Assembly: GCA_027485645.1 (NCBI GenBank)
Contig: JAIXQR010000002.1
Location: 1 to 64,000 of the forward strand
Origin: a bacterium
GTDB lineage: Bacteria > Armatimonadota > Fimbriimonadia > Fimbriimonadales > Fimbriimonadaceae
Direction of reading: 5' to 3'
Length of the DNA stretch: 64,000 nucleotides
Shown one piece after another: positions 1-64,000 of the stretch. Position 1 is the first letter of the stretch; every line of letters starts with the position of its first letter. Under the pieces are notes generated by a model, which ran no database searches, had not been told where the DNA came from, and saw only the letters and a program-made list of their open reading frames with translations. A program made the translations under genes and the position numbers.

Positions 1-344
1 GCTTTGGCTTGGGCGACGACGGCTTTGAACGCATCCATGTCTGCGATTGCAAGCTCACTGAGCATCTTTCGGTTGACCTGAATGCCACCGATGGTGAGTC
101 CGTGGATGAACTCGCTGTATTTGATGTCGCAGTGGGTGCAAGCAGCGGTGATTCGGACGATCCAGAGTCGTCGGAAATCTCGCTTACGTCGGCGACGGTC
201 GCGGAAGGCGTATTGCCCCGCTTTCATCACCTGTTCGTGAGCGCGCTTGAATACGTTCTTCTTACGGCCCCAATAGCCGGATGCTGCTTCGATGACCTTC
301 TTGTGCCGTTTGTGGCGCATAAGGCCGCGTTTTACACGTGCCAT
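1..344 (-). CDS. rplT: 50S ribosomal protein L20, 3' end cut by window edge
   Basis: Reading the minus strand from an ATG at 344 gives a very basic protein beginning MARVKRGLMRHKRHKKVIEA, with the L20 signature AYFRDRR-type segment (here QYAFRDRRRRKRDFRRLWI) and ITAACTHCDIKYSEFIHGL. About 114 residues are visible, so only the last few of the usual 117-120 are missing beyond base 1. L20 binds 23S rRNA early in 50S assembly and in several bacteria represses its own operon. A good ribosome binding site (AAGGAGA) sits 8 nt before the ATG. It is the third gene of infC-rpmI-rplT, the normal bacterial order. Identification is secure. Confidence 0.96.
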   Translation of the reverse strand, partial: MARVKRGLMRHKRHKKVIEAASGYWGRKKNVFKRAHEQVMKAGQYAFRDRRRRKRDFRRLWIVRITAACTHCDIKYSEFIHGLTIGGIQVNRKMLSELAIADMDAFKAVVAQAK

Positions 345-422
345 ATATTAATGTTTCTCCTTTGTTTGCGTACCGGGTCCCATCCTGCAGCCTATGGCCG
401 GGAGGTAGTGGTAGAGATCGTG

Positions 423-440
423 GACCGAGTTTCCTCGGTC
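423..440 (-). promoter_or_regulatory. GAAA-tetraloop hairpin in rpmI-rplT spacer
   Basis: A perfect 7-bp stem (423-429 with 434-440) closes a GAAA loop on the minus-strand transcript, 2 nt after the rpmI stop codon and about 80 nt before rplT. L20 is known to regulate rpmI-rplT translation by binding mRNA structures in other bacteria, so this may be part of such a site, or a processing or attenuation element. The function is inferred; the stem itself is read directly. Confidence 0.45.
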
Positions 441-442
441 AA

Positions 443-736
443 TTACGCTGAAAGCATCGACAAGAGAGTTGCTCGGGCTTCATTAGACTGAGCAACCTTG
501 TCGACGGGGGCTTTCGCAATGCGGTTTGACTTCTTGGTCAGACCCAAAACGAGCAGTCGGCGCATTCGCTTCTGCTCGCCCTGGAACACTTCCGGTTCCG
601 ATTCAAGCCGTCGTCTCGCCGACTTCCGCTTGTGCTGGAACTGGTGGTTGTTGTGGGTCTTCCGCCGGGTGATCTTCCCGGTTCCCGTTATCTTGAACCG
701 CTTTGCCGCCGTCTTGTTTGTTTTGATCTTTGGCAT
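443..736 (-). CDS. rpmI: 50S ribosomal protein L35 with long C-terminal extension
   Basis: The N-terminus [20 protein letters not shown] is the L35 signature, followed by a basic [18 protein letters not shown] stretch. L35 is a small 50S subunit protein. The usual protein ends at about 65 residues after a KRVKRLLPY-like motif; here the equivalent [11 protein letters not shown] is near residue 65 and about 30 further residues follow. The start codon lies inside the 3' end of infC, so the two genes overlap by 134 nt. A GGAGG stands 14 nt upstream of the ATG, longer than usual spacing. Family identity is clear; the role of the tail is unknown. Confidence 0.93.
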
Positions 737-1292
737 CTTTCTTCTTCTGTCCTCCGGTCGATGGCTTAGCGAGCAGAATCATGGTCATCATTCGTCCTTC
801 CATTTGAGGAGCGCGTTCGACGATCGCGATATCTGCCACAAGTTCAGCGAACCTGTCCAACTTTTGCCGCCCGAGTTCAGGGTGAGTGACCTCACGGGCC
901 CGGAACATGCACGTCACCTTAACTTTGTCGCCCTCAGCAATGAATTTCCTTGCTTTAGTGACACCTGTTTGGATGTCGTTTTCCGCAATACGCGGACTAA
1001 TCTTTATACCCTTTACTTCTTGCTGGGGCTTCTTTTTGTTATTTCCCAGTTTCGATTCCAGGTATTTATGCTTGCCGTAGTCGATGATTCGGCATACGGG
1101 TGGGTCAGCATTTGGGGAAACCATCACAAGGTCGAGGCCTTGTTCTCTGGCCAATGTTAGCGCGGCTCGGCTTTGCATGATGCCAAGCTGCTTGTTATCA
1201 GCATCAACCACACGAATTTCGCGGAACCGGAGCACACGCTCGTTGACGGGAGGACCCGGATCGGGTCGATTGTCTCTTCTAAATCTCTGGAT
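603..1292 (-). CDS. infC: Translation initiation factor IF-3, probable AUC start
   Basis: The core matches IF-3: [20 protein letters not shown], then [20 protein letters not shown], then [19 protein letters not shown]-3 binds the 30S subunit and enforces start-codon fidelity. A GTG at 1235 would cut off the conserved N-terminal PPVNERV motif. The frame is open upstream to 1352, and an ATC at 1292-1290 lies 8 nt after a GAGG. AUU, AUC or AUA starts are a known autoregulatory feature of infC, so I chose this one, giving 229 residues. After the usual C-terminus (MILLAKPS) there is a Lys/Gln/Pro-rich tail of about 50 residues that overlaps rpmI in another frame. Function is sure; the start is inferred. 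Confidence 0.93.
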
Positions 1293-1393
1293 GTTCGTAA
1301 CCTCGTGCCAATTGTCGGCAGGAATCGAGTATATCTGGCCCCCGAGGGCTCGTCAACTAAAAGCCCTTCTTACGTAGGACAATCGAGAGAAGC

Positions 1394-3568
1394 ATGAGCC
1401 AACCCAACTCCATTCGAAACGTGTGCGTCATTGGTGCGGGAACCATGGGAAGCGGGATTGCGGCCCACTTGGTCAACCTCGGTCTCAAGGTCACCCTGCT
1501 CGACCAGACGATGGAGCGGGCGGTTGTCGGCTTTGACCGCGCAAAGATGGCCAAGCCTCCGCACTTCTTTCTGCCAGAGCGAGCAAGCCAGGTTCGATTA
1601 GGCGGCGTTGACCTTAATTGCGAGTGGATTCGAGAAGCGGACTGGGTGGTAGAAGCGGTTGCAGAAAAGCTGGAGATTAAACGCGACCTTTACGCCGCGA
1701 TTGAACCGTTCCTGCGGGCTGATGCATTCATTTCCACCAACACGAGTGGCCTAGAAATTGCTCATCTCGCCGAAGGGCGATCCGAGTCTTTTCGGCGCCG
1801 ATTTGTTGGAACACATTTTTTTAATCCGCCACGATATCTCAAGCTTCTAGAACTGATTCCAACCTCTGAGACCGACCCGCAAGTTGTTGAGACCCTGACG
1901 GCGTTCCTCGAAGATTCGGTCGGTCGAAGGGTTGTTCCGGCAAAAGACACGCCTGGTTTCATTGCGAATCGGTACGGAATGTGGTGCATGTATCTGGCAA
2001 CCCACGTAGCGGAAAAGCTTCGGCTCACCGTGGAACAAGTGGATGCGATCACCGGACCATTCATTGGTCGCCCAAAGAGCGGAACGTTTCGGCTGAACGA
2101 TCTCGTGGGCCTCGACGTGATGGAGGATATTGCGAGCAACTTAATCCAGCGTTGTGTCAATGACGCTCACACCGGCGTTCTGCACCGACCAACCTCGATC
2201 AATTCCTTGATGGCGCGTGGGTTTCTCGGCGAAAAGTCTGGCCAGGGCTATTACCGGCGCGATGGCAAGCAACTCCTTTCTTTCGATCTCGTGACGAATA
2301 CTTACCGCGAACGGATCGAACCGGACCTCCCTTCGATTTCTGAGTTTGGAAAGTTGCCGTTAGCGGATCGACTTCGATCAGCCTTAGCGGCGAAGGATGA
2401 AGTCGGGGAGTACTTGCGGATGTACTTGCTTCCAATCCTGCGTTACGCGAACGTGGTCAAGGAAGAAGTGTCTTACAACGTCCAAGACTTCGACCAGGTG
2501 ATGAAGTGGGGATTCGGCTGGGAGATGGGGCCGTTCGAGATGATCGACGCGATTGGAGCTGAGCAAGTTGGAGTTGAGCCGGTCAAGTTCTATTCCGAAG
2601 GCAAGATTCGAAGCTTCGCAGGCGAGTACGTCGAACCCGTCGCGCGGCCCGAGTACGTCACGCTGGCTGACCTCCCGGTGATGGAGGAGTTTGAAACGTT
2701 CCGAGTTCAGGACATGGGAGACGGCGTTCGCGCCGTCGTGCTGAAAACCAAGCTTGGTCTCATCACCCCGGCGCTGGTTGAAGGCTTGTCGCGATGGCTC
2801 ACGAGTCAGCCAGATGCGCCGCTGGTGCTGACCACTCCCGGAAAGGCCTACAGCGTTGGGTTTGATCTGAACTTCTTTAACGATGCCATCCAGAAAGAAG
2901 AATGGGCGAGCATTGATGCTGCCCTTCAGGACCTGCAGACCCTGGGCGAACTCTTAGAATCCCGTCGAACCGTGGCGGCCATCCACGGCTACGGCCTCGG
3001 GGCAGGGTACGAACTGGCGCGATCTTGCAGCCGAATTGTCGCGGCGGCCGATGCGCAGATAGGACTTCCCGAATCGAAGGTCGGTCTGCTACCCGGCGGG
3101 CGTGGCGTGACCCTCATGCGATTGCGACACCAAAGCACAGCAGCAACCCTTGCGGACGCTTGTCTCACTTTGACGGAAGGCAAGACCAGCATCAATGCCG
3201 ACCAAGCCCGGTCTCTCGGCTATCTCGGTGCTGAGGATGTCACTTGCTACCACCCGGACCGTTTGCTGTGGCAAGCCAAACAGGTTGCACTGCAGGTTGA
3301 AGTAACGGCCCGACCCGAGTGGAAAGATGTCGTCGGCCCAACCGTCGGGATGATCGATCGCCTGCAAAAGGAAAAAATGGCCAAGGGCGAACTGACCGAG
3401 TACGACGAAGTGATTGGTGACCGCTTGAAGGCGATCTTTGCAAAAACTAACTCGTACGAGAATGCGCTTCGAATGGAGCGATCGGAGTTTCTCGACCTTT
3501 GTCAGCGCAACCTGAGCCAAGTCCGGTTGCGCCACATGATTGAGAACAAGGTTCCGCTGCGTAACTAA
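1394..3568 (+). CDS. Two-domain 3-hydroxyacyl-CoA dehydrogenase / enoyl-CoA hydratase (FadN-like)
   Basis: This 724-residue protein joins an N-terminal NAD-dependent 3-hydroxyacyl-CoA dehydrogenase (Rossmann GAGTMG at residues 14-19, STNTSG, GTHFFNP) to a C-terminal enoyl-CoA hydratase fold (HGYGLGAGYELARS, LPESKVGLLPGGRG). The order, dehydrogenase first, is that of Bacillus FadN rather than E. coli FadB. It should carry out the hydration and NAD-dependent oxidation steps of fatty-acid beta-oxidation in the cytoplasm. No thiolase or acyl-CoA dehydrogenase lies beside it. It is transcribed divergently from infC across about 100 bp. The ATG at 1394 is preceded by GAGAAGC, a weak ribosome binding site. 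Confidence 0.92.
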   Translation: MSQPNSIRNVCVIGAGTMGSGIAAHLVNLGLKVTLLDQTMERAVVGFDRAKMAKPPHFFLPERASQVRLGGVDLNCEWIREADWVVEAVAEKLEIKRDLYAAIEPFLRADAFISTNTSGLEIAHLAEGRSESFRRRFVGTHFFNPPRYLKLLELIPTSETDPQVVETLTAFLEDSVGRRVVPAKDTPGFIANRYGMWCMYLATHVAEKLRLTVEQVDAITGPFIGRPKSGTFRLNDLVGLDVMEDIASNLIQRCVNDAHTGVLHRPTSINSLMARGFLGEKSGQGYYRRDGKQLLSFDLVTNTYRERIEPDLPSISEFGKLPLADRLRSALAAKDEVGEYLRMYLLPILRYANVVKEEVSYNVQDFDQVMKWGFGWEMGPFEMIDAIGAEQVGVEPVKFYSEGKIRSFAGEYVEPVARPEYVTLADLPVMEEFETFRVQDMGDGVRAVVLKTKLGLITPALVEGLSRWLTSQPDAPLVLTTPGKAYSVGFDLNFFNDAIQKEEWASIDAALQDLQTLGELLESRRTVAAIHGYGLGAGYELARSCSRIVAAADAQIGLPESKVGLLPGGRGVTLMRLRHQSTAATLADACLTLTEGKTSINADQARSLGYLGAEDVTCYHPDRLLWQAKQVALQVEVTARPEWKDVVGPTVGMIDRLQKEKMAKGELTEYDEVIGDRLKAIFAKTNSYENALRMERSEFLDLCQRNLSQVRLRHMIENKVPLRN

Positions 3569-3591
3569 GCCTCGAAGCGAGGCTTAGTTAC
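3561..3591. terminator. Perfect 14-bp inverted repeat over convergent stop codons
   Basis: Arms 3561-3574 and 3578-3591 pair perfectly around a 3-nt loop. The repeat contains the stop codons of both the fadN-like gene and the convergent gene at 3584-4708. It lacks a strong T-run on either side but is well placed to act as a bidirectional terminator. Confidence 0.7.
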
Positions 3592-4708
3592 TGGCGATGA
3601 TTTCGACGTTCGCTCGCGGAACGGTCACTTCTTCGCCGGAAGGCAGCTTCGCGGTCAGGACGCGGACCTCGGTGCCAGATTCCAGCACCTGAAGGGTTGC
3701 CGGAAGTCCGGTTACCGTTCCGAGTTCGCCGAAGTAAGGTTCTCGGATCATTCGGATCGGGGTTCCAACCTTGAGCTCGAAAACGTCGGCGGCGCGGATT
3801 GATTCGGCCTGATCGAGCGGCAACGGAACGATGACTTCGGGGCGAATGACGCCGGCGCGAATCTGGGTCGCTCCGTTAACGCTGGCTTCTTTTCCTTCCA
3901 AAGAGCGGAAGAGGTCAAAGGTGCGCTGCGCCATGTTCAGGTAGCCAAAACCTTCGGTGACCACGAGGGTCAACGGAATGTTCTCGGAACCGGTAATGGC
4001 GACGCCGATGTCGTAGCCCAGGAAGTTGATCAGGTCTTCGTCGCGCAGGCCACCGGCGACCAGGGCGATGACGCCGACGCTAGCCGCCTTCTTGATTGCG
4101 CTTAGGGCCATGCCTGCGCCGCCGATGAGGATCTTGCCACGGTCACTTTCGTGGATATGATCGGCTTCTAGGACGCTCTCGGGGGAGTTCGCGGCAACGC
4201 GGATCGTGCCGACGCGCTCGCCGCCAACGCCGAAAATGCCTTGAACCATTGCGGCTCGGGTCTCAACGATCGCGCCTTCATCGGGCATTACGTCGACGAT
4301 TCGGCCCTTGATGTAGGCATTGATCTCAACGGGGATCGACGGCTCGCGGATCAAAACGTTTCCGGTGACTTCAGAAACCGACTCAATGGTTCCGGTGAAG
4401 TCGGCTTCAACCTTCGTTTTGAAGAAGCCCATCATGCCCTTGGTTTCGGCGATGACCTCGCCTTTCGTAACCTTCGCGCCTGGCTTAAGCGGGAAAACCG
4501 TCGGTACGTCCCGGGCTTCGATTCCAAGCTTGTCCGCCATCTTCATGGTCTGGAGCACGCCAGGAAGCATGGCAACCGCGACGACACTGTCGGGTTCGAC
4601 GTTGTCACCGACTTTCACGAGTACGTCGCCCTTGATCGGAAGGCGTCGGAGGCGACGTACAAAGATGTCACCGCTTACGGTTAGTCCCGGAGTGTATGCG
4701 CTAGCCAA
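3584..4708 (-). CDS. Uncharacterised KOW-motif protein with barrel-sandwich N-terminus
   Basis: I do not recognise a named function for this 374-residue soluble protein. The N-terminal part (GDVLVKVGDNVEPDSVVAVA, then KPGAKVTKGEVIAETKG) has the repeated beta-turn pattern of lipoyl/biotinyl-like barrel-sandwich domains. A middle glycine-rich segment (GKILIGGAGMALSAIKKA) precedes a mixed alpha/beta region. The C-terminus (VGTPIRMIREPYFGELGTVTG) resembles a KOW-type nucleic-acid or protein binding motif. The only plausible start is a TTG at 4708, because an in-frame stop lies just upstream; no ribosome binding site is evident. It begins 18 nt after the upstream oxidoreductase gene, so the two probably form an operon. 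Confidence 0.72.
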   Translation of the reverse strand: MASAYTPGLTVSGDIFVRRLRRLPIKGDVLVKVGDNVEPDSVVAVAMLPGVLQTMKMADKLGIEARDVPTVFPLKPGAKVTKGEVIAETKGMMGFFKTKVEADFTGTIESVSEVTGNVLIREPSIPVEINAYIKGRIVDVMPDEGAIVETRAAMVQGIFGVGGERVGTIRVAANSPESVLEADHIHESDRGKILIGGAGMALSAIKKAASVGVIALVAGGLRDEDLINFLGYDIGVAITGSENIPLTLVVTEGFGYLNMAQRTFDLFRSLEGKEASVNGATQIRAGVIRPEVIVPLPLDQAESIRAADVFELKVGTPIRMIREPYFGELGTVTGLPATLQVLESGTEVRVLTAKLPSGEEVTVPRANVEIIASN

Positions 4709-4726
4709 AGTTCTGGCAGTTTACAT

Positions 4727-5833
4727 TCATCCAACGGGAACGAACTCGTGAAGCTCGGTTTCGCCGAGTGCGGCCGGTCTGGCAAGCTCAGAACTGAGCT
4801 GCACGTGTCGAGATTCGGTGCTGCTCTTCTCGAAAGCATGCATAACTTCCAATACGTGCCCAGCAAGTTCTCCGCTGGCTCGGTGGGGCCGGCCGTCTCG
4901 GATGGCGATGGCCATGTCCAGCACGCCGACTCCGCGGGAGTTGCCGTTGAATCCGTGAAGATTCGGCACGGTTTCCCATTCTTTCTGGCCCTTGACGCGA
5001 ATCTGAACTTCGCCGCCAAAGCCGTTCGGGTCTGGAACGATGAGCGAGCCTTCGGTGCCGTAAACCAGGATGCTTGGCACTTTGCTATGCCAAACATCGA
5101 AGCTAGTGGTGATTTCGCCGACCGCGCCGTTCTCGAAGTCCATGATTCCCGCGATGTGGGTCGGGGTTTCGACCTCAATCACTTTGCCGTTCTTAGGCTG
5201 GCTGGTGATGGTTCGGGTTGGGAACGTGATGCGGGTCGATCCGGTGACTCGCTTGATCGATCCGATCATGTTTGCCAGAGCAGTCAGATAGTAAGGGCCC
5301 ATGTCAAGCATTGGGCCGCCGCCGCGCTCGTAGTAAAACTCCGGCGAGGGGTGCCAGGACTCGTGGCCGTGGCACAGCATGAAAGCATGCGATCCGATGG
5401 GTTCGCCGATGTCGCCACGATCAATCGCGGCACGGGCAGTTTGGTGCCCTCCGCCGAGGAACGTATCGGGGGCGCCGCCGACGCGGACTCCTTTCTCCTT
5501 TGCGGTCTGTAAGAGCTTCTGGGCGTCCGCGAGATCGACGGTCAAAGGCTTTTCGTTGTAGACGTGCTTGCCGTTTTCGACGGCTGCTTGAGTGACGGTT
5601 GAATGCGCCTTGGGAATCGTGAGGTTGAGAACCAGATCGACATCGGGGTGAGCAATGAGTTCATCAGGGCTGAGGGCCAGAGGAACGCCGTTCTTCTCGG
5701 CGGCTTGTTTGGCTCGATCTAGGTCTAGATCGGCGACCGCGACAATGGTGGTTGCGGTGAATTTCCCAAGATTGTCGAAGTAAATGCCGCTGATGTTTCC
5801 GCATCCGACGATGCCAATTTTCAATGGACTCAT
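4727..5833 (-). CDS. Gfo/Idh/MocA family oxidoreductase
   Basis: The 368-residue protein begins MSPLKIGIVGCGNISG with a Rossmann GxGxxG nucleotide site, then NLTIPKAHSTVTQAAVENGK and the family EKPL motif, and ends in the alpha/beta substrate domain (GGGPMLDMGPYYLTALANM). Members use NAD(P)(H) to oxidise or reduce sugars, inositols or related polyols in the cytoplasm; the substrate cannot be read from sequence. The frame extends upstream to 5968, but homology starts at the ATG at 5833. It lies upstream of the KOW-motif gene on the same strand, with an 18-nt spacer. Confidence 0.9.
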   Translation of the reverse strand: MSPLKIGIVGCGNISGIYFDNLGKFTATTIVAVADLDLDRAKQAAEKNGVPLALSPDELIAHPDVDLVLNLTIPKAHSTVTQAAVENGKHVYNEKPLTVDLADAQKLLQTAKEKGVRVGGAPDTFLGGGHQTARAAIDRGDIGEPIGSHAFMLCHGHESWHPSPEFYYERGGGPMLDMGPYYLTALANMIGSIKRVTGSTRITFPTRTITSQPKNGKVIEVETPTHIAGIMDFENGAVGEITTSFDVWHSKVPSILVYGTEGSLIVPDPNGFGGEVQIRVKGQKEWETVPNLHGFNGNSRGVGVLDMAIAIRDGRPHRASGELAGHVLEVMHAFEKSSTESRHVQLSSELARPAALGETELHEFVPVG

Positions 5834-5870
5834 TGCGGTAACGGTACCCAGTTGGAGCCCAGACAAAAGC

Positions 5871-5904
5871 GTCCTCCTTCGCCCCTTTCGTGGCGAAGGA
5901 GGAC
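5871..5904 (-). terminator. Strong hairpin after the secreted-protein gene
   Basis: A perfect 13-bp stem (5871-5883 with 5892-5904) has an 8-nt loop. On the minus strand it follows the stop codon of the 5911-7308 gene and is followed by GCTTTTGTCT, so it fits an intrinsic terminator that also insulates the downstream oxidoreductase. Confidence 0.75.
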
Positions 5905-5910
5905 GATAGA

Positions 5911-7308
5911 TCAGTTGATGCTGGCCGAGACTGAGCCGTACGATGCGGTGCCTGGATTCCAAACCCAAGGCGTTCCGTTGCGGGTTCCGGTCAGTCGGAA
6001 CTCAATCGTGTTTCCAGACTTGGCGAACACGGTGTAGAGGTTGCTGTAGGTCATCGTGAGAAGCCCACCGCTGTTGCTGCCAGATCCGCCGATGTTGAAG
6101 TTGGCGGGTGCGCCAAACGTCGATCCGGAAACGATGCCCTGCAGGTTGCTGGTGAACGTTGGTCCGACAAAGAAGTTGGAGTTGAGCGTTCCCGAGTAGG
6201 AAGTGATCTTGCGATCAACCGTGGTGCCGGAGACACTCCAAGCTCGGCGGAATCCGCTGATCGTAACGGCGAAGGAGTTGACTCCACCACCTTGCTGACC
6301 GGGTCCTGCGGAACCTGATACGGGTTGCAGAGTGCTGTTGAGGGTTTGGCTGAAGGCCGAGGTGTCTAAGGTTGCTGAAGCAATTTCGGTGGTAAGAGCG
6401 CCCTGCGTACCGACGAAGTCGACGGTGTAGGCACCTGGTGCAATGCCGTTAAGGTCTGGCATGAGCACTTTCGAGCCGACGTTTGCCCGGAACGGTCCGG
6501 TTTGCGTGTAAGTGACGCCGTTGATCGTGTACTGGATTTCGTCCAGGTTGATATCTGGCACAACGACCATGCTTGGTCGATCTGGGTTGTTCGTGTCCTG
6601 AACTCGGGCGAGGTTGAGGATGATGTCATCAACCGCCAGGTTCTTCAGCTTGATCGTCGTGGTTCCGCTGACTCGGCTGTTCGCATAGAACGGCGCGACC
6701 GTGTTCGTGTTGACGTAGCTGTAGGCAGTGTTGCTTGCGCTGGTCAAAGACAGGTCCACCGCAGAGTAAGTTTCGCCCATGTGCGTGATGGTCTCGGTGG
6801 TGGAAACGCCCTGCGAGTAGCTTGCATTTCGTCCGGCCGCGAACGAGAACGGAGATGCTCCCGTGGCGGAATCGCTGGTGGTAGCGATACCGGTGCCGGT
6901 GGTAGTAAACGGCGCCGCGAAGGAATTGGTCGAAATGTAGAACGAATACGGCGTTCCAGGTGCCCCTTTGATGAACGCCTTGACGCGCACTACATCGCTC
7001 GTCGTATTGGATACGTTTGGAGCCAACAGCTCGTGGTTGTAAACGTTTTGGGCAGATCGCTTGATTGAGATCGAGCCATCGGCGCTGGAGATCTGAACCG
7101 CATGGTCTAGGTATGCGTTACCAGAGCTGTACGACACATTCGTTTGAGCCCTCTGGCTCCACGAAATGGCGTCGCTCGTTGTAACAGGCAGGGTCCTCGT
7201 GACTGCGTTGGCTTTTACCTCTGCATCTACTTGGAACACAACAGACGGTTGCGCAAAAGCAAAAAGTGGTGAACAGCAAACTGCTGCGGCGAGAAGCTCT
7301 CGTACCAT
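5911..7308 (-). CDS. Secreted protein of unknown function
   Basis: The 465-residue product starts with a signal peptide (MVRELLAAAVCCSPLFAFAQ, likely cleaved after AFA). The rest is rich in Ser, Thr, Asn and Gly with beta-strand periodicity, typical of an extracellular or periplasmic beta-rich protein. No catalytic motif, repeat register, cell-wall anchor or C-terminal sorting motif was seen. It is a single gene with its own terminator hairpin downstream. The family cannot be named from sequence alone; it could be a surface or matrix protein. Confidence 0.8.
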   Translation of the reverse strand: MVRELLAAAVCCSPLFAFAQPSVVFQVDAEVKANAVTRTLPVTTSDAISWSQRAQTNVSYSSGNAYLDHAVQISSADGSISIKRSAQNVYNHELLAPNVSNTTSDVVRVKAFIKGAPGTPYSFYISTNSFAAPFTTTGTGIATTSDSATGASPFSFAAGRNASYSQGVSTTETITHMGETYSAVDLSLTSASNTAYSYVNTNTVAPFYANSRVSGTTTIKLKNLAVDDIILNLARVQDTNNPDRPSMVVVPDINLDEIQYTINGVTYTQTGPFRANVGSKVLMPDLNGIAPGAYTVDFVGTQGALTTEIASATLDTSAFSQTLNSTLQPVSGSAGPGQQGGGVNSFAVTISGFRRAWSVSGTTVDRKITSYSGTLNSNFFVGPTFTSNLQGIVSGSTFGAPANFNIGGSGSNSGGLLTMTYSNLYTVFAKSGNTIEFRLTGTRNGTPWVWNPGTASYGSVSASIN

Positions 7309-7377
7309 ACATTCGCATGATCGTCAGAAAAGTCTCAAGGTTCTGTAGCTTATCGAAAATACAGTATTTATTGCAGG

Positions 7378-8709
7378 TTATTCACTCTGCACTTGGGCAA
7401 GCGAGAGGTCAAGGATTGTGATGAAGCGCGCAATTTCCTCTTCTGTCACCGACAAATTGGGGCGTGTTCGGATCGTTCTTGAACCTGCGCCAAGCAAAAT
7501 CGTGGAATGTTCAGAAAGTGCCACGTCGATCAGTCGCGCTTTTCGGGACGTTGAATCTAAAGATATCCCTTGGTATAAGCCAAGGCCGCGAACGTTCCGA
7601 ACCATCGGTTGGTATTTTTGGACTAGCTTTTGCAGCCCTTTGGCGAGAAGTTCACCCTTTATCGCGGCCTTTTCAACTAGATTTTCTCGTTCTACGATCT
7701 CAAATTCGCGAACAACGCGCACCATGTCGGCCAACGATCCGCCCCACGTTGAATCCAATACACCAATGTCTTCAAGTGGTTCAACCATATAAACCACTCC
7801 GTTACCAAATTTCTTTCCGGTGGCAATCGCCATCGGAGGGTAGGGCAGATCAAAGTGATCAATAGCCCACATTTTTCCGGTCGCACCAAGGCCAGTCTGA
7901 ACTTCATCAAAGCCGAGGTAGATGTCGTACTTGTGGGCTAGATGGGAAAGGCCCTGGAAGAATGCGGGCATGGCAACCCGGTGGCCCCCGGCACCTTGAA
8001 TCGGCTCAACAATAATTCCGATAATCTCCTCGTGCATTAACGCTAAAGCGCTCTCTACTTGTTGAAGAGAATGCTCAACTGCCTTCATATTCTCTTCTTC
8101 AGATAGGTCGCTGCTATACGACGGGAAGGGCAGCTTAATGTTGCCAGTGGTGGTTAGACCCAGGAAGTCTTTCGTGGCGACTGGATCGATGGTTTGGGTG
8201 ACGCCGAGGGCAAAGACGGTGCGCCCGTGAAACGCCTTGTCAAAGTACAAGAACCGCCGGTGTCCGCTCGGCGTACCCTTCGTGGCGCGCTTTTGGTTGA
8301 ACTTTGCCACCAGGTATTTCATCATGTTCTCGACCGCTTCGGCGCCGGAGTTCACCGCGTAAACCTCCAGCTTGTCGCTCTTCATCACCTCTGGTGCGAC
8401 CCGGTACAGCAGTTGGTAGTAGTCGAGACATTCTTTCGTGAGAAAGTCTGGGTTGGCGACTTTGTTGTTCGCGGCGGTAACGAGTCGCTGGGTGTACTCG
8501 GGTTCGTACAGTCCGGGATGGTTGTGCCCGATCAGCTTGCTTCCGTAATATCCGGCCCAGTCAAAGAGTCGCTGGCCATCCACCGTTTCCAAGTACATTC
8601 CATCCCCTTTTGAAACATCGAGGACGAACGGGTACGGCTCGGCAATCACAAACTCAGAAAGCTCGGTGAGCATGCGTTGCGAAATCGGGCCGGGAAAAAC
8701 GGAGGACAT
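7378..8709 (-). CDS. Class III aminotransferase, L-lysine 6-transaminase-like
   Basis: The 443-residue protein has the class III PLP fold: YAVNSGAEAVENMMKY, GRTVFALGVTQ, EPIQGAGGHRV, LGFDEVQTGLGATGKMWAID and the Schiff-base lysine in ATGKKFGNG. The N-terminal FDWAGYYGSKLIGHNHPG and the GGSLADMVR segment resemble L-lysine epsilon-aminotransferase (EC 2.6.1.36), which makes alpha-aminoadipate semialdehyde from lysine and 2-oxoglutarate. It stands alone; no aldehyde dehydrogenase or saccharopine gene is nearby. The ATG at 8709 fits the family start. The lysine specificity is inferred; another omega-amine substrate is possible. Confidence 0.85.
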   Translation of the reverse strand: MSSVFPGPISQRMLTELSEFVIAEPYPFVLDVSKGDGMYLETVDGQRLFDWAGYYGSKLIGHNHPGLYEPEYTQRLVTAANNKVANPDFLTKECLDYYQLLYRVAPEVMKSDKLEVYAVNSGAEAVENMMKYLVAKFNQKRATKGTPSGHRRFLYFDKAFHGRTVFALGVTQTIDPVATKDFLGLTTTGNIKLPFPSYSSDLSEEENMKAVEHSLQQVESALALMHEEIIGIIVEPIQGAGGHRVAMPAFFQGLSHLAHKYDIYLGFDEVQTGLGATGKMWAIDHFDLPYPPMAIATGKKFGNGVVYMVEPLEDIGVLDSTWGGSLADMVRVVREFEIVERENLVEKAAIKGELLAKGLQKLVQKYQPMVRNVRGLGLYQGISLDSTSRKARLIDVALSEHSTILLGAGSRTIRTRPNLSVTEEEIARFITILDLSLAQVQSE

Positions 8710-8814
8710 ACCAAGATTGTGAACCCTGCTGGCCTAATTGAACGTAGCGCAAAGATGGTGCCAACGTCCTATCGGAGATAATTCCTATTGGTACGATTCG
8801 CAATCGAGAAAAAC

Positions 8815-9252
8815 ATGAAGAACCTTCACCCGCGTTGGCGCACGTCAGCAGTTATTGCCGCTTCGGCCCTCTCTGTTTTGGCCCTGTCCGGGTGCGGCGG
8901 CACTTCTTTGGTCCAGGCAGTGCCAACGACCCTCAATTTCGCAACCACCGATTCGGCGAACACCCAAATCGTCGTAACGCGCAGCAATAGAGTGCCGGGT
9001 GCCGGGCAAGAGTGCACCTTGTCTGCCCAGCCAGAATGGTGCTCAAACCCCAGCATTCAAGAGTTGCGCTTTGACGTTCAGCCGTCCTTCACCCTCTATC
9101 GGGTTTACGTCGTGAACACTTCCCCGAACGATCGAGTTTGCAGCGTCCGAGTTACTCGAAAGGGCACGAACGAAACCTACCAAAAGGTCGTTCCGGCAAA
9201 CTCGACCGTGTGGTTCTGGGAACTCGGAATCGACACGGTCGAGCGACGCTAA
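8815..9252 (+). CDS. Small putative lipoprotein
   Basis: An ATG at 8815 opens a 145-residue protein with a lipoprotein signal peptide (SAVIAASALSVLALSGC; lipobox LSGC, lipidated Cys near residue 25). A TTG at 8788 would extend it by nine residues without improving the signal. The mature part contains two further cysteines in GQECTLSAQPEWCSNPS and a beta-rich end (YRVYVVNTSPNDRVCSV). It is probably anchored in the outer or inner membrane facing the periplasm. No family was recognised. It converges with the prepilin-like gene, the stop codons being 2 nt apart. Confidence 0.78.
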   Translation: MKNLHPRWRTSAVIAASALSVLALSGCGGTSLVQAVPTTLNFATTDSANTQIVVTRSNRVPGAGQECTLSAQPEWCSNPSIQELRFDVQPSFTLYRVYVVNTSPNDRVCSVRVTRKGTNETYQKVVPANSTVWFWELGIDTVERR

Positions 9253-9253
9253 G

Positions 9254-9273
9254 GCTATTCGAGATCGAATAGC
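9254..9273. terminator. Inverted repeat at convergent stop codons
   Basis: A 20-nt near-palindrome (8-9-bp stem, 9254-9262 with 9265-9273) begins directly after the lipoprotein stop and contains the last codons and stop of the prepilin-like gene. It resembles the larger repeat at 3561-3591 and may end both transcripts. Confidence 0.5.
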
Positions 9274-10019
9274 TCGTCGGTGCTGAAGTCGCCATCCCGA
9301 TCCAACTCGCCCAAGTGGATCGGGTTGAACTCTGATTCGTTGTAGGCTCCGCCGTACCCAAACGTGCCCCTTCGAAGCTTTGGCTTGAAGGCGCTCGCGT
9401 GGCCATCGGCCCAGGCCACGAGTCCGGTTTCCAGATGGCGACCATGGAAGGTCGGATAGTCGCTGGACGGCGGCTCTAGGTACGTATTGCCCTCGAGCCG
9501 ATGCGGGAGGCCGAAACTCATTCGCGCCGAGGTCCCAAACGTGACCGTGTCGGCAACCGAGCCCACCGCGCCGTAGTTCACCGGTTTTGGCACCTCGTTA
9601 TACGTCGGGGGAACGTAGTCAGTCGGGCTGAGATAGTTGTAGTTGTAGCCGTAGCCGGTCAGACCAACCGTAGTTCGAAGCGTATCGGGATAAGCCGGAT
9701 CCGACTGGATTCCCTTGTTCTTCGTGTATGGGAAGAGCAGACCTTCGTTCTCGCGGAGGGTGGTTCCGTCGAAACTTCCCCACCAGTAGAAAACCTTGCC
9801 CGATGCAACCGATCCCGTAGCGACCCGCATCATGGTGTCGTCGTAGTCGTTGCCGTAAAGCAGCCAGGCGAGGCCGATCTGCTTGAGGTTGCTGAGGGAC
9901 TGCGTCTTCTTTGCGGCGGACTTGGCTTGAGCAAAGACGGGGAACAGGATGGCGGCGAGAATCGCGACGATCGCGATAACGACGAGGAGCTCAATGAGAG
10001 TAAACGCTCGATTTTTCAT
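9255..10019 (-). CDS. Prepilin-like secreted protein (DUF1559-type) behind a cobalamin riboswitch
   Basis: The 254-residue protein begins [20 protein letters not shown], a type IV prepilin/pseudopilin N-terminus: short basic leader, cleavage before Phe, Glu at +5 and a hydrophobic helix. The residue before cleavage is Ala, not the usual Gly. The C-terminal half has the WADGHA segment typical of DUF1559-like proteins, which abound in Planctomycetota and Armatimonadota. These are thought to be exported through pilus or type II secretion machinery; functions are mostly unknown. The ATG at 10019 follows GAGG by 6 nt. A GTG at 10031 would include the ribosome binding site in the gene and was not chosen. 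The gene lies directly downstream of a cobalamin aptamer. Confidence 0.88.
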
Positions 10020-10025
10020 GAATAA

Positions 10026-10040
10026 CCTCACAAGGTGAGG
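10026..10040 (-). promoter_or_regulatory. Hairpin covering the ribosome binding site of the prepilin-like gene
   Basis: On the minus-strand transcript CCTCAC and GTGAGG pair perfectly (10035-10040 with 10026-10031) around a 3-nt loop. The 3' arm is the Shine-Dalgarno sequence, 6 nt before the ATG at 10019. This is the expected expression platform of a riboswitch that controls translation. Confidence 0.65.
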
Positions 10041-10064
10041 CCGTCAATCGCGGAGAAAGGGGAA

Positions 10065-10250
10065 GGTCGACGGACGAAAAGTCCGCCTCGGAAACCCATG
10101 CTCGTAGGTGACAGCACTCGCTGTTCTTTCTGCGAAGCGGGCATTCGGACTTTCGACCAAGGTCGATTCACCGTTGCGGCACAGCGCCGGAATTTCACCG
10201 GACTTTCCCCAATTTTCAGATGCCTCACGACAAGGCACCCTTCGCAATGG
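10065..10250 (-). ncRNA. Cobalamin riboswitch
   Basis: The minus strand carries the conserved cobalamin aptamer core in order: GGGGAAAGTCCGGTGAAATT (10210-10191), then CCGGCGCTG and GCCGCAACGGTGA (10190-10168, the B12-box region), then a stem CGACCTTGGTCG and GTCCGAATGCCCGC (10150-10137). An upstream stem, GTGCC...GGCA (10238-10221), fits the outer helices. The 5' edge lies next to the stop codon of the amidase gene. Downstream are a short CGGAC/GTCCG stem (10085-10071) and the hairpin covering the ribosome binding site. Outer limits are approximate. The class is clear from the core; ligand preference (adenosyl- or methylcobalamin) cannot be read. Confidence 0.93.
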
Positions 10251-10253
10251 CTG

Positions 10254-10952
10254 TTAGTATAGCCGGGCTTTTTCGATGGTTGCGGCCGGTTTCACCACCG
10301 CGAGGGTGGCTTTCGTCATCGCCGAAACAATCTTTTGCTGACCTTCGGCGGAACCGATGAATGCTTCATCAGCGGGGTTTGTAAGCACGCACATTTCGAC
10401 TAGTAAAACGGGGACCTTCGAGAAGATGGAACCGGTCAAAGCGCCTTGCTTCGCGCCAACGGCGGTTTTGAGGTCGGACTTTAGGCCGTTGTCCTTTTGC
10501 GCGCCTTTCAGCGCTTCGGCATAGACGGCGTGAAATTTCTTCGCGGCAACCGCGGTTTTTTCCAGCACATCTTTGCCCGGGCCGGTGATGCCGTCCTTGG
10601 TGGTGCCGGTGCGGTCGGGGTAGTAAACGGCAAACCCGGTTCCGGAGGCGGCGTCGCAGTGGAGCCGAATGAGGAGGTCTGCCTTCGCGTCGTTTGCGAT
10701 CTCGGCCCGACGCCGATTGAGGACTTTCTCAAGCTCCTCCGACTTTGTGAGCACAACTTTCACGCCCTCTGCTTCAAGCGCCTTCTGTAAACCCTTCGCG
10801 ATCTTCCAGGCCAGGCTGACTTCGGTGTGAACCTTGCCTTTAGTGCCGATGCCCACCTCACTCGGGTGTCCGGCGTCGATGCAGACGGTTTGGGCCGTGG
10901 CCACCTGAATCAAGAGCAGGGAGAGCCACGGCAACGCGAACTTAAACTTCAC
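10254..10952 (-). CDS. N-acetylmuramoyl-L-alanine amidase (Amidase_3), secreted
   Basis: A signal peptide (MKFKFALPWLSLLLIQVATA) precedes an Amidase_3 domain. The zinc-site residues are visible: His in CIDAGHPSE, Glu in KVHTEVSLA and His in LLIRLHCDAASG; the catalytic Glu lies in PVLLVEMCVLTNPADE. The enzyme hydrolyses the amide bond between MurNAc and the peptide stem in peptidoglycan and acts in the periplasm. Length (232 residues) fits a single-domain enzyme with no SH3 or LysM domain. It is followed on the same strand by the cobalamin riboswitch and preceded by the DUF1232 gene 13 nt away. Confidence 0.92.
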   Translation of the reverse strand: MKFKFALPWLSLLLIQVATAQTVCIDAGHPSEVGIGTKGKVHTEVSLAWKIAKGLQKALEAEGVKVVLTKSEELEKVLNRRRAEIANDAKADLLIRLHCDAASGTGFAVYYPDRTGTTKDGITGPGKDVLEKTAVAAKKFHAVYAEALKGAQKDNGLKSDLKTAVGAKQGALTGSIFSKVPVLLVEMCVLTNPADEAFIGSAEGQQKIVSAMTKATLAVVKPAATIEKARLY

Positions 10953-10965
10953 GCAACAGGTTTAC

Positions 10966-11193
10966 CTAACGCACGCGAATAGGCTGCAGCTGGGCCGTGC
11001 GTGCCCGACGCCCTCGACCAAGCCACTGCCAAGCCGTGATGAGGGCGATGAATCCGAGCAGGATTCCGTCATCCACCCAACCGATGAGCGGAATGAGGTC
11101 GGGAATGAGATCCAACGGAGACGCGCCGTAAGCTACGCCAACCAGCAGCGGAAGCAGGGAGAAACCGTTTTTGTCTCGGAATGCCTTGAACAT
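10966..11193 (-). CDS. DUF1232 (YkvA-like) small membrane protein
   Basis: The 75-residue product contains the DUF1232 signature SPLDLIPDLIPLIGWVDDG between two hydrophobic helices (SLLPLLVGVAYGA and ILLGFIALITAWQW) and ends in a basic tail. Members are small inner-membrane proteins of unknown function. It lies 13 nt upstream of the amidase on the same strand, so the two may be co-transcribed. Confidence 0.85.
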   Translation of the reverse strand: MFKAFRDKNGFSLLPLLVGVAYGASPLDLIPDLIPLIGWVDDGILLGFIALITAWQWLGRGRRARTAQLQPIRVR

Positions 11194-11210
11194 AGCTAGT
11201 GAGACCGTCG

Positions 11211-11239
11211 GTCCGGGATCGGGGTTTCCGACCCCGGAC
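11211..11239 (-). terminator. GC-rich hairpin after fucI
   Basis: A 12-bp stem with one mismatch (11211-11222 with 11228-11239) and a 5-nt loop lies 8 nt after the fucI stop codon on the minus strand. No T-run follows, so termination would be factor-assisted or only partial. Confidence 0.5.
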
Positions 11240-11247
11240 CTTTGGCC

Positions 11248-13017
11248 TTAGCTGTATAGCGGACCGTAAGTTGTGCAGGCCCGGAAATCGGCTCCAACTG
11301 GGTCCATGCCAGAACCGAATCGATGCCACGCGGCCGGGCGGAATACCTTCGCCGGATCAACGTTGTGCATGTCAACCGGAATCCGCAAGATCGAGGCCAA
11401 GGTGATCAGGTCCGCACCAATGTGGCCGACGGAAATCGCACCGTGGTTCGCTCCCCAATGCGCCATCACTTGATACTCGTCCGAGAATGCCCCGTGGCCG
11501 GTCAAGCGTGGGCGGAACCAGGTGGTCGGCCAGCTCGGGTTCGTTCGGGCGTCGAGGGCGTTGTGGACCTCTTCTGGCAGTTCCAGCGTTTCGCCTTCGG
11601 CAATCTGAAGCACCGGTCCGAGTCCCTTGACCAAGTTGATGCGGAACATCGTGACGGGGTAGCCGCCACGGGTTGTGAAGTCGGTTGACCAGCCGCCGCC
11701 GGGGAAGTACTCGGTCATGCTTGGGCAGAATCGAGTCGCGTCGATGCAGCGGTTGGCGTCGTCGGCGTTCATTTCCCACCAAGGCTGCAGGCCGCCTTCG
11801 CCGGTCCAGTCCAGTGCGCTGGGGCCAGAATTGATGAGGTGCAGGAAGCCGCTCTCTGGCCGCCAGCCAGTGACTCGCTCCACCGCGTCGGGCGACCAGT
11901 AGGTGCGAACGTCGCTAAACATCTGCGAGGTTCCGGTCAGCAGGTGGCCAAACAGCATCGAGGCCCCGTTGAGAGCGTCGTTCTCCGTCGCGACGACGAA
12001 TGGTTGGCGGATGCCGTTCCAATCGAAGCTGCTGCAGAGCATCGCTTCCAGGAAGTCGCCGTTCGGGTTGTAATCGGTCCACTGTCGCTGGCCCTGGAAT
12101 CCGCCGGCGATGGCGTTGTGGCCGCGAGCCTGTTCGAGGAAGCCCAATTCGGCCAGGCGCGGGTTGCCGATCATTAGATCCCGAGCGATGAGGGTCATCT
12201 TGATGCTGGTTTCCCACTCCGCGTCCAAGTGCTCTCGGGAGCGGATCTTCTCTGGCGAGTTGTAGTCTTCGCCTTCCTTCAAATTATCTTTGCACCAGGC
12301 GAGAGCGCGCTCGTACTCCTCGTGGTCGAAGATGCCGTTTTGAATTCGGCCGGTGAACTCGCTCATGTCGACCGATTCCACTCGCATACCGAGGTAGCTG
12401 CGGAAGAAGTCGCCGTCCACCACGCTGCCCGCGATGCCCATGCTCGTGCCGCCCATGGCCAGGTACGCCGTGTTCCGCATCGTGGCCGCCGCCACTCCGG
12501 CGCGGACGAACTGGAACAGCCGCTCGCGCACGTCGGTCGGGATGTTCTCGTCGCCGAGATCTTGCACGTCTTGGCCGTAGATGCCAAAGCTGGGAACGCC
12601 GAACTGAGCGTGTCCGCTCAAAGTGGCGGCAAGATAAACCGCACCCGGCCGGTCGGTGCCGTTAAAGCCCCAAATCGCCTTCGGCATCGTCGGGTCGTCG
12701 TCCATCGTTTCCGAGCCGTAACACCAACAAGGTGTGACGGTCAGCGTCAGCCCGACGCCCTCGCGCCGGAACTTATCCGCACAGGCCGCCGCCTCGGAGA
12801 ATCCGCCAATGCAAGTGTCCGCAATCACGCACTCCACGGGCTCGCCCGTGCTGTGCTTCAGGTTCTCCGTGATGAGCTCGGCCACCGAATGAGCCATCGC
12901 CATCGTGATCTCTTCCAAAGACTCCCGAACCCCGCCGTACCGACCGTCAATGGTCGGCCGAATTCCGAGCTTAGGAAGCGGAGTGACGAGTCGATTCTGC
13001 GGCGGATTGATCTTCAT
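11248..13017 (-). CDS. fucI: L-fucose isomerase
   Basis: The 589-residue protein matches FucI along its full length (E. coli FucI is 591): [65 protein letters not shown] and [18 protein letters not shown]. The Mn-site residues are the Glu in [10 protein letters not shown], the Asp in [10 protein letters not shown] and the His in AHWGANHGA. It interconverts L-fucose and L-fuculose, and often D-arabinose and D-ribulose, in the cytoplasm. No fuculokinase, aldolase or permease is adjacent; a GH2 glycosidase lies far away in the window. It begins 51 nt after thrB on the same strand. Confidence 0.97.
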
Positions 13018-13068
13018 TGACGTCCGGGAAGTTACCCGGATGGGCTTCTTTTAGGCGCCTGAAGAGGC

Positions 13069-14001
13069 CTATACCGGTAGGCGGCCGATGTGGGTGCCTT
13101 GGTCGGTGGCGTCTAGGATCCAGTAGCGGCTTTTCAGACCAGCCGTAGCGAAAGCTTGGTTCATCGCGCGGCCGATTCGGTCGAAGCCGTGGCGGGCGAA
13201 GGCGATGGTTCCGGGGCCGGCGCCGGAGAGGGCAACGGCGACCGCGCCTTCTTGCATGGCCGCTTCTTTCGCCGCGACCGCGCCGGGGATGGCGGGGAGG
13301 CGGTACGGCTCGTGAATCCGGTCGTTCAGCGACTGCGCGAGCAGAACATCATCCCCCGCTCTGAGGGCTTCGGCGACGAGCATGGCGCGGCCGATGTTGT
13401 AGATCGCGTCGGCTTTGCTGTACTGGCTCGGTAGCGCGGCGCGGGCGTCGGTGGTGAGGTAGTTGAACTCCGGTACGCAGACCACCGCTTTGATCGGCAC
13501 GTGCGGAATGCGCTTGGTCAGCACGCGGCCTGAATCCGGAACCACGATGACAAACCCGCCGAGCAGCGCCGGAGCGACGTTGTCGCCGTGCCCTTCAAGT
13601 TCCACGGCTCTCTCCAAGACTTGAGCCAAATCCAAATCTGCTGGGTCTTCACCCGCTTGGGCGCGCAAAACGGCCTGGCTAAAGAGCACTCCGGCCAGCG
13701 TCGCCGTGGAGCTAGAACCCAACCCAGAGGCGCACGGGATGGCGTTATGGCAAACGATCTTCACGTGCCCTTTCAGCTGAACAGCGGTCCGCTCCAACTC
13801 TTCCCGCAAGATCGTCGCGGTGAGGTTTGTGTGGTCTGTAGCAAGTACGTTTGCCCCCTCTCCGTGGTTCTCCACCGAATAGCCCGAGCCCTCGTTGGAA
13901 AGATGCAGTTCGAACGAATTCCACAGGTCGAGCGCCAAGCCCATGCAGTCAAAGCCAGGGCCGAGGTTCGCAGTGGTAGCGGGGATTCTAACGCGGATCA
14001 T
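13069..14001 (-). CDS. thrB: Homoserine kinase
   Basis: This GHMP kinase has an N-terminal MIRVRIPATTANLGPGFDCM motif, the ATP-binding loop PCASGLGSSSTATLAG and a C-terminal GAVAVALSGAGPGTIAF. It phosphorylates L-homoserine to O-phosphohomoserine, the substrate of the threonine synthase encoded just upstream. The ATG overlaps the thrC stop by 4 nt (ATGA), so translation is probably coupled. Length (310 residues) is normal. Confidence 0.97.
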   Translation of the reverse strand: MIRVRIPATTANLGPGFDCMGLALDLWNSFELHLSNEGSGYSVENHGEGANVLATDHTNLTATILREELERTAVQLKGHVKIVCHNAIPCASGLGSSSTATLAGVLFSQAVLRAQAGEDPADLDLAQVLERAVELEGHGDNVAPALLGGFVIVVPDSGRVLTKRIPHVPIKAVVCVPEFNYLTTDARAALPSQYSKADAIYNIGRAMLVAEALRAGDDVLLAQSLNDRIHEPYRLPAIPGAVAAKEAAMQEGAVAVALSGAGPGTIAFARHGFDRIGRAMNQAFATAGLKSRYWILDATDQGTHIGRLPV

Positions 14002-15077
14002 AGGTTGAGTCCTCGCAAAAGGGCATCGACGTTGGCTTCAACCCGCTGAATATCTGCCCCCTCGGCGACGGCCGAATCTGGATCTTTCAAGCCGTGCCCG
14101 GTGAGGACGCAGACGATGCGTTTTCCTTCCGGGTTCAACGTCCCGTTCTGGACTGCCTGCCGCAGCCCGGCGATTCCGGCGGCTGAAGACGGTTCGCAGA
14201 ACACGCCTTCGGTCTCCGCCACGAGATGAAACGCGCGAAAGATCTCTTCATCCGTCACGGCAAGCAATTGACCGTTCGATTCGCGAATTGCGGTAAGCGC
14301 TTGTTCGGCCCGGGCGGGGGCACCGATGCGGATGGCCGTGGCCCGGGTTTCCGGGTTCGGGCAGGGAAGACCGGTGACGAGCGGGGAAGCTCCGGCCGCC
14401 TGAGCGCCGAGCAGTTGCGGCTTCCGGCTGGGCCGCGGGCACACGTCGCATCGGCACGGCCCGGGGCACTCGGAAAAGCCCATCCAGTAGCTGGTGATGT
14501 TGCCCGCGTTGCCGACGGGCAAGCAAAGCCAATCCGGAAACCCGCCAAGCTGCTCACAAATCTCCCATGCCGCCGTTTTCTGGCCCTCTAGTCGAGCCGG
14601 GTTCACGGAGTTCACGAGGGCAATCGGAGCCTGATCGCTGACCTCGCGAACCATTCGCAGGGCGGTGTCGAAGGAACCGTCAATGGCGATCACGCGGGCA
14701 CCGTAAGCGATGGCCCCAGCGAGTTTGCCCAGCGCGATTTTGCCGTCGGGAATCAGAACAACGCAGGTTTGCCCGGCGCGGGCGGCATAGGCAGCGGCGG
14801 CGGCAGCAGTGTTGCCGGTGCTGGCGCAGATCACCGTCTTTGCGCCGTCCGCTACAGATTGGGTGATCGCGGTGGTCATGCCGCGATCTTTGAAGCTGCC
14901 GGTGGGGTTAAGTCCTTCAAACTTTGCAAAAAGCTCCGCCCCCGGTGCAATCAAAGCCGCCAGCTTCGGGAGTGGAATCAGTGGCGTGTTGCCTTCGCAA
15001 AGCGTGACCGGTGGCACAGATTTGCTGATGTTCATCCGGTCGCCGAAGGCGTGAATGATCCCGTTCCAAGCAGCCAT
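13998..15077 (-). CDS. thrC: Threonine synthase with a cysteine-rich insert
   Basis: The 359-residue PLP enzyme contains TLCEGNTPLIPL, FEGLNPTGSFKDRG (PLP lysine), ICASTGNTAAAAAAYAARAG, LPVGNAGNITSYWMGF and GIAGLRQA. It converts O-phosphohomoserine to threonine. The usual central segment (GF.E......PRM.G.QAAGA) here carries CPGPCRCDVCPRPSRKPQ, four cysteines in a C-x3-C-x-C-x2-C pattern at about residues 182-191, which I do not recall in typical ThrC. The remaining catalytic sequence is intact. The gene is first in thrC-thrB; the N-terminal WNGIIHAFGDRM supports the ATG at 15077. Confidence 0.95.
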   Translation of the reverse strand: MAAWNGIIHAFGDRMNISKSVPPVTLCEGNTPLIPLPKLAALIAPGAELFAKFEGLNPTGSFKDRGMTTAITQSVADGAKTVICASTGNTAAAAAAYAARAGQTCVVLIPDGKIALGKLAGAIAYGARVIAIDGSFDTALRMVREVSDQAPIALVNSVNPARLEGQKTAAWEICEQLGGFPDWLCLPVGNAGNITSYWMGFSECPGPCRCDVCPRPSRKPQLLGAQAAGASPLVTGLPCPNPETRATAIRIGAPARAEQALTAIRESNGQLLAVTDEEIFRAFHLVAETEGVFCEPSSAAGIAGLRQAVQNGTLNPEGKRIVCVLTGHGLKDPDSAVAEGADIQRVEANVDALLRGLNL

Positions 15078-15106
15078 GGCTGGGCAGGTTACCGCGCCAA
15101 ACTCGG

Positions 15107-15712
15107 TCAGAATCGTTGTCCGAAGCTGACAAAAATTCCGGTTCCGTTGTAAGCCGGATTCGAAGGGACCAAACCGCCACCGTTTGAAATGTGGATTCTG
15201 CGAATCCCGAACTCGACCGACTTTCCTGGGCTAAGGCGGTATCGCATTCCTAACCCGTAGCGGTAGGAACCATTGACCCGCGAGCCCTTGGGCGGAAACT
15301 GGTCGGTGAACCAGGCAAAACCGGGCACGAGGTCGGCGAAGAATGTTCCGCCACGGAAGTCAAAAATGTGCAACCTCGCAACTGCGCTGATGCCAAATCC
15401 CCCGGTGCGGACCGAGAACGGTCCGGGATCGGGTTGGTCGACTTGAGTGCTGTTTCCCGATGCGTAGTAAAGGCAAGCGTTCCAGCCGAATGAAATCCGG
15501 TCCCAAGGCTTCTTGCGAATGCGAAAAGTTTGCTCGGCGTACACGGTGCCGATGCTGATGTCTCGATGCGCCTGATCGGTCTTAAAGTACTCGAACCCAA
15601 ATTTGATCGGAGGTCGAGCAGAAATGCCTGCCGGCAAACGGACCTGTCCGAAGGTCTTTGGAGTCAGGCAGCTTGCTATAATGATCGGGATAGAAAACTT
15701 GATGTTTTTCAT
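15107..15712 (-). CDS. PagL-like lipid A 3-O-deacylase / acyloxyacyl hydrolase family
   Basis: A signal peptide (MKNIKFSIPIIIASCLTPKTFGQ) precedes alternating hydrophobic beta-strands that fit a small outer-membrane barrel. The C-terminal RRIHISNGGGLVPSNPAYNG matches the PagL catalytic region, with the His-x-Ser pair, and the protein ends in an aromatic-rich strand (FVSFGQRF) as barrels do. PagL removes an acyl chain from lipid A at the outer leaflet, so its presence implies a diderm with lipopolysaccharide or a related lipid. It lies 29 nt upstream of thrC on the same strand and starts 10 nt from the divergent DUF2975 gene. Confidence 0.8.
   Translation of the reverse strand: MKNIKFSIPIIIASCLTPKTFGQVRLPAGISARPPIKFGFEYFKTDQAHRDISIGTVYAEQTFRIRKKPWDRISFGWNACLYYASGNSTQVDQPDPGPFSVRTGGFGISAVARLHIFDFRGGTFFADLVPGFAWFTDQFPPKGSRVNGSYRYGLGMRYRLSPGKSVEFGIRRIHISNGGGLVPSNPAYNGTGIFVSFGQRF
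15674..15682 (+). promoter_or_regulatory. Extended -10 promoter for the DUF2975/Xre pair
   Basis: TGCTATAAT (TGn plus a consensus -10) lies on the plus strand 40 nt before the ATG at 15723. No good -35 is seen, as is common for extended -10 promoters. It sits inside the start of the divergent pagL-like gene, so the two promoters must overlap. Confidence 0.6.
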
Positions 15713-15722
15713 CGTTCATATA

Positions 15723-16262
15723 ATGTTTTACATTAAAAAATTAAATTGGATCAATATCTCGCAGGTCTTTGGGTACTTTTTCACCTCCGTAACCGCGATT
15801 TGTTGCCTCTGGCCGATGTTGATTTGGTTTGTTCCGGGCACCAGCGATCTCGCGTTGCAAATCAAATTCGGTGTCGAAGAATTATCGGGCGTTGCCGCGG
15901 CCGCACGCCTCGTGGGTTTTTTGAGCAGCGTGGGAATCTGCGCGATCATCGCCAGGTGTTCCTGGGCCCTTCGCGACTACTGCTTTGAGGTTTCCGAGGC
16001 GCGGTGGTTCTCCGAGCGCGCCGTCGCTTCCCAACGTCGTGCCGCTGCATGGTTTGCTCTTTTGGCGCCGGTGTTACTCATTCATCGCTGGTTCACTGCG
16101 TCTAAGCTCGCCCTCATGCTGGGTGGGGAGGTGAGCCGAATCTTGCCGGTGTTCTGGGTAACCGCTGCGTTCTTATTGCTTCTCTCAATTGGGCTTTGGG
16201 TTCTATCGGCTATCAGCAACCGGGCAGCCGCACTGCATTCAGAGATGCAAGGCTTCATTTAA
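15723..16262 (+). CDS. DUF2975 (YoaS-like) membrane protein
   Basis: Starting at the ATG at 15723 gives 179 residues with four hydrophobic segments (FGYFFTSVTAICCLWPMLIW, VGFLSSVGICAIIARCS, AAWFALLAPVLLIH and FWVTAAFLLLLSIGLWVLS). This topology and the small HTH gene 4 nt downstream match the widespread DUF2975-YozG pair, where the HTH protein probably represses the operon. Its role is unknown. The open frame continues upstream to 15603 but would run back through the pagL-like gene and past the promoter; no clear ribosome binding site marks the start. Confidence 0.8.
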   Translation: MFYIKKLNWINISQVFGYFFTSVTAICCLWPMLIWFVPGTSDLALQIKFGVEELSGVAAAARLVGFLSSVGICAIIARCSWALRDYCFEVSEARWFSERAVASQRRAAAWFALLAPVLLIHRWFTASKLALMLGGEVSRILPVFWVTAAFLLLLSIGLWVLSAISNRAAALHSEMQGFI

Positions 16263-16265
16263 CCG

Positions 16266-16481
16266 ATGCCGATCATCGTGGATCTGGACGTCATGCTTGC
16301 GCGCCGGAAGATGAAGTCTCGCCAACTCGCAGAAATTGTCGGCATATCTGAGGTCAACATTTCTCAACTCAAGACCGGAAAAGTTCAAGGCGTTCGGTTC
16401 TCAACGTTGGAAGCAATTTGTAATGCCCTTGATTGTCAGCCAGGAGACATTCTTCGCTACGAGCCAATTGATGCTAGCTAA
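16266..16481 (+). CDS. Small Cro/CI-family HTH regulator (YozG-like)
   Basis: The 71-residue protein is almost wholly one HTH_XRE domain: MLARRKMKSRQLAEIVGISE, NISQLKTGKVQGVRFSTLEA and ICNALDCQPGDILRY. Such YozG-like proteins partner DUF2975 membrane proteins, and the 3-nt spacing to that gene supports an operon. It probably binds DNA as a dimer and autoregulates the pair. Confidence 0.92.
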   Translation: MPIIVDLDVMLARRKMKSRQLAEIVGISEVNISQLKTGKVQGVRFSTLEAICNALDCQPGDILRYEPIDAS

Positions 16482-16529
16482 CCCAAGCAGTCCTGCCATC
16501 ATGAACCCGGGGGAAATGGTGGCAACGAG

Positions 16530-17705
16530 ATGATGCAACGCAAAACGGAGAAGCTCAAGAAGAAGGGCGGGAAGCTGAAAAAGACGGCGACCCCGCCGAT
16601 GGTGAAGCTGGCGACGATGCTTTTCCCGGATGATGCGGAGCGGGAGCTTTTCATCGAGGCAATCTTGGAAGGCCAAAGCCGCGAGAAGGCCATCTTGGTT
16701 CTCGAAGAGCGTCCGGAAATCCGAACCTTCCCCCGGGTGAGCGCCACGCCTTGGCAACCGGATTTTGTCATTCGGCTGCAGGAGACCTTCAAGCCCGCGC
16801 AACACCCGCTTTACGCCAGAGGTAGCTACTACTCGCTGGACTTTTCTTCCGTGTTTGCCGCATCAGCGATGATGGCGATTCCTACCCCGCCGAAGACAAT
16901 TCTGGACCTGTGCTCTTCGCCCGGCGGAAAAGGAATTTTTGCCCACCGGCTGTTTCAACCCGAGGCGCTGATCTGCAATGAGACGATGCGCAACCGCACC
17001 GAGTCGCTGATCAACAATTTGCACCGATGCAAGATTGAGCGGTCGCAGGTATGGGTAGCCGACCCGCGGGTCTACGCGAAGAAATTCCCGGCGACCTTTG
17101 ACTTCATCATTGTGGACGCGCCGTGTTCGGGCCAGTCGATGATCGCGAAAGGGGACAAGGCGGTCGGGGCGTTTACCAACTCGATGGTGGACATGAACCA
17201 CAGCCGCCAGCGGCGCATCACCGGCAACGCGATTCACGCCCTCAAGCCAGGCGGGCACCTGCTTTACATGACTTGTACGTACTCCTACAAAGAGAACGAG
17301 AAGATTCTGGAGTGGATGCTGGATGAGTATCCGTTTATGGAATCGGTTCCGGTTCCGCACCTTGCGGCGTACCAGTCGGAGTACACCCAGTTCCCGTGCT
17401 ACCGTCTTTTCCCACAGCAGGGAATGGGCGCCGGAGCATTCACTTGCTTGTTGCGAAGAACCGATGCTGCGACGACGGAGCCAGTAGATCTCAGTGAGAT
17501 GCCGCCGTTCTGGGCGTATGGCGACGCGCTGCCGTTCACTCCAAAAGCCCCTGCTCCAGAAGAAGAGGCAGAAAAGGAGAAGGCGCCCAAGAGCCGCCCG
17601 AACCCTCGCCCGGCAAAGCCGAAATTCAAGCCTCGAACCGGCCCGCCGAAGCCCGGAGGACGCCGCGGGCGGTCTCGAAGTCAGTCGAAACGTCCTGGTC
17701 GGTGA
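16530..17705 (+). CDS. NOL1/NOP2/Sun-family RNA m5C methyltransferase (RsmB/RsmF-like)
   Basis: The 391-residue protein has the SAM-binding motif ILDLCSSPGGKG, then FIIVDAPCSGQS (motif IV cysteine) and MTCTYSYKENE (motif VI catalytic cysteine), the two-cysteine signature of RNA cytosine-5 methyltransferases. Very basic tails flank the domain: KLKKKGGKLKKT at the N-terminus and a Pro/Lys/Arg-rich end (KPKFKPRTGPPKPGGRRG), probably RNA-binding. The substrate is most likely 16S rRNA, but the exact site is not evident. An N-terminal RsmB-type NusB domain is absent. It converges with the M28 peptidase gene. Confidence 0.9.
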   Translation: MMQRKTEKLKKKGGKLKKTATPPMVKLATMLFPDDAERELFIEAILEGQSREKAILVLEERPEIRTFPRVSATPWQPDFVIRLQETFKPAQHPLYARGSYYSLDFSSVFAASAMMAIPTPPKTILDLCSSPGGKGIFAHRLFQPEALICNETMRNRTESLINNLHRCKIERSQVWVADPRVYAKKFPATFDFIIVDAPCSGQSMIAKGDKAVGAFTNSMVDMNHSRQRRITGNAIHALKPGGHLLYMTCTYSYKENEKILEWMLDEYPFMESVPVPHLAAYQSEYTQFPCYRLFPQQGMGAGAFTCLLRRTDAATTEPVDLSEMPPFWAYGDALPFTPKAPAPEEEAEKEKAPKSRPNPRPAKPKFKPRTGPPKPGGRRGRSRSQSKRPGR

Positions 17706-17717
17706 GCCTAACCAGGA
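17693..17717. terminator. Inverted repeat over convergent stop codons
   Basis: A 7-bp inverted repeat (17693-17699 with 17711-17717) surrounds the stop codons of the methyltransferase and the convergent peptidase, with an 11-nt loop. No T-run is evident. It is similar in position to the repeats at 3561 and 9254. Confidence 0.4.
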
Positions 17718-19465
17718 ACGACGATTTCGACGGCGGTTAGTCGGCCGTTCTCTCCCGGCAAGCTAGCAGCGGTGCCGCTAAAAAGCTTTGTCGCGCCATC
17801 CATCATCGTGGCGTCGATGCGGTAGCTGCGATCCTTTCGAAGCTTTTTCGGCTCGGTTCGCAACGCGAAGCGGATCGGGAAGGCACCCGGTCGTACGGCG
17901 GTGATCTGGTCGATCACGGTTTCCCGTGCTCCGTTCACTTCGTACAGGGTGAACGTTGCGGTCGCAGTCGGTGGCACCACGGTGTTTGCTGGTGCAGACC
18001 AGCGTCCTTGAACATATTCAGCACCCTCGGAAAACGCGGGTCGACCAGGCTGGTTGCCAAGCTTGTCAGCGGTTTGGTACAGCCACTGCGTGATGCGCAT
18101 CATCTTCGCGTAGTTGATCTTGTCGGCGGTATCGCCTGGGCGGTGGTAGTCCGGGTGTTCTCCGGTCCAGACCTTGAGCGAGGGGACGCCGTACGGCACA
18201 AAGTTCCGCGTGTCGCTCCGCTGAGTTCGATCGTCCTTGTCGTCCCGCAGATTCAGATTCGTGCCTTGACTGGCTTCTTTGACTAGCTTATAGAGATCCG
18301 GCGAGTTGAGCCGGGCGATTCCAGCATAAACCGAGTCGCGGTTGTCGTCAGCGGCATCGTTCAATGGACGGTTGTCGCTGTCTCGTCCCACCATGTCGAG
18401 ATTTAAGTAGGCGACGGTGTCTTTCAGACTTACGATTGGGTTTCGGCTGTAGTAGAGCGATCCGTACGTGCCCGTTTCCTCTCCGGTCCAAAGCGAAAAG
18501 AGAATCGTTCGCTTCGGTTTAACAGGGGCGTTCTTGAAGGCGCGGGCGATCAGCAGGCTCGCTGCAACGCCACTCGCATTGTCGTCGGCACCTGGGAAGT
18601 GGACCTTGCCATCGGTGCTAAGGCCAAGATGGTCGAGGTGCGAGCCGAACAATACGGCTTGATTTTTCAGCCTCGGATCTGAGCCCTCGATCTTTGCGAC
18701 CACGTTGTGCATCGGGAATTCAGTGATGATTTTTGAATTTGCCAGGACAACGAGCTTGCTCGGAATTGGTTCAACGCTTGCTGCATTTGGTGATTGTGCG
18801 AAGAACTCTGGCAAAGTATAGGTGGTGGCGAGCTTCTCGGCAGCGGCTTTGGTGATACGAACGTTCCGAAATCCTGGAGCAATTGGCGGAGAGTCCTTGA
18901 TCACAAGCTCCGTCAAGCCTGCGTTGCCAAGGGTCTCGGCGTAGCGAACAATCGCAATCGGTGGGTTAGGGGTGTTCGGTGCAAGGCTTTGTAACAGAGC
19001 AGCATTATCGCGTTGCTGGTTGGGATGGACGATGACGAGCTTGTCCCGCAAACTCCGGCGCTGAGCGTCGGTGAGAGACTTTCCGGCAGGAACCCACACG
19101 AACACCGCTTCCACTTCGCGCAATAACGTATAGGAAGCGCTTAGGACGAAATCGGTCCCGTAGACCAGGGAAACTTTCTTATCTTTGGTCGCGATCGATG
19201 AAGTGGTTGGATCGACTCCAATCCGCTGAAGTGTGAATCGCTGCTCGTACTCGCCATTCTTCGCGGCGGGCGCGATACCGTTTGCTTTGAGCCATTCTAC
19301 GCAGTATTTCGAAGCGTTGGCAAAGTCCTCGGTCATCGAATTGCGACCCTTGTATTTGGGATCGGCTAGCTCGGTGATGATGGCTCGGGCATCGGCTTCC
19401 AGGAATGTTGGAGGCGTCTGCGGTTGGAATAACAAAGACGTCGCAAAAAGCCACGAGGTGGGCAT
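17708..19465 (-). CDS. Secreted M28-family zinc aminopeptidase
   Basis: The 585-residue protein has a short hydrophobic N-terminus (PTSWLFATSLLFQPQ), a PA-like insert and an M28 catalytic domain. Zinc ligands and catalytic residues are visible: GSHLDHLG (His276, Asp278), PGADDNASG (Asp294 region), LWTGEETGTYG (Glu329/330), LDMVGRD and HPDYHRPGDT. The last 110 residues form a beta-rich C-terminal domain. It should cleave N-terminal residues from peptides in the periplasm or outside the cell. It is a single gene preceded by the terminator of the aldo/keto reductase gene. Confidence 0.92.
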   Translation of the reverse strand: MPTSWLFATSLLFQPQTPPTFLEADARAIITELADPKYKGRNSMTEDFANASKYCVEWLKANGIAPAAKNGEYEQRFTLQRIGVDPTTSSIATKDKKVSLVYGTDFVLSASYTLLREVEAVFVWVPAGKSLTDAQRRSLRDKLVIVHPNQQRDNAALLQSLAPNTPNPPIAIVRYAETLGNAGLTELVIKDSPPIAPGFRNVRITKAAAEKLATTYTLPEFFAQSPNAASVEPIPSKLVVLANSKIITEFPMHNVVAKIEGSDPRLKNQAVLFGSHLDHLGLSTDGKVHFPGADDNASGVAASLLIARAFKNAPVKPKRTILFSLWTGEETGTYGSLYYSRNPIVSLKDTVAYLNLDMVGRDSDNRPLNDAADDNRDSVYAGIARLNSPDLYKLVKEASQGTNLNLRDDKDDRTQRSDTRNFVPYGVPSLKVWTGEHPDYHRPGDTADKINYAKMMRITQWLYQTADKLGNQPGRPAFSEGAEYVQGRWSAPANTVVPPTATATFTLYEVNGARETVIDQITAVRPGAFPIRFALRTEPKKLRKDRSYRIDATMMDGATKLFSGTAASLPGENGRLTAVEIVVPG

Positions 19466-19500
19466 GAGGCATAGGATACGTTGGATTGCCTCGAATTACA

Positions 19501-19537
19501 AACAAAAACTGCCGTCAACGGATTTCCGTGACGGCAG
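19501..19537 (-). terminator. Rho-independent terminator after the aldo/keto reductase
   Basis: An 8-bp GC-rich stem plus 4 further pairs (19509-19522 with 19525-19537) is followed on the minus strand by TTTTTGTTTGT. It lies 19 nt after the stop of the aldo/keto reductase and is the clearest intrinsic terminator on this strand. Confidence 0.88.
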
Positions 19538-19556
19538 CTTTGATGGGTTGTTTAGA

Positions 19557-20480
19557 TTAGGCGACGGGGCCGTCTTCGAGCCAGGTCAGCTCTTCCGGCG
19601 TCAGGGTAATGTCGACCGCTTTGAGGTTGTCCTCAAGCTGCTCAACGGTTCGAGGTCCGATGAGGCCAAAGACGTTGATCGGCTGGTTGAGCGTCCAAGC
19701 AAGGGCGAGCTGGGTTTCTGAAACACCCTTTTCAGATGCCATCTGCGCCACTCGCTCGCGTCGAGCGAAGTTGACTTCGTTGTGATAAACGCGGATGATG
19801 TCGGGCACCTGATCGAGATAGGCGAAGAAGCCGCCGCCGCCGCTCGACCACGAGAAGAGACCGACGGGCTGAGTTGCATACCAAGCTCGCTCTTCGCGAG
19901 TTGGCTGGGAGCAGCCGGTCCACATCGGCTCGTTGGCCATGGCAAGGCTAAGGTTCGGCGACGATGCGCTGAAACCTTGGAGGCCGTGCTTCTCGGCGTA
20001 TTCATTTGCTTCCGCAATTCGAGCGGCCGACCAGTTGCTGCCGCCGAAGGCTTTAATTCGGCCCGCGTCTTTGTGCTCGTTGAGCCATTCGACAACTTCG
20101 CCCGCCGGAACGGCTTCGTTGTCGCGGTGCAGAACATAGAAGTCGCTGTAGCTCACGCCTTGTCGCTCCAGGTTGCCGCGGATTTCTTCATCCATGGCTT
20201 CTCGGGTCGTTCGGTTCCAGTTTTCTCGTCCGTAGTGGTGGTGACTGCCTTTGTCGAACCGGATGAGGGCGTCTTCGCCTCGTGCCTCGTAATAGGCTTT
20301 CATCACAACGGAGAACCCTGGGCCGTAGTGGTAGCTGTTATCGATGATGTTGCCACCGGCTGCGCGGTACGTGTCCAGAAGCGCAAAAGCGGCTTCGTTG
20401 TCGTTCTGCGGGAGTGGGATCACGCCCATAACGAGCCGAGAGATTTGCTTATCGAAGTGAGGGACGGTTCCGTATTTCAT
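19557..20480 (-). CDS. Aldo/keto reductase
   Basis: The 307-residue protein has the (beta/alpha)8 aldo/keto reductase motifs: NIIDNSYHYGPG (catalytic Asp and Tyr), IRFDKGSHHH (Lys), DFYVLHRDNEAVP (His), IKAFGGSNWSAARI and QLALAWTLNQPINVFGLIGP near the NADPH site. It is likely an NADPH-dependent reductase of a sugar or keto-sugar. The ATG overlaps the upstream Gfo/Idh/MocA gene by 4 nt, so both probably act on the same carbohydrate pathway. Substrate unknown. Confidence 0.92.
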   Translation of the reverse strand: MKYGTVPHFDKQISRLVMGVIPLPQNDNEAAFALLDTYRAAGGNIIDNSYHYGPGFSVVMKAYYEARGEDALIRFDKGSHHHYGRENWNRTTREAMDEEIRGNLERQGVSYSDFYVLHRDNEAVPAGEVVEWLNEHKDAGRIKAFGGSNWSAARIAEANEYAEKHGLQGFSASSPNLSLAMANEPMWTGCSQPTREERAWYATQPVGLFSWSSGGGGFFAYLDQVPDIIRVYHNEVNFARRERVAQMASEKGVSETQLALAWTLNQPINVFGLIGPRTVEQLEDNLKAVDITLTPEELTWLEDGPVA

Positions 20481-21469
20481 GATTTGAGTTCGTTGGCAAA
20501 GGTGAAGCCGGCGCTGGCGCGAAGGGCGTCGAGAGTTCTCATGTTTCCAAGCGTGTCAGCCTTGGTCATGTGTGGGCACTCTTTTTCGGCGATGAACGCC
20601 GCAACGGCATCCGCCTCGAGGGCATAGAGTTGGTTGTTGGTCAGAACGAATTCCTGTTCGATCGGGTCCTTGCCGTGTCGCTCAAGCCGCAGTTTGCCGC
20701 TGCTGCACTTCCATGGTTCATCCACGAATAGCCGTCCAGTTTCACCGTAAACGCGGGCATCGTTGCGAAGGCTGACGTGGATACCAGTTCCAAAATGAGC
20801 CACCGCGCCGCTTGGGAATCCGAGAAGCCCGGCGGACGATTCGTCGTAGCCTTTGTCGGAGAACAGGCCAGAGAAGCTGTGCATGTTGGGCTCTTCGCCC
20901 ACGGCAAGTCGGGAGAACGAAACGCAGTACGAACCAACGTCCATCAGTCCGCCGCCGCCCAATGCGCCATCGGCGCGGAAGTTCGTCCAGTCCTTACCGG
21001 CTTGGAAGCCAAATTCTGAGTTGACTTGCAGCACCTGGCCGATTTCGCCATCGCGAAGCATCTTCTTGATTTCTATGGTCTGCGGAGCACAGCGGTACAT
21101 GAACGCTTCCATGAAGAACACGCCCATTTCTTCCACGACTTTCAGCGCGGTTTCGGCTTCCAGCGCGTTCAACGTGAACGGCTTTTCGCAGAGGATCGCT
21201 TTTCCTGCTCGAGCGCAGTCAATCGTGTTCTGCATGTGCAGGTGGTGCGGGGTGGCGATGTAAACCGCGTCGACGTTCGGATCGCCCAGAAGGTCTTCGT
21301 ACGATCCGTACGGCTTGCCGCCAAACTGGTCGGTGAACTTCTTCGCTCCTTCATCGGATCGCGAACCTACCGCTACCAACTCACCCGTTTTGGACTCTTT
21401 GAGCCCGTTTGCAAACTGGCGGGCAATTCCGCCGGTTGCCATGATTCCCCATCGAACGCGTTCAGACAT
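20477..21469 (-). CDS. Gfo/Idh/MocA family dehydrogenase
   Basis: The 330-residue protein starts MSERVRWGIMATGGIARQFA with the Rossmann site, followed by VYIATPHHLHMQNTI, CEKPFTLNALEAE and the substrate-domain segment GGGLMDVGSYCVSFSRL. It resembles trans-1,2-dihydrobenzenediol or glucose-fructose oxidoreductase-like members and should use NADP(H) on a polyol or sugar. It is first in a two-gene operon with the aldo/keto reductase and is divergent from csaA across 36 bp. Confidence 0.92.
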   Translation of the reverse strand: MSERVRWGIMATGGIARQFANGLKESKTGELVAVGSRSDEGAKKFTDQFGGKPYGSYEDLLGDPNVDAVYIATPHHLHMQNTIDCARAGKAILCEKPFTLNALEAETALKVVEEMGVFFMEAFMYRCAPQTIEIKKMLRDGEIGQVLQVNSEFGFQAGKDWTNFRADGALGGGGLMDVGSYCVSFSRLAVGEEPNMHSFSGLFSDKGYDESSAGLLGFPSGAVAHFGTGIHVSLRNDARVYGETGRLFVDEPWKCSSGKLRLERHGKDPIEQEFVLTNNQLYALEADAVAAFIAEKECPHMTKADTLGNMRTLDALRASAGFTFANELKS

Positions 21470-21505
21470 TTCGGCGGGAGATTACCGCCGGAACATACTT
21501 TGGTG

Positions 21506-21835
21506 ATGGCTTCGTTCGACGAGTTTTTGGCAATTGAGATGCGGGCAGGAACAATCATCGAGGTTGCGGCATTTCCCGAAGCCCGTAAGCCCGCTTATCA
21601 GCTCACGATTGACTTCGGCGAGTTTGGAATCCGGAGGTCTAGTGCCCAAATCACGAACCTGTACGAACCGGAAACCCTCGTCGGCACGCAAGTTCTCGCG
21701 GTCACCAATTTTCCGGCGAAGCGCATCGCTGGCTTTGTTTCGGAAGTGCTGGTTTGCGGCGTGAACGATGCGGATGGCAACGTAGTTCTGGTTCGTCCCG
21801 ACTTTCCGGTGGCAAACGGCGCTCGGCTGTACTAA
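21506..21835 (+). CDS. csaA: CsaA tRNA-binding-domain chaperone
   Basis: The 109-residue protein is a single tRNA-binding OB fold of the CsaA type: MRAGTIIEVAAFPEARKPAY, RRSSAQITNLYEPETLVGTQ and VTNFPAKRIAGFVSEVL. CsaA acts as a dimeric chaperone-like protein linked to export in Bacillus. The reading frame is open far upstream through the antisense of the oxidoreductase gene; homology starts at the ATG at 21506. The stop overlaps the stop of the convergent IscA-like gene by 2 nt. Confidence 0.93.
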   Translation: MASFDEFLAIEMRAGTIIEVAAFPEARKPAYQLTIDFGEFGIRRSSAQITNLYEPETLVGTQVLAVTNFPAKRIAGFVSEVLVCGVNDADGNVVLVRPDFPVANGARLY

Positions 21836-22191
21836 CTCGCCTTCGGCGTGAAGCTCGTGCCGCAGCCGCAGCTCTTCGCGACATTTGGATTTTCGAACTT
21901 GAAGCCGCCGCCGATCAGGTTGCCCGTGTAGTCGAAGGTGGCCCCACGAAGGAATACGGCTGACTTTGCATCGCAAACGACTCTTACGCCTTCGAAGGTT
22001 TGCTCAAGGTCAATCTGCTTTAACTGCGTGTCTATACGGGTGACGTACTCGAATCCCGAACAACCGCCACCTTTCACGCCAACCCGAAGAAATGCTTCTG
22101 GTCGCCCGTCGCGCTCCAAAAGCCTCCGCAACTGCGCAATTGCGCGGTCGGTGACGATGATGGGGAAAGCAAGTTCGGATGGGTTCGACAT
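21832..22191 (-). CDS. A-type Fe-S carrier (HesB/IscA/ErpA family)
   Basis: The 119-residue protein has FLRVGVKGGGCSGFEYV and the C-terminal NPNVAKSCGCGTSF, giving the three conserved cysteines that bind a transient Fe-S cluster. It would take clusters from the SufBCD scaffold and deliver them to apo-proteins. The start codon overlaps the stop of the rrf2 gene (TAATG), so the genes are translationally coupled. Specific naming (SufA, IscA or ErpA) cannot be decided. Confidence 0.94.
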   Translation of the reverse strand: MSNPSELAFPIIVTDRAIAQLRRLLERDGRPEAFLRVGVKGGGCSGFEYVTRIDTQLKQIDLEQTFEGVRVVCDAKSAVFLRGATFDYTGNLIGGGFKFENPNVAKSCGCGTSFTPKAS

Positions 22192-22667
22192 TATCGGATG
22201 GGCACGGTCGGCCGTGCGGGGGAAGCAAAGAAGGAAACGTTTGGTGCGGACTGAGATTCGGCGATCAGGTCGGCAAGGCTGATGCTGCTCACCACGTTAT
22301 CAACCGCGCCTTGGATGACTTGCCAGAGGCTTTTCAAGCTGCAGTCGACGCTGTGCTTACAAACATCAAGTTGTCCGGCGTGTCGTCCGCAGAATTCGGC
22401 GTCGTACAGCCGGCCGCCGAGGGCTTCGAGAACTTCCCGTACCGAGATTTCCGCTGGGTCGCGTGCGATGGAGTACCCGCCGCTTTGCCCGCGAGTGCTG
22501 GTGATGATCCCTTCCTTCCGAAGGATCATGAGAAGCTTGGCGACGTGGGTCTGGCTGAGCCCTTCGATTCGGCTGATCTCAGGAATCGTGAGGCTGCCTT
22601 CTGTTCCTAATCGGGCGATTTGGAGCAGACATCGGAGTCCGTATTCTTCCTGGGACGAGAATTTCAT
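22191..22667 (-). CDS. Rrf2-family Fe-S regulator (IscR-like)
   Basis: The 158-residue protein begins MKFSSQEEYGLRCLLQIARL with an Rrf2 winged HTH (IPEISRIEGLSQTHVAKLLM, ILRKEGIITSTRGQSGGY). Three cysteines in FCGRHAGQLDVCKHSVDC match the cluster-binding cysteines of IscR/SufR. It probably senses Fe-S status and controls the suf genes around it. Its position between the A-type carrier and the DUF59 gene supports that role. Confidence 0.93.
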   Translation of the reverse strand: MKFSSQEEYGLRCLLQIARLGTEGSLTIPEISRIEGLSQTHVAKLLMILRKEGIITSTRGQSGGYSIARDPAEISVREVLEALGGRLYDAEFCGRHAGQLDVCKHSVDCSLKSLWQVIQGAVDNVVSSISLADLIAESQSAPNVSFFASPARPTVPIR

Positions 22668-22694
22668 TATCTATACTTTTCCGTCAAGTTTAGT

Positions 22695-23057
22695 TTACAT
22701 GAGTCCGAGCATCAATCGGACTTCTTCACTCATGGAATCGATCGTGAACGGTGGGTCCCAGGTGAGTTCCAGAGTGACGTTGCCGATTCCCGGAGTTTGT
22801 CGGGCCGCCGTTTGGACTTCGCCTGGTAGGGTGCCCGCAACCGGGCAGGCCGGGCTCGTGAGCGTCATCATGATATGAACATCTCGATTGTCTGCAACCT
22901 GGATGTCGTAGATCAGGCCGAGGTCGTACACGTTGACCGGCAGTTCAGGATCATAGACCGTCCGGATCTGCTCGGCAACCTCGTTTGCAAAGAGGGATTT
23001 TGCGATGGGCGACAGGCCCATCGGTTCGGGCCGTTCGGTTACGATTCGCTCAGGCAA
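22695..23057 (-). CDS. DUF59/MIP18-family Fe-S assembly factor (SufT/PaaD-like)
   Basis: The 120-residue protein contains IRTVYDPELPVNVYDLGLIY, MMTLTSPACPVAGTLPGEV and VTLELTWDPPFTID, the conserved MIP18 motifs with the single cysteine in TSPACP. Members help mature Fe-S proteins. The start is a TTG at 23057 preceded by GGAGG with a 5-nt spacer, better than the internal ATG at 23021. It lies in the suf cluster upstream of the Rrf2 gene. Confidence 0.92.
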   Translation of the reverse strand: MPERIVTERPEPMGLSPIAKSLFANEVAEQIRTVYDPELPVNVYDLGLIYDIQVADNRDVHIMMTLTSPACPVAGTLPGEVQTAARQTPGIGNVTLELTWDPPFTIDSMSEEVRLMLGLM

Positions 23058-23072
23058 GGGAGCCTCCGCTGA

Positions 23073-23306
23073 CTACTGCTTTCGACAGACGAACAGACTG
23101 ATCACGCCCCACCCGACGAGCGCCAAGGCACAGATAAGAGTTGGAAAGATGTCGAGGTGCGCATTCTGCCACGCGTAGATGAGAGTCGCGACTCCCAGCA
23201 CGGTCATTCCGCAAAGCAAGATCCGATCGACGTTGCGCAGGACAGCTCGCCTCTTGGCCAGCGTCCCAGGCTCCTTGGTTTTCGATTCGAACGGATTTCT
23301 TACCAC
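23073..23306 (-). CDS. Small two-helix membrane protein
   Basis: The 77-residue protein has a basic N-terminus (ESKTKEPGTLAKRRAVLRNV) and two hydrophobic helices (ILLCGMTVLGVATLIYAW and FPTLICALALVGWGVISLFV). No family was recognised. It lies between sufU and the DUF59 gene on the same strand, 15 nt before the latter, so it is probably co-transcribed with Fe-S assembly genes, though nothing in the protein links it to that process. Confidence 0.7.
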   Translation of the reverse strand: MVRNPFESKTKEPGTLAKRRAVLRNVDRILLCGMTVLGVATLIYAWQNAHLDIFPTLICALALVGWGVISLFVCRKQ

Positions 23307-23374
23307 GACTTAGCATTAAAATACTCCAAAAAGCGCAATTAGTTCTAACTTTGTTTGATTCGCCGTCGAAGGCC

Positions 23375-23833
23375 CTACTCAGTCTTCGCATTTTGCTCTC
23401 CATGTACCGCTGAATTGAAGGTATGCCAAGGCAGGTTCGCACACTTGATGCGAACGGGAAGACGTCGGACTCCGCCAAGCGCCGCGAGGTCGCCAAGAGA
23501 GTCGATGTCCTCCATGGCGGCAGACTCGTCGTTCGCGGTCAGAAACTTCTGGATGCGCTGGAAGAGGTCTTCGGCGTCGGACACCGGTGTGCCCTGCAGG
23601 CTCACCGTCATCATGCTCGCGCTGCTCATGCAGATGGCGCAACCTTCTCCGTCAAATCGGATCTCGTCGATTTTTCCATCGTTGATCCGCAATTGAATGG
23701 TCACTTTGTCGCCGCAGAGCGGGTTGAAACCGGTGGCGGAGTGCGTCGCATCTGGCAGGTTGCCTTTTCCGCGCGGATGCTTCTGGTGATCCAGAATCGT
23801 TTCCTGATAAAGGTCTCGAAGGTCCCAACTCAT
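23375..23833 (-). CDS. sufU: SufU Fe-S assembly protein
   Basis: The 152-residue protein is a SufU-type scaffold or sulfur-transfer protein: LYQETILDHQKHPRGKGNL, NPLCGDKVTI, GEGCAICMSSASMM and IKCANLPW give the three conserved cysteines and Asp. SufU takes persulfide sulfur from SufS and binds zinc. Its start overlaps the sufS stop by 4 nt. The C-terminal tail is short and unusual-free. Confidence 0.95.
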   Translation of the reverse strand: MSWDLRDLYQETILDHQKHPRGKGNLPDATHSATGFNPLCGDKVTIQLRINDGKIDEIRFDGEGCAICMSSASMMTVSLQGTPVSDAEDLFQRIQKFLTANDESAAMEDIDSLGDLAALGGVRRLPVRIKCANLPWHTFNSAVHGEQNAKTE

Positions 23834-25095
23834 CCGAATAGCTCCTTTGCCGATTGAACTGCTGCAGCCAATCGATCCATATCTTCCAGATCGTTGTAGG
23901 CGGCAATGCTGGCACGGGCCGTGGCCGGCACTCCGAGTCGATGCATTAATGGTTGGCAGCAGTGGTGTCCGGCGCGGACCGCTACCCCGTGTTGGTCGAG
24001 GATCGTGCCGAGATCGTGCGGGTGCGCGTTCTTCACCGTGAAGGAGATGATTCCGGCCATTTCCTCGGCGTCGCCGTGAACGGTTAGTCCGTCAATCTCC
24101 GCGAGCAAACTTACGCCGTACTCTCGAACGGTGGCTTCATAGTCTCCGATTTCGCTGATACGGTTGACCCATGTTTCGCGATTCCAGTTCTTGCCGGCAA
24201 TGTAATCGAGGGTCGCGCCGAGTCCGACAACCCCGGCGATGTTTGGGGTTCCAGCTTCGAATTTTGCTGGGAGTTCGGCGAAGGTCGTTTCCTCAAAGCT
24301 CACGGAACGAATCATGCTGCCGCCGCCCTGATATGGAGGCATCGCCTCGAGTAGGTTCAACTTTCCGAAAAGCACACCGACGCCGGTTGGCCCGTACATC
24401 TTGTGGATGCTGAGCACATAAAAGTCCGCCCCGATGTCTTGAACATCAATGGCGGCATGAGGGCCGGACTGCGCTCCATCAATAAGCACGGTGGCTCCGA
24501 CGGCATGAGCCATGGCGGTCAGTTCTTTGGCCGGCAATATCGTGCCAAGCGCGTTGCTAATGTGCGTAAAGGCGACGATCTTGGTGTTCGCATTGAGTTT
24601 GGACTTGAAGTCCTCAAGGTCCAACTCGCCGTTATCGTGGATTCTGGCTGCGACGACTTTTGCACCGGTGGCTTGCGCAACGAGTTGCCAAGGCACGATG
24701 TTGGAGTGGTGCTCCAGTTCGGTGAGCAGGATTTCGTCTCCGGGCCGGAGCATCGGGCGCGCAAAGCTCTGAGCAACGAGGTTGACCGATTCCGTGCAGC
24801 CCTTCGTGAAGATGATCTCGTTGCGGTCTGCGGCGTTGAGAACAACCTTGACCTGATCTCGCACGCGCTCGTAAGCATCCGTCGCAAGCTGGCTCAACGT
24901 GTGAACTCCCCGGTGAACATTGGCGTACTGGTGCTCAACGAACATCGAAGTCGCTTCGGTCGCAACGTGGGGTTTTTGGGCGCTTGCGGCGCTGTCTAGG
25001 TAGGCAAGCGGTTGCCCATTCACTAAAGTCAGCAGGTTGGGAAAGTCTGACTTTGGGAATAGGGAGATTGAAATCTTTGGGAGTTCTTGAATCAT
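23830..25095 (-). CDS. sufS: Cysteine desulfurase SufS
   Basis: The 421-residue protein has class V aminotransferase features of SufS: YLDSAASAQKP, NVHRGVHTLSQLATDAYE, TKGCTESVNLVAQSF, LTELEHHSNIVPWQ, the PLP lysine in LSIHKMYGPTGVGVLFGK and the persulfide cysteine in RAGHHCCQPLM. It releases sulfur from L-cysteine and hands it to SufU, encoded directly downstream with a 4-nt overlap. The ATG at 25095 gives a slightly extended N-terminus that is typical. Confidence 0.97.
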   Translation of the reverse strand: MIQELPKISISLFPKSDFPNLLTLVNGQPLAYLDSAASAQKPHVATEATSMFVEHQYANVHRGVHTLSQLATDAYERVRDQVKVVLNAADRNEIIFTKGCTESVNLVAQSFARPMLRPGDEILLTELEHHSNIVPWQLVAQATGAKVVAARIHDNGELDLEDFKSKLNANTKIVAFTHISNALGTILPAKELTAMAHAVGATVLIDGAQSGPHAAIDVQDIGADFYVLSIHKMYGPTGVGVLFGKLNLLEAMPPYQGGGSMIRSVSFEETTFAELPAKFEAGTPNIAGVVGLGATLDYIAGKNWNRETWVNRISEIGDYEATVREYGVSLLAEIDGLTVHGDAEEMAGIISFTVKNAHPHDLGTILDQHGVAVRAGHHCCQPLMHRLGVPATARASIAAYNDLEDMDRLAAAVQSAKELFG

Positions 25096-25096
25096 T

Positions 25097-25414
25097 TCAA
25101 ACTTCTTGACTAAACAGAAGAACGGCGTCTAACTCCTCAGCTAGGCGCTTTGACAGGTCTGGTGTCGGAACGCCCGATTGCGCTTGGAGTTCGCGGGTGA
25201 GAGCATCCGCATCGATTCCGAGTTGCCTCGGTAATCCATTACTACGAACAAACCAGTACCGCGCGTTTGAATAGTCACCTTCGGCCCGATGCAGGATGCC
25301 ATGGAGGTACGAGCCAATCGGCGAATCGATGGATTGCACGATCTCGTGAGCCGCATCGTCTTCTCCGGCTTTGTAAAGCCGGACAGCCTCTGCGAGCGCG
25401 GTGCGATGGTCCAT
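25097..25414 (-). CDS. Uncharacterised TPR-like protein inside the suf operon
   Basis: The 105-residue protein is helical and acidic, with a TPR-like pattern (LAEAVRLYKAGEDDAAHEIV, then YLHGILHRAEGDYSNARYWF). It lies between sufD and sufS with 1-2 nt spacing on both sides, so it is clearly part of the operon. Similar short ankyrin/TPR-like proteins are not standard Suf components. No cysteine motif is present, so it is unlikely to hold a cluster itself. Function unknown. Confidence 0.78.
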   Translation of the reverse strand: MDHRTALAEAVRLYKAGEDDAAHEIVQSIDSPIGSYLHGILHRAEGDYSNARYWFVRSNGLPRQLGIDADALTRELQAQSGVPTPDLSKRLAEELDAVLLFSQEV

Positions 25415-25416
25415 AG

Positions 25417-26751
25417 TTACGCGACTTCTAGCTTGTCGAAGAGCCGAGTTTCAAGTGCCTGCCGCACGGCCTCGTTCGAGATCCGGGCAAGGACATCGTT
25501 GGCGAAGGCATAAACGAGCAGGGATTCGGCTTGTGCTTTCGGAATGCCTCGGGCCTGCAGGTAGAACAGAGCGTCTTTCTGAAGCTGACCGATCGTGGCA
25601 CCGTGGGTGCACTTGACGTCGTCCGCAAAGATCTCCAACTGCGGCTTCGAGTTCATTTGCGCGGTCGCCGAAAGAAGCAATGCTTGGTTGGTCTGCTTTG
25701 CGTCGGTCTTCTGCGCGTCTTCGTAAACGAAGATCTTGCCGTTGAAGATTCCTTGGGCCTGATCTCGGAGGACCGATTTGTACACTTCGAAGCTGTTACA
25801 GTGCGGAAAGGCGTGATCGATCCGAGTGTGGTTGTCCATCACCTGATCCGCCGTACCGACGTTCACTCCGTCCAAACGTGTTTCGGTGCCTGAACCATTG
25901 AGCCACACGTTGAGGTCATTTCGGTAGACCTGTCCGCCAAAGTTCACGTTGAACGCGGTGTAGCTCGACGAAGCGTCTTGGTGCACGGCTTGCGTGCCGA
26001 TATGCGTCGCCGCAAGCGTTTCGTCTTGAACCCGAACGTGTTCGACGATCGCACCGGATTCCAGCACGACTTCCGTAACGGGCACGTTGAGGTAGTCCCC
26101 GGTCAAGCCGATGAAGGACTCGATCAGCTTGGCTTGCGAGTTTGCGCTGAAGTAGGCGAAGGCACGGGGGGCGGCAACGAATGCGCCGAGGTTCGCGGTG
26201 CTGACATTCAGAATGTGAATCGGTCGTTCGACGATCACATTCTCGGGGACAAACACCACGGCGATGTCGGCAAAGAACGCTTGGTTGAGGTAGGTGAACC
26301 TCTCATCGTTCGTCGTTCCCAGTTTGCTCACGAGGTTTGCAACTCGGCCGAACTGCTTTTCAAAAGCCTGGTCGACTTCGAACGGGAGTTCGTCAAACGG
26401 TCCGACGTAAACGCCATCTGGCAGGGTGTCCGCCGAGCTGAGTTCGGGTGCGTACTGACCATTTACGAAAGCCAGGGTAATCGCATCGGTACCCACGATC
26501 GGATGGCTGAGATCTCCGCGCGAGACGGTTGCGCCGTACGCGATCTTGAAGGCCGATTCGTTCAGGTGGCGAAGATTGAGGTACTTGAACTCCTCGTCTC
26601 GATGGGTTGGAACGCCGTACTCTCGAAACTTGTGAATTCCTCGTTCCCGGACGTCGGCAAAACGACCGTCGGCCAAGGTGTTCAGCACCGCGTGAGCGGA
26701 ATCAAAAATTTCCGTGAATGCGTCCGCTTTGGCTTTGAGGTCAGTGGTCAT
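25417..26751 (-). CDS. sufD: Fe-S assembly scaffold subunit SufD
   Basis: The 444-residue protein has the SufB/SufD fold: FREYGVPTHRDEEFKYLNLR near the N-terminus and, in the beta-helix, NGKIFVYEDAQKTDAKQTNQ, LLLSATAQMNSKPQLEIFAD and VKCTHGATIGQL (conserved Cys and His). The PTHRDEEFKYLNL motif favours SufD over SufB. It forms SufBC2D with SufC, encoded directly upstream with a 4-nt overlap. No sufB gene is present in the window. Confidence 0.94.
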   Translation of the reverse strand: MTTDLKAKADAFTEIFDSAHAVLNTLADGRFADVRERGIHKFREYGVPTHRDEEFKYLNLRHLNESAFKIAYGATVSRGDLSHPIVGTDAITLAFVNGQYAPELSSADTLPDGVYVGPFDELPFEVDQAFEKQFGRVANLVSKLGTTNDERFTYLNQAFFADIAVVFVPENVIVERPIHILNVSTANLGAFVAAPRAFAYFSANSQAKLIESFIGLTGDYLNVPVTEVVLESGAIVEHVRVQDETLAATHIGTQAVHQDASSSYTAFNVNFGGQVYRNDLNVWLNGSGTETRLDGVNVGTADQVMDNHTRIDHAFPHCNSFEVYKSVLRDQAQGIFNGKIFVYEDAQKTDAKQTNQALLLSATAQMNSKPQLEIFADDVKCTHGATIGQLQKDALFYLQARGIPKAQAESLLVYAFANDVLARISNEAVRQALETRLFDKLEVA

Positions 26752-27506
26752 CGGGCGGCCGCCAGTTCCTCTTCAATGAAGCTGTAACCCTTGGCTTCGA
26801 GTTCATGGGCAAGCTCTTTGCCGCCACTCTTCACGATTCGACCTTCCATCAAAACGTGGACGAAATCTGGAACGATGTAGTCAAGAAGGCGCTGGTAGTG
26901 CGTGACGACGATGATGCCGCGGCCCTCGCCTCGAAGGTGGTTGACGCCGTTCGCGACGATCTTGAGGGCATCGATGTCGAGTCCCGAGTCGGTTTCATCG
27001 AGAACGCAGAGCTTCGGTTCCAAGACTGCCATCTGGAAAATTTCGTTTCGCTTCTTTTCGCCGCCGGAGAAGCCTTCGTTAACGGATCGGCTGAGGAGGG
27101 ACGGGTCCAGCTCCATCATTTCCACCTTGCTTCGAATGTGCTTCATGAACTCGGTCATCGTGAGTTCGGCTTCGCCGCGAGCCTTTCGAACGTTGTTGAG
27201 GGCTGCGCGAAGGAAGTAGGTGTTGGTAACGCCCGGAATTTCGATTGGGTACTGGAAAGCAAGGAACAAACCGGCAGCGGCTCGCTCTTCTGGGTCGAGT
27301 TCGAGAAGGTCCTCTCCCGCGAATTCGACCGATCCACCGGTCACCTCGTAGTCCTGCTTGCCCGCGAGAATCGAGGCCAAGGTTGACTTGCCGGAACCGT
27401 TGGGTCCCATGATTGCGTGGACTTCGCCAGCGTTGACGGTGAGGCTAATGCCGCGGAGAATTTCTTTCTCTTCGACGCGGGCTTGGAGGTTCTGAATAAC
27501 TAACAT
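26748..27506 (-). CDS. sufC: Fe-S assembly ATPase SufC
   Basis: This ABC-type ATPase has Walker A GPNGSGKST, the signature FSGGEKKRNEIFQ, Walker B LCVLDETDSGLD and a switch His in IIVVTHYQR. It powers cluster assembly on SufBCD in the cytoplasm. Starting at the ATG at 27506 gives 252 residues; an upstream TTG at 27515 would add three. It is the first gene of the operon and overlaps sufD by 4 nt. Confidence 0.96.
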   Translation of the reverse strand: MLVIQNLQARVEEKEILRGISLTVNAGEVHAIMGPNGSGKSTLASILAGKQDYEVTGGSVEFAGEDLLELDPEERAAAGLFLAFQYPIEIPGVTNTYFLRAALNNVRKARGEAELTMTEFMKHIRSKVEMMELDPSLLSRSVNEGFSGGEKKRNEIFQMAVLEPKLCVLDETDSGLDIDALKIVANGVNHLRGEGRGIIVVTHYQRLLDYIVPDFVHVLMEGRIVKSGGKELAHELEAKGYSFIEEELAAAR

Positions 27507-27690
27507 GGGCGGCAAAACGGTCTACGGAAATTGTGACATGAAAGTTGACACTTTCGTACAGTTTGCCGACGGTCGGGATCCTGGCGCCGTCGATGCAAGC
27601 GACGGCGACGAGCTCCGCGCTAGAACCTGACCGTTTCGTCGTAAATTAGGTGTTGCATGTTGATCCCGGTTACGTAGTAGAAAGCTAAGT
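27507..27690. promoter_or_regulatory. Divergent spacer upstream of sufC with two inverted repeats
   Basis: This 184-bp spacer must hold the suf operon promoter and that of the plus-strand gene at 27691. It contains a perfect 6-bp inverted repeat with a 4-nt centre (27540-27545 with 27550-27555) and a perfect 8-bp hairpin (27585-27592 with 27600-27607). The first has operator-like size and lies 34 nt from the sufC start, so it could be an Rrf2-family binding site. This is inference; no clear -10/-35 pair was identified. Confidence 0.4.
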
Positions 27691-28044
27691 ATGGATCGCT
27701 TCTTCAACGTGCCGGTCGATCTGGAGCATGCGCTGACGGTCGTTGGCAGGATCCAGCACATCCTATTGCAGTCTTCGACGGAGGCTTCGGCGCCACGCCT
27801 AAGCCTGGAGCGATTAGCGCGGATCGAAGAACGGCTTCAAGGCTCGGGCACAGAAGATGAAATTCGATTGGACGCTGCCGTCGAGGCTCGGCTTCTGGTT
27901 GGTGATCTTCAACTGGAAGGGATGAAGTCAGATCGAATGGGGCAACGAATGCGGAACTTGTTTGAATTGCTAGGGCTTGGTAAAGAAGGCGCAGAAATCG
28001 GATTGCTCTGCGGAGAAAATCCGAACTCGCTTCAGCGACCGTAG
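27691..28044 (+). CDS. Uncharacterised 117-residue helical protein
   Basis: The protein (MDRFFNVPVDLEHALTVVGR at the start) is predicted soluble and mostly helical, with charged segments ERLARIEERLQG and DAAVEARLLVGDLQ. No domain or catalytic motif was recognised. It is transcribed divergently from the suf operon and lies 32 nt upstream of msrB. Codon use looks like that of its neighbours, which supports a real gene. Confidence 0.6.
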   Translation: MDRFFNVPVDLEHALTVVGRIQHILLQSSTEASAPRLSLERLARIEERLQGSGTEDEIRLDAAVEARLLVGDLQLEGMKSDRMGQRMRNLFELLGLGKEGAEIGLLCGENPNSLQRP

Positions 28045-28076
28045 GCCCCAATCCGTGTGGTCTTGGGAGCAAATAA

Positions 28077-28649
28077 ATGAAACAAAACGTTGTGACGAAT
28101 ATGCAGATTGGATTACTCGCGGTAAGTGTCGTTGGCCTGGTGGTGCTTGGAGCATTTGCAACAGCATCGATGCAATCAAAAGAAGTGGTGTCAAAGCCAA
28201 AGGACGAAGTCGGCGGCATCTCTGGGGTTGAGGCTGGCAGTCCGAAGCGAAAGGACAAGGTCGTGCGGACCGATGCGGAGTGGAAGAAGCGACTGACCCC
28301 GGAGCAATACAAGATCCTTCGAGTCAAGGGCACTGAAGCCGCCTTCTGCGGTCGGTTCCATGACAACAAAAAGACCGGCGTCTATCACTGTGCAGGTTGC
28401 GAACTTCCGCTCTTCGCAAGTAACGCCAAGTTCGATTCTGGAACCGGCTGGCCAAGCTTCTTCCAGCCTGTAAGCAAAGCGAACACTTGGACCAAGCGGG
28501 ACACTTCGTACGGCATGATCCGCGACGAAGTCCTTTGCGCCCGGTGCGACGGTCACCTTGGCCACGTTTTCGATGACGGTCCGGTTGACAAAGGTGGCCT
28601 CCGCTTCTGCATCAACTCAGATGCGCTGACCTTCAAAGCGAGCAAGTAA
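28077..28649 (+). CDS. msrB: Membrane-anchored or exported methionine-R-sulfoxide reductase MsrB
   Basis: An N-terminal helix (IGLLAVSVVGLVVLGAFATA) and a short linker precede a complete MsrB domain: WKKRLTPEQYKILRVKGTE, CGRFHDNKKTGVYHCAGC, DSGTGWPSFFQPV, CARCDGHLGHVFDDGP and the catalytic Cys in LRFCINSDAL. Two CxxC pairs bind zinc. It reduces methionine-R-sulfoxide in damaged proteins; the helix places it in the periplasm or tethered there. Length 190 residues. Confidence 0.95.
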   Translation: MKQNVVTNMQIGLLAVSVVGLVVLGAFATASMQSKEVVSKPKDEVGGISGVEAGSPKRKDKVVRTDAEWKKRLTPEQYKILRVKGTEAAFCGRFHDNKKTGVYHCAGCELPLFASNAKFDSGTGWPSFFQPVSKANTWTKRDTSYGMIRDEVLCARCDGHLGHVFDDGPVDKGGLRFCINSDALTFKASK

Positions 28650-28677
28650 TCTATAGGGAGCCGAGCTCGGCTTCGTG

Positions 28678-29688
28678 ATGGATTACCAAATCTTGCTGTT
28701 CTATAAGTTCGTCCCGGTCGCTGATGCCGTCAGCGACCGGGACGCTTTGCTTGCGATTTGCAAGCAGCTCGATTTGAAGGGACGGATTATTGTCGCGCCG
28801 GAAGGTATCAACGGCACCGTTTCCGGCCTCGTGGAGAATTGCGATGCGTACCGTGCGTGGATGGACGCCCACCCACTTTTTGGCGAGACGGAGTACAAGA
28901 TTGACCCGTTTGAGGGCCATGCATTCGGTCGGCTTAGCGTGAAGGCCCGGGCGGAGATCGTTACCCTTGGGCACGAGTGTGAGCCTTGGGAAAAGACCGG
29001 AAAGCATCTCGAGCCCGCTGAATTCAAGGCGATGCTGGAGGCCGAAAATCCGCTGATCTTGGACATTCGGAACGACTACGAATTCGAGGTCGGCCGGTTC
29101 AAGGGCGCGGTTCGCCCGGACGTGAAGACCTTCAAAGAATTCCCAGATTGGCTACGCACGGTGATCGAGCCTGGGGAGGAGCGGCCGATTCTGACCTACT
29201 GCACGGGCGGAATCCGGTGCGAAAAGCTGACTGCGTATTTGGTTGATCAGGGAATTGAGAACGTCTACCAACTTCACGGCGGCATCGTGACTTACGGAAA
29301 AGACCCGGAGACGCAAGGCGAGCATTGGGAAGGGGTCTGCTACGTGTTTGATGATCGAGTCACCGTCCCAATCGGTCCGAACGTGACGCCGGTAACACGA
29401 TGTTTGCACTGCGGGGTGGAGATCGCGCGGTTCATCAACTGCGCTAGCGTGGATTGCAACCGACAGTTCACCTGTTGCGAGGCATGTGAAGAGAAATTCT
29501 CGCGATCATGCTCCGAGGCTTGCATCCACGCCGAGCGTCGGCGGGAAGAGAACGGCAAACTGGCCATTGAGCTCAGATCCGAGCGAATCAAGCTCCGCCG
29601 CCAAGCCTATCGGGCCCGGCGGAAAGAGCGCTTGAAGGAAGCTCAGTGCGCGGCCAAAGCGGCGCTCACCGAACCTACGATCTCGTAA
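28678..29688 (+). CDS. trhO: tRNA uridine(34) hydroxylase TrhO (rhodanese-domain, UPF0176)
   Basis: The protein has the UPF0176 order: an N-terminal acylphosphatase-like domain (YQILLFYKFVPVAD, GRIIVAPEGINGTVSG), a rhodanese domain (ILDIRNDYEFEVGRFKGAVR with catalytic loop YCTGGIRCEKL), and a C-terminal Cys-rich zinc region (CLHCGVEIARFINCAS, CNRQFTCCEACEEKFSRSCS). TrhO forms 5-hydroxyuridine at tRNA position 34. The ATG at 28678 follows GGGAG; a GTG one codon earlier is possible. Its 3' end overlaps the convergent PhyH gene by 46 nt. Confidence 0.95.
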   Translation: MDYQILLFYKFVPVADAVSDRDALLAICKQLDLKGRIIVAPEGINGTVSGLVENCDAYRAWMDAHPLFGETEYKIDPFEGHAFGRLSVKARAEIVTLGHECEPWEKTGKHLEPAEFKAMLEAENPLILDIRNDYEFEVGRFKGAVRPDVKTFKEFPDWLRTVIEPGEERPILTYCTGGIRCEKLTAYLVDQGIENVYQLHGGIVTYGKDPETQGEHWEGVCYVFDDRVTVPIGPNVTPVTRCLHCGVEIARFINCASVDCNRQFTCCEACEEKFSRSCSEACIHAERRREENGKLAIELRSERIKLRRQAYRARRKERLKEAQCAAKAALTEPTIS

Positions 29689-30494
29689 CGAATCTCCCCT
29701 TCATCCTCGCGTGGGACGCCGCAGGGGCCGCCTTCTCCGTCGATGCCTGGCTGAACTTGGGACACGATTTCGCCCGCTAGATTCCAAACCGGGAAGTAGT
29801 GCTTACTCACCGATTCCGCGGCGCCGTCAATGTAGTGCGCGATCAGTGTTCGTCGGAATCGATCTTTCGAAATATTCTTGCCAGAGCCGTGAATCAGTTG
29901 GCCATTGAAGTAAAGGACATCTCCTCGCTTCATATGAATCGGTTTTATGGTCAAGCCGGGCGGAACTGGCACAGTCTCTCCGGTCCATGACTGCTCTGGG
30001 TCGCTCGCGATGGGGCACAGGACCGGAATATTGTGGGTGCCCGGAACAACGGTTAGGCAGCCGTTTTCATCGTCGCAATCATCAAGCGCGAGCCATGCCG
30101 CAATGCAGGTTCCAGGCTGAACGTTGAGATATCGCTGGTCTTGGTGGAGCGCTTGGCCACGTGCTCCCGCGGGCTTGTAATAGACCATGGTTTGAACGGC
30201 CAACGGCGGAGTCTCACAAAGCGTCGTTAGGTCGTCGGCAATTCGTGGATCGATCATGAAACTGAAAGCGATGGAATCAGACCGATGAGGCTGCATCAAT
30301 CGGGGATATCTGACCAACGGGTCATTGAGGTTGGCGGAACCCCAGATTTCTGCATACCCATCTCCCCCGCGTTCAATCATGTCCGTGAAGTACTTGGAAT
30401 ACGCATCGCACTCATCGGATGAGAATCGTCCCCTCGCAATCGCATATCCATCGGAATCGAACTGTAATTTCAGCGGTGAATCTTGAATCGGCAT
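29643..30494 (-). CDS. Phytanoyl-CoA dioxygenase (PhyH) family protein
   Basis: The 283-residue Fe(II)/2-oxoglutarate dioxygenase carries the metal pair in LHQDQRYLNV (His-x-Asp) and the distal His in LIHGSGKNISKDRFRRTL, with the following Arg that binds 2-oxoglutarate. Members hydroxylate many small molecules, often unusual amino acids or lipids; the substrate is not evident. It is divergent from an AraC-family regulator, an arrangement common for PhyH proteins and suggesting substrate-dependent control. The last 46 nt overlap trhO tail to tail. Confidence 0.9.
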   Translation of the reverse strand: MPIQDSPLKLQFDSDGYAIARGRFSSDECDAYSKYFTDMIERGGDGYAEIWGSANLNDPLVRYPRLMQPHRSDSIAFSFMIDPRIADDLTTLCETPPLAVQTMVYYKPAGARGQALHQDQRYLNVQPGTCIAAWLALDDCDDENGCLTVVPGTHNIPVLCPIASDPEQSWTGETVPVPPGLTIKPIHMKRGDVLYFNGQLIHGSGKNISKDRFRRTLIAHYIDGAAESVSKHYFPVWNLAGEIVSQVQPGIDGEGGPCGVPREDEGEIRYEIVGSVSAALAAH

Positions 30495-30539
30495 ATTGAT
30501 ATTTTGACTGCAACTTCTGCTGAGTCGAATAGAAGGTTA

Positions 30540-30548
30540 TGCTATAGG
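30540..30548 (+). promoter_or_regulatory. Possible extended -10 for the AraC-family gene
   Basis: TGCTATAGG, 47 nt before the GTG start, resembles the TGCTATA elements at 15674 and 37426. It lies in the 100-bp spacer shared with the divergent PhyH gene. The match to consensus is partial. Confidence 0.4.
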
Positions 30549-30594
30549 CATTAAAGAATCTGCTATTCACGATGATCCAATCGTTGCTCAGCTT

Positions 30595-31413
30595 GTGACG
30601 GGCCACTTTCGCGAGGGGCCCGGTTACCGGACGATGCGCTCAACCGGAGCAACAAGTTGGCTGATGATGTTGACTTTGAGCGGACAAGGCTTTGTGCGGG
30701 GGCGCGAGTTTGAGATCAGCCTCACAAGACATCAAGCGGCGCTGCTCGTGCCTGGCGAATATCATGATTACGGAGTTCCGGCCGGCAGCGAATGGGAGTT
30801 TCTTTGGGCGCACTTTCATCCGCCGATTCGCTGGGGGGAATGGAACCGCTGGCCGTCGCATGGAAGTTCCATTTTCTTGCTTGACCAAGCCCCGGAACCT
30901 GCGATTGCCGCATTTTTCCAAGCCGTGAATGATGGGCTTAGCGGGCTCGCGCGAAAAGAGGAACTCGGGATGAATTCTTTGGAACGAGTCTTTTTGCTCA
31001 CCGGTGAAGACGGAAATGCTGTCTTCCTCGATCCGCGTATTCAGATCGTGGTTCAGTACATTGGCGCCAACCTGCCGGGGAATCTGGACGTGAATCATCT
31101 CAGCAAAGTTGTGGGATTGTCACCTTCGCGACTTGCGCACCTCTTTCGAGATTCTATGAAATCGAGCTTACGTGACTACGTGGAGCGCCAGCGGATGGAG
31201 CGCGCTCAAACGTTGCTCACCCTGACGGACTCCAAGGTGCAAAGCATCGCAGAGCAGGTTGGTTTCAGCGATCCTTTTCACTTTAGCGAGCGATTTCTCA
31301 GGTTGACCGGTCAACGGCCAACAGATTTTAGAAAATCGAAAAAATCTATGAAACCCGTTGACTTTAATGGCGTCTTAACATATGTCGATGGAAATCAGTT
31401 CACGACACGGTAG
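30595..31413 (+). CDS. AraC-family transcriptional regulator
   Basis: The N-terminal cupin-like sensor (SWLMMLTLSGQGFVRGREFE, ALLVPGEYHDYGVPAG, FLWAHFHPP) is followed by a C-terminal double HTH (NHLSKVVGLSPSRLAHLFRD, DYVERQRMERAQTLLTLTDS and IAEQVGFSDPFHFSERFLR). It resembles sugar- or aromatic-sensing regulators. The start is taken as a GTG at 30595; the frame is open upstream and reads as plausible protein (ESAIHDDPIVAQLV) but contains no usual start codon. It probably controls the divergent PhyH dioxygenase. Confidence 0.92.
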   Translation: MTGHFREGPGYRTMRSTGATSWLMMLTLSGQGFVRGREFEISLTRHQAALLVPGEYHDYGVPAGSEWEFLWAHFHPPIRWGEWNRWPSHGSSIFLLDQAPEPAIAAFFQAVNDGLSGLARKEELGMNSLERVFLLTGEDGNAVFLDPRIQIVVQYIGANLPGNLDVNHLSKVVGLSPSRLAHLFRDSMKSSLRDYVERQRMERAQTLLTLTDSKVQSIAEQVGFSDPFHFSERFLRLTGQRPTDFRKSKKSMKPVDFNGVLTYVDGNQFTTR

Positions 31414-31449
31414 ATCGGACTCAGAAAACTGGGCCGAAAGGAGGAAAAC

Positions 31450-31515
31450 ATGAGACGACATATGACGCGAAACATGGCCGCCACCTGCATTGCAAGGGAG
31501 AAGAACGGCGATTGA
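31450..31515 (+). CDS. Possible 21-residue small protein or leader peptide
   Basis: An AAGGAGG lies 5-6 nt before an ATG that opens a 21-codon frame (MRRHMTRNMAATCIAREKNG plus Asp). The ribosome binding site is one of the best in the window. It begins 36 nt after the AraC gene. There is no downstream plus-strand gene before the terminator at 31587, so it would be a stand-alone small protein. No similarity was recognised; a chance match is possible. Confidence 0.4.
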   Translation: MRRHMTRNMAATCIAREKNGD

Positions 31516-31586
31516 GTTGGTCACCAAATTTGGTGGCAATTCGAAACCCAAAAATTTCCCGGTAGGGAAAAGCCGACAGGGCTCAA

Positions 31587-31616
31587 GCAGGGGTTGAACA
31601 AGAGTTCAACCCCTGC
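31587..31616. terminator. Bidirectional terminator between araC-type gene and gpsA
   Basis: A perfect 13-bp stem (31587-31599 with 31604-31616) with a 4-nt loop lies just after the stop of gpsA (minus strand) and after the plus-strand AraC region. GTCTTGTTT follows on the plus strand. It likely ends both converging transcripts. Confidence 0.85.
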
Positions 31617-31623
31617 GTCTTGT

Positions 31624-32598
31624 TTAAACCGATCGAACTGGTCGAGCCATCAGTTGACTCACCGCATCGCTCGGCGAGAGGTGGTGATGCATGACCTGAT
31701 GAATCGTCCGAAGGACCGGCAGTTCCAAACCGTGCCGGTCGCCGAGGATGATCGCCGACTCGCACGAGGAGATGCCTTCGACCACTTGGCCAATCTCGGC
31801 CAGCGCATCCGCAAATAGTTTTCCTTCGCCAATGGCCCGACCAAATCGGTAGTTTCGCGAAAGTCGGCTCGCCGCGGTGGCAAACAAATCTCCCACGCCC
31901 GCTGGTCCAAGAAAGGTCTCCATTTTTCCGCCCATGGCAACGCCTAACTTTGCCAGATCCACCAGGCCACGCGAAAGAAAGGCGCCTTTGGTGTTGTCTC
32001 CATAACCAAGTCCGTCAGACATTCCTGCCCCGATCGCCAGCACGTTCTTTAGCGCGCCGGCAATCTCGACACCGATGACATCGGCGGACGGTGAAACGCG
32101 AAACATTGGGGTGAGAAATGTGGCGGCGACTTCGCCCGCCGTCTTCGGCTCTCGGCTTGCCGCGACGGCCACGGTGGGAATTTGACGGGCGATTTCGACG
32201 GCGAGGTTCGGCCCGCTGAGGACGGATAGTTCGCTTCCGGAGCGCTCTTCGGCGACAACGTCGACGAGCAGCTTGGCGGATCCCGCCTCGAGGCCCTTTG
32301 CCGCAACCACAACGAGCCGAGTCGCCGAAGGAATCTCTCTCGCCATTTCCCGCACAGCATCGGAAGGGACCGCAATAACCGCCATTTCGGCTACCGGAAT
32401 GCCATCCTGCAGAGGAAGGCAATCCAAATTGCTGGGGAATTGGAAGCCAGGTAGATAGTGGCGATTCTCTCGATGGGTCTGCATTTCTGCAATTTCTTCG
32501 CGGTTTCGACCAAGCAGTTGAACCTGATGCCCGTTGCGAGCCAGCAGGATCGAAAGAGCGGTGCCCCAGCTTCCGGACCCGAGAACGGCGATCTGCAT
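31624..32598 (-). CDS. gpsA: NAD(P)-dependent glycerol-3-phosphate dehydrogenase
   Basis: The 324-residue protein begins MQIAVLGSGSWGTALSILLA with the Rossmann site, and has ELSVLSGPNLAVEIARQIPT, the catalytic lysine in EIAGALKNVLAIGAGMSDGL and NTKGAFLSRGLVDLAKLG. It makes sn-glycerol-3-phosphate for phospholipid synthesis. The frame extends 36 nt upstream, but homology starts at the ATG at 32598. It is flanked by a strong terminator and by the repeat-rich spacer. Confidence 0.97.
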   Translation of the reverse strand: MQIAVLGSGSWGTALSILLARNGHQVQLLGRNREEIAEMQTHRENRHYLPGFQFPSNLDCLPLQDGIPVAEMAVIAVPSDAVREMAREIPSATRLVVVAAKGLEAGSAKLLVDVVAEERSGSELSVLSGPNLAVEIARQIPTVAVAASREPKTAGEVAATFLTPMFRVSPSADVIGVEIAGALKNVLAIGAGMSDGLGYGDNTKGAFLSRGLVDLAKLGVAMGGKMETFLGPAGVGDLFATAASRLSRNYRFGRAIGEGKLFADALAEIGQVVEGISSCESAIILGDRHGLELPVLRTIHQVMHHHLSPSDAVSQLMARPVRSV

Positions 32599-32722
32599 AT
32601 GCCAAGAACTATAGACCCAACGGAGGCGGACCATGAGTTGGTGGGCAGAAGATATGCCTTTGAGGGCAGTTTCGGCTATGGGCTCATTGCGTTTTCGACT
32701 AGAGGAACAAGCGGCAACTGAA

Positions 32723-32999
32723 GTCTTCGACCCCTGCCCGGGTCGTGATGCGGGCTCGCCGGTCCAGGCATTTTCAATGCCTGGCTACCTTCTTTGACCC
32801 CTACCGGGGTCATGACCCTTCGCGGATGATGCGTGTCAGACCGAATTGCCCAAGTTTCTGGCCATTTGTATAGGCGCGATTGATGATTCCGAGTTGATAG
32901 ACATTCGCTCCGGCTATCCCAGAGCGCTTGAAAAGGGTAGTCGGCCGAAAATGCCCGGAAGGTGTCGACTGTGCCCGTGTCCTATGCGTTGAGGTCTCG
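32723..32999. repeat. Hairpin-rich intergenic element, copy A (about 277 bp)
   Basis: This lies in the 918-bp gene-free spacer 32599-33516. It aligns over its whole length with copy B at 33061-33337. It starts GTCTTCGACCC and contains in order a GACCCC/GGGTC hairpin, the palindrome CCAGGCATTTTCAATGCCTGG shortened here as CCAGGCATT...AATGCCTGG (32763-32783), a second GACCCC/GGGGTC hairpin, a less structured middle and a degenerate 3' arm. No gene is encoded. Limits are approximate. Confidence 0.75.
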
Positions 33000-33060
33000 A
33001 CGCCTTGACTTCACTATGAAGCGCTGAAAGCGTGCACAGATCTAAAAACGATGTGGTTGA

Positions 33061-33337
33061 CTCTTCGACCCCTGCCGGGGTCGGATTTCGTGCTCGCCGG
33101 TCCAGGCATTTTCAATGCCTGGCTACCCTCTTTGACCCCGACCAGGGTCTTGACCCTCCGTGGATGATGCGCGTAGAGCAATCCGCCAACGAGTTTTCGC
33201 AGGCTGGGTTAGCGCGATCGCATATGCCGAGTTGAGAGATTCTCGGTCCGGCTATCCCGGAGGGATTGAAGAAGGTAGCCAGGCATTGAAAATGCCTGGA
33301 AGGCGTCGGCTGGACCCACCCCTTGTGGGTCGAAGAC
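33061..33337. repeat. Hairpin-rich intergenic element, copy B (about 277 bp)
   Basis: This copy is better preserved. Its 5' end CTTCGACCC (33063) is inverted at its 3' end GGGTCGAAG (33327-33335). CCAGGCATT...AATGCCTGG at 33102-33122 recurs near the 3' end (33279-33299), and GGCTACC near 33122 is inverted as GGTAGCC near 33272. The unit is therefore a large imperfect inverted repeat built of small hairpins, like a non-autonomous MITE or a REP-cluster. It is separated from copy A by 61 bp. The 180 bp from 33338 to the next gene show nothing else. Confidence 0.75.
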
Positions 33338-33516
33338 TCGTTGTCCAGTTGGTATCAAGTCTGCGACCCCCGGTTGCTGAACGTCGAGGCACCGATTCCA
33401 GGTAGTGGTGGAAATGAGAACGATGGCCTGTTATTGAAGACTGCGAACCGTTCGCACGCCAAAGATTCGTTGAACGGGTACTTTCTGAACGGAGCAGCGT
33501 CGCTCTCGAAAGCAAC

Positions 33517-36475
<2,959 letters not shown>

Positions 36476-36990
36476 TGAGGACGTCCGAAATTAGGCCGAG
36501 GAACTCTTCTTCATTCCATCTCATCCGAAAAGGAACGTGGGATGTGGTCGTAACTTCCCAAACACCTGCAACTGGTCCGACCAGGAATACCTGTCGAAGA
36601 TATGGGATTCCGTAGAGCCGAACGATTGTAGGAGTCTTGTTGGCCGTAAATTCGGCTGGCTCGAAGAGCACTTCTGTGGTCGCCGAAACCGCTCGCGCAC
36701 AAATCTCTCCGGCGAGGATTGGGCCTTCAGAGCGGACGAACTCCAGCCCTCCACGTTCAAGCCAAGGCTGTATCGTATCAAGTAACTCCTCGATCGATTT
36801 TTCCCACATATCCAAAGTATACGGGCGAAACCTTGCGAAACCGTTGAAAATGGCTGGGAAGTGTCTGGTACTATATGCGCTTGGGCCTAGCGCGTCTGGT
36901 AGCCCGTTGATTCTAATGTCCTCTTTGGGGGCGATGTAATGAGCGGAAACTGGACCTTGGCCGAAGAACCCAGAGGCTAACACTTCACAG

Positions 36991-37272
36991 ATGCCGTTGA
37001 ATCCAGAATTGAAATCGAGCACGATCGCGAATTACGCGACGAAAGAAGGCGACACCGGTTCCACCGAGGTCCAGATTGCGGTCATGCAGGCCCGTATCGC
37101 ACAGATCACGGACCACTTGCGAACGCACAAGAAGGACAACCACGGTCGACGCGGTCTGCTTCTTCTCGTTGGTAAGCGACGACGACTCGAAGCTTATCTG
37201 CGAAACAAGGACGTCGTTAAGTACCGAGAACTCATCAAGAAGCTCGGAATCCGCGAAGTCAAGCCGCGATAA
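36991..37272 (+). CDS. rpsO: 30S ribosomal protein S15
   Basis: The 93-residue protein contains [40 protein letters not shown] and [18 protein letters not shown], the complete S15 signature. It binds 16S rRNA and usually represses its own mRNA. It is followed by a terminator and then pnp, the common bacterial rpsO-pnp order. The 180-bp upstream region has a weak TGGTACTAT extended -10 near 36867. Confidence 0.97.
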
Positions 37273-37292
37273 GTTCAGCCAAATAAAATTTC

Positions 37293-37338
37293 GAAAGGGC
37301 TTGTTCAGTGCACTCTTAAGCGCTGAACAAGCCCTTTC
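37293..37338 (+). terminator. Terminator between rpsO and pnp
   Basis: A perfect 16-bp stem (37293-37308 with 37323-37338) with a 14-nt loop follows rpsO by 20 nt and is trailed by TCTCTGT. It should end most rpsO transcripts, leaving pnp to its own promoter at 37426. Confidence 0.85.
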
Positions 37339-37425
37339 TCTGTATCAGCGAGCCTGTTTTGTTTGCAAGGTTCCCTCCAGTGGATGCTCTTGACTTGCGA
37401 TTAGGCCGGGATCGAGGGATTCGTC

Positions 37426-37560
37426 TGCTATACTGCCGGTACGTGGCTCCCCGGACCGTTGTCCGTTGACTGCTCGGTTCTGCGGAACCCGGCATTGAGC
37501 GGTCAGCACCGATGGGTTGCGAACTGCGACGCGGATTTGTGCGGCGCAAGAGACCGAAAA
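37426..37560 (+). promoter_or_regulatory. pnp promoter and structured leader
   Basis: TGCTATACT at 37426-37434 is an extended -10. The leader of roughly 120 nt contains a CGGAC/GTCCG hairpin and a larger arm in which TGACTGCTC (from 37467) pairs with GAGCGGTCA (to about 37506), enclosing a GGTTC/GGAACC stem. Such structure recalls the RNase III-processed, autoregulated pnp leader of enterobacteria. The stems are seen; the regulation is inferred. Confidence 0.5.
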
Positions 37561-39792
37561 ATGATTCACAACCACGAATTTGAGGTGGGCGGAAAGTCGC
37601 TCTCCCTCGAGACGGGTCGCGTTGCTAAGCAAGCAGGCGGCTCCATTCTCCTCGGCATGGGCGAAACCGTCGTCCTGGGCGTCGCAACGATGTCCGAAAA
37701 CCCCCGCGATCTCGACTTCCTGCCGCTTGTTTGCGACTACGAAGAGCGAAAGTACTCCGTCGGAAAGATCCCCGGCGGCTTCATGAAGCGAGGCGGACGA
37801 CCTTCGGAAAAGGCCGTTTTGGTCAGCCGACTCATCGACCGACCACTTCGACCTCTCTTCCCGAAGGGCCTGCGAAACGACGTTCAAGTCATCGCTATGC
37901 CGTTTTCGGTAGACCAAGAGAATCCACCCGACGTTCTCGCTATCACCGCTGCTGGCGCTGCCCTTGCGGTTAGCGACATTCCATTCAAGTACCCAGTCGC
38001 TGGCGTTCGAGTTGGTCGAGTAAACGGAGAACTGATTCTCTTCCCAAGCCAGGCCGAAATCCAGGCTGGCGATCTTGACCTCGTTGTTGCTGGTCACGAA
38101 GGCGCGATCTCGATGGTCGAAGCCGGCGCGACCGAGGTGACCGAAGAAGACATGATCGTTGCGCTCAAGTTTGCGCACGACGCCATCAAGGTCATCTGCG
38201 CCGAAATCGCGGCATTCGCCAAGACGGCTGGAAAGCCGAAGCGCGACGTCAACCTTCACACGATCGACGAAGGTCTCAAGAAGGCCATCGACAAGAAGTT
38301 TGGCAAAGACATCCAGAAGGCCCTCTTGGGATCGAAGGACAAGGCCATGCGAGAGAGCGCTCTTGATGAAATCATCAAGGACATCGTCGCAAAGCTGAAG
38401 CCCGAGTACGAAAACGAGCCAGATCTCCAGAAGCAGCTCTTCGAAGCCGCGGATGGCGTAGTTAAGGGAGTCGTTCGTGAGCTGATCATCAAGAAGGACA
38501 GCCGACCAGACGGACGAAAGTTGGACGAAATCCGACCACTCGAAGCCGTTGCTGGCATCCTTCCACGAGTTCACGGTTCGGGACTGTTCACCCGCGGCCA
38601 GACGCAGGTCATGACGATCTGTACGCTCGGCTTGCCAGGCGATGCCCAGACGATGGACGGACTTGAGGACGAAGGTCCGAAGCGCTACATGCACTTCTAC
38701 AACTTCCCGGCTTACTCGGTTGGAGAAGTCCGACCGATGCGTGGACCAGGCCGACGAGAAATCGGACACGGTGCGTTGGCAGAACGAGCCCTTCGCTCGG
38801 TTGTTCCAATCGAAGACCCAGAGTTTCCGTACACCCTTCTGCTGATCTCGGAAGTTCTCGAATCGAACGGTTCGACTTCGATGGCATCGGTTTGCGGATC
38901 GACCCTCGCCCTTATGGATGCGGGAATCCAGATCAAGGCACCGGTTGCTGGTATTGCCATGGGCTTGATGTCCGACGGCAAGGTCTTTAAGGTTCTGACC
39001 GACATTCAGGGCATGGAAGACTTCTGTGGCGATATGGACTTCAAGGTCGCCGGAACTCGAGACGGAATCACCGCCCTTCAGCTCGACACGAAGCTGGATG
39101 GTATTCCTGACGAGGTTCTCGCGCAGGCTCTGAAGCAGGCTAAGGATGCTCGATTCGAGATCCTTGACGTGATCGAAGCCGAAATCTCGGCTCCTCGAGC
39201 AACCGTCGGCGACACCGCTCCTCAGGTCACCACGATCCAGATCAGCACCGAGAAGATCGGCGCACTGATCGGACCTGGCGGCGCGACGATCAAGAAGATC
39301 GTTGCAACCTCGGGTGCTAGCGTCGATGTCCAGCAGGACGGACGAGTTCTCGTTGGCGGAAGCGGCGGAACCCAGGTTCGCGACGCGATTGCAATGATCC
39401 GAGCCCTCACCGACGAGATTGCCGTCGGAACCGAATTCCGAGGAACCGTCACCCGAATCATCGGGCGCGGCGTCTTCATCGAGTTCATCCCTGGCAAGGA
39501 AGGCATGGTGCCGAAGGAACACTTGACCACCAAGCAGATCAGCCGAATCGAAGATGTGGTCAACATCGGCGACGAGCTGAACGTCAAGGTTCACGAAGTG
39601 GACGGCATGGGCCGAACCAACTTCACGGCCCTCGGTTTGGCACAGACGCTGCCTACGTTGGATGACAACGAGGATGCAGATCCGAACGCCGTTCAGAAGC
39701 CGCAAGGCGGAGATCGAGACCGACGCGGTGGCGGCGGTGGAGATCGACGTGGCGGCGGCGGTGGCGGAGATCGCTTCCGCGGTCGACGCTGA
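37561..39792 (+). CDS. pnp: Polynucleotide phosphorylase
   Basis: From the ATG at 37561 the 743-residue protein has two RNase PH cores (LETGRVAKQAGGSILLGMGE, then LFTRGQTQVMTICTLGLPGD and VVPIEDPEFPYTLLLISEVL), a KH domain (IGALIGPGGATIKKIVATSG) and an S1 domain (GTEFRGTVTRIIGRGVFIEF). It degrades RNA 3' to 5' with phosphate. The C-terminus is an RG/Gly-rich tail (DRRGGGGGDRRGGGGGGDRF), probably RNA-binding. An upstream extension of the open frame to 37459 lies in the leader and was not used. Confidence 0.97.
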   Translation: MIHNHEFEVGGKSLSLETGRVAKQAGGSILLGMGETVVLGVATMSENPRDLDFLPLVCDYEERKYSVGKIPGGFMKRGGRPSEKAVLVSRLIDRPLRPLFPKGLRNDVQVIAMPFSVDQENPPDVLAITAAGAALAVSDIPFKYPVAGVRVGRVNGELILFPSQAEIQAGDLDLVVAGHEGAISMVEAGATEVTEEDMIVALKFAHDAIKVICAEIAAFAKTAGKPKRDVNLHTIDEGLKKAIDKKFGKDIQKALLGSKDKAMRESALDEIIKDIVAKLKPEYENEPDLQKQLFEAADGVVKGVVRELIIKKDSRPDGRKLDEIRPLEAVAGILPRVHGSGLFTRGQTQVMTICTLGLPGDAQTMDGLEDEGPKRYMHFYNFPAYSVGEVRPMRGPGRREIGHGALAERALRSVVPIEDPEFPYTLLLISEVLESNGSTSMASVCGSTLALMDAGIQIKAPVAGIAMGLMSDGKVFKVLTDIQGMEDFCGDMDFKVAGTRDGITALQLDTKLDGIPDEVLAQALKQAKDARFEILDVIEAEISAPRATVGDTAPQVTTIQISTEKIGALIGPGGATIKKIVATSGASVDVQQDGRVLVGGSGGTQVRDAIAMIRALTDEIAVGTEFRGTVTRIIGRGVFIEFIPGKEGMVPKEHLTTKQISRIEDVVNIGDELNVKVHEVDGMGRTNFTALGLAQTLPTLDDNEDADPNAVQKPQGGDRDRRGGGGGDRRGGGGGGDRFRGRR

Positions 39793-39810
39793 TCTTCGGC
39801 TGAAACTTCA

Positions 39811-39846
39811 AGGCGGCTGGCTCCTTTTTTGGAGCCAGCCGCCTTT
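39811..39846 (+). terminator. Rho-independent terminator after pnp
   Basis: A perfect 13-bp GC-rich stem (39812-39824 with 39831-39843) has a T6 loop and is followed by TTTCTTT. It separates pnp from the nuo operon. Confidence 0.93.
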
Positions 39847-39903
39847 CTTTATGTCGGTTCCCCCAACCAAAGGACCTACGCTCAGGTACATTCGATTCGG
39901 CCT

Positions 39904-41244
39904 ATGGCAGAGTGGTACGACAACCTCCATCCCGTTTGGCAAGCGCTGATTCGCGTCTTGCTTTTTGTTGGACCCCTGCTCACGATGGTTCCAGCACTTA
40001 TTTGGTTTGAGCGCCGAGTTTTGGGTTGGTTCCAAGACCGAATTGGACCAAACCGAGTCGGCAACATCACTTTCCAAAAGAAGGACAAGTGGGTTCCCGA
40101 GTTCCTACGCGGAAAGAAGATTCGGCTCTTCGGACTGATCCAGCCAATTGCTGACGGCATCAAGCTGTTCTTAAAAGAGGACATCACGCCGAGCTCGGTC
40201 GACAAGGTCATCTACTTCATTGCTCCTGCGTTGGCGCTTTTCCCGGCCTTCGCTCTTGGTGCAACTCTGCCTTGGGGACCTTTCAAGGGGCTGACACCTG
40301 TTGCCGACGTCAACATCGGCGTGCTGTGGATCATGGCGATCAGCTCGCTTGGTGTCTACGGCGTCGTGCTCAGCGGTTACGCCTCAAACAACAAGTACTC
40401 GCTACTCGGCGGTCTTCGATCATCCGCTCAGCTCATCAGCTACGAGCTTGGCATGGGTGTTTCGCTCGCTTGCATCGCGCTTTCGACCGGGTCGCTGAAG
40501 CTCACGGATATGGTGACCGCGCAGGAAGGCCCGCTTTGGGGAGTTGTTCCTTACCTTTCGAACTGGAACATCCTCACGCCACACGGCGCGATTGCCGCCG
40601 TCGTGTTTGCGATTTGTATGGTCGCGGAGACGAACCGAGCACCGTTCGACTTGCCAGAAGCAGAGAACGAATTGGTTGCGGGCTACCACACCGAGTACAG
40701 CTCGATGAAGTTCGCCGTGTTCTTCATGGGCGAATACGCGGCGATGGCGGTTTACGGCGGAATCTTTGCCACCGTCTTCCTGGGTGGCTGGCACATGCCG
40801 ATTCCGGTTCGATGGGACTACGTTGCAGAAGCCCAGCCGATGCTCGCGGGCTTGATGGGCTACTTCCAGTGGGCCGATTTCTGGATGGCTCCGATGTGGT
40901 TCCTGCTCAAAGTCTGGATCATCATTTTCGGATTTGTTTGGCTCCGAGCCACGATGCCTCGTTTGCGATATGACCAGCTCATGTCACTCGGATGGAAGAC
41001 GTTGTTGCCGATCGCAACGGTCAATCTGATCGTCGTGGCGACTTGGCTTCTGCTTCAGGAAGTCGCCGGACCCGGACCAGCACTGGCGCTTTCGGTTTGC
41101 ACCTTCATCGCCCTCTGGGTGATCTTCCGCGCGGTTACCCGGCTTGAGCCCAATAAGGAGACCTTCTTGCCAAACCGCGAGATCACAATGGTTGAAGTAA
41201 TGCCAGCTGAGAAGCCTGAGGCTCCGGAGGCGTCCGTTGCTTAA
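39904..41244 (+). CDS. nuoH: NADH-quinone oxidoreductase subunit H
   Basis: The 446-residue membrane protein has WFERRVLGWFQDRIGPNRVG, LIQPIADGIKLFLKED and AETNRAPFDLPEAENELVAG, the quinone-site motifs of NuoH, with about eight or nine helices. It joins the membrane arm of complex I to the peripheral arm. The ATG at 39904 fits the family; the open frame upstream to 39829 crosses the pnp terminator. A charged tail (PNKETFLPNREITMVEVMPA) extends the C-terminus. First gene of nuoHJKLMN. Confidence 0.96.
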   Translation: MAEWYDNLHPVWQALIRVLLFVGPLLTMVPALIWFERRVLGWFQDRIGPNRVGNITFQKKDKWVPEFLRGKKIRLFGLIQPIADGIKLFLKEDITPSSVDKVIYFIAPALALFPAFALGATLPWGPFKGLTPVADVNIGVLWIMAISSLGVYGVVLSGYASNNKYSLLGGLRSSAQLISYELGMGVSLACIALSTGSLKLTDMVTAQEGPLWGVVPYLSNWNILTPHGAIAAVVFAICMVAETNRAPFDLPEAENELVAGYHTEYSSMKFAVFFMGEYAAMAVYGGIFATVFLGGWHMPIPVRWDYVAEAQPMLAGLMGYFQWADFWMAPMWFLLKVWIIIFGFVWLRATMPRLRYDQLMSLGWKTLLPIATVNLIVVATWLLLQEVAGPGPALALSVCTFIALWVIFRAVTRLEPNKETFLPNREITMVEVMPAEKPEAPEASVA

Positions 41245-41788
41245 TCTTTTTGCTACCGTGGCACCGAAGATGTCGGGGTTTGCCATTACCGGCGAACTTC
41301 TATTCTTTGCGGCCCTTGCCGGGCTGGCCATGCTCTCTGCCGTTGGGGTTGTTGCCTTCAACAACGCCGTTCGTAGTGCTCTCTGCCTGGTTCTGAACTT
41401 CTTCGTTTTGGCTGCGATTTATTTCACGCTGAACGCGGAGATGATGGGCATTACCCAGGTCGTGGTTTACACCGGCGCCATCATGGTCTTGTTCCTGTTC
41501 GTGATCATGCTGCTCAACATCGGAGCACCACAGCTTCTTTCGGACAAGAAAGACCCGAAGACAGCGGTTGGCATGACGCTTGGCATGGTGATGTTCACGC
41601 TTGTCGCGCTACAGGTTCTGCCTGGGTTGATGTCGAAGACGCAACCGGGCGCTCCGAACGATTACGGCTCTCCGGTCAATGTTGGCCGCGCACTTTTCAC
41701 TGGGTTCATTATTCCGTTCGAAGCTGTCAGCATCCTGCTGCTCATCGGCATCGTTGGTTCGATTTTGCTGGCGAAGCGCCGCTTTTAG
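41237..41788 (+). CDS. nuoJ: NADH-quinone oxidoreductase subunit J
   Basis: The 183-residue protein has five hydrophobic helices and the NuoJ signature NAEMMGITQVVVYTGAIMVL followed by FLFVIMLLN. The start is a TTG at 41237 with GGAGG 6 nt upstream, overlapping nuoH by 8 nt; an ATG at 41270 has no good ribosome binding site. It is part of the complex I membrane arm. nuoI, normally between H and J, is missing here. Confidence 0.95.
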   Translation: MLNLFATVAPKMSGFAITGELLFFAALAGLAMLSAVGVVAFNNAVRSALCLVLNFFVLAAIYFTLNAEMMGITQVVVYTGAIMVLFLFVIMLLNIGAPQLLSDKKDPKTAVGMTLGMVMFTLVALQVLPGLMSKTQPGAPNDYGSPVNVGRALFTGFIIPFEAVSILLLIGIVGSILLAKRRF

Positions 41789-41840
41789 GAGATTTGTTGA
41801 TTCTTATGCGACACACAACATTGGTTGAAGGCGGCAAGAA

Positions 41841-42191
41841 ATGAGCGGAGTTCCACTCGCCGCCTATCTGGTGCTAGGTTTGTTCATGTTCATGACCGGG
41901 GTTGTCGGCGTCGTTATTCGCCGAAGTCCAATCGTGATCTTTATGTGCATCGAATTGATGCTCAACGCGGTCAACCTGACTTTCCTCGCCTTTGCTCGCT
42001 ACCAGTTTTCGCCAATGGTTGCCGGGAACAGCTTTAGGGAAGGCCAGAGCGCGATGGCCGGCCAGATGATGGTGATTTTTGTAATGGCGGTTGCAGCGGC
42101 GGAAGTTGCGGTCGGACTCGGAATTATCATGGCGATCTTCCGACTACGTGAAAACATCGACATCGATGAGATGAACTTGCTGAAGGGCTAA
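41841..42191 (+). CDS. nuoK: NADH-quinone oxidoreductase subunit K
   Basis: The 116-residue protein has three helices with the conserved Glu in [20 protein letters not shown] and in [14 protein letters not shown]. NuoK is an Mrp-like small antiporter subunit in proton translocation. It is a little longer than the usual 100 residues because of an insert ([20 protein letters not shown]). It abuts nuoL directly. The 52-nt gap after nuoJ holds nothing evident. Confidence 0.95.
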
Positions 42192-44219
42192 ATGGATAAC
42201 AACGCAGTCTGGCTCATCATATTGCTGCCAATCCTTGGGTTTTTGATTCAAGGATTGGCTGGCCCTTCGCTTCAGCGCAAGATCGGAAAGAAGGCGCTTG
42301 GCGTTTTGGCCGTCCTTCCGATTGCTGCTTCCTTTGTGCTCGGACTGATGCTGACGCAGGGACTCGCGAGTCAGGAGCATGCCGAAGCCGTGATCGTTTC
42401 CGGCGGCAGTTGGATCAACATCATGGGACTCAACATCCCGTTCGAATGGGTTGTCGATCCGCTGTCCATGACGATGGTGCTGATCATCACCGGAGTTGGC
42501 GCGCTGATTCACCTTTACTCGACCGCATACATGGCCGAGGAAAAGGATTTCTCACGATTCTTCGCTTACCTAAATCTGTTCGTAGCCGCGATGCTGGTAC
42601 TGGTGCTCGGCAACAACCTGCCTCTCCTGTTCATTGGCTGGGAAGGCGTCGGACTTTGCTCGTACCTGCTCATCGGATTTTGGTACACCGACACGGCGAA
42701 CACGAAGGCGGCCAATAAGGCGTTCATCGTTAATCGAGTTGGCGACTGGTCCTTGATGTTGGGCCTGTTCCTGATCGTCGTCGTGATTAGCGGAGCAAAC
42801 ATCCCCGTCGAAGACAACCGGTACCTCAGCTACGACGCGATGCTTCCGGCGTTGACGACGGCGCTGAAGGCAAATCCGGCGATGGCGACAGCAATCGCCC
42901 TGTTGCTCTTCGGCGGCGCGGCTGGTAAGTCGGCGCAGTTCCCGCTTTACGTTTGGCTTCCTGACGCGATGGCCGGCCCGACTCCAGTTTCGGCTCTCAT
43001 CCACGCGGCTACGATGGTCACTTCCGGGGTCGTTCTCCTGAACCGGATGAACATCGTGTTCCAGCTTTCGCCAACCGCGAGTGCGGTTGTTTGCGCCGTT
43101 GGAGCGTTTACGGCTTTGTTCGCGGCGATCATCGCCTTCGGACAAACCGACATCAAGAAAGTTCTGGCTTACTCGACGGTGTCGCAGCTCGGCTTCATGT
43201 TCATTGCCTGCGGTGCCGGTGCTTACTGGGCTGGCATGTTCCACGTTACGACACACGCATTCTTTAAGGCGCTGTTGTTCCTTGGCGCGGGTGCGGTCAT
43301 CCATGCAATGTCGCACGAGCAAGATATGCGGCACTACGGCAAGCTCGCAAAGTATCTGCCGATCACTTTTGGCACGATGATGGTGGGCACGCTCGCCATC
43401 GCTGGCGTTCCGGGACTCTCGGGCTTCTACAGTAAGGAAGCCATCCTGGGTTCTGCGATCGCAAACTCGCACGCAGGCCAGCTGAGTGCAATCTCTGGCT
43501 GGGTTGGGCTTGGCGTCGCGGCGCTTACCGCAATGTACATGGGACGACTTGCCATGCTGACGTTCTTCGGCAAAGAAGAACGATGGCGCAAGCTTCCGGT
43601 TGCCGAGCATCACGACCATGAAGAAGGGCATGACGACGATCACGGCCACGCACTGACCGGAGACCATAAGCCGAAAGAAGTTCCGGTCTCGATGTGGCTT
43701 CCGCTCGTCGTGCTGGCGGTCCTCAGCGGCGGAGCAGGTCTTGTCCTCAACGAAGGCAAGCGATTTGAGCACTGGCTCTATCCATCTGGACTTTCGCAGC
43801 TTGGCGAACTGAAGCACGAGGTAGCGAATCTCGAAATTTACAGCTACATCGCCGCTGGTCTTGGACTAATTGCCGGAGTTCTGGTCTACATCGGCGGACT
43901 TCCGGCGAAGGAAGGACTCGACGAAACCAAGTGGGCTCGATGGCGTCGCGCGGCCGCGAATCAGTTTGGCTTTGATGCCCTCATGACGAATTTGTTTGCG
44001 GAAGGCGGACGAGATGTTGCGATCGGTACCAGCTCATTCCTCGAAGATCAGGTGATCGACGGTGCGGTGGAAGGCTCGGCATCTGGAACCCGTAACTTCG
44101 GCGGCTGGCTCCAGCAAATTCAGACCGGTGCGGTGCGACTCTATGCAATGTTGATGTTGCTTGGCGGGGTCGGCTTTGTCGGCTACTTCCTCTTCATCGT
44201 TAACCGAGGTGGAAAATGA
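42192..44219 (+). CDS. nuoL: NADH-quinone oxidoreductase subunit L
   Basis: The 675-residue antiporter-like subunit has WEGVGLCSYLLIGFWYTDTA, LLLFGGAAGKSAQFPLYVWL, DAMAGPTPVSALIHAATMVT and GQTDIKKVLAYSTVSQLGFM. It forms the distal proton channel of complex I with the long lateral helix. A His/Asp-rich loop (HHDHEEGHDDDHGHALTGDH, about residue 475) sits between helices and could bind metal. It overlaps nuoM by 4 nt. Confidence 0.97.
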   Translation: MDNNAVWLIILLPILGFLIQGLAGPSLQRKIGKKALGVLAVLPIAASFVLGLMLTQGLASQEHAEAVIVSGGSWINIMGLNIPFEWVVDPLSMTMVLIITGVGALIHLYSTAYMAEEKDFSRFFAYLNLFVAAMLVLVLGNNLPLLFIGWEGVGLCSYLLIGFWYTDTANTKAANKAFIVNRVGDWSLMLGLFLIVVVISGANIPVEDNRYLSYDAMLPALTTALKANPAMATAIALLLFGGAAGKSAQFPLYVWLPDAMAGPTPVSALIHAATMVTSGVVLLNRMNIVFQLSPTASAVVCAVGAFTALFAAIIAFGQTDIKKVLAYSTVSQLGFMFIACGAGAYWAGMFHVTTHAFFKALLFLGAGAVIHAMSHEQDMRHYGKLAKYLPITFGTMMVGTLAIAGVPGLSGFYSKEAILGSAIANSHAGQLSAISGWVGLGVAALTAMYMGRLAMLTFFGKEERWRKLPVAEHHDHEEGHDDDHGHALTGDHKPKEVPVSMWLPLVVLAVLSGGAGLVLNEGKRFEHWLYPSGLSQLGELKHEVANLEIYSYIAAGLGLIAGVLVYIGGLPAKEGLDETKWARWRRAAANQFGFDALMTNLFAEGGRDVAIGTSSFLEDQVIDGAVEGSASGTRNFGGWLQQIQTGAVRLYAMLMLLGGVGFVGYFLFIVNRGGK

Positions 44220-45898
44220 ACGTCCCTTTGAGCGCGCTTATCTGGTTCCCGGCGCTCGGCGCGCTGATCCTTCAGCTCCTCGGATTTGTCAACAAGGCTA
44301 AGGACATCAAGAGCATCGCGGTGCTTTTCACCACGGTAGCCCTTGGGCTTAACCTGGCGGTTTTGAGTAAATCGAATTCCGGCACCTACTTGTTCCAAGC
44401 GGTGGAGTCGGTTTCTTGGATCGAGAATCTGGGCATCCGGTACCTCGTCGGCTACGACGGAATTTCCTTCTGGCTGACCGTGCTCACCACATTGATGACG
44501 CTCATCATTGTGGTTGCAACTCCGGAAACCACAAAGAACCTTCGCGGATTCTTTGGACTGGTGCTGCTCCTTGAAACGGCCATGCTAGGGTCGTTCTGCG
44601 CGCTAGACCTTGTTCTCTTCTTCAGCTTCTTTGAACTCACCCTGATTCCGATGTTCTTCTTGGTCAGCCTTTGGGGCGGTCCAAACCGAAACAAGGCAGC
44701 GGCGAAGTTCGTGATTTACACCTTCGCCGGATCGATCTTCATGCTCGTGGGGATTGTGGCGTTGGCGCTTCAACATCAAAAGGTCACGGGTCAGCTGGAC
44801 TTCAGCATCATCAACATCCAGGCATCGGTTGCCAGTGGAAAGTTCTGGGCGAATGCGATCCAGGCGCAAACCTTCATCTTCTGGGCGCTTGCGCTCGGCT
44901 TCATGGTTAAGACTCCTGCCTTCCCGTTCCATTCTTGGATCGGCGATACGTACGCGGAGTCTCCAACTGCAGGACCGATCCTCTCGAGCGTCATGGTGAA
45001 GATGGGAAGTTACGGTTTCCTTCGGTTCTGCTTGCCGCTCTTCCCAGAGGCGGTTCAGTCGCAAGCACCGGTGTTCATGGCGATTGCGACGATCGGCATT
45101 CTTTACGGCGCTTTGGTTGCCATTGGGCAAACCGATATGCGGCGAATGATTGCTTACTCTTCGCTGTCGCACATGGGATTTGTGCTGCTCGGAATCTTCA
45201 GCCTTTCCTACAAGGGCATGATCGGTGGGTCATTCCAGCAATTCAGCCACGGTATCACGACTGGCCTTTTGGTCCTGCTTGTCGGTTACTTGGTTGAGAA
45301 GCACGGCACCGCCGACATGAATGCCTTCGGCGGATTGAAAGCCAAGATGCCACTCTTTGCGGGACTGTTCCTTTTGGGAATGCTCGGAAGCGTTGGCCTT
45401 CCTACCACAAACGGCTTCATCGGCGAGTTCCTGGCCCTCATGGGCGCCTACGAAACCGGGGCACGCGGGCTCTTCGGGCTTTCGCCCGGATTCGCGATTG
45501 CAAGCGGTCTCGGCGTTGTGCTTGGCGCGGTGTATCTGTTCGTGATGTTCCAAAAGGTCTTCTACGGTCCGGTCAAAGTTACGGAAGGACCAGACTGGCA
45601 GGACATCCCGGTCGGTAAAGCTCTCCCCGCTTTCGTGCTTGTCTTCTTCGTCTTCGTTGGTGGTCTGTACCCGAACCTGTTCTTCGGGCAGATGGAAGCC
45701 AGCACCCAGGCGACACGGTTGATGGCGATCAGCGAGGCGACAAAGCGACCGTCCTGGAAGGATAAGCCGGAAGAGGTAACGATTCGAGTTGCCCTTGAGG
45801 ATCCAATGCAGGGCCAGTACATCCGAACCGGCTCCGAAAGACTTATTTCATCTTCTCGACTCCACGGAAACGTAGACGAGAAACGGGAGATTCGATGA
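44216..45898 (+). CDS. nuoM: NADH-quinone oxidoreductase subunit M
   Basis: The 560-residue protein has FFSFFELTLIPMFFLVSLWG, FMVKTPAFPFHSWIGDTYAE, SPTAGPILSSVMVKMGSYGF and GQTDMRRMIAYSSLSHMGFV, the NuoM antiporter motifs with the conserved Glu and Lys residues. It is a proton-translocating subunit of complex I. The C-terminus has an extra hydrophilic tail (PTWKDKPEEVTIRV-like). It overlaps nuoL and nuoN by 4 nt each. Confidence 0.97.
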   Translation: MNVPLSALIWFPALGALILQLLGFVNKAKDIKSIAVLFTTVALGLNLAVLSKSNSGTYLFQAVESVSWIENLGIRYLVGYDGISFWLTVLTTLMTLIIVVATPETTKNLRGFFGLVLLLETAMLGSFCALDLVLFFSFFELTLIPMFFLVSLWGGPNRNKAAAKFVIYTFAGSIFMLVGIVALALQHQKVTGQLDFSIINIQASVASGKFWANAIQAQTFIFWALALGFMVKTPAFPFHSWIGDTYAESPTAGPILSSVMVKMGSYGFLRFCLPLFPEAVQSQAPVFMAIATIGILYGALVAIGQTDMRRMIAYSSLSHMGFVLLGIFSLSYKGMIGGSFQQFSHGITTGLLVLLVGYLVEKHGTADMNAFGGLKAKMPLFAGLFLLGMLGSVGLPTTNGFIGEFLALMGAYETGARGLFGLSPGFAIASGLGVVLGAVYLFVMFQKVFYGPVKVTEGPDWQDIPVGKALPAFVLVFFVFVGGLYPNLFFGQMEASTQATRLMAISEATKRPSWKDKPEEVTIRVALEDPMQGQYIRTGSERLISSSRLHGNVDEKREIR

Positions 45899-47352
45899 TT
45901 CAGACACTGATGCCGAATACAGACTGGAGCATGGTGCTCCCCATTGCCATGGTCGCAGTGGCGGGGATTTTTGCGCTCATTTTGGAAATGCTCTTTCCAA
46001 AGCGAGACAACAACCTGATCGTTTGGGCATCACAAATCGGTTTGCTGATGGCGGCCGCGATGCTGATTCGCCAGTTCGGCCTCGAGGCTTCAACCAGCTT
46101 TGCGAACACGGTTATCCGTGATCAGTTCGGGCTAGCGATGCAGTTGGTCTGCGTGATCGGAGCATCCGCCTCGATCATGTTTTCTGAGGGCTACCTCCGC
46201 GAAAAGAAGATCCCGTTTGGCGAGTTTTATCCGCTGATGCTTTGGAGCACCGTCGGTGCAATGATGATGTGCTGCACCGAGAACATGCTTGTCATGTTCG
46301 TCGGATTGGAAATCCTCAGCATCGCGCTCTACGTTCTTGCCGGCATCAGCCGTGTTGAAGAGAAGGGCGAAGAAAGCGCGCTTAAGTACTTCCTACTAGG
46401 CGCATTTGCCAGCGGCTTCCTCCTGTACGGAATTGCAAACGTCTATGGCGCAACCGGCGGACTTGGGATTGAGGGCATCAGTCAGGCTTGGGCAACTAAG
46501 GATGCAAACGTTCAGGCGCTGCTTGCCTTTGGTCTCGCACTGTTGCTGATCGGCCTCGGCTTCAAGGCCAGCTTCTTCCCGTTCCACCAGTGGACGCCAG
46601 ACGTTTATCAAGGCGCTCCGACCAACGTGACCGCGTTTATGGCGACAGTCGGAAAGACTGCGGCATTCGCTTTCCTTTACCGCTTACTTGAGGCTGCGAC
46701 TGCGATGCAAGCGATCTGGGCACCGGCTCTTGGCCTGATCGCCGTGTTGACGATGCTCTACGGAAACATCGTCGCTCTAATGCAGAAAGACGTCAAGCGT
46801 GTGCTCGGCTACAGTTCGATTTCCCACGCTGGCTACATTCTTGTCGCTTTGATCGCACACGGGAAGAACCCGGGCCGCATCGGACCGGAGACGATCGTTT
46901 ATTACGTTCTCAGCTATACCTTCATGACCATCGGCTCATTCGCGGTGATCTCGCTGATGGCGCACGATGGCAAGGAGTCCACCGGACTCGATGACCTCCG
47001 CGGGCTTTGGCAGCGATCGCGCGTTGCGGCGGTTTGCATGGTCGTCTTTATGGTTTCGCTCATGGGGCTGCCACCGACCAGTGGCTTCTTTGGAAAGCTT
47101 CTGATCTTCCAGGATGCCTTGTACGCCGACCTTCTACCGCTCGCGGTGGTGTTGGCTATTTCGAGCATCGTGAGTGCGGCCTACTATCTCAACATCGCAC
47201 GGCAAGCGGCTCTCTCGGACTCCGCAACGGAAGAGATCAACTTCGCTCCGTTCCGACCCGCCATTCAGAACACCTGCGTGCTCTGCGCGGTCGCGGTCAT
47301 CGCGGCGATGGTGTTCTACTCACCGCTGACACAGTTCTTAGCCGCCCGCTAA
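45895..47352 (+). CDS. nuoN: NADH-quinone oxidoreductase subunit N
   Basis: The 485-residue protein has LVMFVGLEILSIALYVLAGI, SALKYFLLGAFASGFLLYGI, KASFFPFHQWTPDVYQGAPT and MQKDVKRVLGYSSISHAGYI, the NuoN motifs. It is the third antiporter-like subunit and closes the operon; its last 15 nt overlap the convergent YcxB-like gene. No terminator hairpin is obvious at this junction. Confidence 0.97.
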   Translation: MIQTLMPNTDWSMVLPIAMVAVAGIFALILEMLFPKRDNNLIVWASQIGLLMAAAMLIRQFGLEASTSFANTVIRDQFGLAMQLVCVIGASASIMFSEGYLREKKIPFGEFYPLMLWSTVGAMMMCCTENMLVMFVGLEILSIALYVLAGISRVEEKGEESALKYFLLGAFASGFLLYGIANVYGATGGLGIEGISQAWATKDANVQALLAFGLALLLIGLGFKASFFPFHQWTPDVYQGAPTNVTAFMATVGKTAAFAFLYRLLEAATAMQAIWAPALGLIAVLTMLYGNIVALMQKDVKRVLGYSSISHAGYILVALIAHGKNPGRIGPETIVYYVLSYTFMTIGSFAVISLMAHDGKESTGLDDLRGLWQRSRVAAVCMVVFMVSLMGLPPTSGFFGKLLIFQDALYADLLPLAVVLAISSIVSAAYYLNIARQAALSDSATEEINFAPFRPAIQNTCVLCAVAVIAAMVFYSPLTQFLAAR

Positions 47353-47823
47353 ATCTTGTTGCCATTCGGCAAGTTCCGATTTAAAAGCCGCGTAGTCCGC
47401 CTCGGACCACGCGGCTTTTGGTATCGGAATAACCCCAAGTCGACGGGTGTGAATCAGGTCAAGGTCGCCGAGGGAATCGATCCGGCGAAAGGACTCCCGA
47501 AGCATCTTCATTCCTTCTTTGTTGTCGCCTTGGAAGTACAGGGCTGTCTCATCACCCAGTACCTTGCAGCCTCGGGTGAAGAGTCGACTGGACTTACTAG
47601 AGGCGAGAAAGGCTCGACCCGGAATGGTTAGCGGCCACAGAAGAGCCATCGCACCAATGGCGCGCAGGATTCCGGTGCCAAACGCAAGCGCTACGATGCC
47701 GAAGAGCGGAATGGTAAGGGCGAACCACCAGAACGACTTGAAATAGGTGATCGCGCCGACTTTCGCCAGATCAAACCTTGAGACGGTGAAACGCTCAGAG
47801 GTGAAACGAACCTCAGGTGGCAC
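47338..47823 (-). CDS. YcxB-like membrane protein
   Basis: The 161-residue protein has two close hydrophobic helices (FKSFWWFALTIPLFGIVALA and ILRAIGAMALLWPLTIPGRA) and a C-terminal soluble domain ending LGVIPIPKAAWSEADYAAFK, resembling the YcxB-like C-terminal domain. Such proteins are inner-membrane proteins of unknown function. It overlaps the nuoN stop and is not part of the nuo operon. Confidence 0.7.
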   Translation of the reverse strand: MPPEVRFTSERFTVSRFDLAKVGAITYFKSFWWFALTIPLFGIVALAFGTGILRAIGAMALLWPLTIPGRAFLASSKSSRLFTRGCKVLGDETALYFQGDNKEGMKMLRESFRRIDSLGDLDLIHTRRLGVIPIPKAAWSEADYAAFKSELAEWQQDLAGG

Positions 47824-47872
47824 TTGGTCATTGTGACATGCCGTCTACTGGGCATCTGCGCCATACTTGGCC

Positions 47873-48628
47873 ATGCTCATCGAAGAGCGGAAAAATGGCG
47901 TTTTACACCTTGGGCTCAACCGTCCCGAGGTCAGGAACGCGTTCAACGCCTCGCTCATTCAAGCTCTCACTGCGGCACTTTCTGGGATTACAGATGGTGA
48001 CCGAGCGGTTGTCATTTCTGGCGTGGGAGAAGCCTTTTGCGCCGGTGGTGACCTGAACTGGATGCGAGAGCAAGCGACCCAGTCGGAGACAGAAAACGCC
48101 GCCGATGCCCTGAAGCTTTACGAGATGTTCGATGCCGTGTACCGATGTCCGGTTCCGGTGATTGCCCAGGTTCATGGCCCTTGCTTTGGCGGTGGATGCG
48201 GCATCGTTGCGGCGGCGGACATTGTGGTTGCTGCGTCGAACGCGCTTTTCGCATTTAGTGAGGCAAAACTCGGCTTAGTCCCGGCGACCATTTCGCCCTT
48301 CGTTCTGCGAAAAATTGGGAGTTATTCCCGTGAGCTTTTTGTAACCGCCATGCCCTTTGATGCTAGTCGTGGCAAAGAGATCGGTCTGGTCAATACGGTT
48401 GTGGATGAAGCCGAATTGGAATCGACCGTTGCGAGGTTGCTGAAATCGATCCTTTCCAACGGTCCTTCAGCCGTTCGTGCAAGCAAGCAACTGGCCATTT
48501 CGGCACCCCTCGGCGGAGAAGCGGCGGCTGAGTTGCTCGCCAAAACTCGCGCTGGGGCAGAGGCAAAGGAAGGCATTTCCGCGTTCTTGGAAAAGCGAAA
48601 GGCGAATTTTGGAGTCGCGAATGATTAA
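47873..48628 (+). CDS. Enoyl-CoA hydratase, methylglutaconyl-CoA hydratase-like
   Basis: The 251-residue crotonase has LNRPEVRNAFNASLIQALTA, the oxyanion motif GEAFCAGGDLNWMR, HGPCFGGGCGIVAAADIVVA and FSEAKLGLVPATISPFVLRK. GGDLNWM is typical of methylglutaconyl-CoA hydratase or isohexenyl-glutaconyl-CoA hydratase in leucine or acyclic terpene breakdown. It overlaps the biotin carboxylase gene by 8 nt, which supports such a pathway. The ATG at 47873 is preferred to a TTG at 47867. Confidence 0.9.
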   Translation: MLIEERKNGVLHLGLNRPEVRNAFNASLIQALTAALSGITDGDRAVVISGVGEAFCAGGDLNWMREQATQSETENAADALKLYEMFDAVYRCPVPVIAQVHGPCFGGGCGIVAAADIVVAASNALFAFSEAKLGLVPATISPFVLRKIGSYSRELFVTAMPFDASRGKEIGLVNTVVDEAELESTVARLLKSILSNGPSAVRASKQLAISAPLGGEAAAELLAKTRAGAEAKEGISAFLEKRKANFGVAND

Positions 48629-50120
48629 GTCTTTGCTCGTTGCGAATCGGGGCGAAATCGCTTGCCGAATTTTTCAAACTTGCCGCGAGCTCGGCATTCG
48701 AACCATCGCGGTCTATAGCGATGCCGATGCGGGTCTGCGGTTTGTGCGGGAGGCGGATGTGGCAGTTCGGCTCGGACCGGGGCCAGCCTCGGAGAGCTAC
48801 TTACGAGCGGATTTAATTCTTGCGGCCGCGGTTGAACACGGCGCCGACGCCATCCATCCTGGCTATGGATTCTTGAGCGAGCGAGCAGAATTTGCGGAGG
48901 CATGCATTGCCGCCGGCATTCGATTTGTCGGACCGAGCGGTGCGGCCATGCGAAAGCTCGGCACGAAGGCCGATGCGAAGGCGCTGGCAAGAATCGCAGA
49001 CGTTCCTTCGGTTCCAGGTTTCGAGGGGCAAGGGCTGTTAGAAGAGCTTCAATCTGCGGCGGAGGGCATTGGCTATCCCGTGATGCTGAAAGCCTCAAGC
49101 GGTGGCGGCGGGCGCGGAATGAGGATCGTGCACGAGCCAAGCGCGTTTGCCGATGAATTTCATCTGGCTTCGGATGAAGCGCTGAAGTCGTTCGGGGACG
49201 GAACGATGTTGGTGGAGAAGTACGTTCGAAATCCCCGCCATGTCGAGGTTCAATTCATCGCGGATAGCCACGGCAACGTTGCAACGCTCTTTGAGCGTGA
49301 ATGCAGCATTCAGCGGCGACACCAGAAGCTGATCGAAGAAGCCCCGGCTGCTCGTGCCGTACCCTGGGAAGCCATGCGGGACGCTACGAGGAAGCTGGTC
49401 CGCGCGGCGGAGTATCAAAATGCGGGAACGGCAGAGTTTATTGTTGATCCCGAAACCGACGCGTTCTACTTCTTAGAAGTCAACGCGAGATTACAGGTCG
49501 AGCATCCGGTCACCGAAGCGATCACCGGAGTTGATCTGGTGGCGGAACAGATTCGGGTGGCCGCGGGCGAGCCACTTTCATTTTCTCAAGCCTTGATTGA
49601 CGGCGAGCGAAGCCAGATTTTTGGCCATTCCATCGAGGCGCGGATTGTTGCTGAGAACCCCGGAAAGGGCTTCGTGCCGTCGCTCGGAAAGATCCGAGCT
49701 TGGCTTACTCCGCGCAACCCACACATCCGGGTTGATTCGGGATTTGAAGTTGGCGATGAAGTTAGTCGTTTTTATGACTCCATGCTCGCGAAGATCATCG
49801 CCCACGGCCCTGATCGCGCAACGGCGGTCCATCGGCTTCGAGCCGCCCTGCTCGATCTTCACATTCTTGGGGTCGATACTAACGCCGGACTGATCATTGA
49901 TCTGCTGGCCGACGAAACGTTCCGGTCGGGCCATATCCACACCGGGACGCTCACTACGTTTTTGGAGACCTGGAGCGTTCCAGAGCCCGGTCCGGAGTTA
50001 GCGCTCGTTGCAGCAACTGCAACCCAGAGCAACTCCGATCGTATTGTTAACGGCTCGGGATCAGAGAACACTCAGCCGGCCTGGTCTAAGCTCGATGGCT
50101 TCCGAAATGCGCGTTCTTAG
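48621..50120 (+). CDS. Biotin carboxylase subunit, acyl-CoA carboxylase type, lacking a BCCP domain
   Basis: The 499-residue protein has KSLLVANRGEIACRIFQTCR, IHPGYGFLSERAEFAEAC, the ATP-grasp glycine loop KASSGGGGRGMRIV, ECSIQRRHQKLIEEAP and VNARLQVEHPVTEAITGVDL. It resembles alpha subunits of methylcrotonyl-, geranyl- or propionyl-CoA carboxylase more than short AccC. After the carboxylase domain it ends with QPAWSKLDGFRNARS, which looks like the start of the linker (BT) domain of such subunits, yet stops there, so BT and biotinyl domains are missing. A separate BCCP would be needed. It overlaps the upstream hydratase and downstream lipoprotein genes. Confidence 0.9.
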   Translation: MIKSLLVANRGEIACRIFQTCRELGIRTIAVYSDADAGLRFVREADVAVRLGPGPASESYLRADLILAAAVEHGADAIHPGYGFLSERAEFAEACIAAGIRFVGPSGAAMRKLGTKADAKALARIADVPSVPGFEGQGLLEELQSAAEGIGYPVMLKASSGGGGRGMRIVHEPSAFADEFHLASDEALKSFGDGTMLVEKYVRNPRHVEVQFIADSHGNVATLFERECSIQRRHQKLIEEAPAARAVPWEAMRDATRKLVRAAEYQNAGTAEFIVDPETDAFYFLEVNARLQVEHPVTEAITGVDLVAEQIRVAAGEPLSFSQALIDGERSQIFGHSIEARIVAENPGKGFVPSLGKIRAWLTPRNPHIRVDSGFEVGDEVSRFYDSMLAKIIAHGPDRATAVHRLRAALLDLHILGVDTNAGLIIDLLADETFRSGHIHTGTLTTFLETWSVPEPGPELALVAATATQSNSDRIVNGSGSENTQPAWSKLDGFRNARS

Positions 50121-51564
50121 TCTCCTCGCTCTTTGCCTTTTGCTTCTCGGCTGCCGAATTGAAGCTCCGCCAGAAAAGCCGAAGGTGGGAGCATGGTACT
50201 GGCATAGCCCGGTGGAAGTAACCTTGCCGCAGGCGAGCGAAGCAAAGTCGGCTGGCCTAGATGAACTTTACGTCCGCGCCGGCACCTTAACCTATGACGG
50301 CGAGCGATACCAGATTCACCTCCAGCAAGAATGGAAGCAAAGCGAGCCATTTGGCGTCCGGCTTGTATACAACGCAGACGCGGGCGCGCTGCGGCACATT
50401 GCTTCAGCGCTCGGTGACTCGTCGAATTCAAATGCAAGCGCGGAGGAGGAAGACTCTCTGATTCGACAGATTGCCGACGAGATCGGTAACGCTTACCATG
50501 AAGACGAGAGGCTGGCCCAAAACGCCGGACTAACGGTTAGAGGGATTCAACTCGATTTTGACTTGCCTCAGAGTCGGCTACGGGATTATGCGAAGTTGGT
50601 TCGCAAGATTCGTGAACGGCTAGTGAGTCGTGAGTTCTCTGTCACCGCACTTCAATCTTGGGTCGGAACGCCGGAATTTAAGGAACTGCAGGAAGCGACA
50701 AGCTGGACCGTTCCGCAGCTATATGAGGGCTACCTAAGTGAGGGGCCCGAGAAGATGCACCTAAGCGACTATGGACAATTGAAGCGCATGGTTGAAAAGC
50801 TCAACGAATCCGGGCACTCGTACCGAATCGGGATTCCCGCATATAGTCAGGCTTACCTGTTCGATGAGCGCGGACAGTTTGTAACGGTGCATCGCGGCCT
50901 AACGCTTGAACAAGCTTTTAAGCATCCCGCGATGGAATTCGAGGAGCACACTTCGAATCGCGGAGAGCAACTCGTTCGGTTCCGGGCGACGAAAGCCGGA
51001 GCGGACGGTCGGGGCAAGGGGTACCGCCTTGTGTATGCGGTCACCGGTCCAGAGACCGTTCGCGAGTTTATGGCAGCCCTCGGCAAACTCCCGGGCGAAA
51101 AGCGGCAGGGGGTGATTCTTTACCGATGGACCGGCGATGCGATGCCTCAAATCTGGACGGGGCTGAAACCTGGAGTGGACGTAGGGATGAATATCGAGAC
51201 CGAAGTTCGACGCGATGTCGCTGACCTGGTGGACACAAATGGCAACTTGCGGCATGAGGTGGCGATTACAATGCCTCAGCATTACCGCGACACAATGAGC
51301 CTTGATCCGAACGGGCTGCAGGTCGATCTGGAATGGCGGGGCGTTACCGTTTCTCAGGTCAGATCGCGACGGCTTAAATCTTCAGTCGCAACACCGGCAC
51401 TTGTTTCAAAAATGTCCCTCCTCGGCCCGGGGCTGGAAGCAGGGCAAAAAACGGTTGTTTTCCTGACGGCGGAGGGAACCGGAGAGTTGGTCGTGAAAGT
51501 GACCGCGAAGGCAATTTCCGGCAAGACTAGCACCCATGCACCCATTCGGTTAGAATTGAAGTAA
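50107..51564 (+). CDS. DUF3142-family lipoprotein
   Basis: From the ATG at 50107 a lipoprotein signal (MRVLSLLALCLLLLGC) leads into KVGAWYWHSPVEV, then GIQLDFDLPQSRLRDYAKLV, TALQSWVGTPEF and QLYEGYLSE, which match DUF3142, a TIM-barrel-like domain of unknown function. An ATG at 50095 is an alternative. About 485 residues. It overlaps the carboxylase gene by 14 nt and the next lipoprotein gene by 1 nt (TAATG). The pair probably works together at the membrane. Confidence 0.82.
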   Translation: MRVLSLLALCLLLLGCRIEAPPEKPKVGAWYWHSPVEVTLPQASEAKSAGLDELYVRAGTLTYDGERYQIHLQQEWKQSEPFGVRLVYNADAGALRHIASALGDSSNSNASAEEEDSLIRQIADEIGNAYHEDERLAQNAGLTVRGIQLDFDLPQSRLRDYAKLVRKIRERLVSREFSVTALQSWVGTPEFKELQEATSWTVPQLYEGYLSEGPEKMHLSDYGQLKRMVEKLNESGHSYRIGIPAYSQAYLFDERGQFVTVHRGLTLEQAFKHPAMEFEEHTSNRGEQLVRFRATKAGADGRGKGYRLVYAVTGPETVREFMAALGKLPGEKRQGVILYRWTGDAMPQIWTGLKPGVDVGMNIETEVRRDVADLVDTNGNLRHEVAITMPQHYRDTMSLDPNGLQVDLEWRGVTVSQVRSRRLKSSVATPALVSKMSLLGPGLEAGQKTVVFLTAEGTGELVVKVTAKAISGKTSTHAPIRLELK

Positions 51565-53735
51565 TGTCGACTCGACGGGTGGGTTTTGTGATCGGAAGCA
51601 TCGCTGCAAGCGCTCTGGTGCTGGCTTGTACGGGCGAGTTTTACGACACGGTTTACTTCAACTCCCCAGACGTCGATTGGGGCGTGCCTCCCTCGCCGAT
51701 GTTGATCTCAAGCTGGGATGAACGCTCGCCGCGATCGAATCCGTACTATAACCAGCGGTACGAAGTCGACAACGACATCTACACGCGCGAGGAGAAGGCG
51801 ACCAACCTTGACGCGCGCTTGTTTGCGGACTTAAGCAAGCAGAACTACCGAGCCGCTCAGGTTACGGCGAAGGCGCAGTTCGATTTCACCCGGGGCAAAG
51901 TTGAGCGGTACCGTTTGCTGAGCGAAGCGACCCAAATGGCTTCGGCAAAACCGTCGGCGGATTGGGCGCGGTTCTTTGCCGGCTACCGGAAGGAAACGGC
52001 AAAGCCCGGTTCTGGGCTTGGCGATCTCGCCGCCGTGAAGAGTCCGGCCGTTCTTCCTTTTGCGCTGTATGTGCGAGCAGATTCCGAACAAGACGCGGCT
52101 AAGGCAGCGGCCCTGTTCGGTCAAGCAGCTCGGCTCGGCGGTCCACGCAGACTCCCGGCTACCGTGATGGCGGCACGAAAGGGAATGGAAGCGGCATATC
52201 CGTTTCAAGGCAATCCGGTTGCCAAGTACCAGCCGATCGGTTTAGCCGCGACATCCCGCTTCGAGTCCATCGTCAAGAATCCGGCGGCAACGCGGTTCCA
52301 TTGGAACGCCCAGCATTGGCTCGTTCGCCCCCTGTTTGCCAGCAAGAAATATGACCAAGCCGCCCTTAAGTACCTAAGGCTTGTTGGAACGGCGACGCAA
52401 GACAGCGATGAGCTGAGCGCCCTCAGCAGCTTCCGAAAGTCGTACTTGCGCCTCAGCCCGGCCCAGGCAAAATCGTTCCGAGCCGGAGTGCTAGCCGACC
52501 AGACGCTGGCGGAGGAGTACTTGGCGTTTCGGCTCTACCATTTCTATCGCAGTTGGGAAGATGAGAGCCCGAAGGCGGATATGAAAGCCCTGAACGCGCT
52601 TGCCAACGAGGTGACGGATCGCTATCCGCAACTTCGACCAGAGCTGGCGGCTCGAGTTGCAGAAATTGCCTTCTTGTCTAAAGACTATCAGCGAGCCGTC
52701 GTCATGGCTCGAGGCGTGCCTACGACTGCGAAGGGAGCGGACCTAGCGACTTACGTACTCGCCGCTTCACTTGAGAAGCAGGGCAAGCAAGCCGATGCCA
52801 TGAAGTTGCTTGCGACGTTTGAGTCTCGTTTCCCAAAGAGCTACTTGAAGAACTCTGCAATTGAGTATCGGACTACCCAGCACATCCGAAATAAGGACCT
52901 GAATCTTGCACTGGAAGATTTCGAGAAGCTGGGCTATCGGATGGATGTTGCCTACTTGCTTGATGTCCGCATGACTCCAGAAGAAGTCTATGTTGTAGCG
53001 AAGAGCAACGAATCAAAACCTGACGCCGAGAAGTATAAGTTGGCCGCGGGATATCGATTCCTTCGAAAAGGGTTCTATTCAGAAGCAGAAAAGTTCTTTG
53101 AGGCAATTCCGGAGGCTCGACGAAAGAAACTCGCCGAGGTTGGGGAGCGGAACTATGCCTGGCTTCAAGACGACGGCCTCCTAGATTCGATTCCTGATCC
53201 TCTGCAGACCACGCGAGAGCTGAAAGCCCTTGAAGCCAAGATCTCAGCCGCCACCGGTAGCGCGAAGGCGGCTGCAAAATACGAGCTTGCAAGTTACTTC
53301 TATAACCGAAGGAATTTGCTGCTCTATAACGCTTCGCTGTGGCAAGGTGGACGCGGCGTCTTGGTCGGTCTCAACACCGGCGTGGCGGATGACTGGGATA
53401 AGAAGGCGGTTAGTGAGCATTGCTTTGAACACGAAGCATTAGCGCAAGCGCGAAAGATCTGTTTGGAGATATCCGCCGAGTTTCCCAAGGAAGCGGTTTC
53501 CGCTAATGCGCTTTATCGAGCAGCAACGGCAACAAGACGACTTGCGGACTTTAACGGATGGTGGCGGTACGAGACCGGCGCGACTTACTACACCAGCGCA
53601 GCCGATTTGCTCAAAAGGGTCTATTCCGAGTTTCCGTCAAGTGAACTTGCCGCGAACGCGAAAAAGTACGAATCGGTGTATCGAGAAGAAGGAAAAGACA
53701 CCGTCGTTTCGACGATGTTTTCTACTCCACGCTAA
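51564..53735 (+). CDS. Large TPR-like lipoprotein partner of the DUF3142 protein
   Basis: The 723-residue protein starts with a lipoprotein signal (GFVIGSIAASALVLACTGEF; lipobox VLAC) and continues with helical pairs in TPR-like register (YLAFRLYHFYRSWE, EIAFLSKDYQRAVVMARGVP, LEKQGKQADAMKLLATFESR, LRKGFYSEAEKFFEAIPEAR). It probably sits at the outer membrane and scaffolds other proteins. Translation is coupled to the DUF3142 gene. I do not recognise a more specific family. Confidence 0.78.
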   Translation: MSTRRVGFVIGSIAASALVLACTGEFYDTVYFNSPDVDWGVPPSPMLISSWDERSPRSNPYYNQRYEVDNDIYTREEKATNLDARLFADLSKQNYRAAQVTAKAQFDFTRGKVERYRLLSEATQMASAKPSADWARFFAGYRKETAKPGSGLGDLAAVKSPAVLPFALYVRADSEQDAAKAAALFGQAARLGGPRRLPATVMAARKGMEAAYPFQGNPVAKYQPIGLAATSRFESIVKNPAATRFHWNAQHWLVRPLFASKKYDQAALKYLRLVGTATQDSDELSALSSFRKSYLRLSPAQAKSFRAGVLADQTLAEEYLAFRLYHFYRSWEDESPKADMKALNALANEVTDRYPQLRPELAARVAEIAFLSKDYQRAVVMARGVPTTAKGADLATYVLAASLEKQGKQADAMKLLATFESRFPKSYLKNSAIEYRTTQHIRNKDLNLALEDFEKLGYRMDVAYLLDVRMTPEEVYVVAKSNESKPDAEKYKLAAGYRFLRKGFYSEAEKFFEAIPEARRKKLAEVGERNYAWLQDDGLLDSIPDPLQTTRELKALEAKISAATGSAKAAAKYELASYFYNRRNLLLYNASLWQGGRGVLVGLNTGVADDWDKKAVSEHCFEHEALAQARKICLEISAEFPKEAVSANALYRAATATRRLADFNGWWRYETGATYYTSAADLLKRVYSEFPSSELAANAKKYESVYREEGKDTVVSTMFSTPR

Positions 53736-54835
53736 AGAGTCGTGCTCAGCCGCGTTTGCGCGGCCGCAACGTTCACGTTTGCCTGGCGGATACTTTGCCA
53801 TCGCAGACGCTGTTCATCGGAAAGGATCGCTTGGATGCGGGCTGACTCCGATGGACTTGGCTCGCCGGAGCAAGCGAGCAGCGTGAGATGAATCTTCTCC
53901 GACTGTTGCGGTTCGAGTTTTAGCGCTTCCGCGACTTCTGGAAGTAGCAGCCCGCTTGGTCCCAAATTACGTACCGCAGCGCGGAACAACTGCTCGACAT
54001 TCTCTTCGCTCAGCTTTTGCAAGCGGCGCTCCGTTAGGCGCTGAATTGCCCGTTGGGTGTAAACGAGTGACTTACTCTGGACGGCACGAACCGCTTCGGC
54101 TTGCCTGACGTACTTTGGATCTGTACCGACCTCTCGAAGACGTTCAGGATCATTTACGTCCCGCAGGATTGCTGCGCGCACAGAGCCGGCTGGGCTCAAG
54201 GTGCGCGAAGCGTAGGGGCGGCCATACATGGAGCGAACGTGGGCTCTTTCCGCTTCGGGAAGGCTTTGCATAATGGCGTAAACGAGCTTGTGCGATTCGA
54301 AGGCAATGCGCTCGCGGTGGACCCGTTCTCGCTCGCGTCGGTCTTCCCAGTACTTAAAGAGCACGGATCGTGGGGCGTTTCTCTTTGGTGCTTTGAATCG
54401 TGGTTCAGGGAATCGACTGTACGGATTGTATTTTTCGATCAAAGCCTCGACTTTTGATGTGCTTGCTGGTGAGAGGGAGAAAATTTCGGTTGATCGACGA
54501 TCCATCCACGGGATAAGTCCGGCGGTTTGAAGACTTAGCTCGGAAAATCGCTTTTGTTGGGTGGGCGTAAGGTACGGGAACCAGCGAACGACGGTCAGGG
54601 CCGACTGCCGTTGGAATCGCCAGACGCCGGTGAGTTGGTACCGCTCGGCGGGGGTGATGTCGCTGTTGCTGGTTTGGATCTGCTCCAGCCTCAGACGCTG
54701 TCCCGCCGATATGCGCAGGTCTTCCATGGCGGCGGGATCGTTGAGTGCCATGCTCAAAAGCACGTAGCGGGGAAGCTTAACTTCGGATTGGACGAAGACC
54801 GAAATCATTGCGAGCGCGATCCCTGCGGTTGCCAT
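53732..54835 (-). CDS. Secreted helical protein of unknown function
   Basis: From the ATG at 54835 a short signal-like segment (MATAGIALAMISVFVQSEV) precedes about 345 residues of charged helices, including EKYNPYSRFPEPRFKAPKRN and SEENVEQLFRAAVRNLGPSG. The repeated SxxQxxRxxxL pattern (SAGQRLRLEQIQ, TPTQQKRFSELS, LSDEQRLRWQSI) recalls Spy/CpxP-like periplasmic proteins but is too weak to name. A TTG at 54856 would add seven residues. It overlaps the stop of the upstream convergent lipoprotein gene by 4 nt. Confidence 0.65.
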   Translation of the reverse strand: MATAGIALAMISVFVQSEVKLPRYVLLSMALNDPAAMEDLRISAGQRLRLEQIQTSNSDITPAERYQLTGVWRFQRQSALTVVRWFPYLTPTQQKRFSELSLQTAGLIPWMDRRSTEIFSLSPASTSKVEALIEKYNPYSRFPEPRFKAPKRNAPRSVLFKYWEDRRERERVHRERIAFESHKLVYAIMQSLPEAERAHVRSMYGRPYASRTLSPAGSVRAAILRDVNDPERLREVGTDPKYVRQAEAVRAVQSKSLVYTQRAIQRLTERRLQKLSEENVEQLFRAAVRNLGPSGLLLPEVAEALKLEPQQSEKIHLTLLACSGEPSPSESARIQAILSDEQRLRWQSIRQANVNVAAAQTRLSTTL

Positions 54836-54891
54836 CCTAGAGTTAATGTACGCCAACTTTGGGTCCGGGCCAATCCACTAATTTCTGAGGA

Positions 54892-55377
54892 GTGCAATAC
54901 GGTAAACCGAAGGGCGTGACGCCGTCAGAATGGACCACATTTGTTCACCAGCATTTGCCGATTACGGCGGAGATGGGTGCGGTTGTAACTGCAGTCGGCG
55001 GCCATCAGGTTGAGCTTCAATGCCCACTGGTTCCGAACCTGAACCATCATGGGACGGCCTTTGGCGGCAGTCTCGCTTCGTTGGCAACGCTGGCCGGGTG
55101 GGTGCTAGTTAGCCGTGAGCTAGCGGAGAACGGACTTGGAGACGCGCCGCTGGTGGTGCAACGCAGCCGCGTCAAATACCGCGCGCCGATTGCCGAAGAC
55201 TTCACCGTCGTCGCTCGTGTTTCACCAGATCGGTTTGCTGCTTTTGTGGCTCGGTACCGCCGCGCCGGACTAGCGTGGACGGCGGTCGATGTAAGCATCA
55301 TCGCGCACGGAAAGGTGAGCGTGGAATTTCGGGGTGTTTACGTGGCGAAGCGTGGCTATGCAGCCGTGCCCAAGTAG
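54892..55377 (+). CDS. YiiD C-terminal-type thioesterase
   Basis: The 161-residue protein has a hot-dog fold of the YiiD_C/putative thioesterase family: NLNHHGTAFGGSLASLATLA (active-site region), VQRSRVKYRAPIAEDFTVVA and VSIIAHGKVSVEFRGVYVA. It probably hydrolyses acyl thioesters. The start is uncertain: a GTG at 54892 lies very close to GAGG, and a GTG at 54916 is also possible. The 3' end overlaps the convergent GH2 gene by 22 nt. Confidence 0.82.
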   Translation: MQYGKPKGVTPSEWTTFVHQHLPITAEMGAVVTAVGGHQVELQCPLVPNLNHHGTAFGGSLASLATLAGWVLVSRELAENGLGDAPLVVQRSRVKYRAPIAEDFTVVARVSPDRFAAFVARYRRAGLAWTAVDVSIIAHGKVSVEFRGVYVAKRGYAAVPK

Positions 55378-57599
55378 CGAAGGTGCATCAACCGACTTAG
55401 GAACCGCGATCCGGCGGGGTTATTGGTCACGCCGTGCGGCTGCTTTCCGAGACCACCGAATGGGCGCAAAGTCGTCACGTAGCCGTGCGGATATCGCACG
55501 AGGACTGGCGCTTCTTCGTACGTTCGAACATCGACTCGGTTCATGAGCACCTGGTAATCGCGGCCCCAGAACTTGGCGATGTGGTCAATGTCGATCACGC
55601 GGTCGCAGGAGATCGGCATGAGTCGCTCCCATCGTTCGGCAAACCCAAGGTCTGCCCAGAATTCGGTGTCGAAGAACTCGTAGGCCGATTCTCGCCAGAA
55701 GGGGCAAGGGGTCGTGCCTTCGTCCAAGAGGAACTGGATAGACGGGCGGCTTTCGGGGCGGAATCGGGTGGAGATTCGGCCCATACCATCGGGCGTGCTG
55801 GTGAGATCGGAGAGGACTTCCGCAGGATCGAAGATGGTCCAACCTTCAAAGTTGGGGCGGCTGAGGACCCAAATGGGCCAGGCGTTGCGGATTCCGGGCG
55901 CTTCAACAACCAGAGTGAACTCGCCGGGCTGGTCGCACTGCCAGTGGATCTCGGCAACTTTGCGCGCGGATAGCGTTGGGATCGAGACGGCGTCGCTGCG
56001 GCCTTCGGCAACAATGATGCCTTCCGAGCTCACGATGCTCCAGCGAGCTTCCACCTGCTTGGCTTGTTCTACGGCGAGGCCGATTCGGAGGAGGATGCGA
56101 CCGACGAAGTGGTTTCGGGAGTCGGCGTAGCCGGGGCGGTTGCCTCCGTGCTTCCAGGCTGGCCGGCGGATGGGGATTTGGTAGAAGACATCCGGGGCGT
56201 TCCAGGCTTCAATTTCCGTCGGGTCGAATCGGGCGGCGTTCCAGTCATCCATGAAGCCGGCGGTGGAAATCGGCGTGTCGCGGAGGCCGGTGATGACGTA
56301 GCCGGAGAAGTCGGGTCGGGCGCGGACGTGCTCGGTGACGGCTTTGCGGACGAAAAGAGCTTTTTGCCGGCTGGATTCCATGAGCCGGAAGTGGCGGTTT
56401 TCGGTGGGGGCGGTGGCGAAGCGGTTCTTGGCGAGGAAGTGCGGGAGGTCGTATTGCCAGCGGACGCCTTTGGCGTTTCGGTTGACGTCGGTGCTGGCCC
56501 AGAACGGATCGACCTTGCGCAGGGCTTCGAGGTTGCGGTGAACGTCGGTGTCGTTGGTTTCGCCGAGGAGCGTCGGGCGCTCGGCGTGGTTGCCGGTGTT
56601 AAGGCAGTCGAGGACGCTCGGGAAGAACTGGGTGTCGCAGTAGGGGTGGAAGTCGTCGAAGGTGCCGAACTCGCGCAGGTCGCCGCCGTACATTTCGGCG
56701 CCGCCAGAGTTGTCGCGGACGAGGGGGCAGCGGGAGGTTTTTTGGACCAGCTCGACCATTTCCTGGCGAAACTCAACCGGGATTCCTTCGCCGAGTTCGC
56801 AGCCGATGGTCCAAGCGATGATGGAGCTGTGGTGAGCGTATTGGCGGACGATGGCTTCGAGCTCGGTTCGGATTTGGCCGAGGCGTTCGGGCTGGGTGGA
56901 CGGGTTCCAGAGTGGGAGTTCTAGCCAGCCGACGAGGCCGTATTCGGCCAGGAGGTCTAGGTATTGGTGCGGCGGGACCCAGAGGCAGAACTTGACGGTG
57001 TTGAATCCGAAGTTCCGGATTTGCGCGAGTTCGGCGCGGATGGTGGCCTCGTCCGGGTTCGGGTGGCCGAGTTCCGGGTACCAGCCCCAGTGGAGGATGC
57101 CGCGCATGTAGAACGGTTCGCCATCTAGCAGGATGTTGGGGCCGCTAATGGCGGCGCGGCTGGCGGGAGCGGCGTGGGCGGCGGCGGGTTGGGAGTCGAT
57201 TTCGACTTCGCGGAAGATGCCGCCGAAGGTGTTGAAGACGTACGGCAGGAAGCCGCTGGCGGCTTCTTCGACGGGGTAGTTGAGGCCGCCGTTTTTGGTG
57301 ACGCGGACGGTGAGGAGGACGGTTTGGCCTTGGTACTTGGCGATCGGGACTTCCCAGGCGTCCCAGATTCCGCGGTGGCGGGTGACGACTTCGCGGTTGA
57401 TGAGGACGTCGGCGGCGTAGCTGACGCCGTGGAAGCGGAGCACGGTGGCGTCGGCGGGAATGGTGAGCTCGTTTTCGTAAACAACCGGACCTTCGTCGAA
57501 TACGGGCAGGTCTTCATTCCACGCGTGGGGAATGGTGACGGCCTGGGGACCATCGCCATAATCCACGGTCCAGCCCGAAAGAAGCGGTTGTGCGCTCAT
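55356..57599 (-). CDS. Glycoside hydrolase family 2 protein
   Basis: The 747-residue protein shows the GH2 order: sugar-binding jelly roll (DGPQAVTIPHAWNEDLPVF, FHGVSYAADVLINREVVTRH), a beta-sandwich (TVLLTVRVTKNGG), then the TIM barrel with YMRGILHWGWYPELGHPN, the acid/base Glu in IIAWTIGCELGEG and the nucleophile Glu in PTLLGETNDT. The residue before the acid/base Glu is Cys where Asn is nearly invariant in clan GH-A. No signal peptide is seen, so it is probably cytoplasmic. The specificity (galactosidase, glucuronidase or mannosidase) cannot be read. Confidence 0.88.
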   Translation of the reverse strand: MSAQPLLSGWTVDYGDGPQAVTIPHAWNEDLPVFDEGPVVYENELTIPADATVLRFHGVSYAADVLINREVVTRHRGIWDAWEVPIAKYQGQTVLLTVRVTKNGGLNYPVEEAASGFLPYVFNTFGGIFREVEIDSQPAAAHAAPASRAAISGPNILLDGEPFYMRGILHWGWYPELGHPNPDEATIRAELAQIRNFGFNTVKFCLWVPPHQYLDLLAEYGLVGWLELPLWNPSTQPERLGQIRTELEAIVRQYAHHSSIIAWTIGCELGEGIPVEFRQEMVELVQKTSRCPLVRDNSGGAEMYGGDLREFGTFDDFHPYCDTQFFPSVLDCLNTGNHAERPTLLGETNDTDVHRNLEALRKVDPFWASTDVNRNAKGVRWQYDLPHFLAKNRFATAPTENRHFRLMESSRQKALFVRKAVTEHVRARPDFSGYVITGLRDTPISTAGFMDDWNAARFDPTEIEAWNAPDVFYQIPIRRPAWKHGGNRPGYADSRNHFVGRILLRIGLAVEQAKQVEARWSIVSSEGIIVAEGRSDAVSIPTLSARKVAEIHWQCDQPGEFTLVVEAPGIRNAWPIWVLSRPNFEGWTIFDPAEVLSDLTSTPDGMGRISTRFRPESRPSIQFLLDEGTTPCPFWRESAYEFFDTEFWADLGFAERWERLMPISCDRVIDIDHIAKFWGRDYQVLMNRVDVRTYEEAPVLVRYPHGYVTTLRPFGGLGKQPHGVTNNPAGSRFLSRLMHLRYLGTAA

Positions 57600-57664
57600 A
57601 CAGCGTATTAGACCGCTAACTTGCGAAACTTACAAGCGTCTATAACCTTTGTCATGGAGGAACG

Positions 57665-58675
57665 ATGATTTTTTCAGCAATGATGCTAGTGGGCCAGGTG
57701 CCGAGTGTTGCGATTTCCGTTGTAAAGGTTTCGGAGGGAGTGCGACCGGTGGCGATGGCACCGGCTCCGCAGGGGAGCCAAGTGGTGCTGTGCTTGGAGG
57801 ATGGATCGGTTCAGATCCTCGATGCCAAGACTCGTCAGATCGTGCGGAAGCTGGCAAAACACCCTGGGCCGGCTTATGCGGCGGCTTGGAGCGGCGACGG
57901 CGTTTGGATTGCGACGGGCGACGAGACCGGGCGCGTTTTCATTGAGGACGCTCGGACCGGGGCGAAGGTTCAGGAGTACCGAAGCCATACGCGCGGGATT
58001 CAGAAGGTCAGCTTTAACGTCGGTCGGACCTTGCTGGCGAGCGTTGGAAAGGACGATGCGATTGACATTCAGGACCTTGGGCTGAACACGCCAAAGGAAG
58101 AGCGGGAGATTCTTGGAAAGGGCTCTAACCTTTATGGCGGCGAGTTCAATCCGGCTTCGGCGAACCTGATTGCGACCGGGATTCTTGGCGACGTGGGCAG
58201 GGTTTATGACGCGAAGACCGGTGCGGTGGTTGGCATTTTGAGCCAGCCCGCGAACGAAGGGACGTTTGATGTTTCTTACAACAAGAACGGCACCCGGTTT
58301 GTGACCACGGGCCGAGATGGCGTGAGCATGGTTTGGGATGCGAAGTCCCGAGTTCGATTGGCCCGGTTGATGGGGCACAAGGATTGGGTGACTAATGCGG
58401 CTTGGTCGCCGAGCGGTCGGCTGATTGCGACGAGCTCGACGGATCGGAGCGTCATTTTTTGGAACGCGGCGACCTACCAGAAGGTGGCGGTTTTGAACGA
58501 GCAGAACTCGGTCGGGTCGCCGATTTGCTTCACCGGCAACGGGGCGTTCTTCCTGAGTACCAACGTGGGTGGAAGTTTGGTCGTTCACTCGGTTTCGCCT
58601 GCGCAGCCAGCGGTTGCGGCGCCGGCGGCGAAGAAGCCGATTAAGCGAACGGTTCGAAAGAAGCGCCGCGGTTAA
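57665..58675 (+). CDS. Exported WD40-repeat protein
   Basis: The 336-residue protein has a hydrophobic N-terminus (MIFSAMMLVGQVPSVAISVV) and at least six WD40-like blades, such as AYAAAWSGDGVWIATGDETG and VTNAAWSPSGRLIATSSTDR with SVIFWNAATY. The end is Ala/Pro-rich then basic (KKPIKRTVRKKRRG). GGAGG lies 6 nt before the ATG. It is a likely protein-interaction propeller of unknown partner; the signal sequence is weak. It converges with the next gene, overlapping by 4 nt. Confidence 0.82.
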   Translation: MIFSAMMLVGQVPSVAISVVKVSEGVRPVAMAPAPQGSQVVLCLEDGSVQILDAKTRQIVRKLAKHPGPAYAAAWSGDGVWIATGDETGRVFIEDARTGAKVQEYRSHTRGIQKVSFNVGRTLLASVGKDDAIDIQDLGLNTPKEEREILGKGSNLYGGEFNPASANLIATGILGDVGRVYDAKTGAVVGILSQPANEGTFDVSYNKNGTRFVTTGRDGVSMVWDAKSRVRLARLMGHKDWVTNAAWSPSGRLIATSSTDRSVIFWNAATYQKVAVLNEQNSVGSPICFTGNGAFFLSTNVGGSLVVHSVSPAQPAVAAPAAKKPIKRTVRKKRRG

Positions 58676-59247
58676 CGCTCAAAGAAGTGGGCGCGTGCGT
58701 CGGAAAACGGTTTCTGCCTTCCTTGGGCAGGAACCGTTCTTACCGTTCCGAAGGCGTTTAGCCGGAAGAACGGGCCATCGAAGGTGTTGGCCTGCAGGTT
58801 GACGCTCCCGCTCCACGGGTTTGTGAGGAGGCCAAGTTTTGGCTTCTCGAAAATGGTCTCGATGCGATCGGTCAGTTTGCCGGCCATCGCGAAGGCTCCG
58901 ATGTACGGGTAGCTAATCCTGACTTCGGAGGTTCCGGAGGCGGAGCCGAGGGCGGGGTCCATTGGGAACGGCGATTTGCCGCTCTTTTGTGGATCATCGA
59001 CCGCGATAAGATCGCCATCGTCGATGAGCCGATACCGGAGCACGTTGAGGTTTGGCGACATGACACCGTCGTGGTCCTCGCGATAGAGCTGCCAGGCGAC
59101 GAAGACGCGGCGGAGCTTTCCGACTTCCGACTGTTGGGCCTGGCTCCGGGTGAGCAGGATTCCGGCGAAGATGGTTCCGGCGACGGAGAGGACGATGACG
59201 GACGACCAGAGAATGGTTCTTGGATTCATCGTCTTGCGGCCCGCCAT
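58672..59247 (-). CDS. Single-helix anchored protein with pilin-like mature part
   Basis: The 191-residue protein has an N-terminal helix (TILWSSVIVLSVAGTIFAGI) and a mature part (VFVAWQLYREDHDGVMSPN, PFPMDPALGSASGTSEV) that resembles the DUF1559-like prepilin segment seen at 9255-10019, where [19 protein letters not shown] occurs. It lacks the FTLIE cleavage motif. The start is ambiguous between ATGs at 59247 and 59229. No downstream partner. It may be a relative that is anchored rather than pilin-processed. Confidence 0.6.
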   Translation of the reverse strand: MAGRKTMNPRTILWSSVIVLSVAGTIFAGILLTRSQAQQSEVGKLRRVFVAWQLYREDHDGVMSPNLNVLRYRLIDDGDLIAVDDPQKSGKSPFPMDPALGSASGTSEVRISYPYIGAFAMAGKLTDRIETIFEKPKLGLLTNPWSGSVNLQANTFDGPFFRLNAFGTVRTVPAQGRQKPFSDARAHFFER

Positions 59248-59263
59248 GACTTCATCATGGCTT

Positions 59264-59310
59264 GCGCTTTGAGCTTCGCGCTTTGCATGGCCTTGCCTGG
59301 CTTTGCGTGG
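59264..59310. repeat. Short dispersed repeat, copy 1
   Basis: The stretch beginning GCGCTTTGAGCTTCGCGCTT recurs at 61825, with the following GGCTTTGCGTGG-type words shuffled. It is in the gene-free spacer 59248-59546, which also holds a 7-bp inverted repeat (59325-59331 with 59352-59358) around a C-tract. No gene or clear promoter was seen in the rest. Confidence 0.6.
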
Positions 59311-59546
59311 CCTGGGTGGTCGGTGTAATTATTGCTCCCCCCCAGACGGATTAATTACTTACGGGCCGTTTTAGGTTCGGATGGGGCGTTTTGGGCTGGT
59401 GCGCTCTGCGTGGCAGACACACCCTATTGCCGTCTCAAAGGAGGAAAGTCAACCAGCGATTTTGATTATTTGCCTGGAGAAGAGTGACAAGAACAGGGCC
59501 CTCATCTGAGCGTTCTCGGATTACAATGACCACAGAGAGGTACGAC

Positions 59547-59882
59547 ATGACGAGCCCGCCACGCTATTGGATTGGAGTTGTGCTGCACCTCGTGGTTTTG
59601 TGCGTTGCTTACGGGCTGCGAATGGCGGGCGAAGTGCCCGATGGGTTCGGACCTTCGAGCATTTTTTGCTTAGGGAGTGCTCAGGTTTTTATGGGGCACC
59701 GCGCTCCGCGACAGCACGAGTTGGTGGAACACTTCGGCCGGGACGTCGTTTGGCCGGTTTTTCTGGTGGCAGGCCTGGCGATCAACGTCATGCCGCCGGA
59801 GATTTTCATTGGCTACTGCGTTCTGTTTCTGGTCGGCGCGTTCTTTATGAAGCCGGGCGCGAGTCGAGAGCAGGCCGCTTGA
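59547..59882 (+). CDS. Small three-helix membrane protein
   Basis: Starting at the ATG at 59547 (GAGAGG 8 nt upstream) gives 111 residues with hydrophobic stretches WIGVVLHLVVLCVAYGL, VVWPVFLVAGLAINVM and IFIGYCVLFLVGAFFM. A GTG at 59484 would add 21 non-hydrophobic residues. No family was recognised. It is a single gene. Confidence 0.6.
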   Translation: MTSPPRYWIGVVLHLVVLCVAYGLRMAGEVPDGFGPSSIFCLGSAQVFMGHRAPRQHELVEHFGRDVVWPVFLVAGLAINVMPPEIFIGYCVLFLVGAFFMKPGASREQAA

Positions 59883-59976
59883 TACTGGGCCTGTCTCGGC
59901 AACCTTCAAGCCGCCTCCCTTGGTTCGAGCGTTAGGCTTTCAGGACGTAAGGTGGAAACTTACAGTAGTTAAGGCT

Positions 59977-60414
59977 ATGGCAAAAGGCGTTTCAACGACA
60001 CTCCGAACACGGTTGAACGTTTCGGCGTTTCTTAAGTGCTCCGCTGAGGATCAGGCCACCTTCCTCTTTGACCTTCGTTGGGAGCGGGGTAATCGGACCA
60101 AAGTCGTCAAGCGGTTTCTCTTGCGACTGACGGAGCGATTTGACGCGCTCGACCAGGAACCTGCATTGGCTTTGCTTGAAGTGCTCTTTAATTGCCGGGT
60201 GCTTCGGGCTCGGGCGTTCATTCGGAGAATGCTCCGGTCGAGCGATCCGAACGTTCGGTTCTTTGCGTCTGACTGGCTCCGCTTCTATGGCCAGAAGAGG
60301 GATCTTGCCCTGCTCAAGCCTCTTTACAGTGATCACCGGGTTACTTGGCCGTTTGGGGATACAGTTTCTTCATGTGCCCACGTGGCAAAGCTTTCCATCC
60401 TGGGAAGAGAGTGA
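59977..60414 (+). CDS. Uncharacterised protein with HEAT-like helices
   Basis: From the ATG at 59977 (AAGG upstream) the 145-residue protein is basic and helical (FLFDLRWERGNRTKVVKRFL, LLEVLFNCRVLRARAFIRRM, RSSDPNVRFFASDWLRFYGQ). The last pattern recalls HEAT-type repeats but is too short to name. An earlier GTG-type start at 59920 is possible. No partner gene. Confidence 0.55.
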   Translation: MAKGVSTTLRTRLNVSAFLKCSAEDQATFLFDLRWERGNRTKVVKRFLLRLTERFDALDQEPALALLEVLFNCRVLRARAFIRRMLRSSDPNVRFFASDWLRFYGQKRDLALLKPLYSDHRVTWPFGDTVSSCAHVAKLSILGRE

Positions 60415-60915
60415 GTAGGTTTCGGGGCGTTTGAGGTTTACGCTAGAATCGCAATTATCCACGCCACTTCAGGGTCCGTGTTTTCTGGGACTAGGCGGAT
60501 AATGTCGGATCGATCTACTTAAAATGGCCATGTGAGATATCAAGGAAGGAGGGTTCTTTTTCTGTCCTCAAAAGTCACGCCGTTCAGATTGCAATGGCCA
60601 AGGCGCGCGGACGATCGATACCATGCAGAGGGTGAGCGGTGTTGAGACGGGCAACGAAACGAAGAATGCTTTATTCAGGCATCTCGATCATTCCGGCCAT
60701 GTCGTACCATTGATATATTTCCAGCTATGCATGGCTATGGACGGGCAATCTAGGAGGGATATTTGACATCTTCAATGATCCACTGTTTCAGTGCCAGGTC
60801 ATTTTCTCGATTGTTCTCTTCTGCAACTGGCAGTTTGGTCGAGTCGCGGTTCGCAAACTGAAGCAAGCGTTCAGGACATGATGAATAGTAGTTCCCGTGT
60901 TAATGGAAATCGGAG
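60415..60915. other. 501-bp gene-poor spacer
   Basis: No convincing gene is present. TTTACGCTAGAATC near 60433-60447 could be a -10 region. An open stretch without a usual start, 60714-60881, reads as a hydrophobic peptide (GGIFDIFNDPLFQCQVIFSI then VLFCNWQF) and may be a fragment of a decayed membrane gene. The last 60 bp lie upstream of the gene at 60916. Confidence 0.5.
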
Positions 60916-61407
60916 ATGAAGGAGACACGAGAAGGATTGAGTGATTTTTCTGCCTGGAAAGCGGGCGAGTTGATTGGGGCGATCATGGACAGATATGCGA
61001 TCGATTTAGAAATTCCACCGGTCGAGGAGGGTTCGAAGTTTGTCGACATCGTCTTCGAACTTTTTCAATCGGACGAGGATGGAAGGGCGGAATTGGCGAC
61101 GAACTTGACGGCTGTCCTGATTGAGCACGCTCGGAAGGTGGGCGATTTTGAAGCGGTGATAGGGCTTTCAAGTCGTCTCGTGTCGACCGTGCGTTCTGAC
61201 GACGACAACGACAACGATATTCTGATCGTGACGGCGCAAGAGCTTCGATCTGCTTTGTTTTGGCAGTACTTAGTGACAAAAAATGTGGATAAGAGGCTGC
61301 TCAGAACTTCTAGCCAGTTGGCGGCGGCGATTTGTAAGTGTTCGGAGCACGAGATGCTCAGACTTGAAGCAGCGCTGACGCAGGGAGTGCGGGCACTCAC
61401 CGGATGA
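60916..61407 (+). CDS. Uncharacterised acidic protein
   Basis: The 163-residue protein (start MKETREGLSDFSAWKAGELI) is soluble, acidic and mostly helical (FVDIVFELFQSDEDGRAELA, TNLTAVLIEHARKVGD), with an acidic stretch SDDDNDNDILIV. No family was recognised. Its acidic nature and place next to an Rhs region are compatible with an immunity-type protein, but this is only suggestion. The ATG at 60916 follows GGAGATGAAG-type weak signals. Confidence 0.58.
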   Translation: MKETREGLSDFSAWKAGELIGAIMDRYAIDLEIPPVEEGSKFVDIVFELFQSDEDGRAELATNLTAVLIEHARKVGDFEAVIGLSSRLVSTVRSDDDNDNDILIVTAQELRSALFWQYLVTKNVDKRLLRTSSQLAAAICKCSEHEMLRLEAALTQGVRALTG

Positions 61408-61436
61408 GTTTCGTGGTTTGAAGTTTTGTGACGGTC

Positions 61437-61814
61437 ATGAAGGCAATTTCGTCGGACAAGGTCAAGCGTTTTCGGGCGGCGGACTTGGTTTCTTGGCTGA
61501 TTGTCATTGCCGTGTGTGGAGCGGTGTCGTTTTGGTTTCTCAAGCAGTTTGATACTTCGGATTTTGAGAGGGCGGCGAAGGGGTTGGTTGGGAAGCGGAG
61601 CCAGGAAGTTCGAAGCAAGTTGGGAGCGCCGGATGAAGTGCATCCGGCCGCGGTGTTCAATCGGTCGGTTCGATCGGATATCCGGGTGTCGTTTGTTCCT
61701 AAGGAGATTCCGGTGGCTCGGGGTTCGGTTTGGCTGTACAACCGGATGCTGACGATGGTGTTGGTCTTTGTTGAGGAGGATAAGGTTGTGGAGGTTTACG
61801 TTGGGAAGACGTGA
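61437..61814 (+). CDS. Single-helix protein with SmpA/BamE-like domain
   Basis: From the ATG at 61437 (a GTG at 61428 is an alternative) the protein has one N-terminal helix (DLVSWLIVIAVCGAVSFWFL) and a small domain, GLVGKRSQEVRSKLGAPDEV then RGSVWLYNRMLTMVLVFVEE, matching the two-helix/three-strand SmpA/OmlA (BamE-like) pattern. Such domains are usually periplasmic and bind other proteins. There is no lipobox. It starts 29 nt after the acidic protein and may be co-transcribed. Confidence 0.62.
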   Translation: MKAISSDKVKRFRAADLVSWLIVIAVCGAVSFWFLKQFDTSDFERAAKGLVGKRSQEVRSKLGAPDEVHPAAVFNRSVRSDIRVSFVPKEIPVARGSVWLYNRMLTMVLVFVEEDKVVEVYVGKT

Positions 61815-61824
61815 CTAGCGGGCG

Positions 61825-61875
61825 GCGCTTTGAGCTTCGCGCTTTGCGTGGCTTTGTGTTGCCTTGCGTTGCGGA
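61825..61875. repeat. Short dispersed repeat, copy 2
   Basis: This begins with the same GCGCTTTGAGCTTCGCGCTT as 59264 and continues with GGCTTTG/GCCTTGCG words. It lies in the gene-free stretch 61815-62084 before the Rhs remnant. Confidence 0.6.
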
Positions 61876-61954
61876 GGAAAGTGTGACGGTTGTTCTCGGA
61901 ATTGGGTTTGAATTCGGCGTGCGTCGATGAACTGTGAGTCAGATAGTGGCTCCA

Positions 61955-62058
61955 ACCGCCAAAAGCGGCGGCAGAGCCTCCGCACTCCAAAGTGTTTCGG
62001 CTGTTCGGGTCCTCATCCCCAACCCCTTCTCCATCGGAATGGAGAAGGGGCTCACGCG
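61955..62058. repeat. Composite intergenic repeat, copy 1 (with 12-bp hairpin)
   Basis: The first half reads ACCGCCAAAAGCGGCGGCAG (a CCGCC/GGCGG hairpin) and ends TTTCGGCT; the second half is a perfect 12-bp stem with a CGGA loop (62023-62034 with 62039-62050) followed by CTCACGCGG. The same two modules recur at 63869-63978, and the second alone at 63746-63813. Copy 1 ends right where homology to the Rhs gene begins. Confidence 0.8.
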
Positions 62059-62084
62059 GTTTCTCGTGTACGATAGACAGGAAC

Positions 62085-62756
62085 ATGACGGCATGTTTGT
62101 TGCGTGATGGAGCGGGTGGGTTTACTTTGACTTCGCGCCGGGCGTATGACCCTTGGGGAGCGATGCGGCAGTGGGGGACTCATCCCAGCGGAGCTTCGGC
62201 TTACCAGGGCGCGCCTTCTAACCGCTACGTGGGTTCGCTGGGGCACCAGCAGGATGACGACTCAGGCCTGTACTATATGCGTGCGCGGTACTACGAGCCG
62301 GGGTCGGGACGGTTTATCAGTGAGGATCCGGCGATGGATGGTGGAAATTGGTACATCTATTGCGGCAATGATCCAGTAGCTCGGTACGATCCGTCCGGCA
62401 AAGCTTCGGAAGACATCCTGACTTTCATAGCTGGTTCGCTGCTCATGGGCTTCGGCCTTCTCATTCTGGGCATCGCGCCGTGGTGCGCGGAAGCATGGGC
62501 GGGAATCTCCAGCATGAAGGCTCAGTGCGCAAAGTTAACTGCATCTGGTTTAGACGGAGAGTACGTTAGGCACCTTGGCCGCCAAATCGATAAGTTTGAC
62601 AAGCAGGTTAGAGTAGCTCGGACAGCAGGAGCTGGGATGGCTGGAATCGGTGCTGTGCTAATGATGTGCGCTGGGCGAGAAATGATTCGTTTGTCTCTTT
62701 TGATGGATATTGAACTTGTCGGCACGGAGTATGACATTCTATGTACATTCTTCTGA
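62085..62756 (+). CDS. Rhs core C-terminal fragment with hydrophobic tip (possible toxin)
   Basis: The 223-residue frame (ATG at 62085, AGGA just upstream) contains the Rhs-associated core: RYVGSLGHQQDDDSGLYYMR, ARYYEPGSGRFISEDP and YCGNDPVARYDPSG. The large N-terminal Rhs shell is missing; upstream homology breaks at a 2-nt deletion beside a repeat. After DPSG (residue 105) the sequence changes to a tip of about 118 residues with two hydrophobic segments (DILTFIAGSLLMGFGLLILG and AGAGMAGIGAVLMMCAG), the place where polymorphic toxins sit. It is either a remnant or an orphan toxin module. Confidence 0.78.
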   Translation: MTACLLRDGAGGFTLTSRRAYDPWGAMRQWGTHPSGASAYQGAPSNRYVGSLGHQQDDDSGLYYMRARYYEPGSGRFISEDPAMDGGNWYIYCGNDPVARYDPSGKASEDILTFIAGSLLMGFGLLILGIAPWCAEAWAGISSMKAQCAKLTASGLDGEYVRHLGRQIDKFDKQVRVARTAGAGMAGIGAVLMMCAGREMIRLSLLMDIELVGTEYDILCTFF

Positions 62757-63094
62757 CAGATTGGAAAATTGTAGGTCTTTGTGTAACGATTCTTGTTGGT
62801 GTGTATCGTGTGTTTTTCCTTGCATCACTTCGTAACAGCTTGACGTTGTCGTTGCGCAAGAAAGTGCTCTTGGCACACGGGGCAGAAGTAGCAACAGGCG
62901 CGGTACTCACGATCGTGTTCACTCACGTTTCAGCAGTGTCTACGGGCCTATCGGTAGTAGCATTTCTCCTAGATCTATCGAGCGCAATGCATGACTTCAC
63001 TTTTCGGAAGGGATTTAATTTTTGCCGACTTTTCTCGATGTTCATCTACTGGGTTGCAGCGGTCAGCGGCATAGTAGCGTTCAGAACTGGCTAA
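62741..63094 (+). CDS. Membrane protein after the Rhs tip, candidate immunity protein
   Basis: The 117-residue protein has about three or four hydrophobic helices (WKIVGLCVTILVGVYRVFFL, AEVATGAVLTIVFTHVSAVS, GLSVVAFLLDLSSAM and LFSMFIYWVAAVSGIVAF). It overlaps the Rhs tip gene by 16 nt, the tight spacing typical of toxin-immunity pairs. A membrane-embedded immunity protein would suit a pore- or membrane-acting tip. No family was recognised; the role is inferred from position. Confidence 0.6.
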   Translation: MYILLTDWKIVGLCVTILVGVYRVFFLASLRNSLTLSLRKKVLLAHGAEVATGAVLTIVFTHVSAVSTGLSVVAFLLDLSSAMHDFTFRKGFNFCRLFSMFIYWVAAVSGIVAFRTG

Positions 63095-63115
63095 TATTTT
63101 CGTTACGACGGTCAG

Positions 63116-63379
63116 ATGGGGGTTCAGGATGTGGAGACTTCGGGTCCAGTGGGGTCACAGGTGATTTCCGCAGTGAACCGGTATGCGCTCGGCGCTCGCG
63201 GGGTGGATATGATTTCTCGGACGACGTCTTCTAGTACGACCTTGAGCTATCCGGTGTACGATGATCACGGGAACATGACGGCGTGTTTGTTGCGTGATGG
63301 TGCGGGTGGGTTTACTTTGACCTCTCGCCGGGCCTATGACCCTTGGGGAGCGATGCGGCAGTGGAGGACTCATAGGTGA
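63116..63379 (+). pseudogene. Second, truncated Rhs core fragment
   Basis: The frame reads VNRYALGARGVDMISRTTSS, then LSYPVYDDHGNMTACLLRDG and SRRAYDPWGAMRQW, ordinary Rhs core sequence, and stops just after. About 100 bp (63273-63373) repeat 62084-62184 with few differences. Homology ends at the word GGACTCAT in both copies. It lacks shell and tip, so it cannot be a working Rhs protein; it looks like a displaced core end left by recombination. Confidence 0.8.
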
Positions 63380-63413
63380 TTCTAGGTGAGTTCATTGCGA
63401 AGGACGCAAACCT

Positions 63414-63650
63414 ATGATTGAAAAGAATGCGGTTCGGCTGCGAATGCAGACATTGTTATATAACCTAGTCTCAATTTTTGCTTGGTCACTCTTTCTCTTT
63501 GTTGTTCATGTTAACGACAATAAGAAACTAACGGAACGGCCCTTGGGGATGATCGCCATTGGTGGCTTATCCCTATCGCTAATCTTCACCATAGTCCAGT
63601 TAATTCGGGTTATTAGAGCGCGCAATGTGAAAAAGTCTTCGGGTAACTGA
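63414..63650 (+). CDS. Small two-helix membrane protein, possible orphan immunity protein
   Basis: The 78-residue protein has two helices (LLYNLVSIFAWSLFLFVVHV and GMIAIGGLSLSLIFTIVQLI) and a basic end. AAGGA lies 9 nt before the ATG. It follows the truncated Rhs core by 34 nt, the place expected for an immunity gene whose toxin tip has been lost. No family was recognised. Base composition here is lower in GC than its neighbours. Confidence 0.55.
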   Translation: MIEKNAVRLRMQTLLYNLVSIFAWSLFLFVVHVNDNKKLTERPLGMIAIGGLSLSLIFTIVQLIRVIRARNVKKSSGN

Positions 63651-63745
63651 AGCCGGGCGATACATTGGGATTGAGGCGAGGTTTTTGGTCGGCGGCTCAC
63701 CCCCCTCCACTCGCTCGGAAGCGAAAGCAGAGGGCTCGAGATCGA

Positions 63746-63813
63746 AAGTTTCGGCTGTTCGTATCCTCATCCCCCGACCCCTTCTCCATCGGAATGGAGA
63801 AGGGGCTCACGCG
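63746..63813. repeat. Composite intergenic repeat, copy 2 (hairpin half only)
   Basis: This starts AAGTTTCGGCTGTTCG and contains the identical 12-bp stem with a CGGA loop (63778-63789 with 63794-63805), followed by CTCACGCGGG. The CCGCC half is absent. It lies in the gene-free stretch 63651-64000. Confidence 0.8.
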
Positions 63814-63868
63814 GGTTTCGGCTGCGCTCGGGCTGGGAGTTTGAACTCCAAGTTGGTTGGTGAATCCG

Positions 63869-63978
63869 ACCGCCAAAAGCGGCGGCAGAGCCGCCGCACT
63901 CCAAAGGGTTTCGGCTATGCGTTTCCTCATCCTCCGTCCCCTTGTCCATCGGAATGGAGAAGGGGCGCGCGCGGGTTG
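63869..63978. repeat. Composite intergenic repeat, copy 3
   Basis: Both halves are present: ACCGCCAAAAGCGGCGGCAG, ACTCCAAAGGGTTTCGGCT and the CCATCGGAATGG hairpin, here with one mismatch in the stem. The rest of 63651-64000 shows no gene; open frames on the minus strand are translations of these repeats. Confidence 0.8.
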
Positions 63979-64000
63979 CGGCTCGGCGCTTGGTCACGGA

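Follow-up and report, generated by a model that had tools for sequence, protein, structure and literature searches.

The window analysed here is the whole stretch of 64,000 nucleotides (G000:C4:1-64000) of an Armatimonadota bacterium, in which the intergenic region between gpsA and a class I/II aminotransferase gene holds two copies, A and B, of an element of ~280 bp (Table 1). Each copy is built of two inverted arrays, left (L) and right (R), and each array comprises, outward from the centre, a hairpin (H1), the tetranucleotide GTAG, a second hairpin (H2, the 21-nt palindrome CCAGGCATTGAAAATGCCTGG) and a third hairpin (H3) at the outer end. Copy B is complete, with both arrays intact, and the right array of copy A is degenerate; the GTAG foot is present at all three intact arrays. 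In the window dimers the tags lie inside (L..R), with an L..R tag spacing of 151 bp and a spacing of 187 bp from the R tag of A to the L tag of B.

Table 1. Parts of the two-copy element and its flanking genes, in window coordinates.
Feature	Position	Strand	Remark
gpsA, NAD-dependent glycerol-3-phosphate dehydrogenase, flanking gene	31624..32598	-	start codon by homology
Copy A: intact left array, spacer y, degenerate right array	32722..33000		
A left array, H3 hairpin	32722..32745	-	22/24 identical in G003
A left array, H2 palindrome	32764..32784	-	
A left array, GTAG tag at H2 foot (CTAC on +)	32785..32788	-	
A left array, H1 hairpin (GACCCCTACCGGGGTC on +)	32796..32811	-	
A spacer y	32812..32914		weakly related to B spacer; no other genome match listed at E 0.01
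A right array, degenerate	32915..33000	+	GTAG 32937-32940, H2 and H3 decayed; 61/95 identical to G003, like spacers
Spacer x between A and B, 58 bp	33001..33058		unrelated to DNA after B; without tnpA remnant
Copy B, complete, both arrays intact	33060..33338		
B left array, H3 hairpin	33060..33084	-	
B left array, H2 palindrome	33102..33122	-	
B left array, GTAG tag (CTAC on +)	33123..33126	-	
B left array, H1 hairpin	33134..33149	-	
B right array, H1 hairpin ATCCCGGAGGGAT	33254..33266	+	basis includes centroid fold
B right array, GTAG tag	33275..33278	+	
B right array, H2 palindrome	33279..33299	+	H1+GTAG+H2 (33254-33300) 47/47 identical in G003
B right array, H3 hairpin and outer end	33313..33338	+	
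Class I/II aminotransferase, flanking gene, divergent from gpsA	33517..34737	+	

The original prediction had placed two full-length copies at 32723-33337, with internal palindromes and matching inverted ends, and these claims were borne out, the coordinates to within one base (32722-33338). Blocks of A and B lie in register at a distance of 338-341 nt, namely D1 (113 nt, 88% identity), D2 (67 nt, 78%) and D3 (53 nt, 72%). The palindrome CCAGGCATTTTCAATGCCTGG occurs three times, at 32764, 33102 and 33279, with 0 or 3 mismatches depending on the strand, and 100 shuffled versions of the window contained 0 matches to the H2 sequence. The left end of A (AGTCTTCGACCC) and the right end of B (GGGTCGAAGACT) match as inverted sequences at 12 of 12 positions, and the two ends of copy B match at 92% over 13 nt. 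Folded as single-stranded DNA, copy B reached -86.5 kcal/mol (z -10.1), a value equalled by 0 of 200 shuffles, and its right array folded alone gave a z of -3.75. Relatedness extends to the middles of A and B (72 identities vs a best of 67 in 200 shuffles), but the DNA following A and that following B are unrelated (32 identities vs a best of 38 in 200 shuffles), so that the copies represent a repeated unit rather than a tandem duplication carrying its flank. The predicted lack of coding capacity held in part: the window shows no tnpA remnant (E 0.75 for the best tblastn match), but short ORFs cross the element. A known RNA family was rejected, an Rfam scan of 32000-34000 giving no family at the gathering score. 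No target duplication was evident by eye beside the element, whose ends are not placed to the base. Other direct repeats occur in the window at 59264-63983 (76 nt in three copies, with CTCCATCGGAATGGAGAAGGGG; 107 nt in two copies at 93%; 91 nt in two copies; 48 nt in two copies).

A search with window positions 32000-34200 in 20 genomes of the genus gave a match in 16. The alignment with the sister genome, G003, showed gpsA, A, B and the aminotransferase gene all kept in place. Between G000 and G003 the intact hairpin parts are 95.3% identical (204/214), as against 67.9% (377/555) for the other intergenic stretches and 64.2% (61/95) for the degenerate right array of A, which serves as an inner control; the coding values were 81.2% (160/197) for a 197-nt part of gpsA and 89.1% (164/184) for a 184-nt part of the aminotransferase gene. 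The difference between hairpins and other intergenic DNA indicates that the hairpins are constrained or homogenised, and the retention of the window elements in two species may reflect either ongoing homogenisation by TnpA or a host role of the hairpins. In G002 the same two genes are separated by only 67 bp between the aligned gene starts, with no array, compared with 918 bp when the window is measured between these starts. The insertion polymorphism to which the original prediction had pointed is therefore seen between species, with the element present in G003 and absent in G002, in a comparison of one filled pair (G000/G003) with one empty genome; the exact insertion point cannot be read from G002 because the flanking intergenic DNA is too diverged. 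In the stretches fetched from other members of the genus, gpsA and the aminotransferase gene were not seen together.

When the element was used as a BLAST query on its own genome, 27 pieces were found at E <= 0.01 and counted as 15 distinct array sites, three in the window, seven on contig C3, two on C7 and one each on C5, C1 and C6, that is, on five contigs besides the window's own. This excludes the outcome named against the original prediction, copies found only here. Reading by eye added two degenerate arrays, the right array of A in the window and L' on C3. Only two Y1_Tnp genes were found in the genome at E <= 0.01, at C3:245644-246084 (tnpA1) and C3:246720-247160 (tnpA2), each coding for 146 aa (start codons by homology), and the two are 73% identical. 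Both are located inside an array cluster on C3 (~245.6-247.2 kb) with the order L R R tnpA1 L L' R tnpA2 L R, and each has an array pointing towards the gene on both sides, these arrays being copies of that in the window and inverted with respect to each other; a transposase gene flanked by the same ends, as had been anticipated, is thus present twice. The L..R tag spacings on C3 are 182, 163 and 178 bp.

Several array sites depart from this design. At G000:C3:~246382 (L029 3304-3414), between tnpA1 and tnpA2, the degenerate left array L' has a different H2 (GGCAG..CTGCC) and the tag GTTG. A dispersed subfamily (G000 C7:1721, C7:2007, C5:47733 and C1:438079; G003 C21, C33, C5 and C9) keeps H1, tag and H2 but lacks an H3 in its normal position, and is embedded in a larger repeat (carrying GCTCCTCGGACTTTTGCGGGTCGGG or a similar stretch); the array site at C6:680323, in a context like that of this subfamily, is further decayed. 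The stretch CTCCATCGGAATGGAG, similar to the window repeat at 59264-63983, is found near the C7 array copies. The array alignment comprised 18 rows, omitting the merged site of G003 described below, the subfamily without H3 and the degenerate right array of A from both genomes and keeping L' of C3; by our reading, one H1 loop base was misplaced by MAFFT between subfamilies. Among the dispersed copies, two comparisons between G000 and G003 gave no clean filled/empty pair: the G000 copies on C7, C5 and C1 match G003 as part of the larger dispersed repeat, with several matches near contig ends. At G003:C3:57623 (L062 ~3124-3150) a merged H3-H2-H3 without a tag stands where G000 has the dimer L247256-R247434, with flanks that are similar by eye; in G003 the dimer appears to have shrunk to one palindrome through deletion of all the DNA that lay between the two. 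There was one tnpA match in G003 vs two in G000.

The two C3 proteins carry DHVH, WQ and YISHQKAHH or YVSHQADHH, and an alignment of 17 TnpAs showed H55, H57, W92, Q93, Y112, Q116 and H120 to be invariant. Both proteins scored above the cut-off of 55 bits for NF033573 (transpos_IS200; 65.6 and 66.2 bits) and matched Pfam Y1_Tnp at E 9e-24 and 3e-23. A profile of the 17 TnpAs searched against the PDB gave eight sequences at E <= 0.01, all named transposase and including the ISHp608 transposase. In the parts of the survey by Quentin et al. 2018 (PMC6006769) drawn on here, subclass 1.2 is characterized by Y---Q--HH, DH[IV]H, WQ, a length of ~148 aa and a low number of diverged copies, has most of its members in Cyanobacteria and Bacteroidetes and carries the entry "no" for REP. 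On its motifs, the C3 enzyme is assigned as a putative IS200-like TnpA_Y1 of the subclass 1.2 type. A classical RAYT was rejected on account of the signature, Y---Q--HH and not Y---NP, and of NF047646 (REP_Tyr_transpos), which was far below its cut-off of 80 bits for one C3 protein (22.8 bits) and was not listed for the other.

Relatives of tnpA were found at E <= 1e-10 in 75 of 251 genomes of the phylum. For 30 of these loci, taken with up to 1.5 kb of flanking DNA, the 500-bp upstream and downstream stretches were scored as inverted repeats of each other against 100 shuffles, and 26 exceeded the shuffles (the exceptions being L075, L087, L094 and L095); as a control, the 41 window ORFs of at least 200 aa scored at most 25. 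The analysis was extended to a named set of 80 loci, the best of at least 575 from a scan with the 17-protein alignment, which covered Planctomycetota, Verrucomicrobiota, Acidobacteriota, Bacteroidota, Methylobacter, desulfo-/Geobacter-type bacteria, Anaerolineales, Fibrobacteres and Armatimonadetes, with no Cyanobacteria; it overlaps the phylum set, as L152 and L168 look like L082 and L084 (identical scores and sequence), a likeness to named Armatimonadetes records from which the window's phylum is deduced. Here the inverted flanks beat 50 shuffles in 73/80 loci, with scores of at least 35 in 69/80, and ten of the 12 Bacteroidota loci among these best 80 were above shuffles, with scores of 31-67. 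Shuffling of flanks and arrays was by two-base blocks and is not strictly dinucleotide-preserving. The Y...Q..H motif was present in 29/30 phylum loci and 77/80 named loci; WQ is not independent in the latter, which were found with a pattern that contains it.

A detector with strict H1-TAG-H2-H3 rules, applied to the strand pointing towards the gene, gave arrays upstream in 38/80 named loci, downstream in 33/80 and on both sides in 27/80, so that about half carry an H1-NTAG-H2-H3 array on at least one side. On the wrong strand the counts were 8/80 and 5/80, and 20 shuffling rounds gave means of 0.0 and 0.05 and maxima of 0 and 1. These counts are underestimates, since the detector catches only one (33276) of the three intact window arrays. 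Among the 80 strict arrays detected in the named relatives the base before TAG was T in 37, G in 28, A in 14 and C in one, and CC followed TAG in 75/80. The canonical GTAG foot therefore holds in the window but not across relatives, where the foot is NTAG, mostly with T or G. In a contrast set drawn with Pfam from the phylum (29 Y1_Tnp loci, five of which were dropped as lacking a usable ORF), seven of the 24 loci kept were of the class 1.1 type (no HH after Y---Q) and 17 of the 1.2 type, some of the latter also belonging to the 30 phylum loci (e.g. L219 and L099). Inverted flanks were found in 2/7 class 1.1 loci, with full arrays in 0/7, vs 15/17 loci of the 1.2 type, with strict full arrays in 3/17 upstream and 1/17 downstream. 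The scarcity of strict arrays among these 17 genes suggests that many have inverted hairpin flanks of another design. Inverted hairpin flanks thus look general for subclass-1.2-like enzymes; the precise three-hairpin TAG form is frequent among them but not present throughout.

Evidence bearing on mobility came from relatives. Several locus pairs without a shared flank (E 1e-20) align over ~670-740 bp, near the outer edge of H1 to H1, as in L113/L121 (86%), L142/L146, L146/L167, L143/L156 and L105/L107. Other pairs behave differently: L113/L119 and L136/L149 share their flanks too (same site), the L117/L120 alignment reaches no further than the stop codon, and in many locus pairs only the tnpA gene aligns. 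Relative to the Methylobacter unit at L121, M. tundripaludum SV96 and Candidatus M. oryzae have just 81 and 54 bp between the aligned flanks. The inserted stretch, of ~1.05 kb and with inexact edges, exceeds the H1-to-H1 unit in length; the alignments to the empty sites end 136 bp and ~245 bp outside that unit, the flanks being too diverged for exact insertion points to be read. The L121 genome also has gene-less R-x-L copies, two of which, on contigs C52 and C108, are 98.5% identical over 336 bp and different outside. The R-x-L tag spacing is 183 bp in these two and 228 bp in another copy there, L249, and both the gene-bearing units and the gene-less Methylobacter copies have their tags outside (R..L). 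Judged from these sequence comparisons, the empty sites for L121 together with the near-identical gene-less copies suggest that elements of this kind have moved recently, outside the window's genus.

The number of array copies varies between genomes. In G001 there were 15 matching array pieces, two of them at the query gene, with two L..R pairs ~190-200 bp apart, and in Haloferula sp. BvORR071 there were 23, two at the gene; the Haloferula array searched in Spirosoma gave no match. The SV96 array was found in two places at E 0.001, both at its own gene. In the Methylobacter genome G255, contigs C9, C12, C21, C95, C97, C102, C108, C117 and C119 begin or end at or near an array, and because so many contigs break there the array copy number is probably higher than assembled. 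Inverted sequence is shared beyond H1 by L250 and L251 (G255:C52 and C108; CGCGCTCAT.GTTATACACAA type), and the right flank of L121 is similar by eye, hinting that the Methylobacter unit may extend past the H1 hairpins. Separately, a dispersed repeat of ~70 bp lies in the flank of the L121 unit (~3109-3182) and recurs many times, mostly at 89-98%, in both G254 (M. tundripaludum SV96) and G256.

Taken together, A and B are best explained as non-autonomous elements of a REPtron-like mobile system with composite ends, a reading to which we assign a probability of roughly 0.8. The proposal of a MITE or REP cluster dependent on a partner enzyme was thus largely right, except that the enzyme is of the subclass 1.2 type and not a classical RAYT; likewise, the repeats are REP-like, but each unit combines three hairpins in a composite array instead of being a single REP. 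If it works in the manner described for TnpA_REP and the IS200/IS605 enzymes in the parts of PMC8266576 used here, TnpA would bind the array in single-stranded form, e.g. where the lagging-strand template is exposed; the NTAG foot may guide the choice of cleavage site, via the HUH motif and tyrosine 112, and the enzyme would cut and rejoin through the tyrosine. Array-bounded segments without a gene could then be moved or copied in trans, with no target duplication. Which unit moved to make A and B, L-y-R or R-x-L, is uncertain, since the window dimers are L..R but the gene-bearing and the gene-less Methylobacter units are R..L. An L-y-R unit is favoured because the middles of A and B are homologous and L..R pairs of similar spacing recur.

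The window could instead be the scar of a lost gene-bearing unit, L-R / tnpA / L-R, from which tnpA was deleted, A and B then being the shells of a former REPtron rather than separate insertions. The order L R L R in the window is indeed the one seen around tnpA2 (L' R tnpA2 L R), and the 187 bp between the tags of R_A and L_B is near the 183 bp of the two near-identical Methylobacter copies, though not the spacing of L249; against this, the window has no trace of tnpA, and the related A and B middles, with no other genome match listed, favour copying of an L-y-R unit. We regard such a scar as unlikely. We are also doubtful that the arrays are immobile host repeats merely used or maintained by a domesticated TnpA, with no present movement: the few and diverged TnpA copies (two genes, 73% identical) and the age of both window copies, which predate the G000/G003 split, would fit this explanation, but the near-identical gene-less copies and the empty site for a gene-bearing unit in Methylobacter, a genus other than the window's, speak against it. 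Finally, a local duplication of a non-mobile intergenic regulatory hairpin (terminator, attenuator or RNA element) would agree with the relatedness of the A and B middles and with hairpins more conserved than the neighbouring coding stretches, as for a functional structure, but appears very improbable given the same arrays on other contigs and around both tnpA genes, which led to rejection of a simple local duplication, the absence of the element between the same two genes in G002 and the lack of an Rfam family at the gathering score in 32000-34000.

Set beside the system which, in the portions of PMC3733652, PMC6006769 and PMC8266576 consulted, comprises REP/REPIN/BIME repeats and TnpA_REP (RAYT) as a REPtron in E. 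coli, Pseudomonas and Stenotrophomonas, the present one shares intergenic GTAG-footed palindromes that stand alone or in inverted pairs, a gene for an HUH/Tyr TnpA with these repeats facing each other on its two sides, and non-autonomous copies elsewhere. It differs in that the protein is class 1 (Y---Q--HH) rather than class 2 (Y---NP), each end has three hairpins, the foot is NTAG in related loci, and the window's genome has ~15 sites rather than hundreds, short of the >100 copies expected of REPs. With IS200/IS605 (subclass 1.1; IS608, ISDra2) it has in common a single-domain HUH/Y1 transposase, the NF033573 score above cut-off, ISHp608 among the nearest solved sequences and, from what is taken here of PMC8266576, subterminal hairpins with a foot tetranucleotide, but its ends are long inverted three-hairpin arrays and the two tnpA copies of the genome are 73% identical instead of near-identical. 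TIRtron/TIRYT genes and double-foot REPs, in the sections of PMC3733652 and PMC6006769 used here, resemble it as Y1 genes bounded by longer inverted repeats, some of which contain self-complementary tracts; their proteins, however, are class 2, 20/26 being subclass 2.1 with an added C-terminal domain, and their common motif is GGGGWSAS. The C3 enzymes agree with TnpA_Y1 subclass 1.2 of PMC6006769 in length (~148 aa), DHVH, WQ, Y---Q--HH and a low number of diverged copies, but most of the genes sampled here are bounded by inverted hairpin repeats, whereas the part of that survey used here gives REP as "no". According to the same text, the automatic repeat search required GTAG or GTGG feet, and we read the mismatch as a limit of that earlier search and not as non-membership in subclass 1.2.

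REPtron-like arrangements are already known. The literature search, which covered open-licence papers of PubMed Central, gave no description of repeats for subclass 1.2, of a link between such an arrangement and this subclass, or of a composite three-hairpin end. It is rather likely, in our view, that TnpA_Y1 subclass 1.2 is an overlooked REP-mobilising class spread across many phyla, with H1 - NTAG-CC - H2 - H3 as its typical repeat, missed because searches required a GTAG or GTGG foot. An HUH enzyme group published as repeat-less appears to have its own repeats, with three hairpins around an NTAG foot that differ from both the single-hairpin ends of IS200/IS605 and the known REPs. Its substrate, polarity and mobility are now testable in cultured strains such as Methylobacter tundripaludum SV96 and Haloferula sp. 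BvORR071. If subclass 1.2 is indeed such a class, its arrays, whether or not they enclose the gene, would account for many dispersed palindromes of Armatimonadota, Planctomycetota, Verrucomicrobiota, Acidobacteriota and some Bacteroidota and Gammaproteobacteria, and thereby offer an explanation for dispersed palindromes in phyla whose REPs have been little studied.
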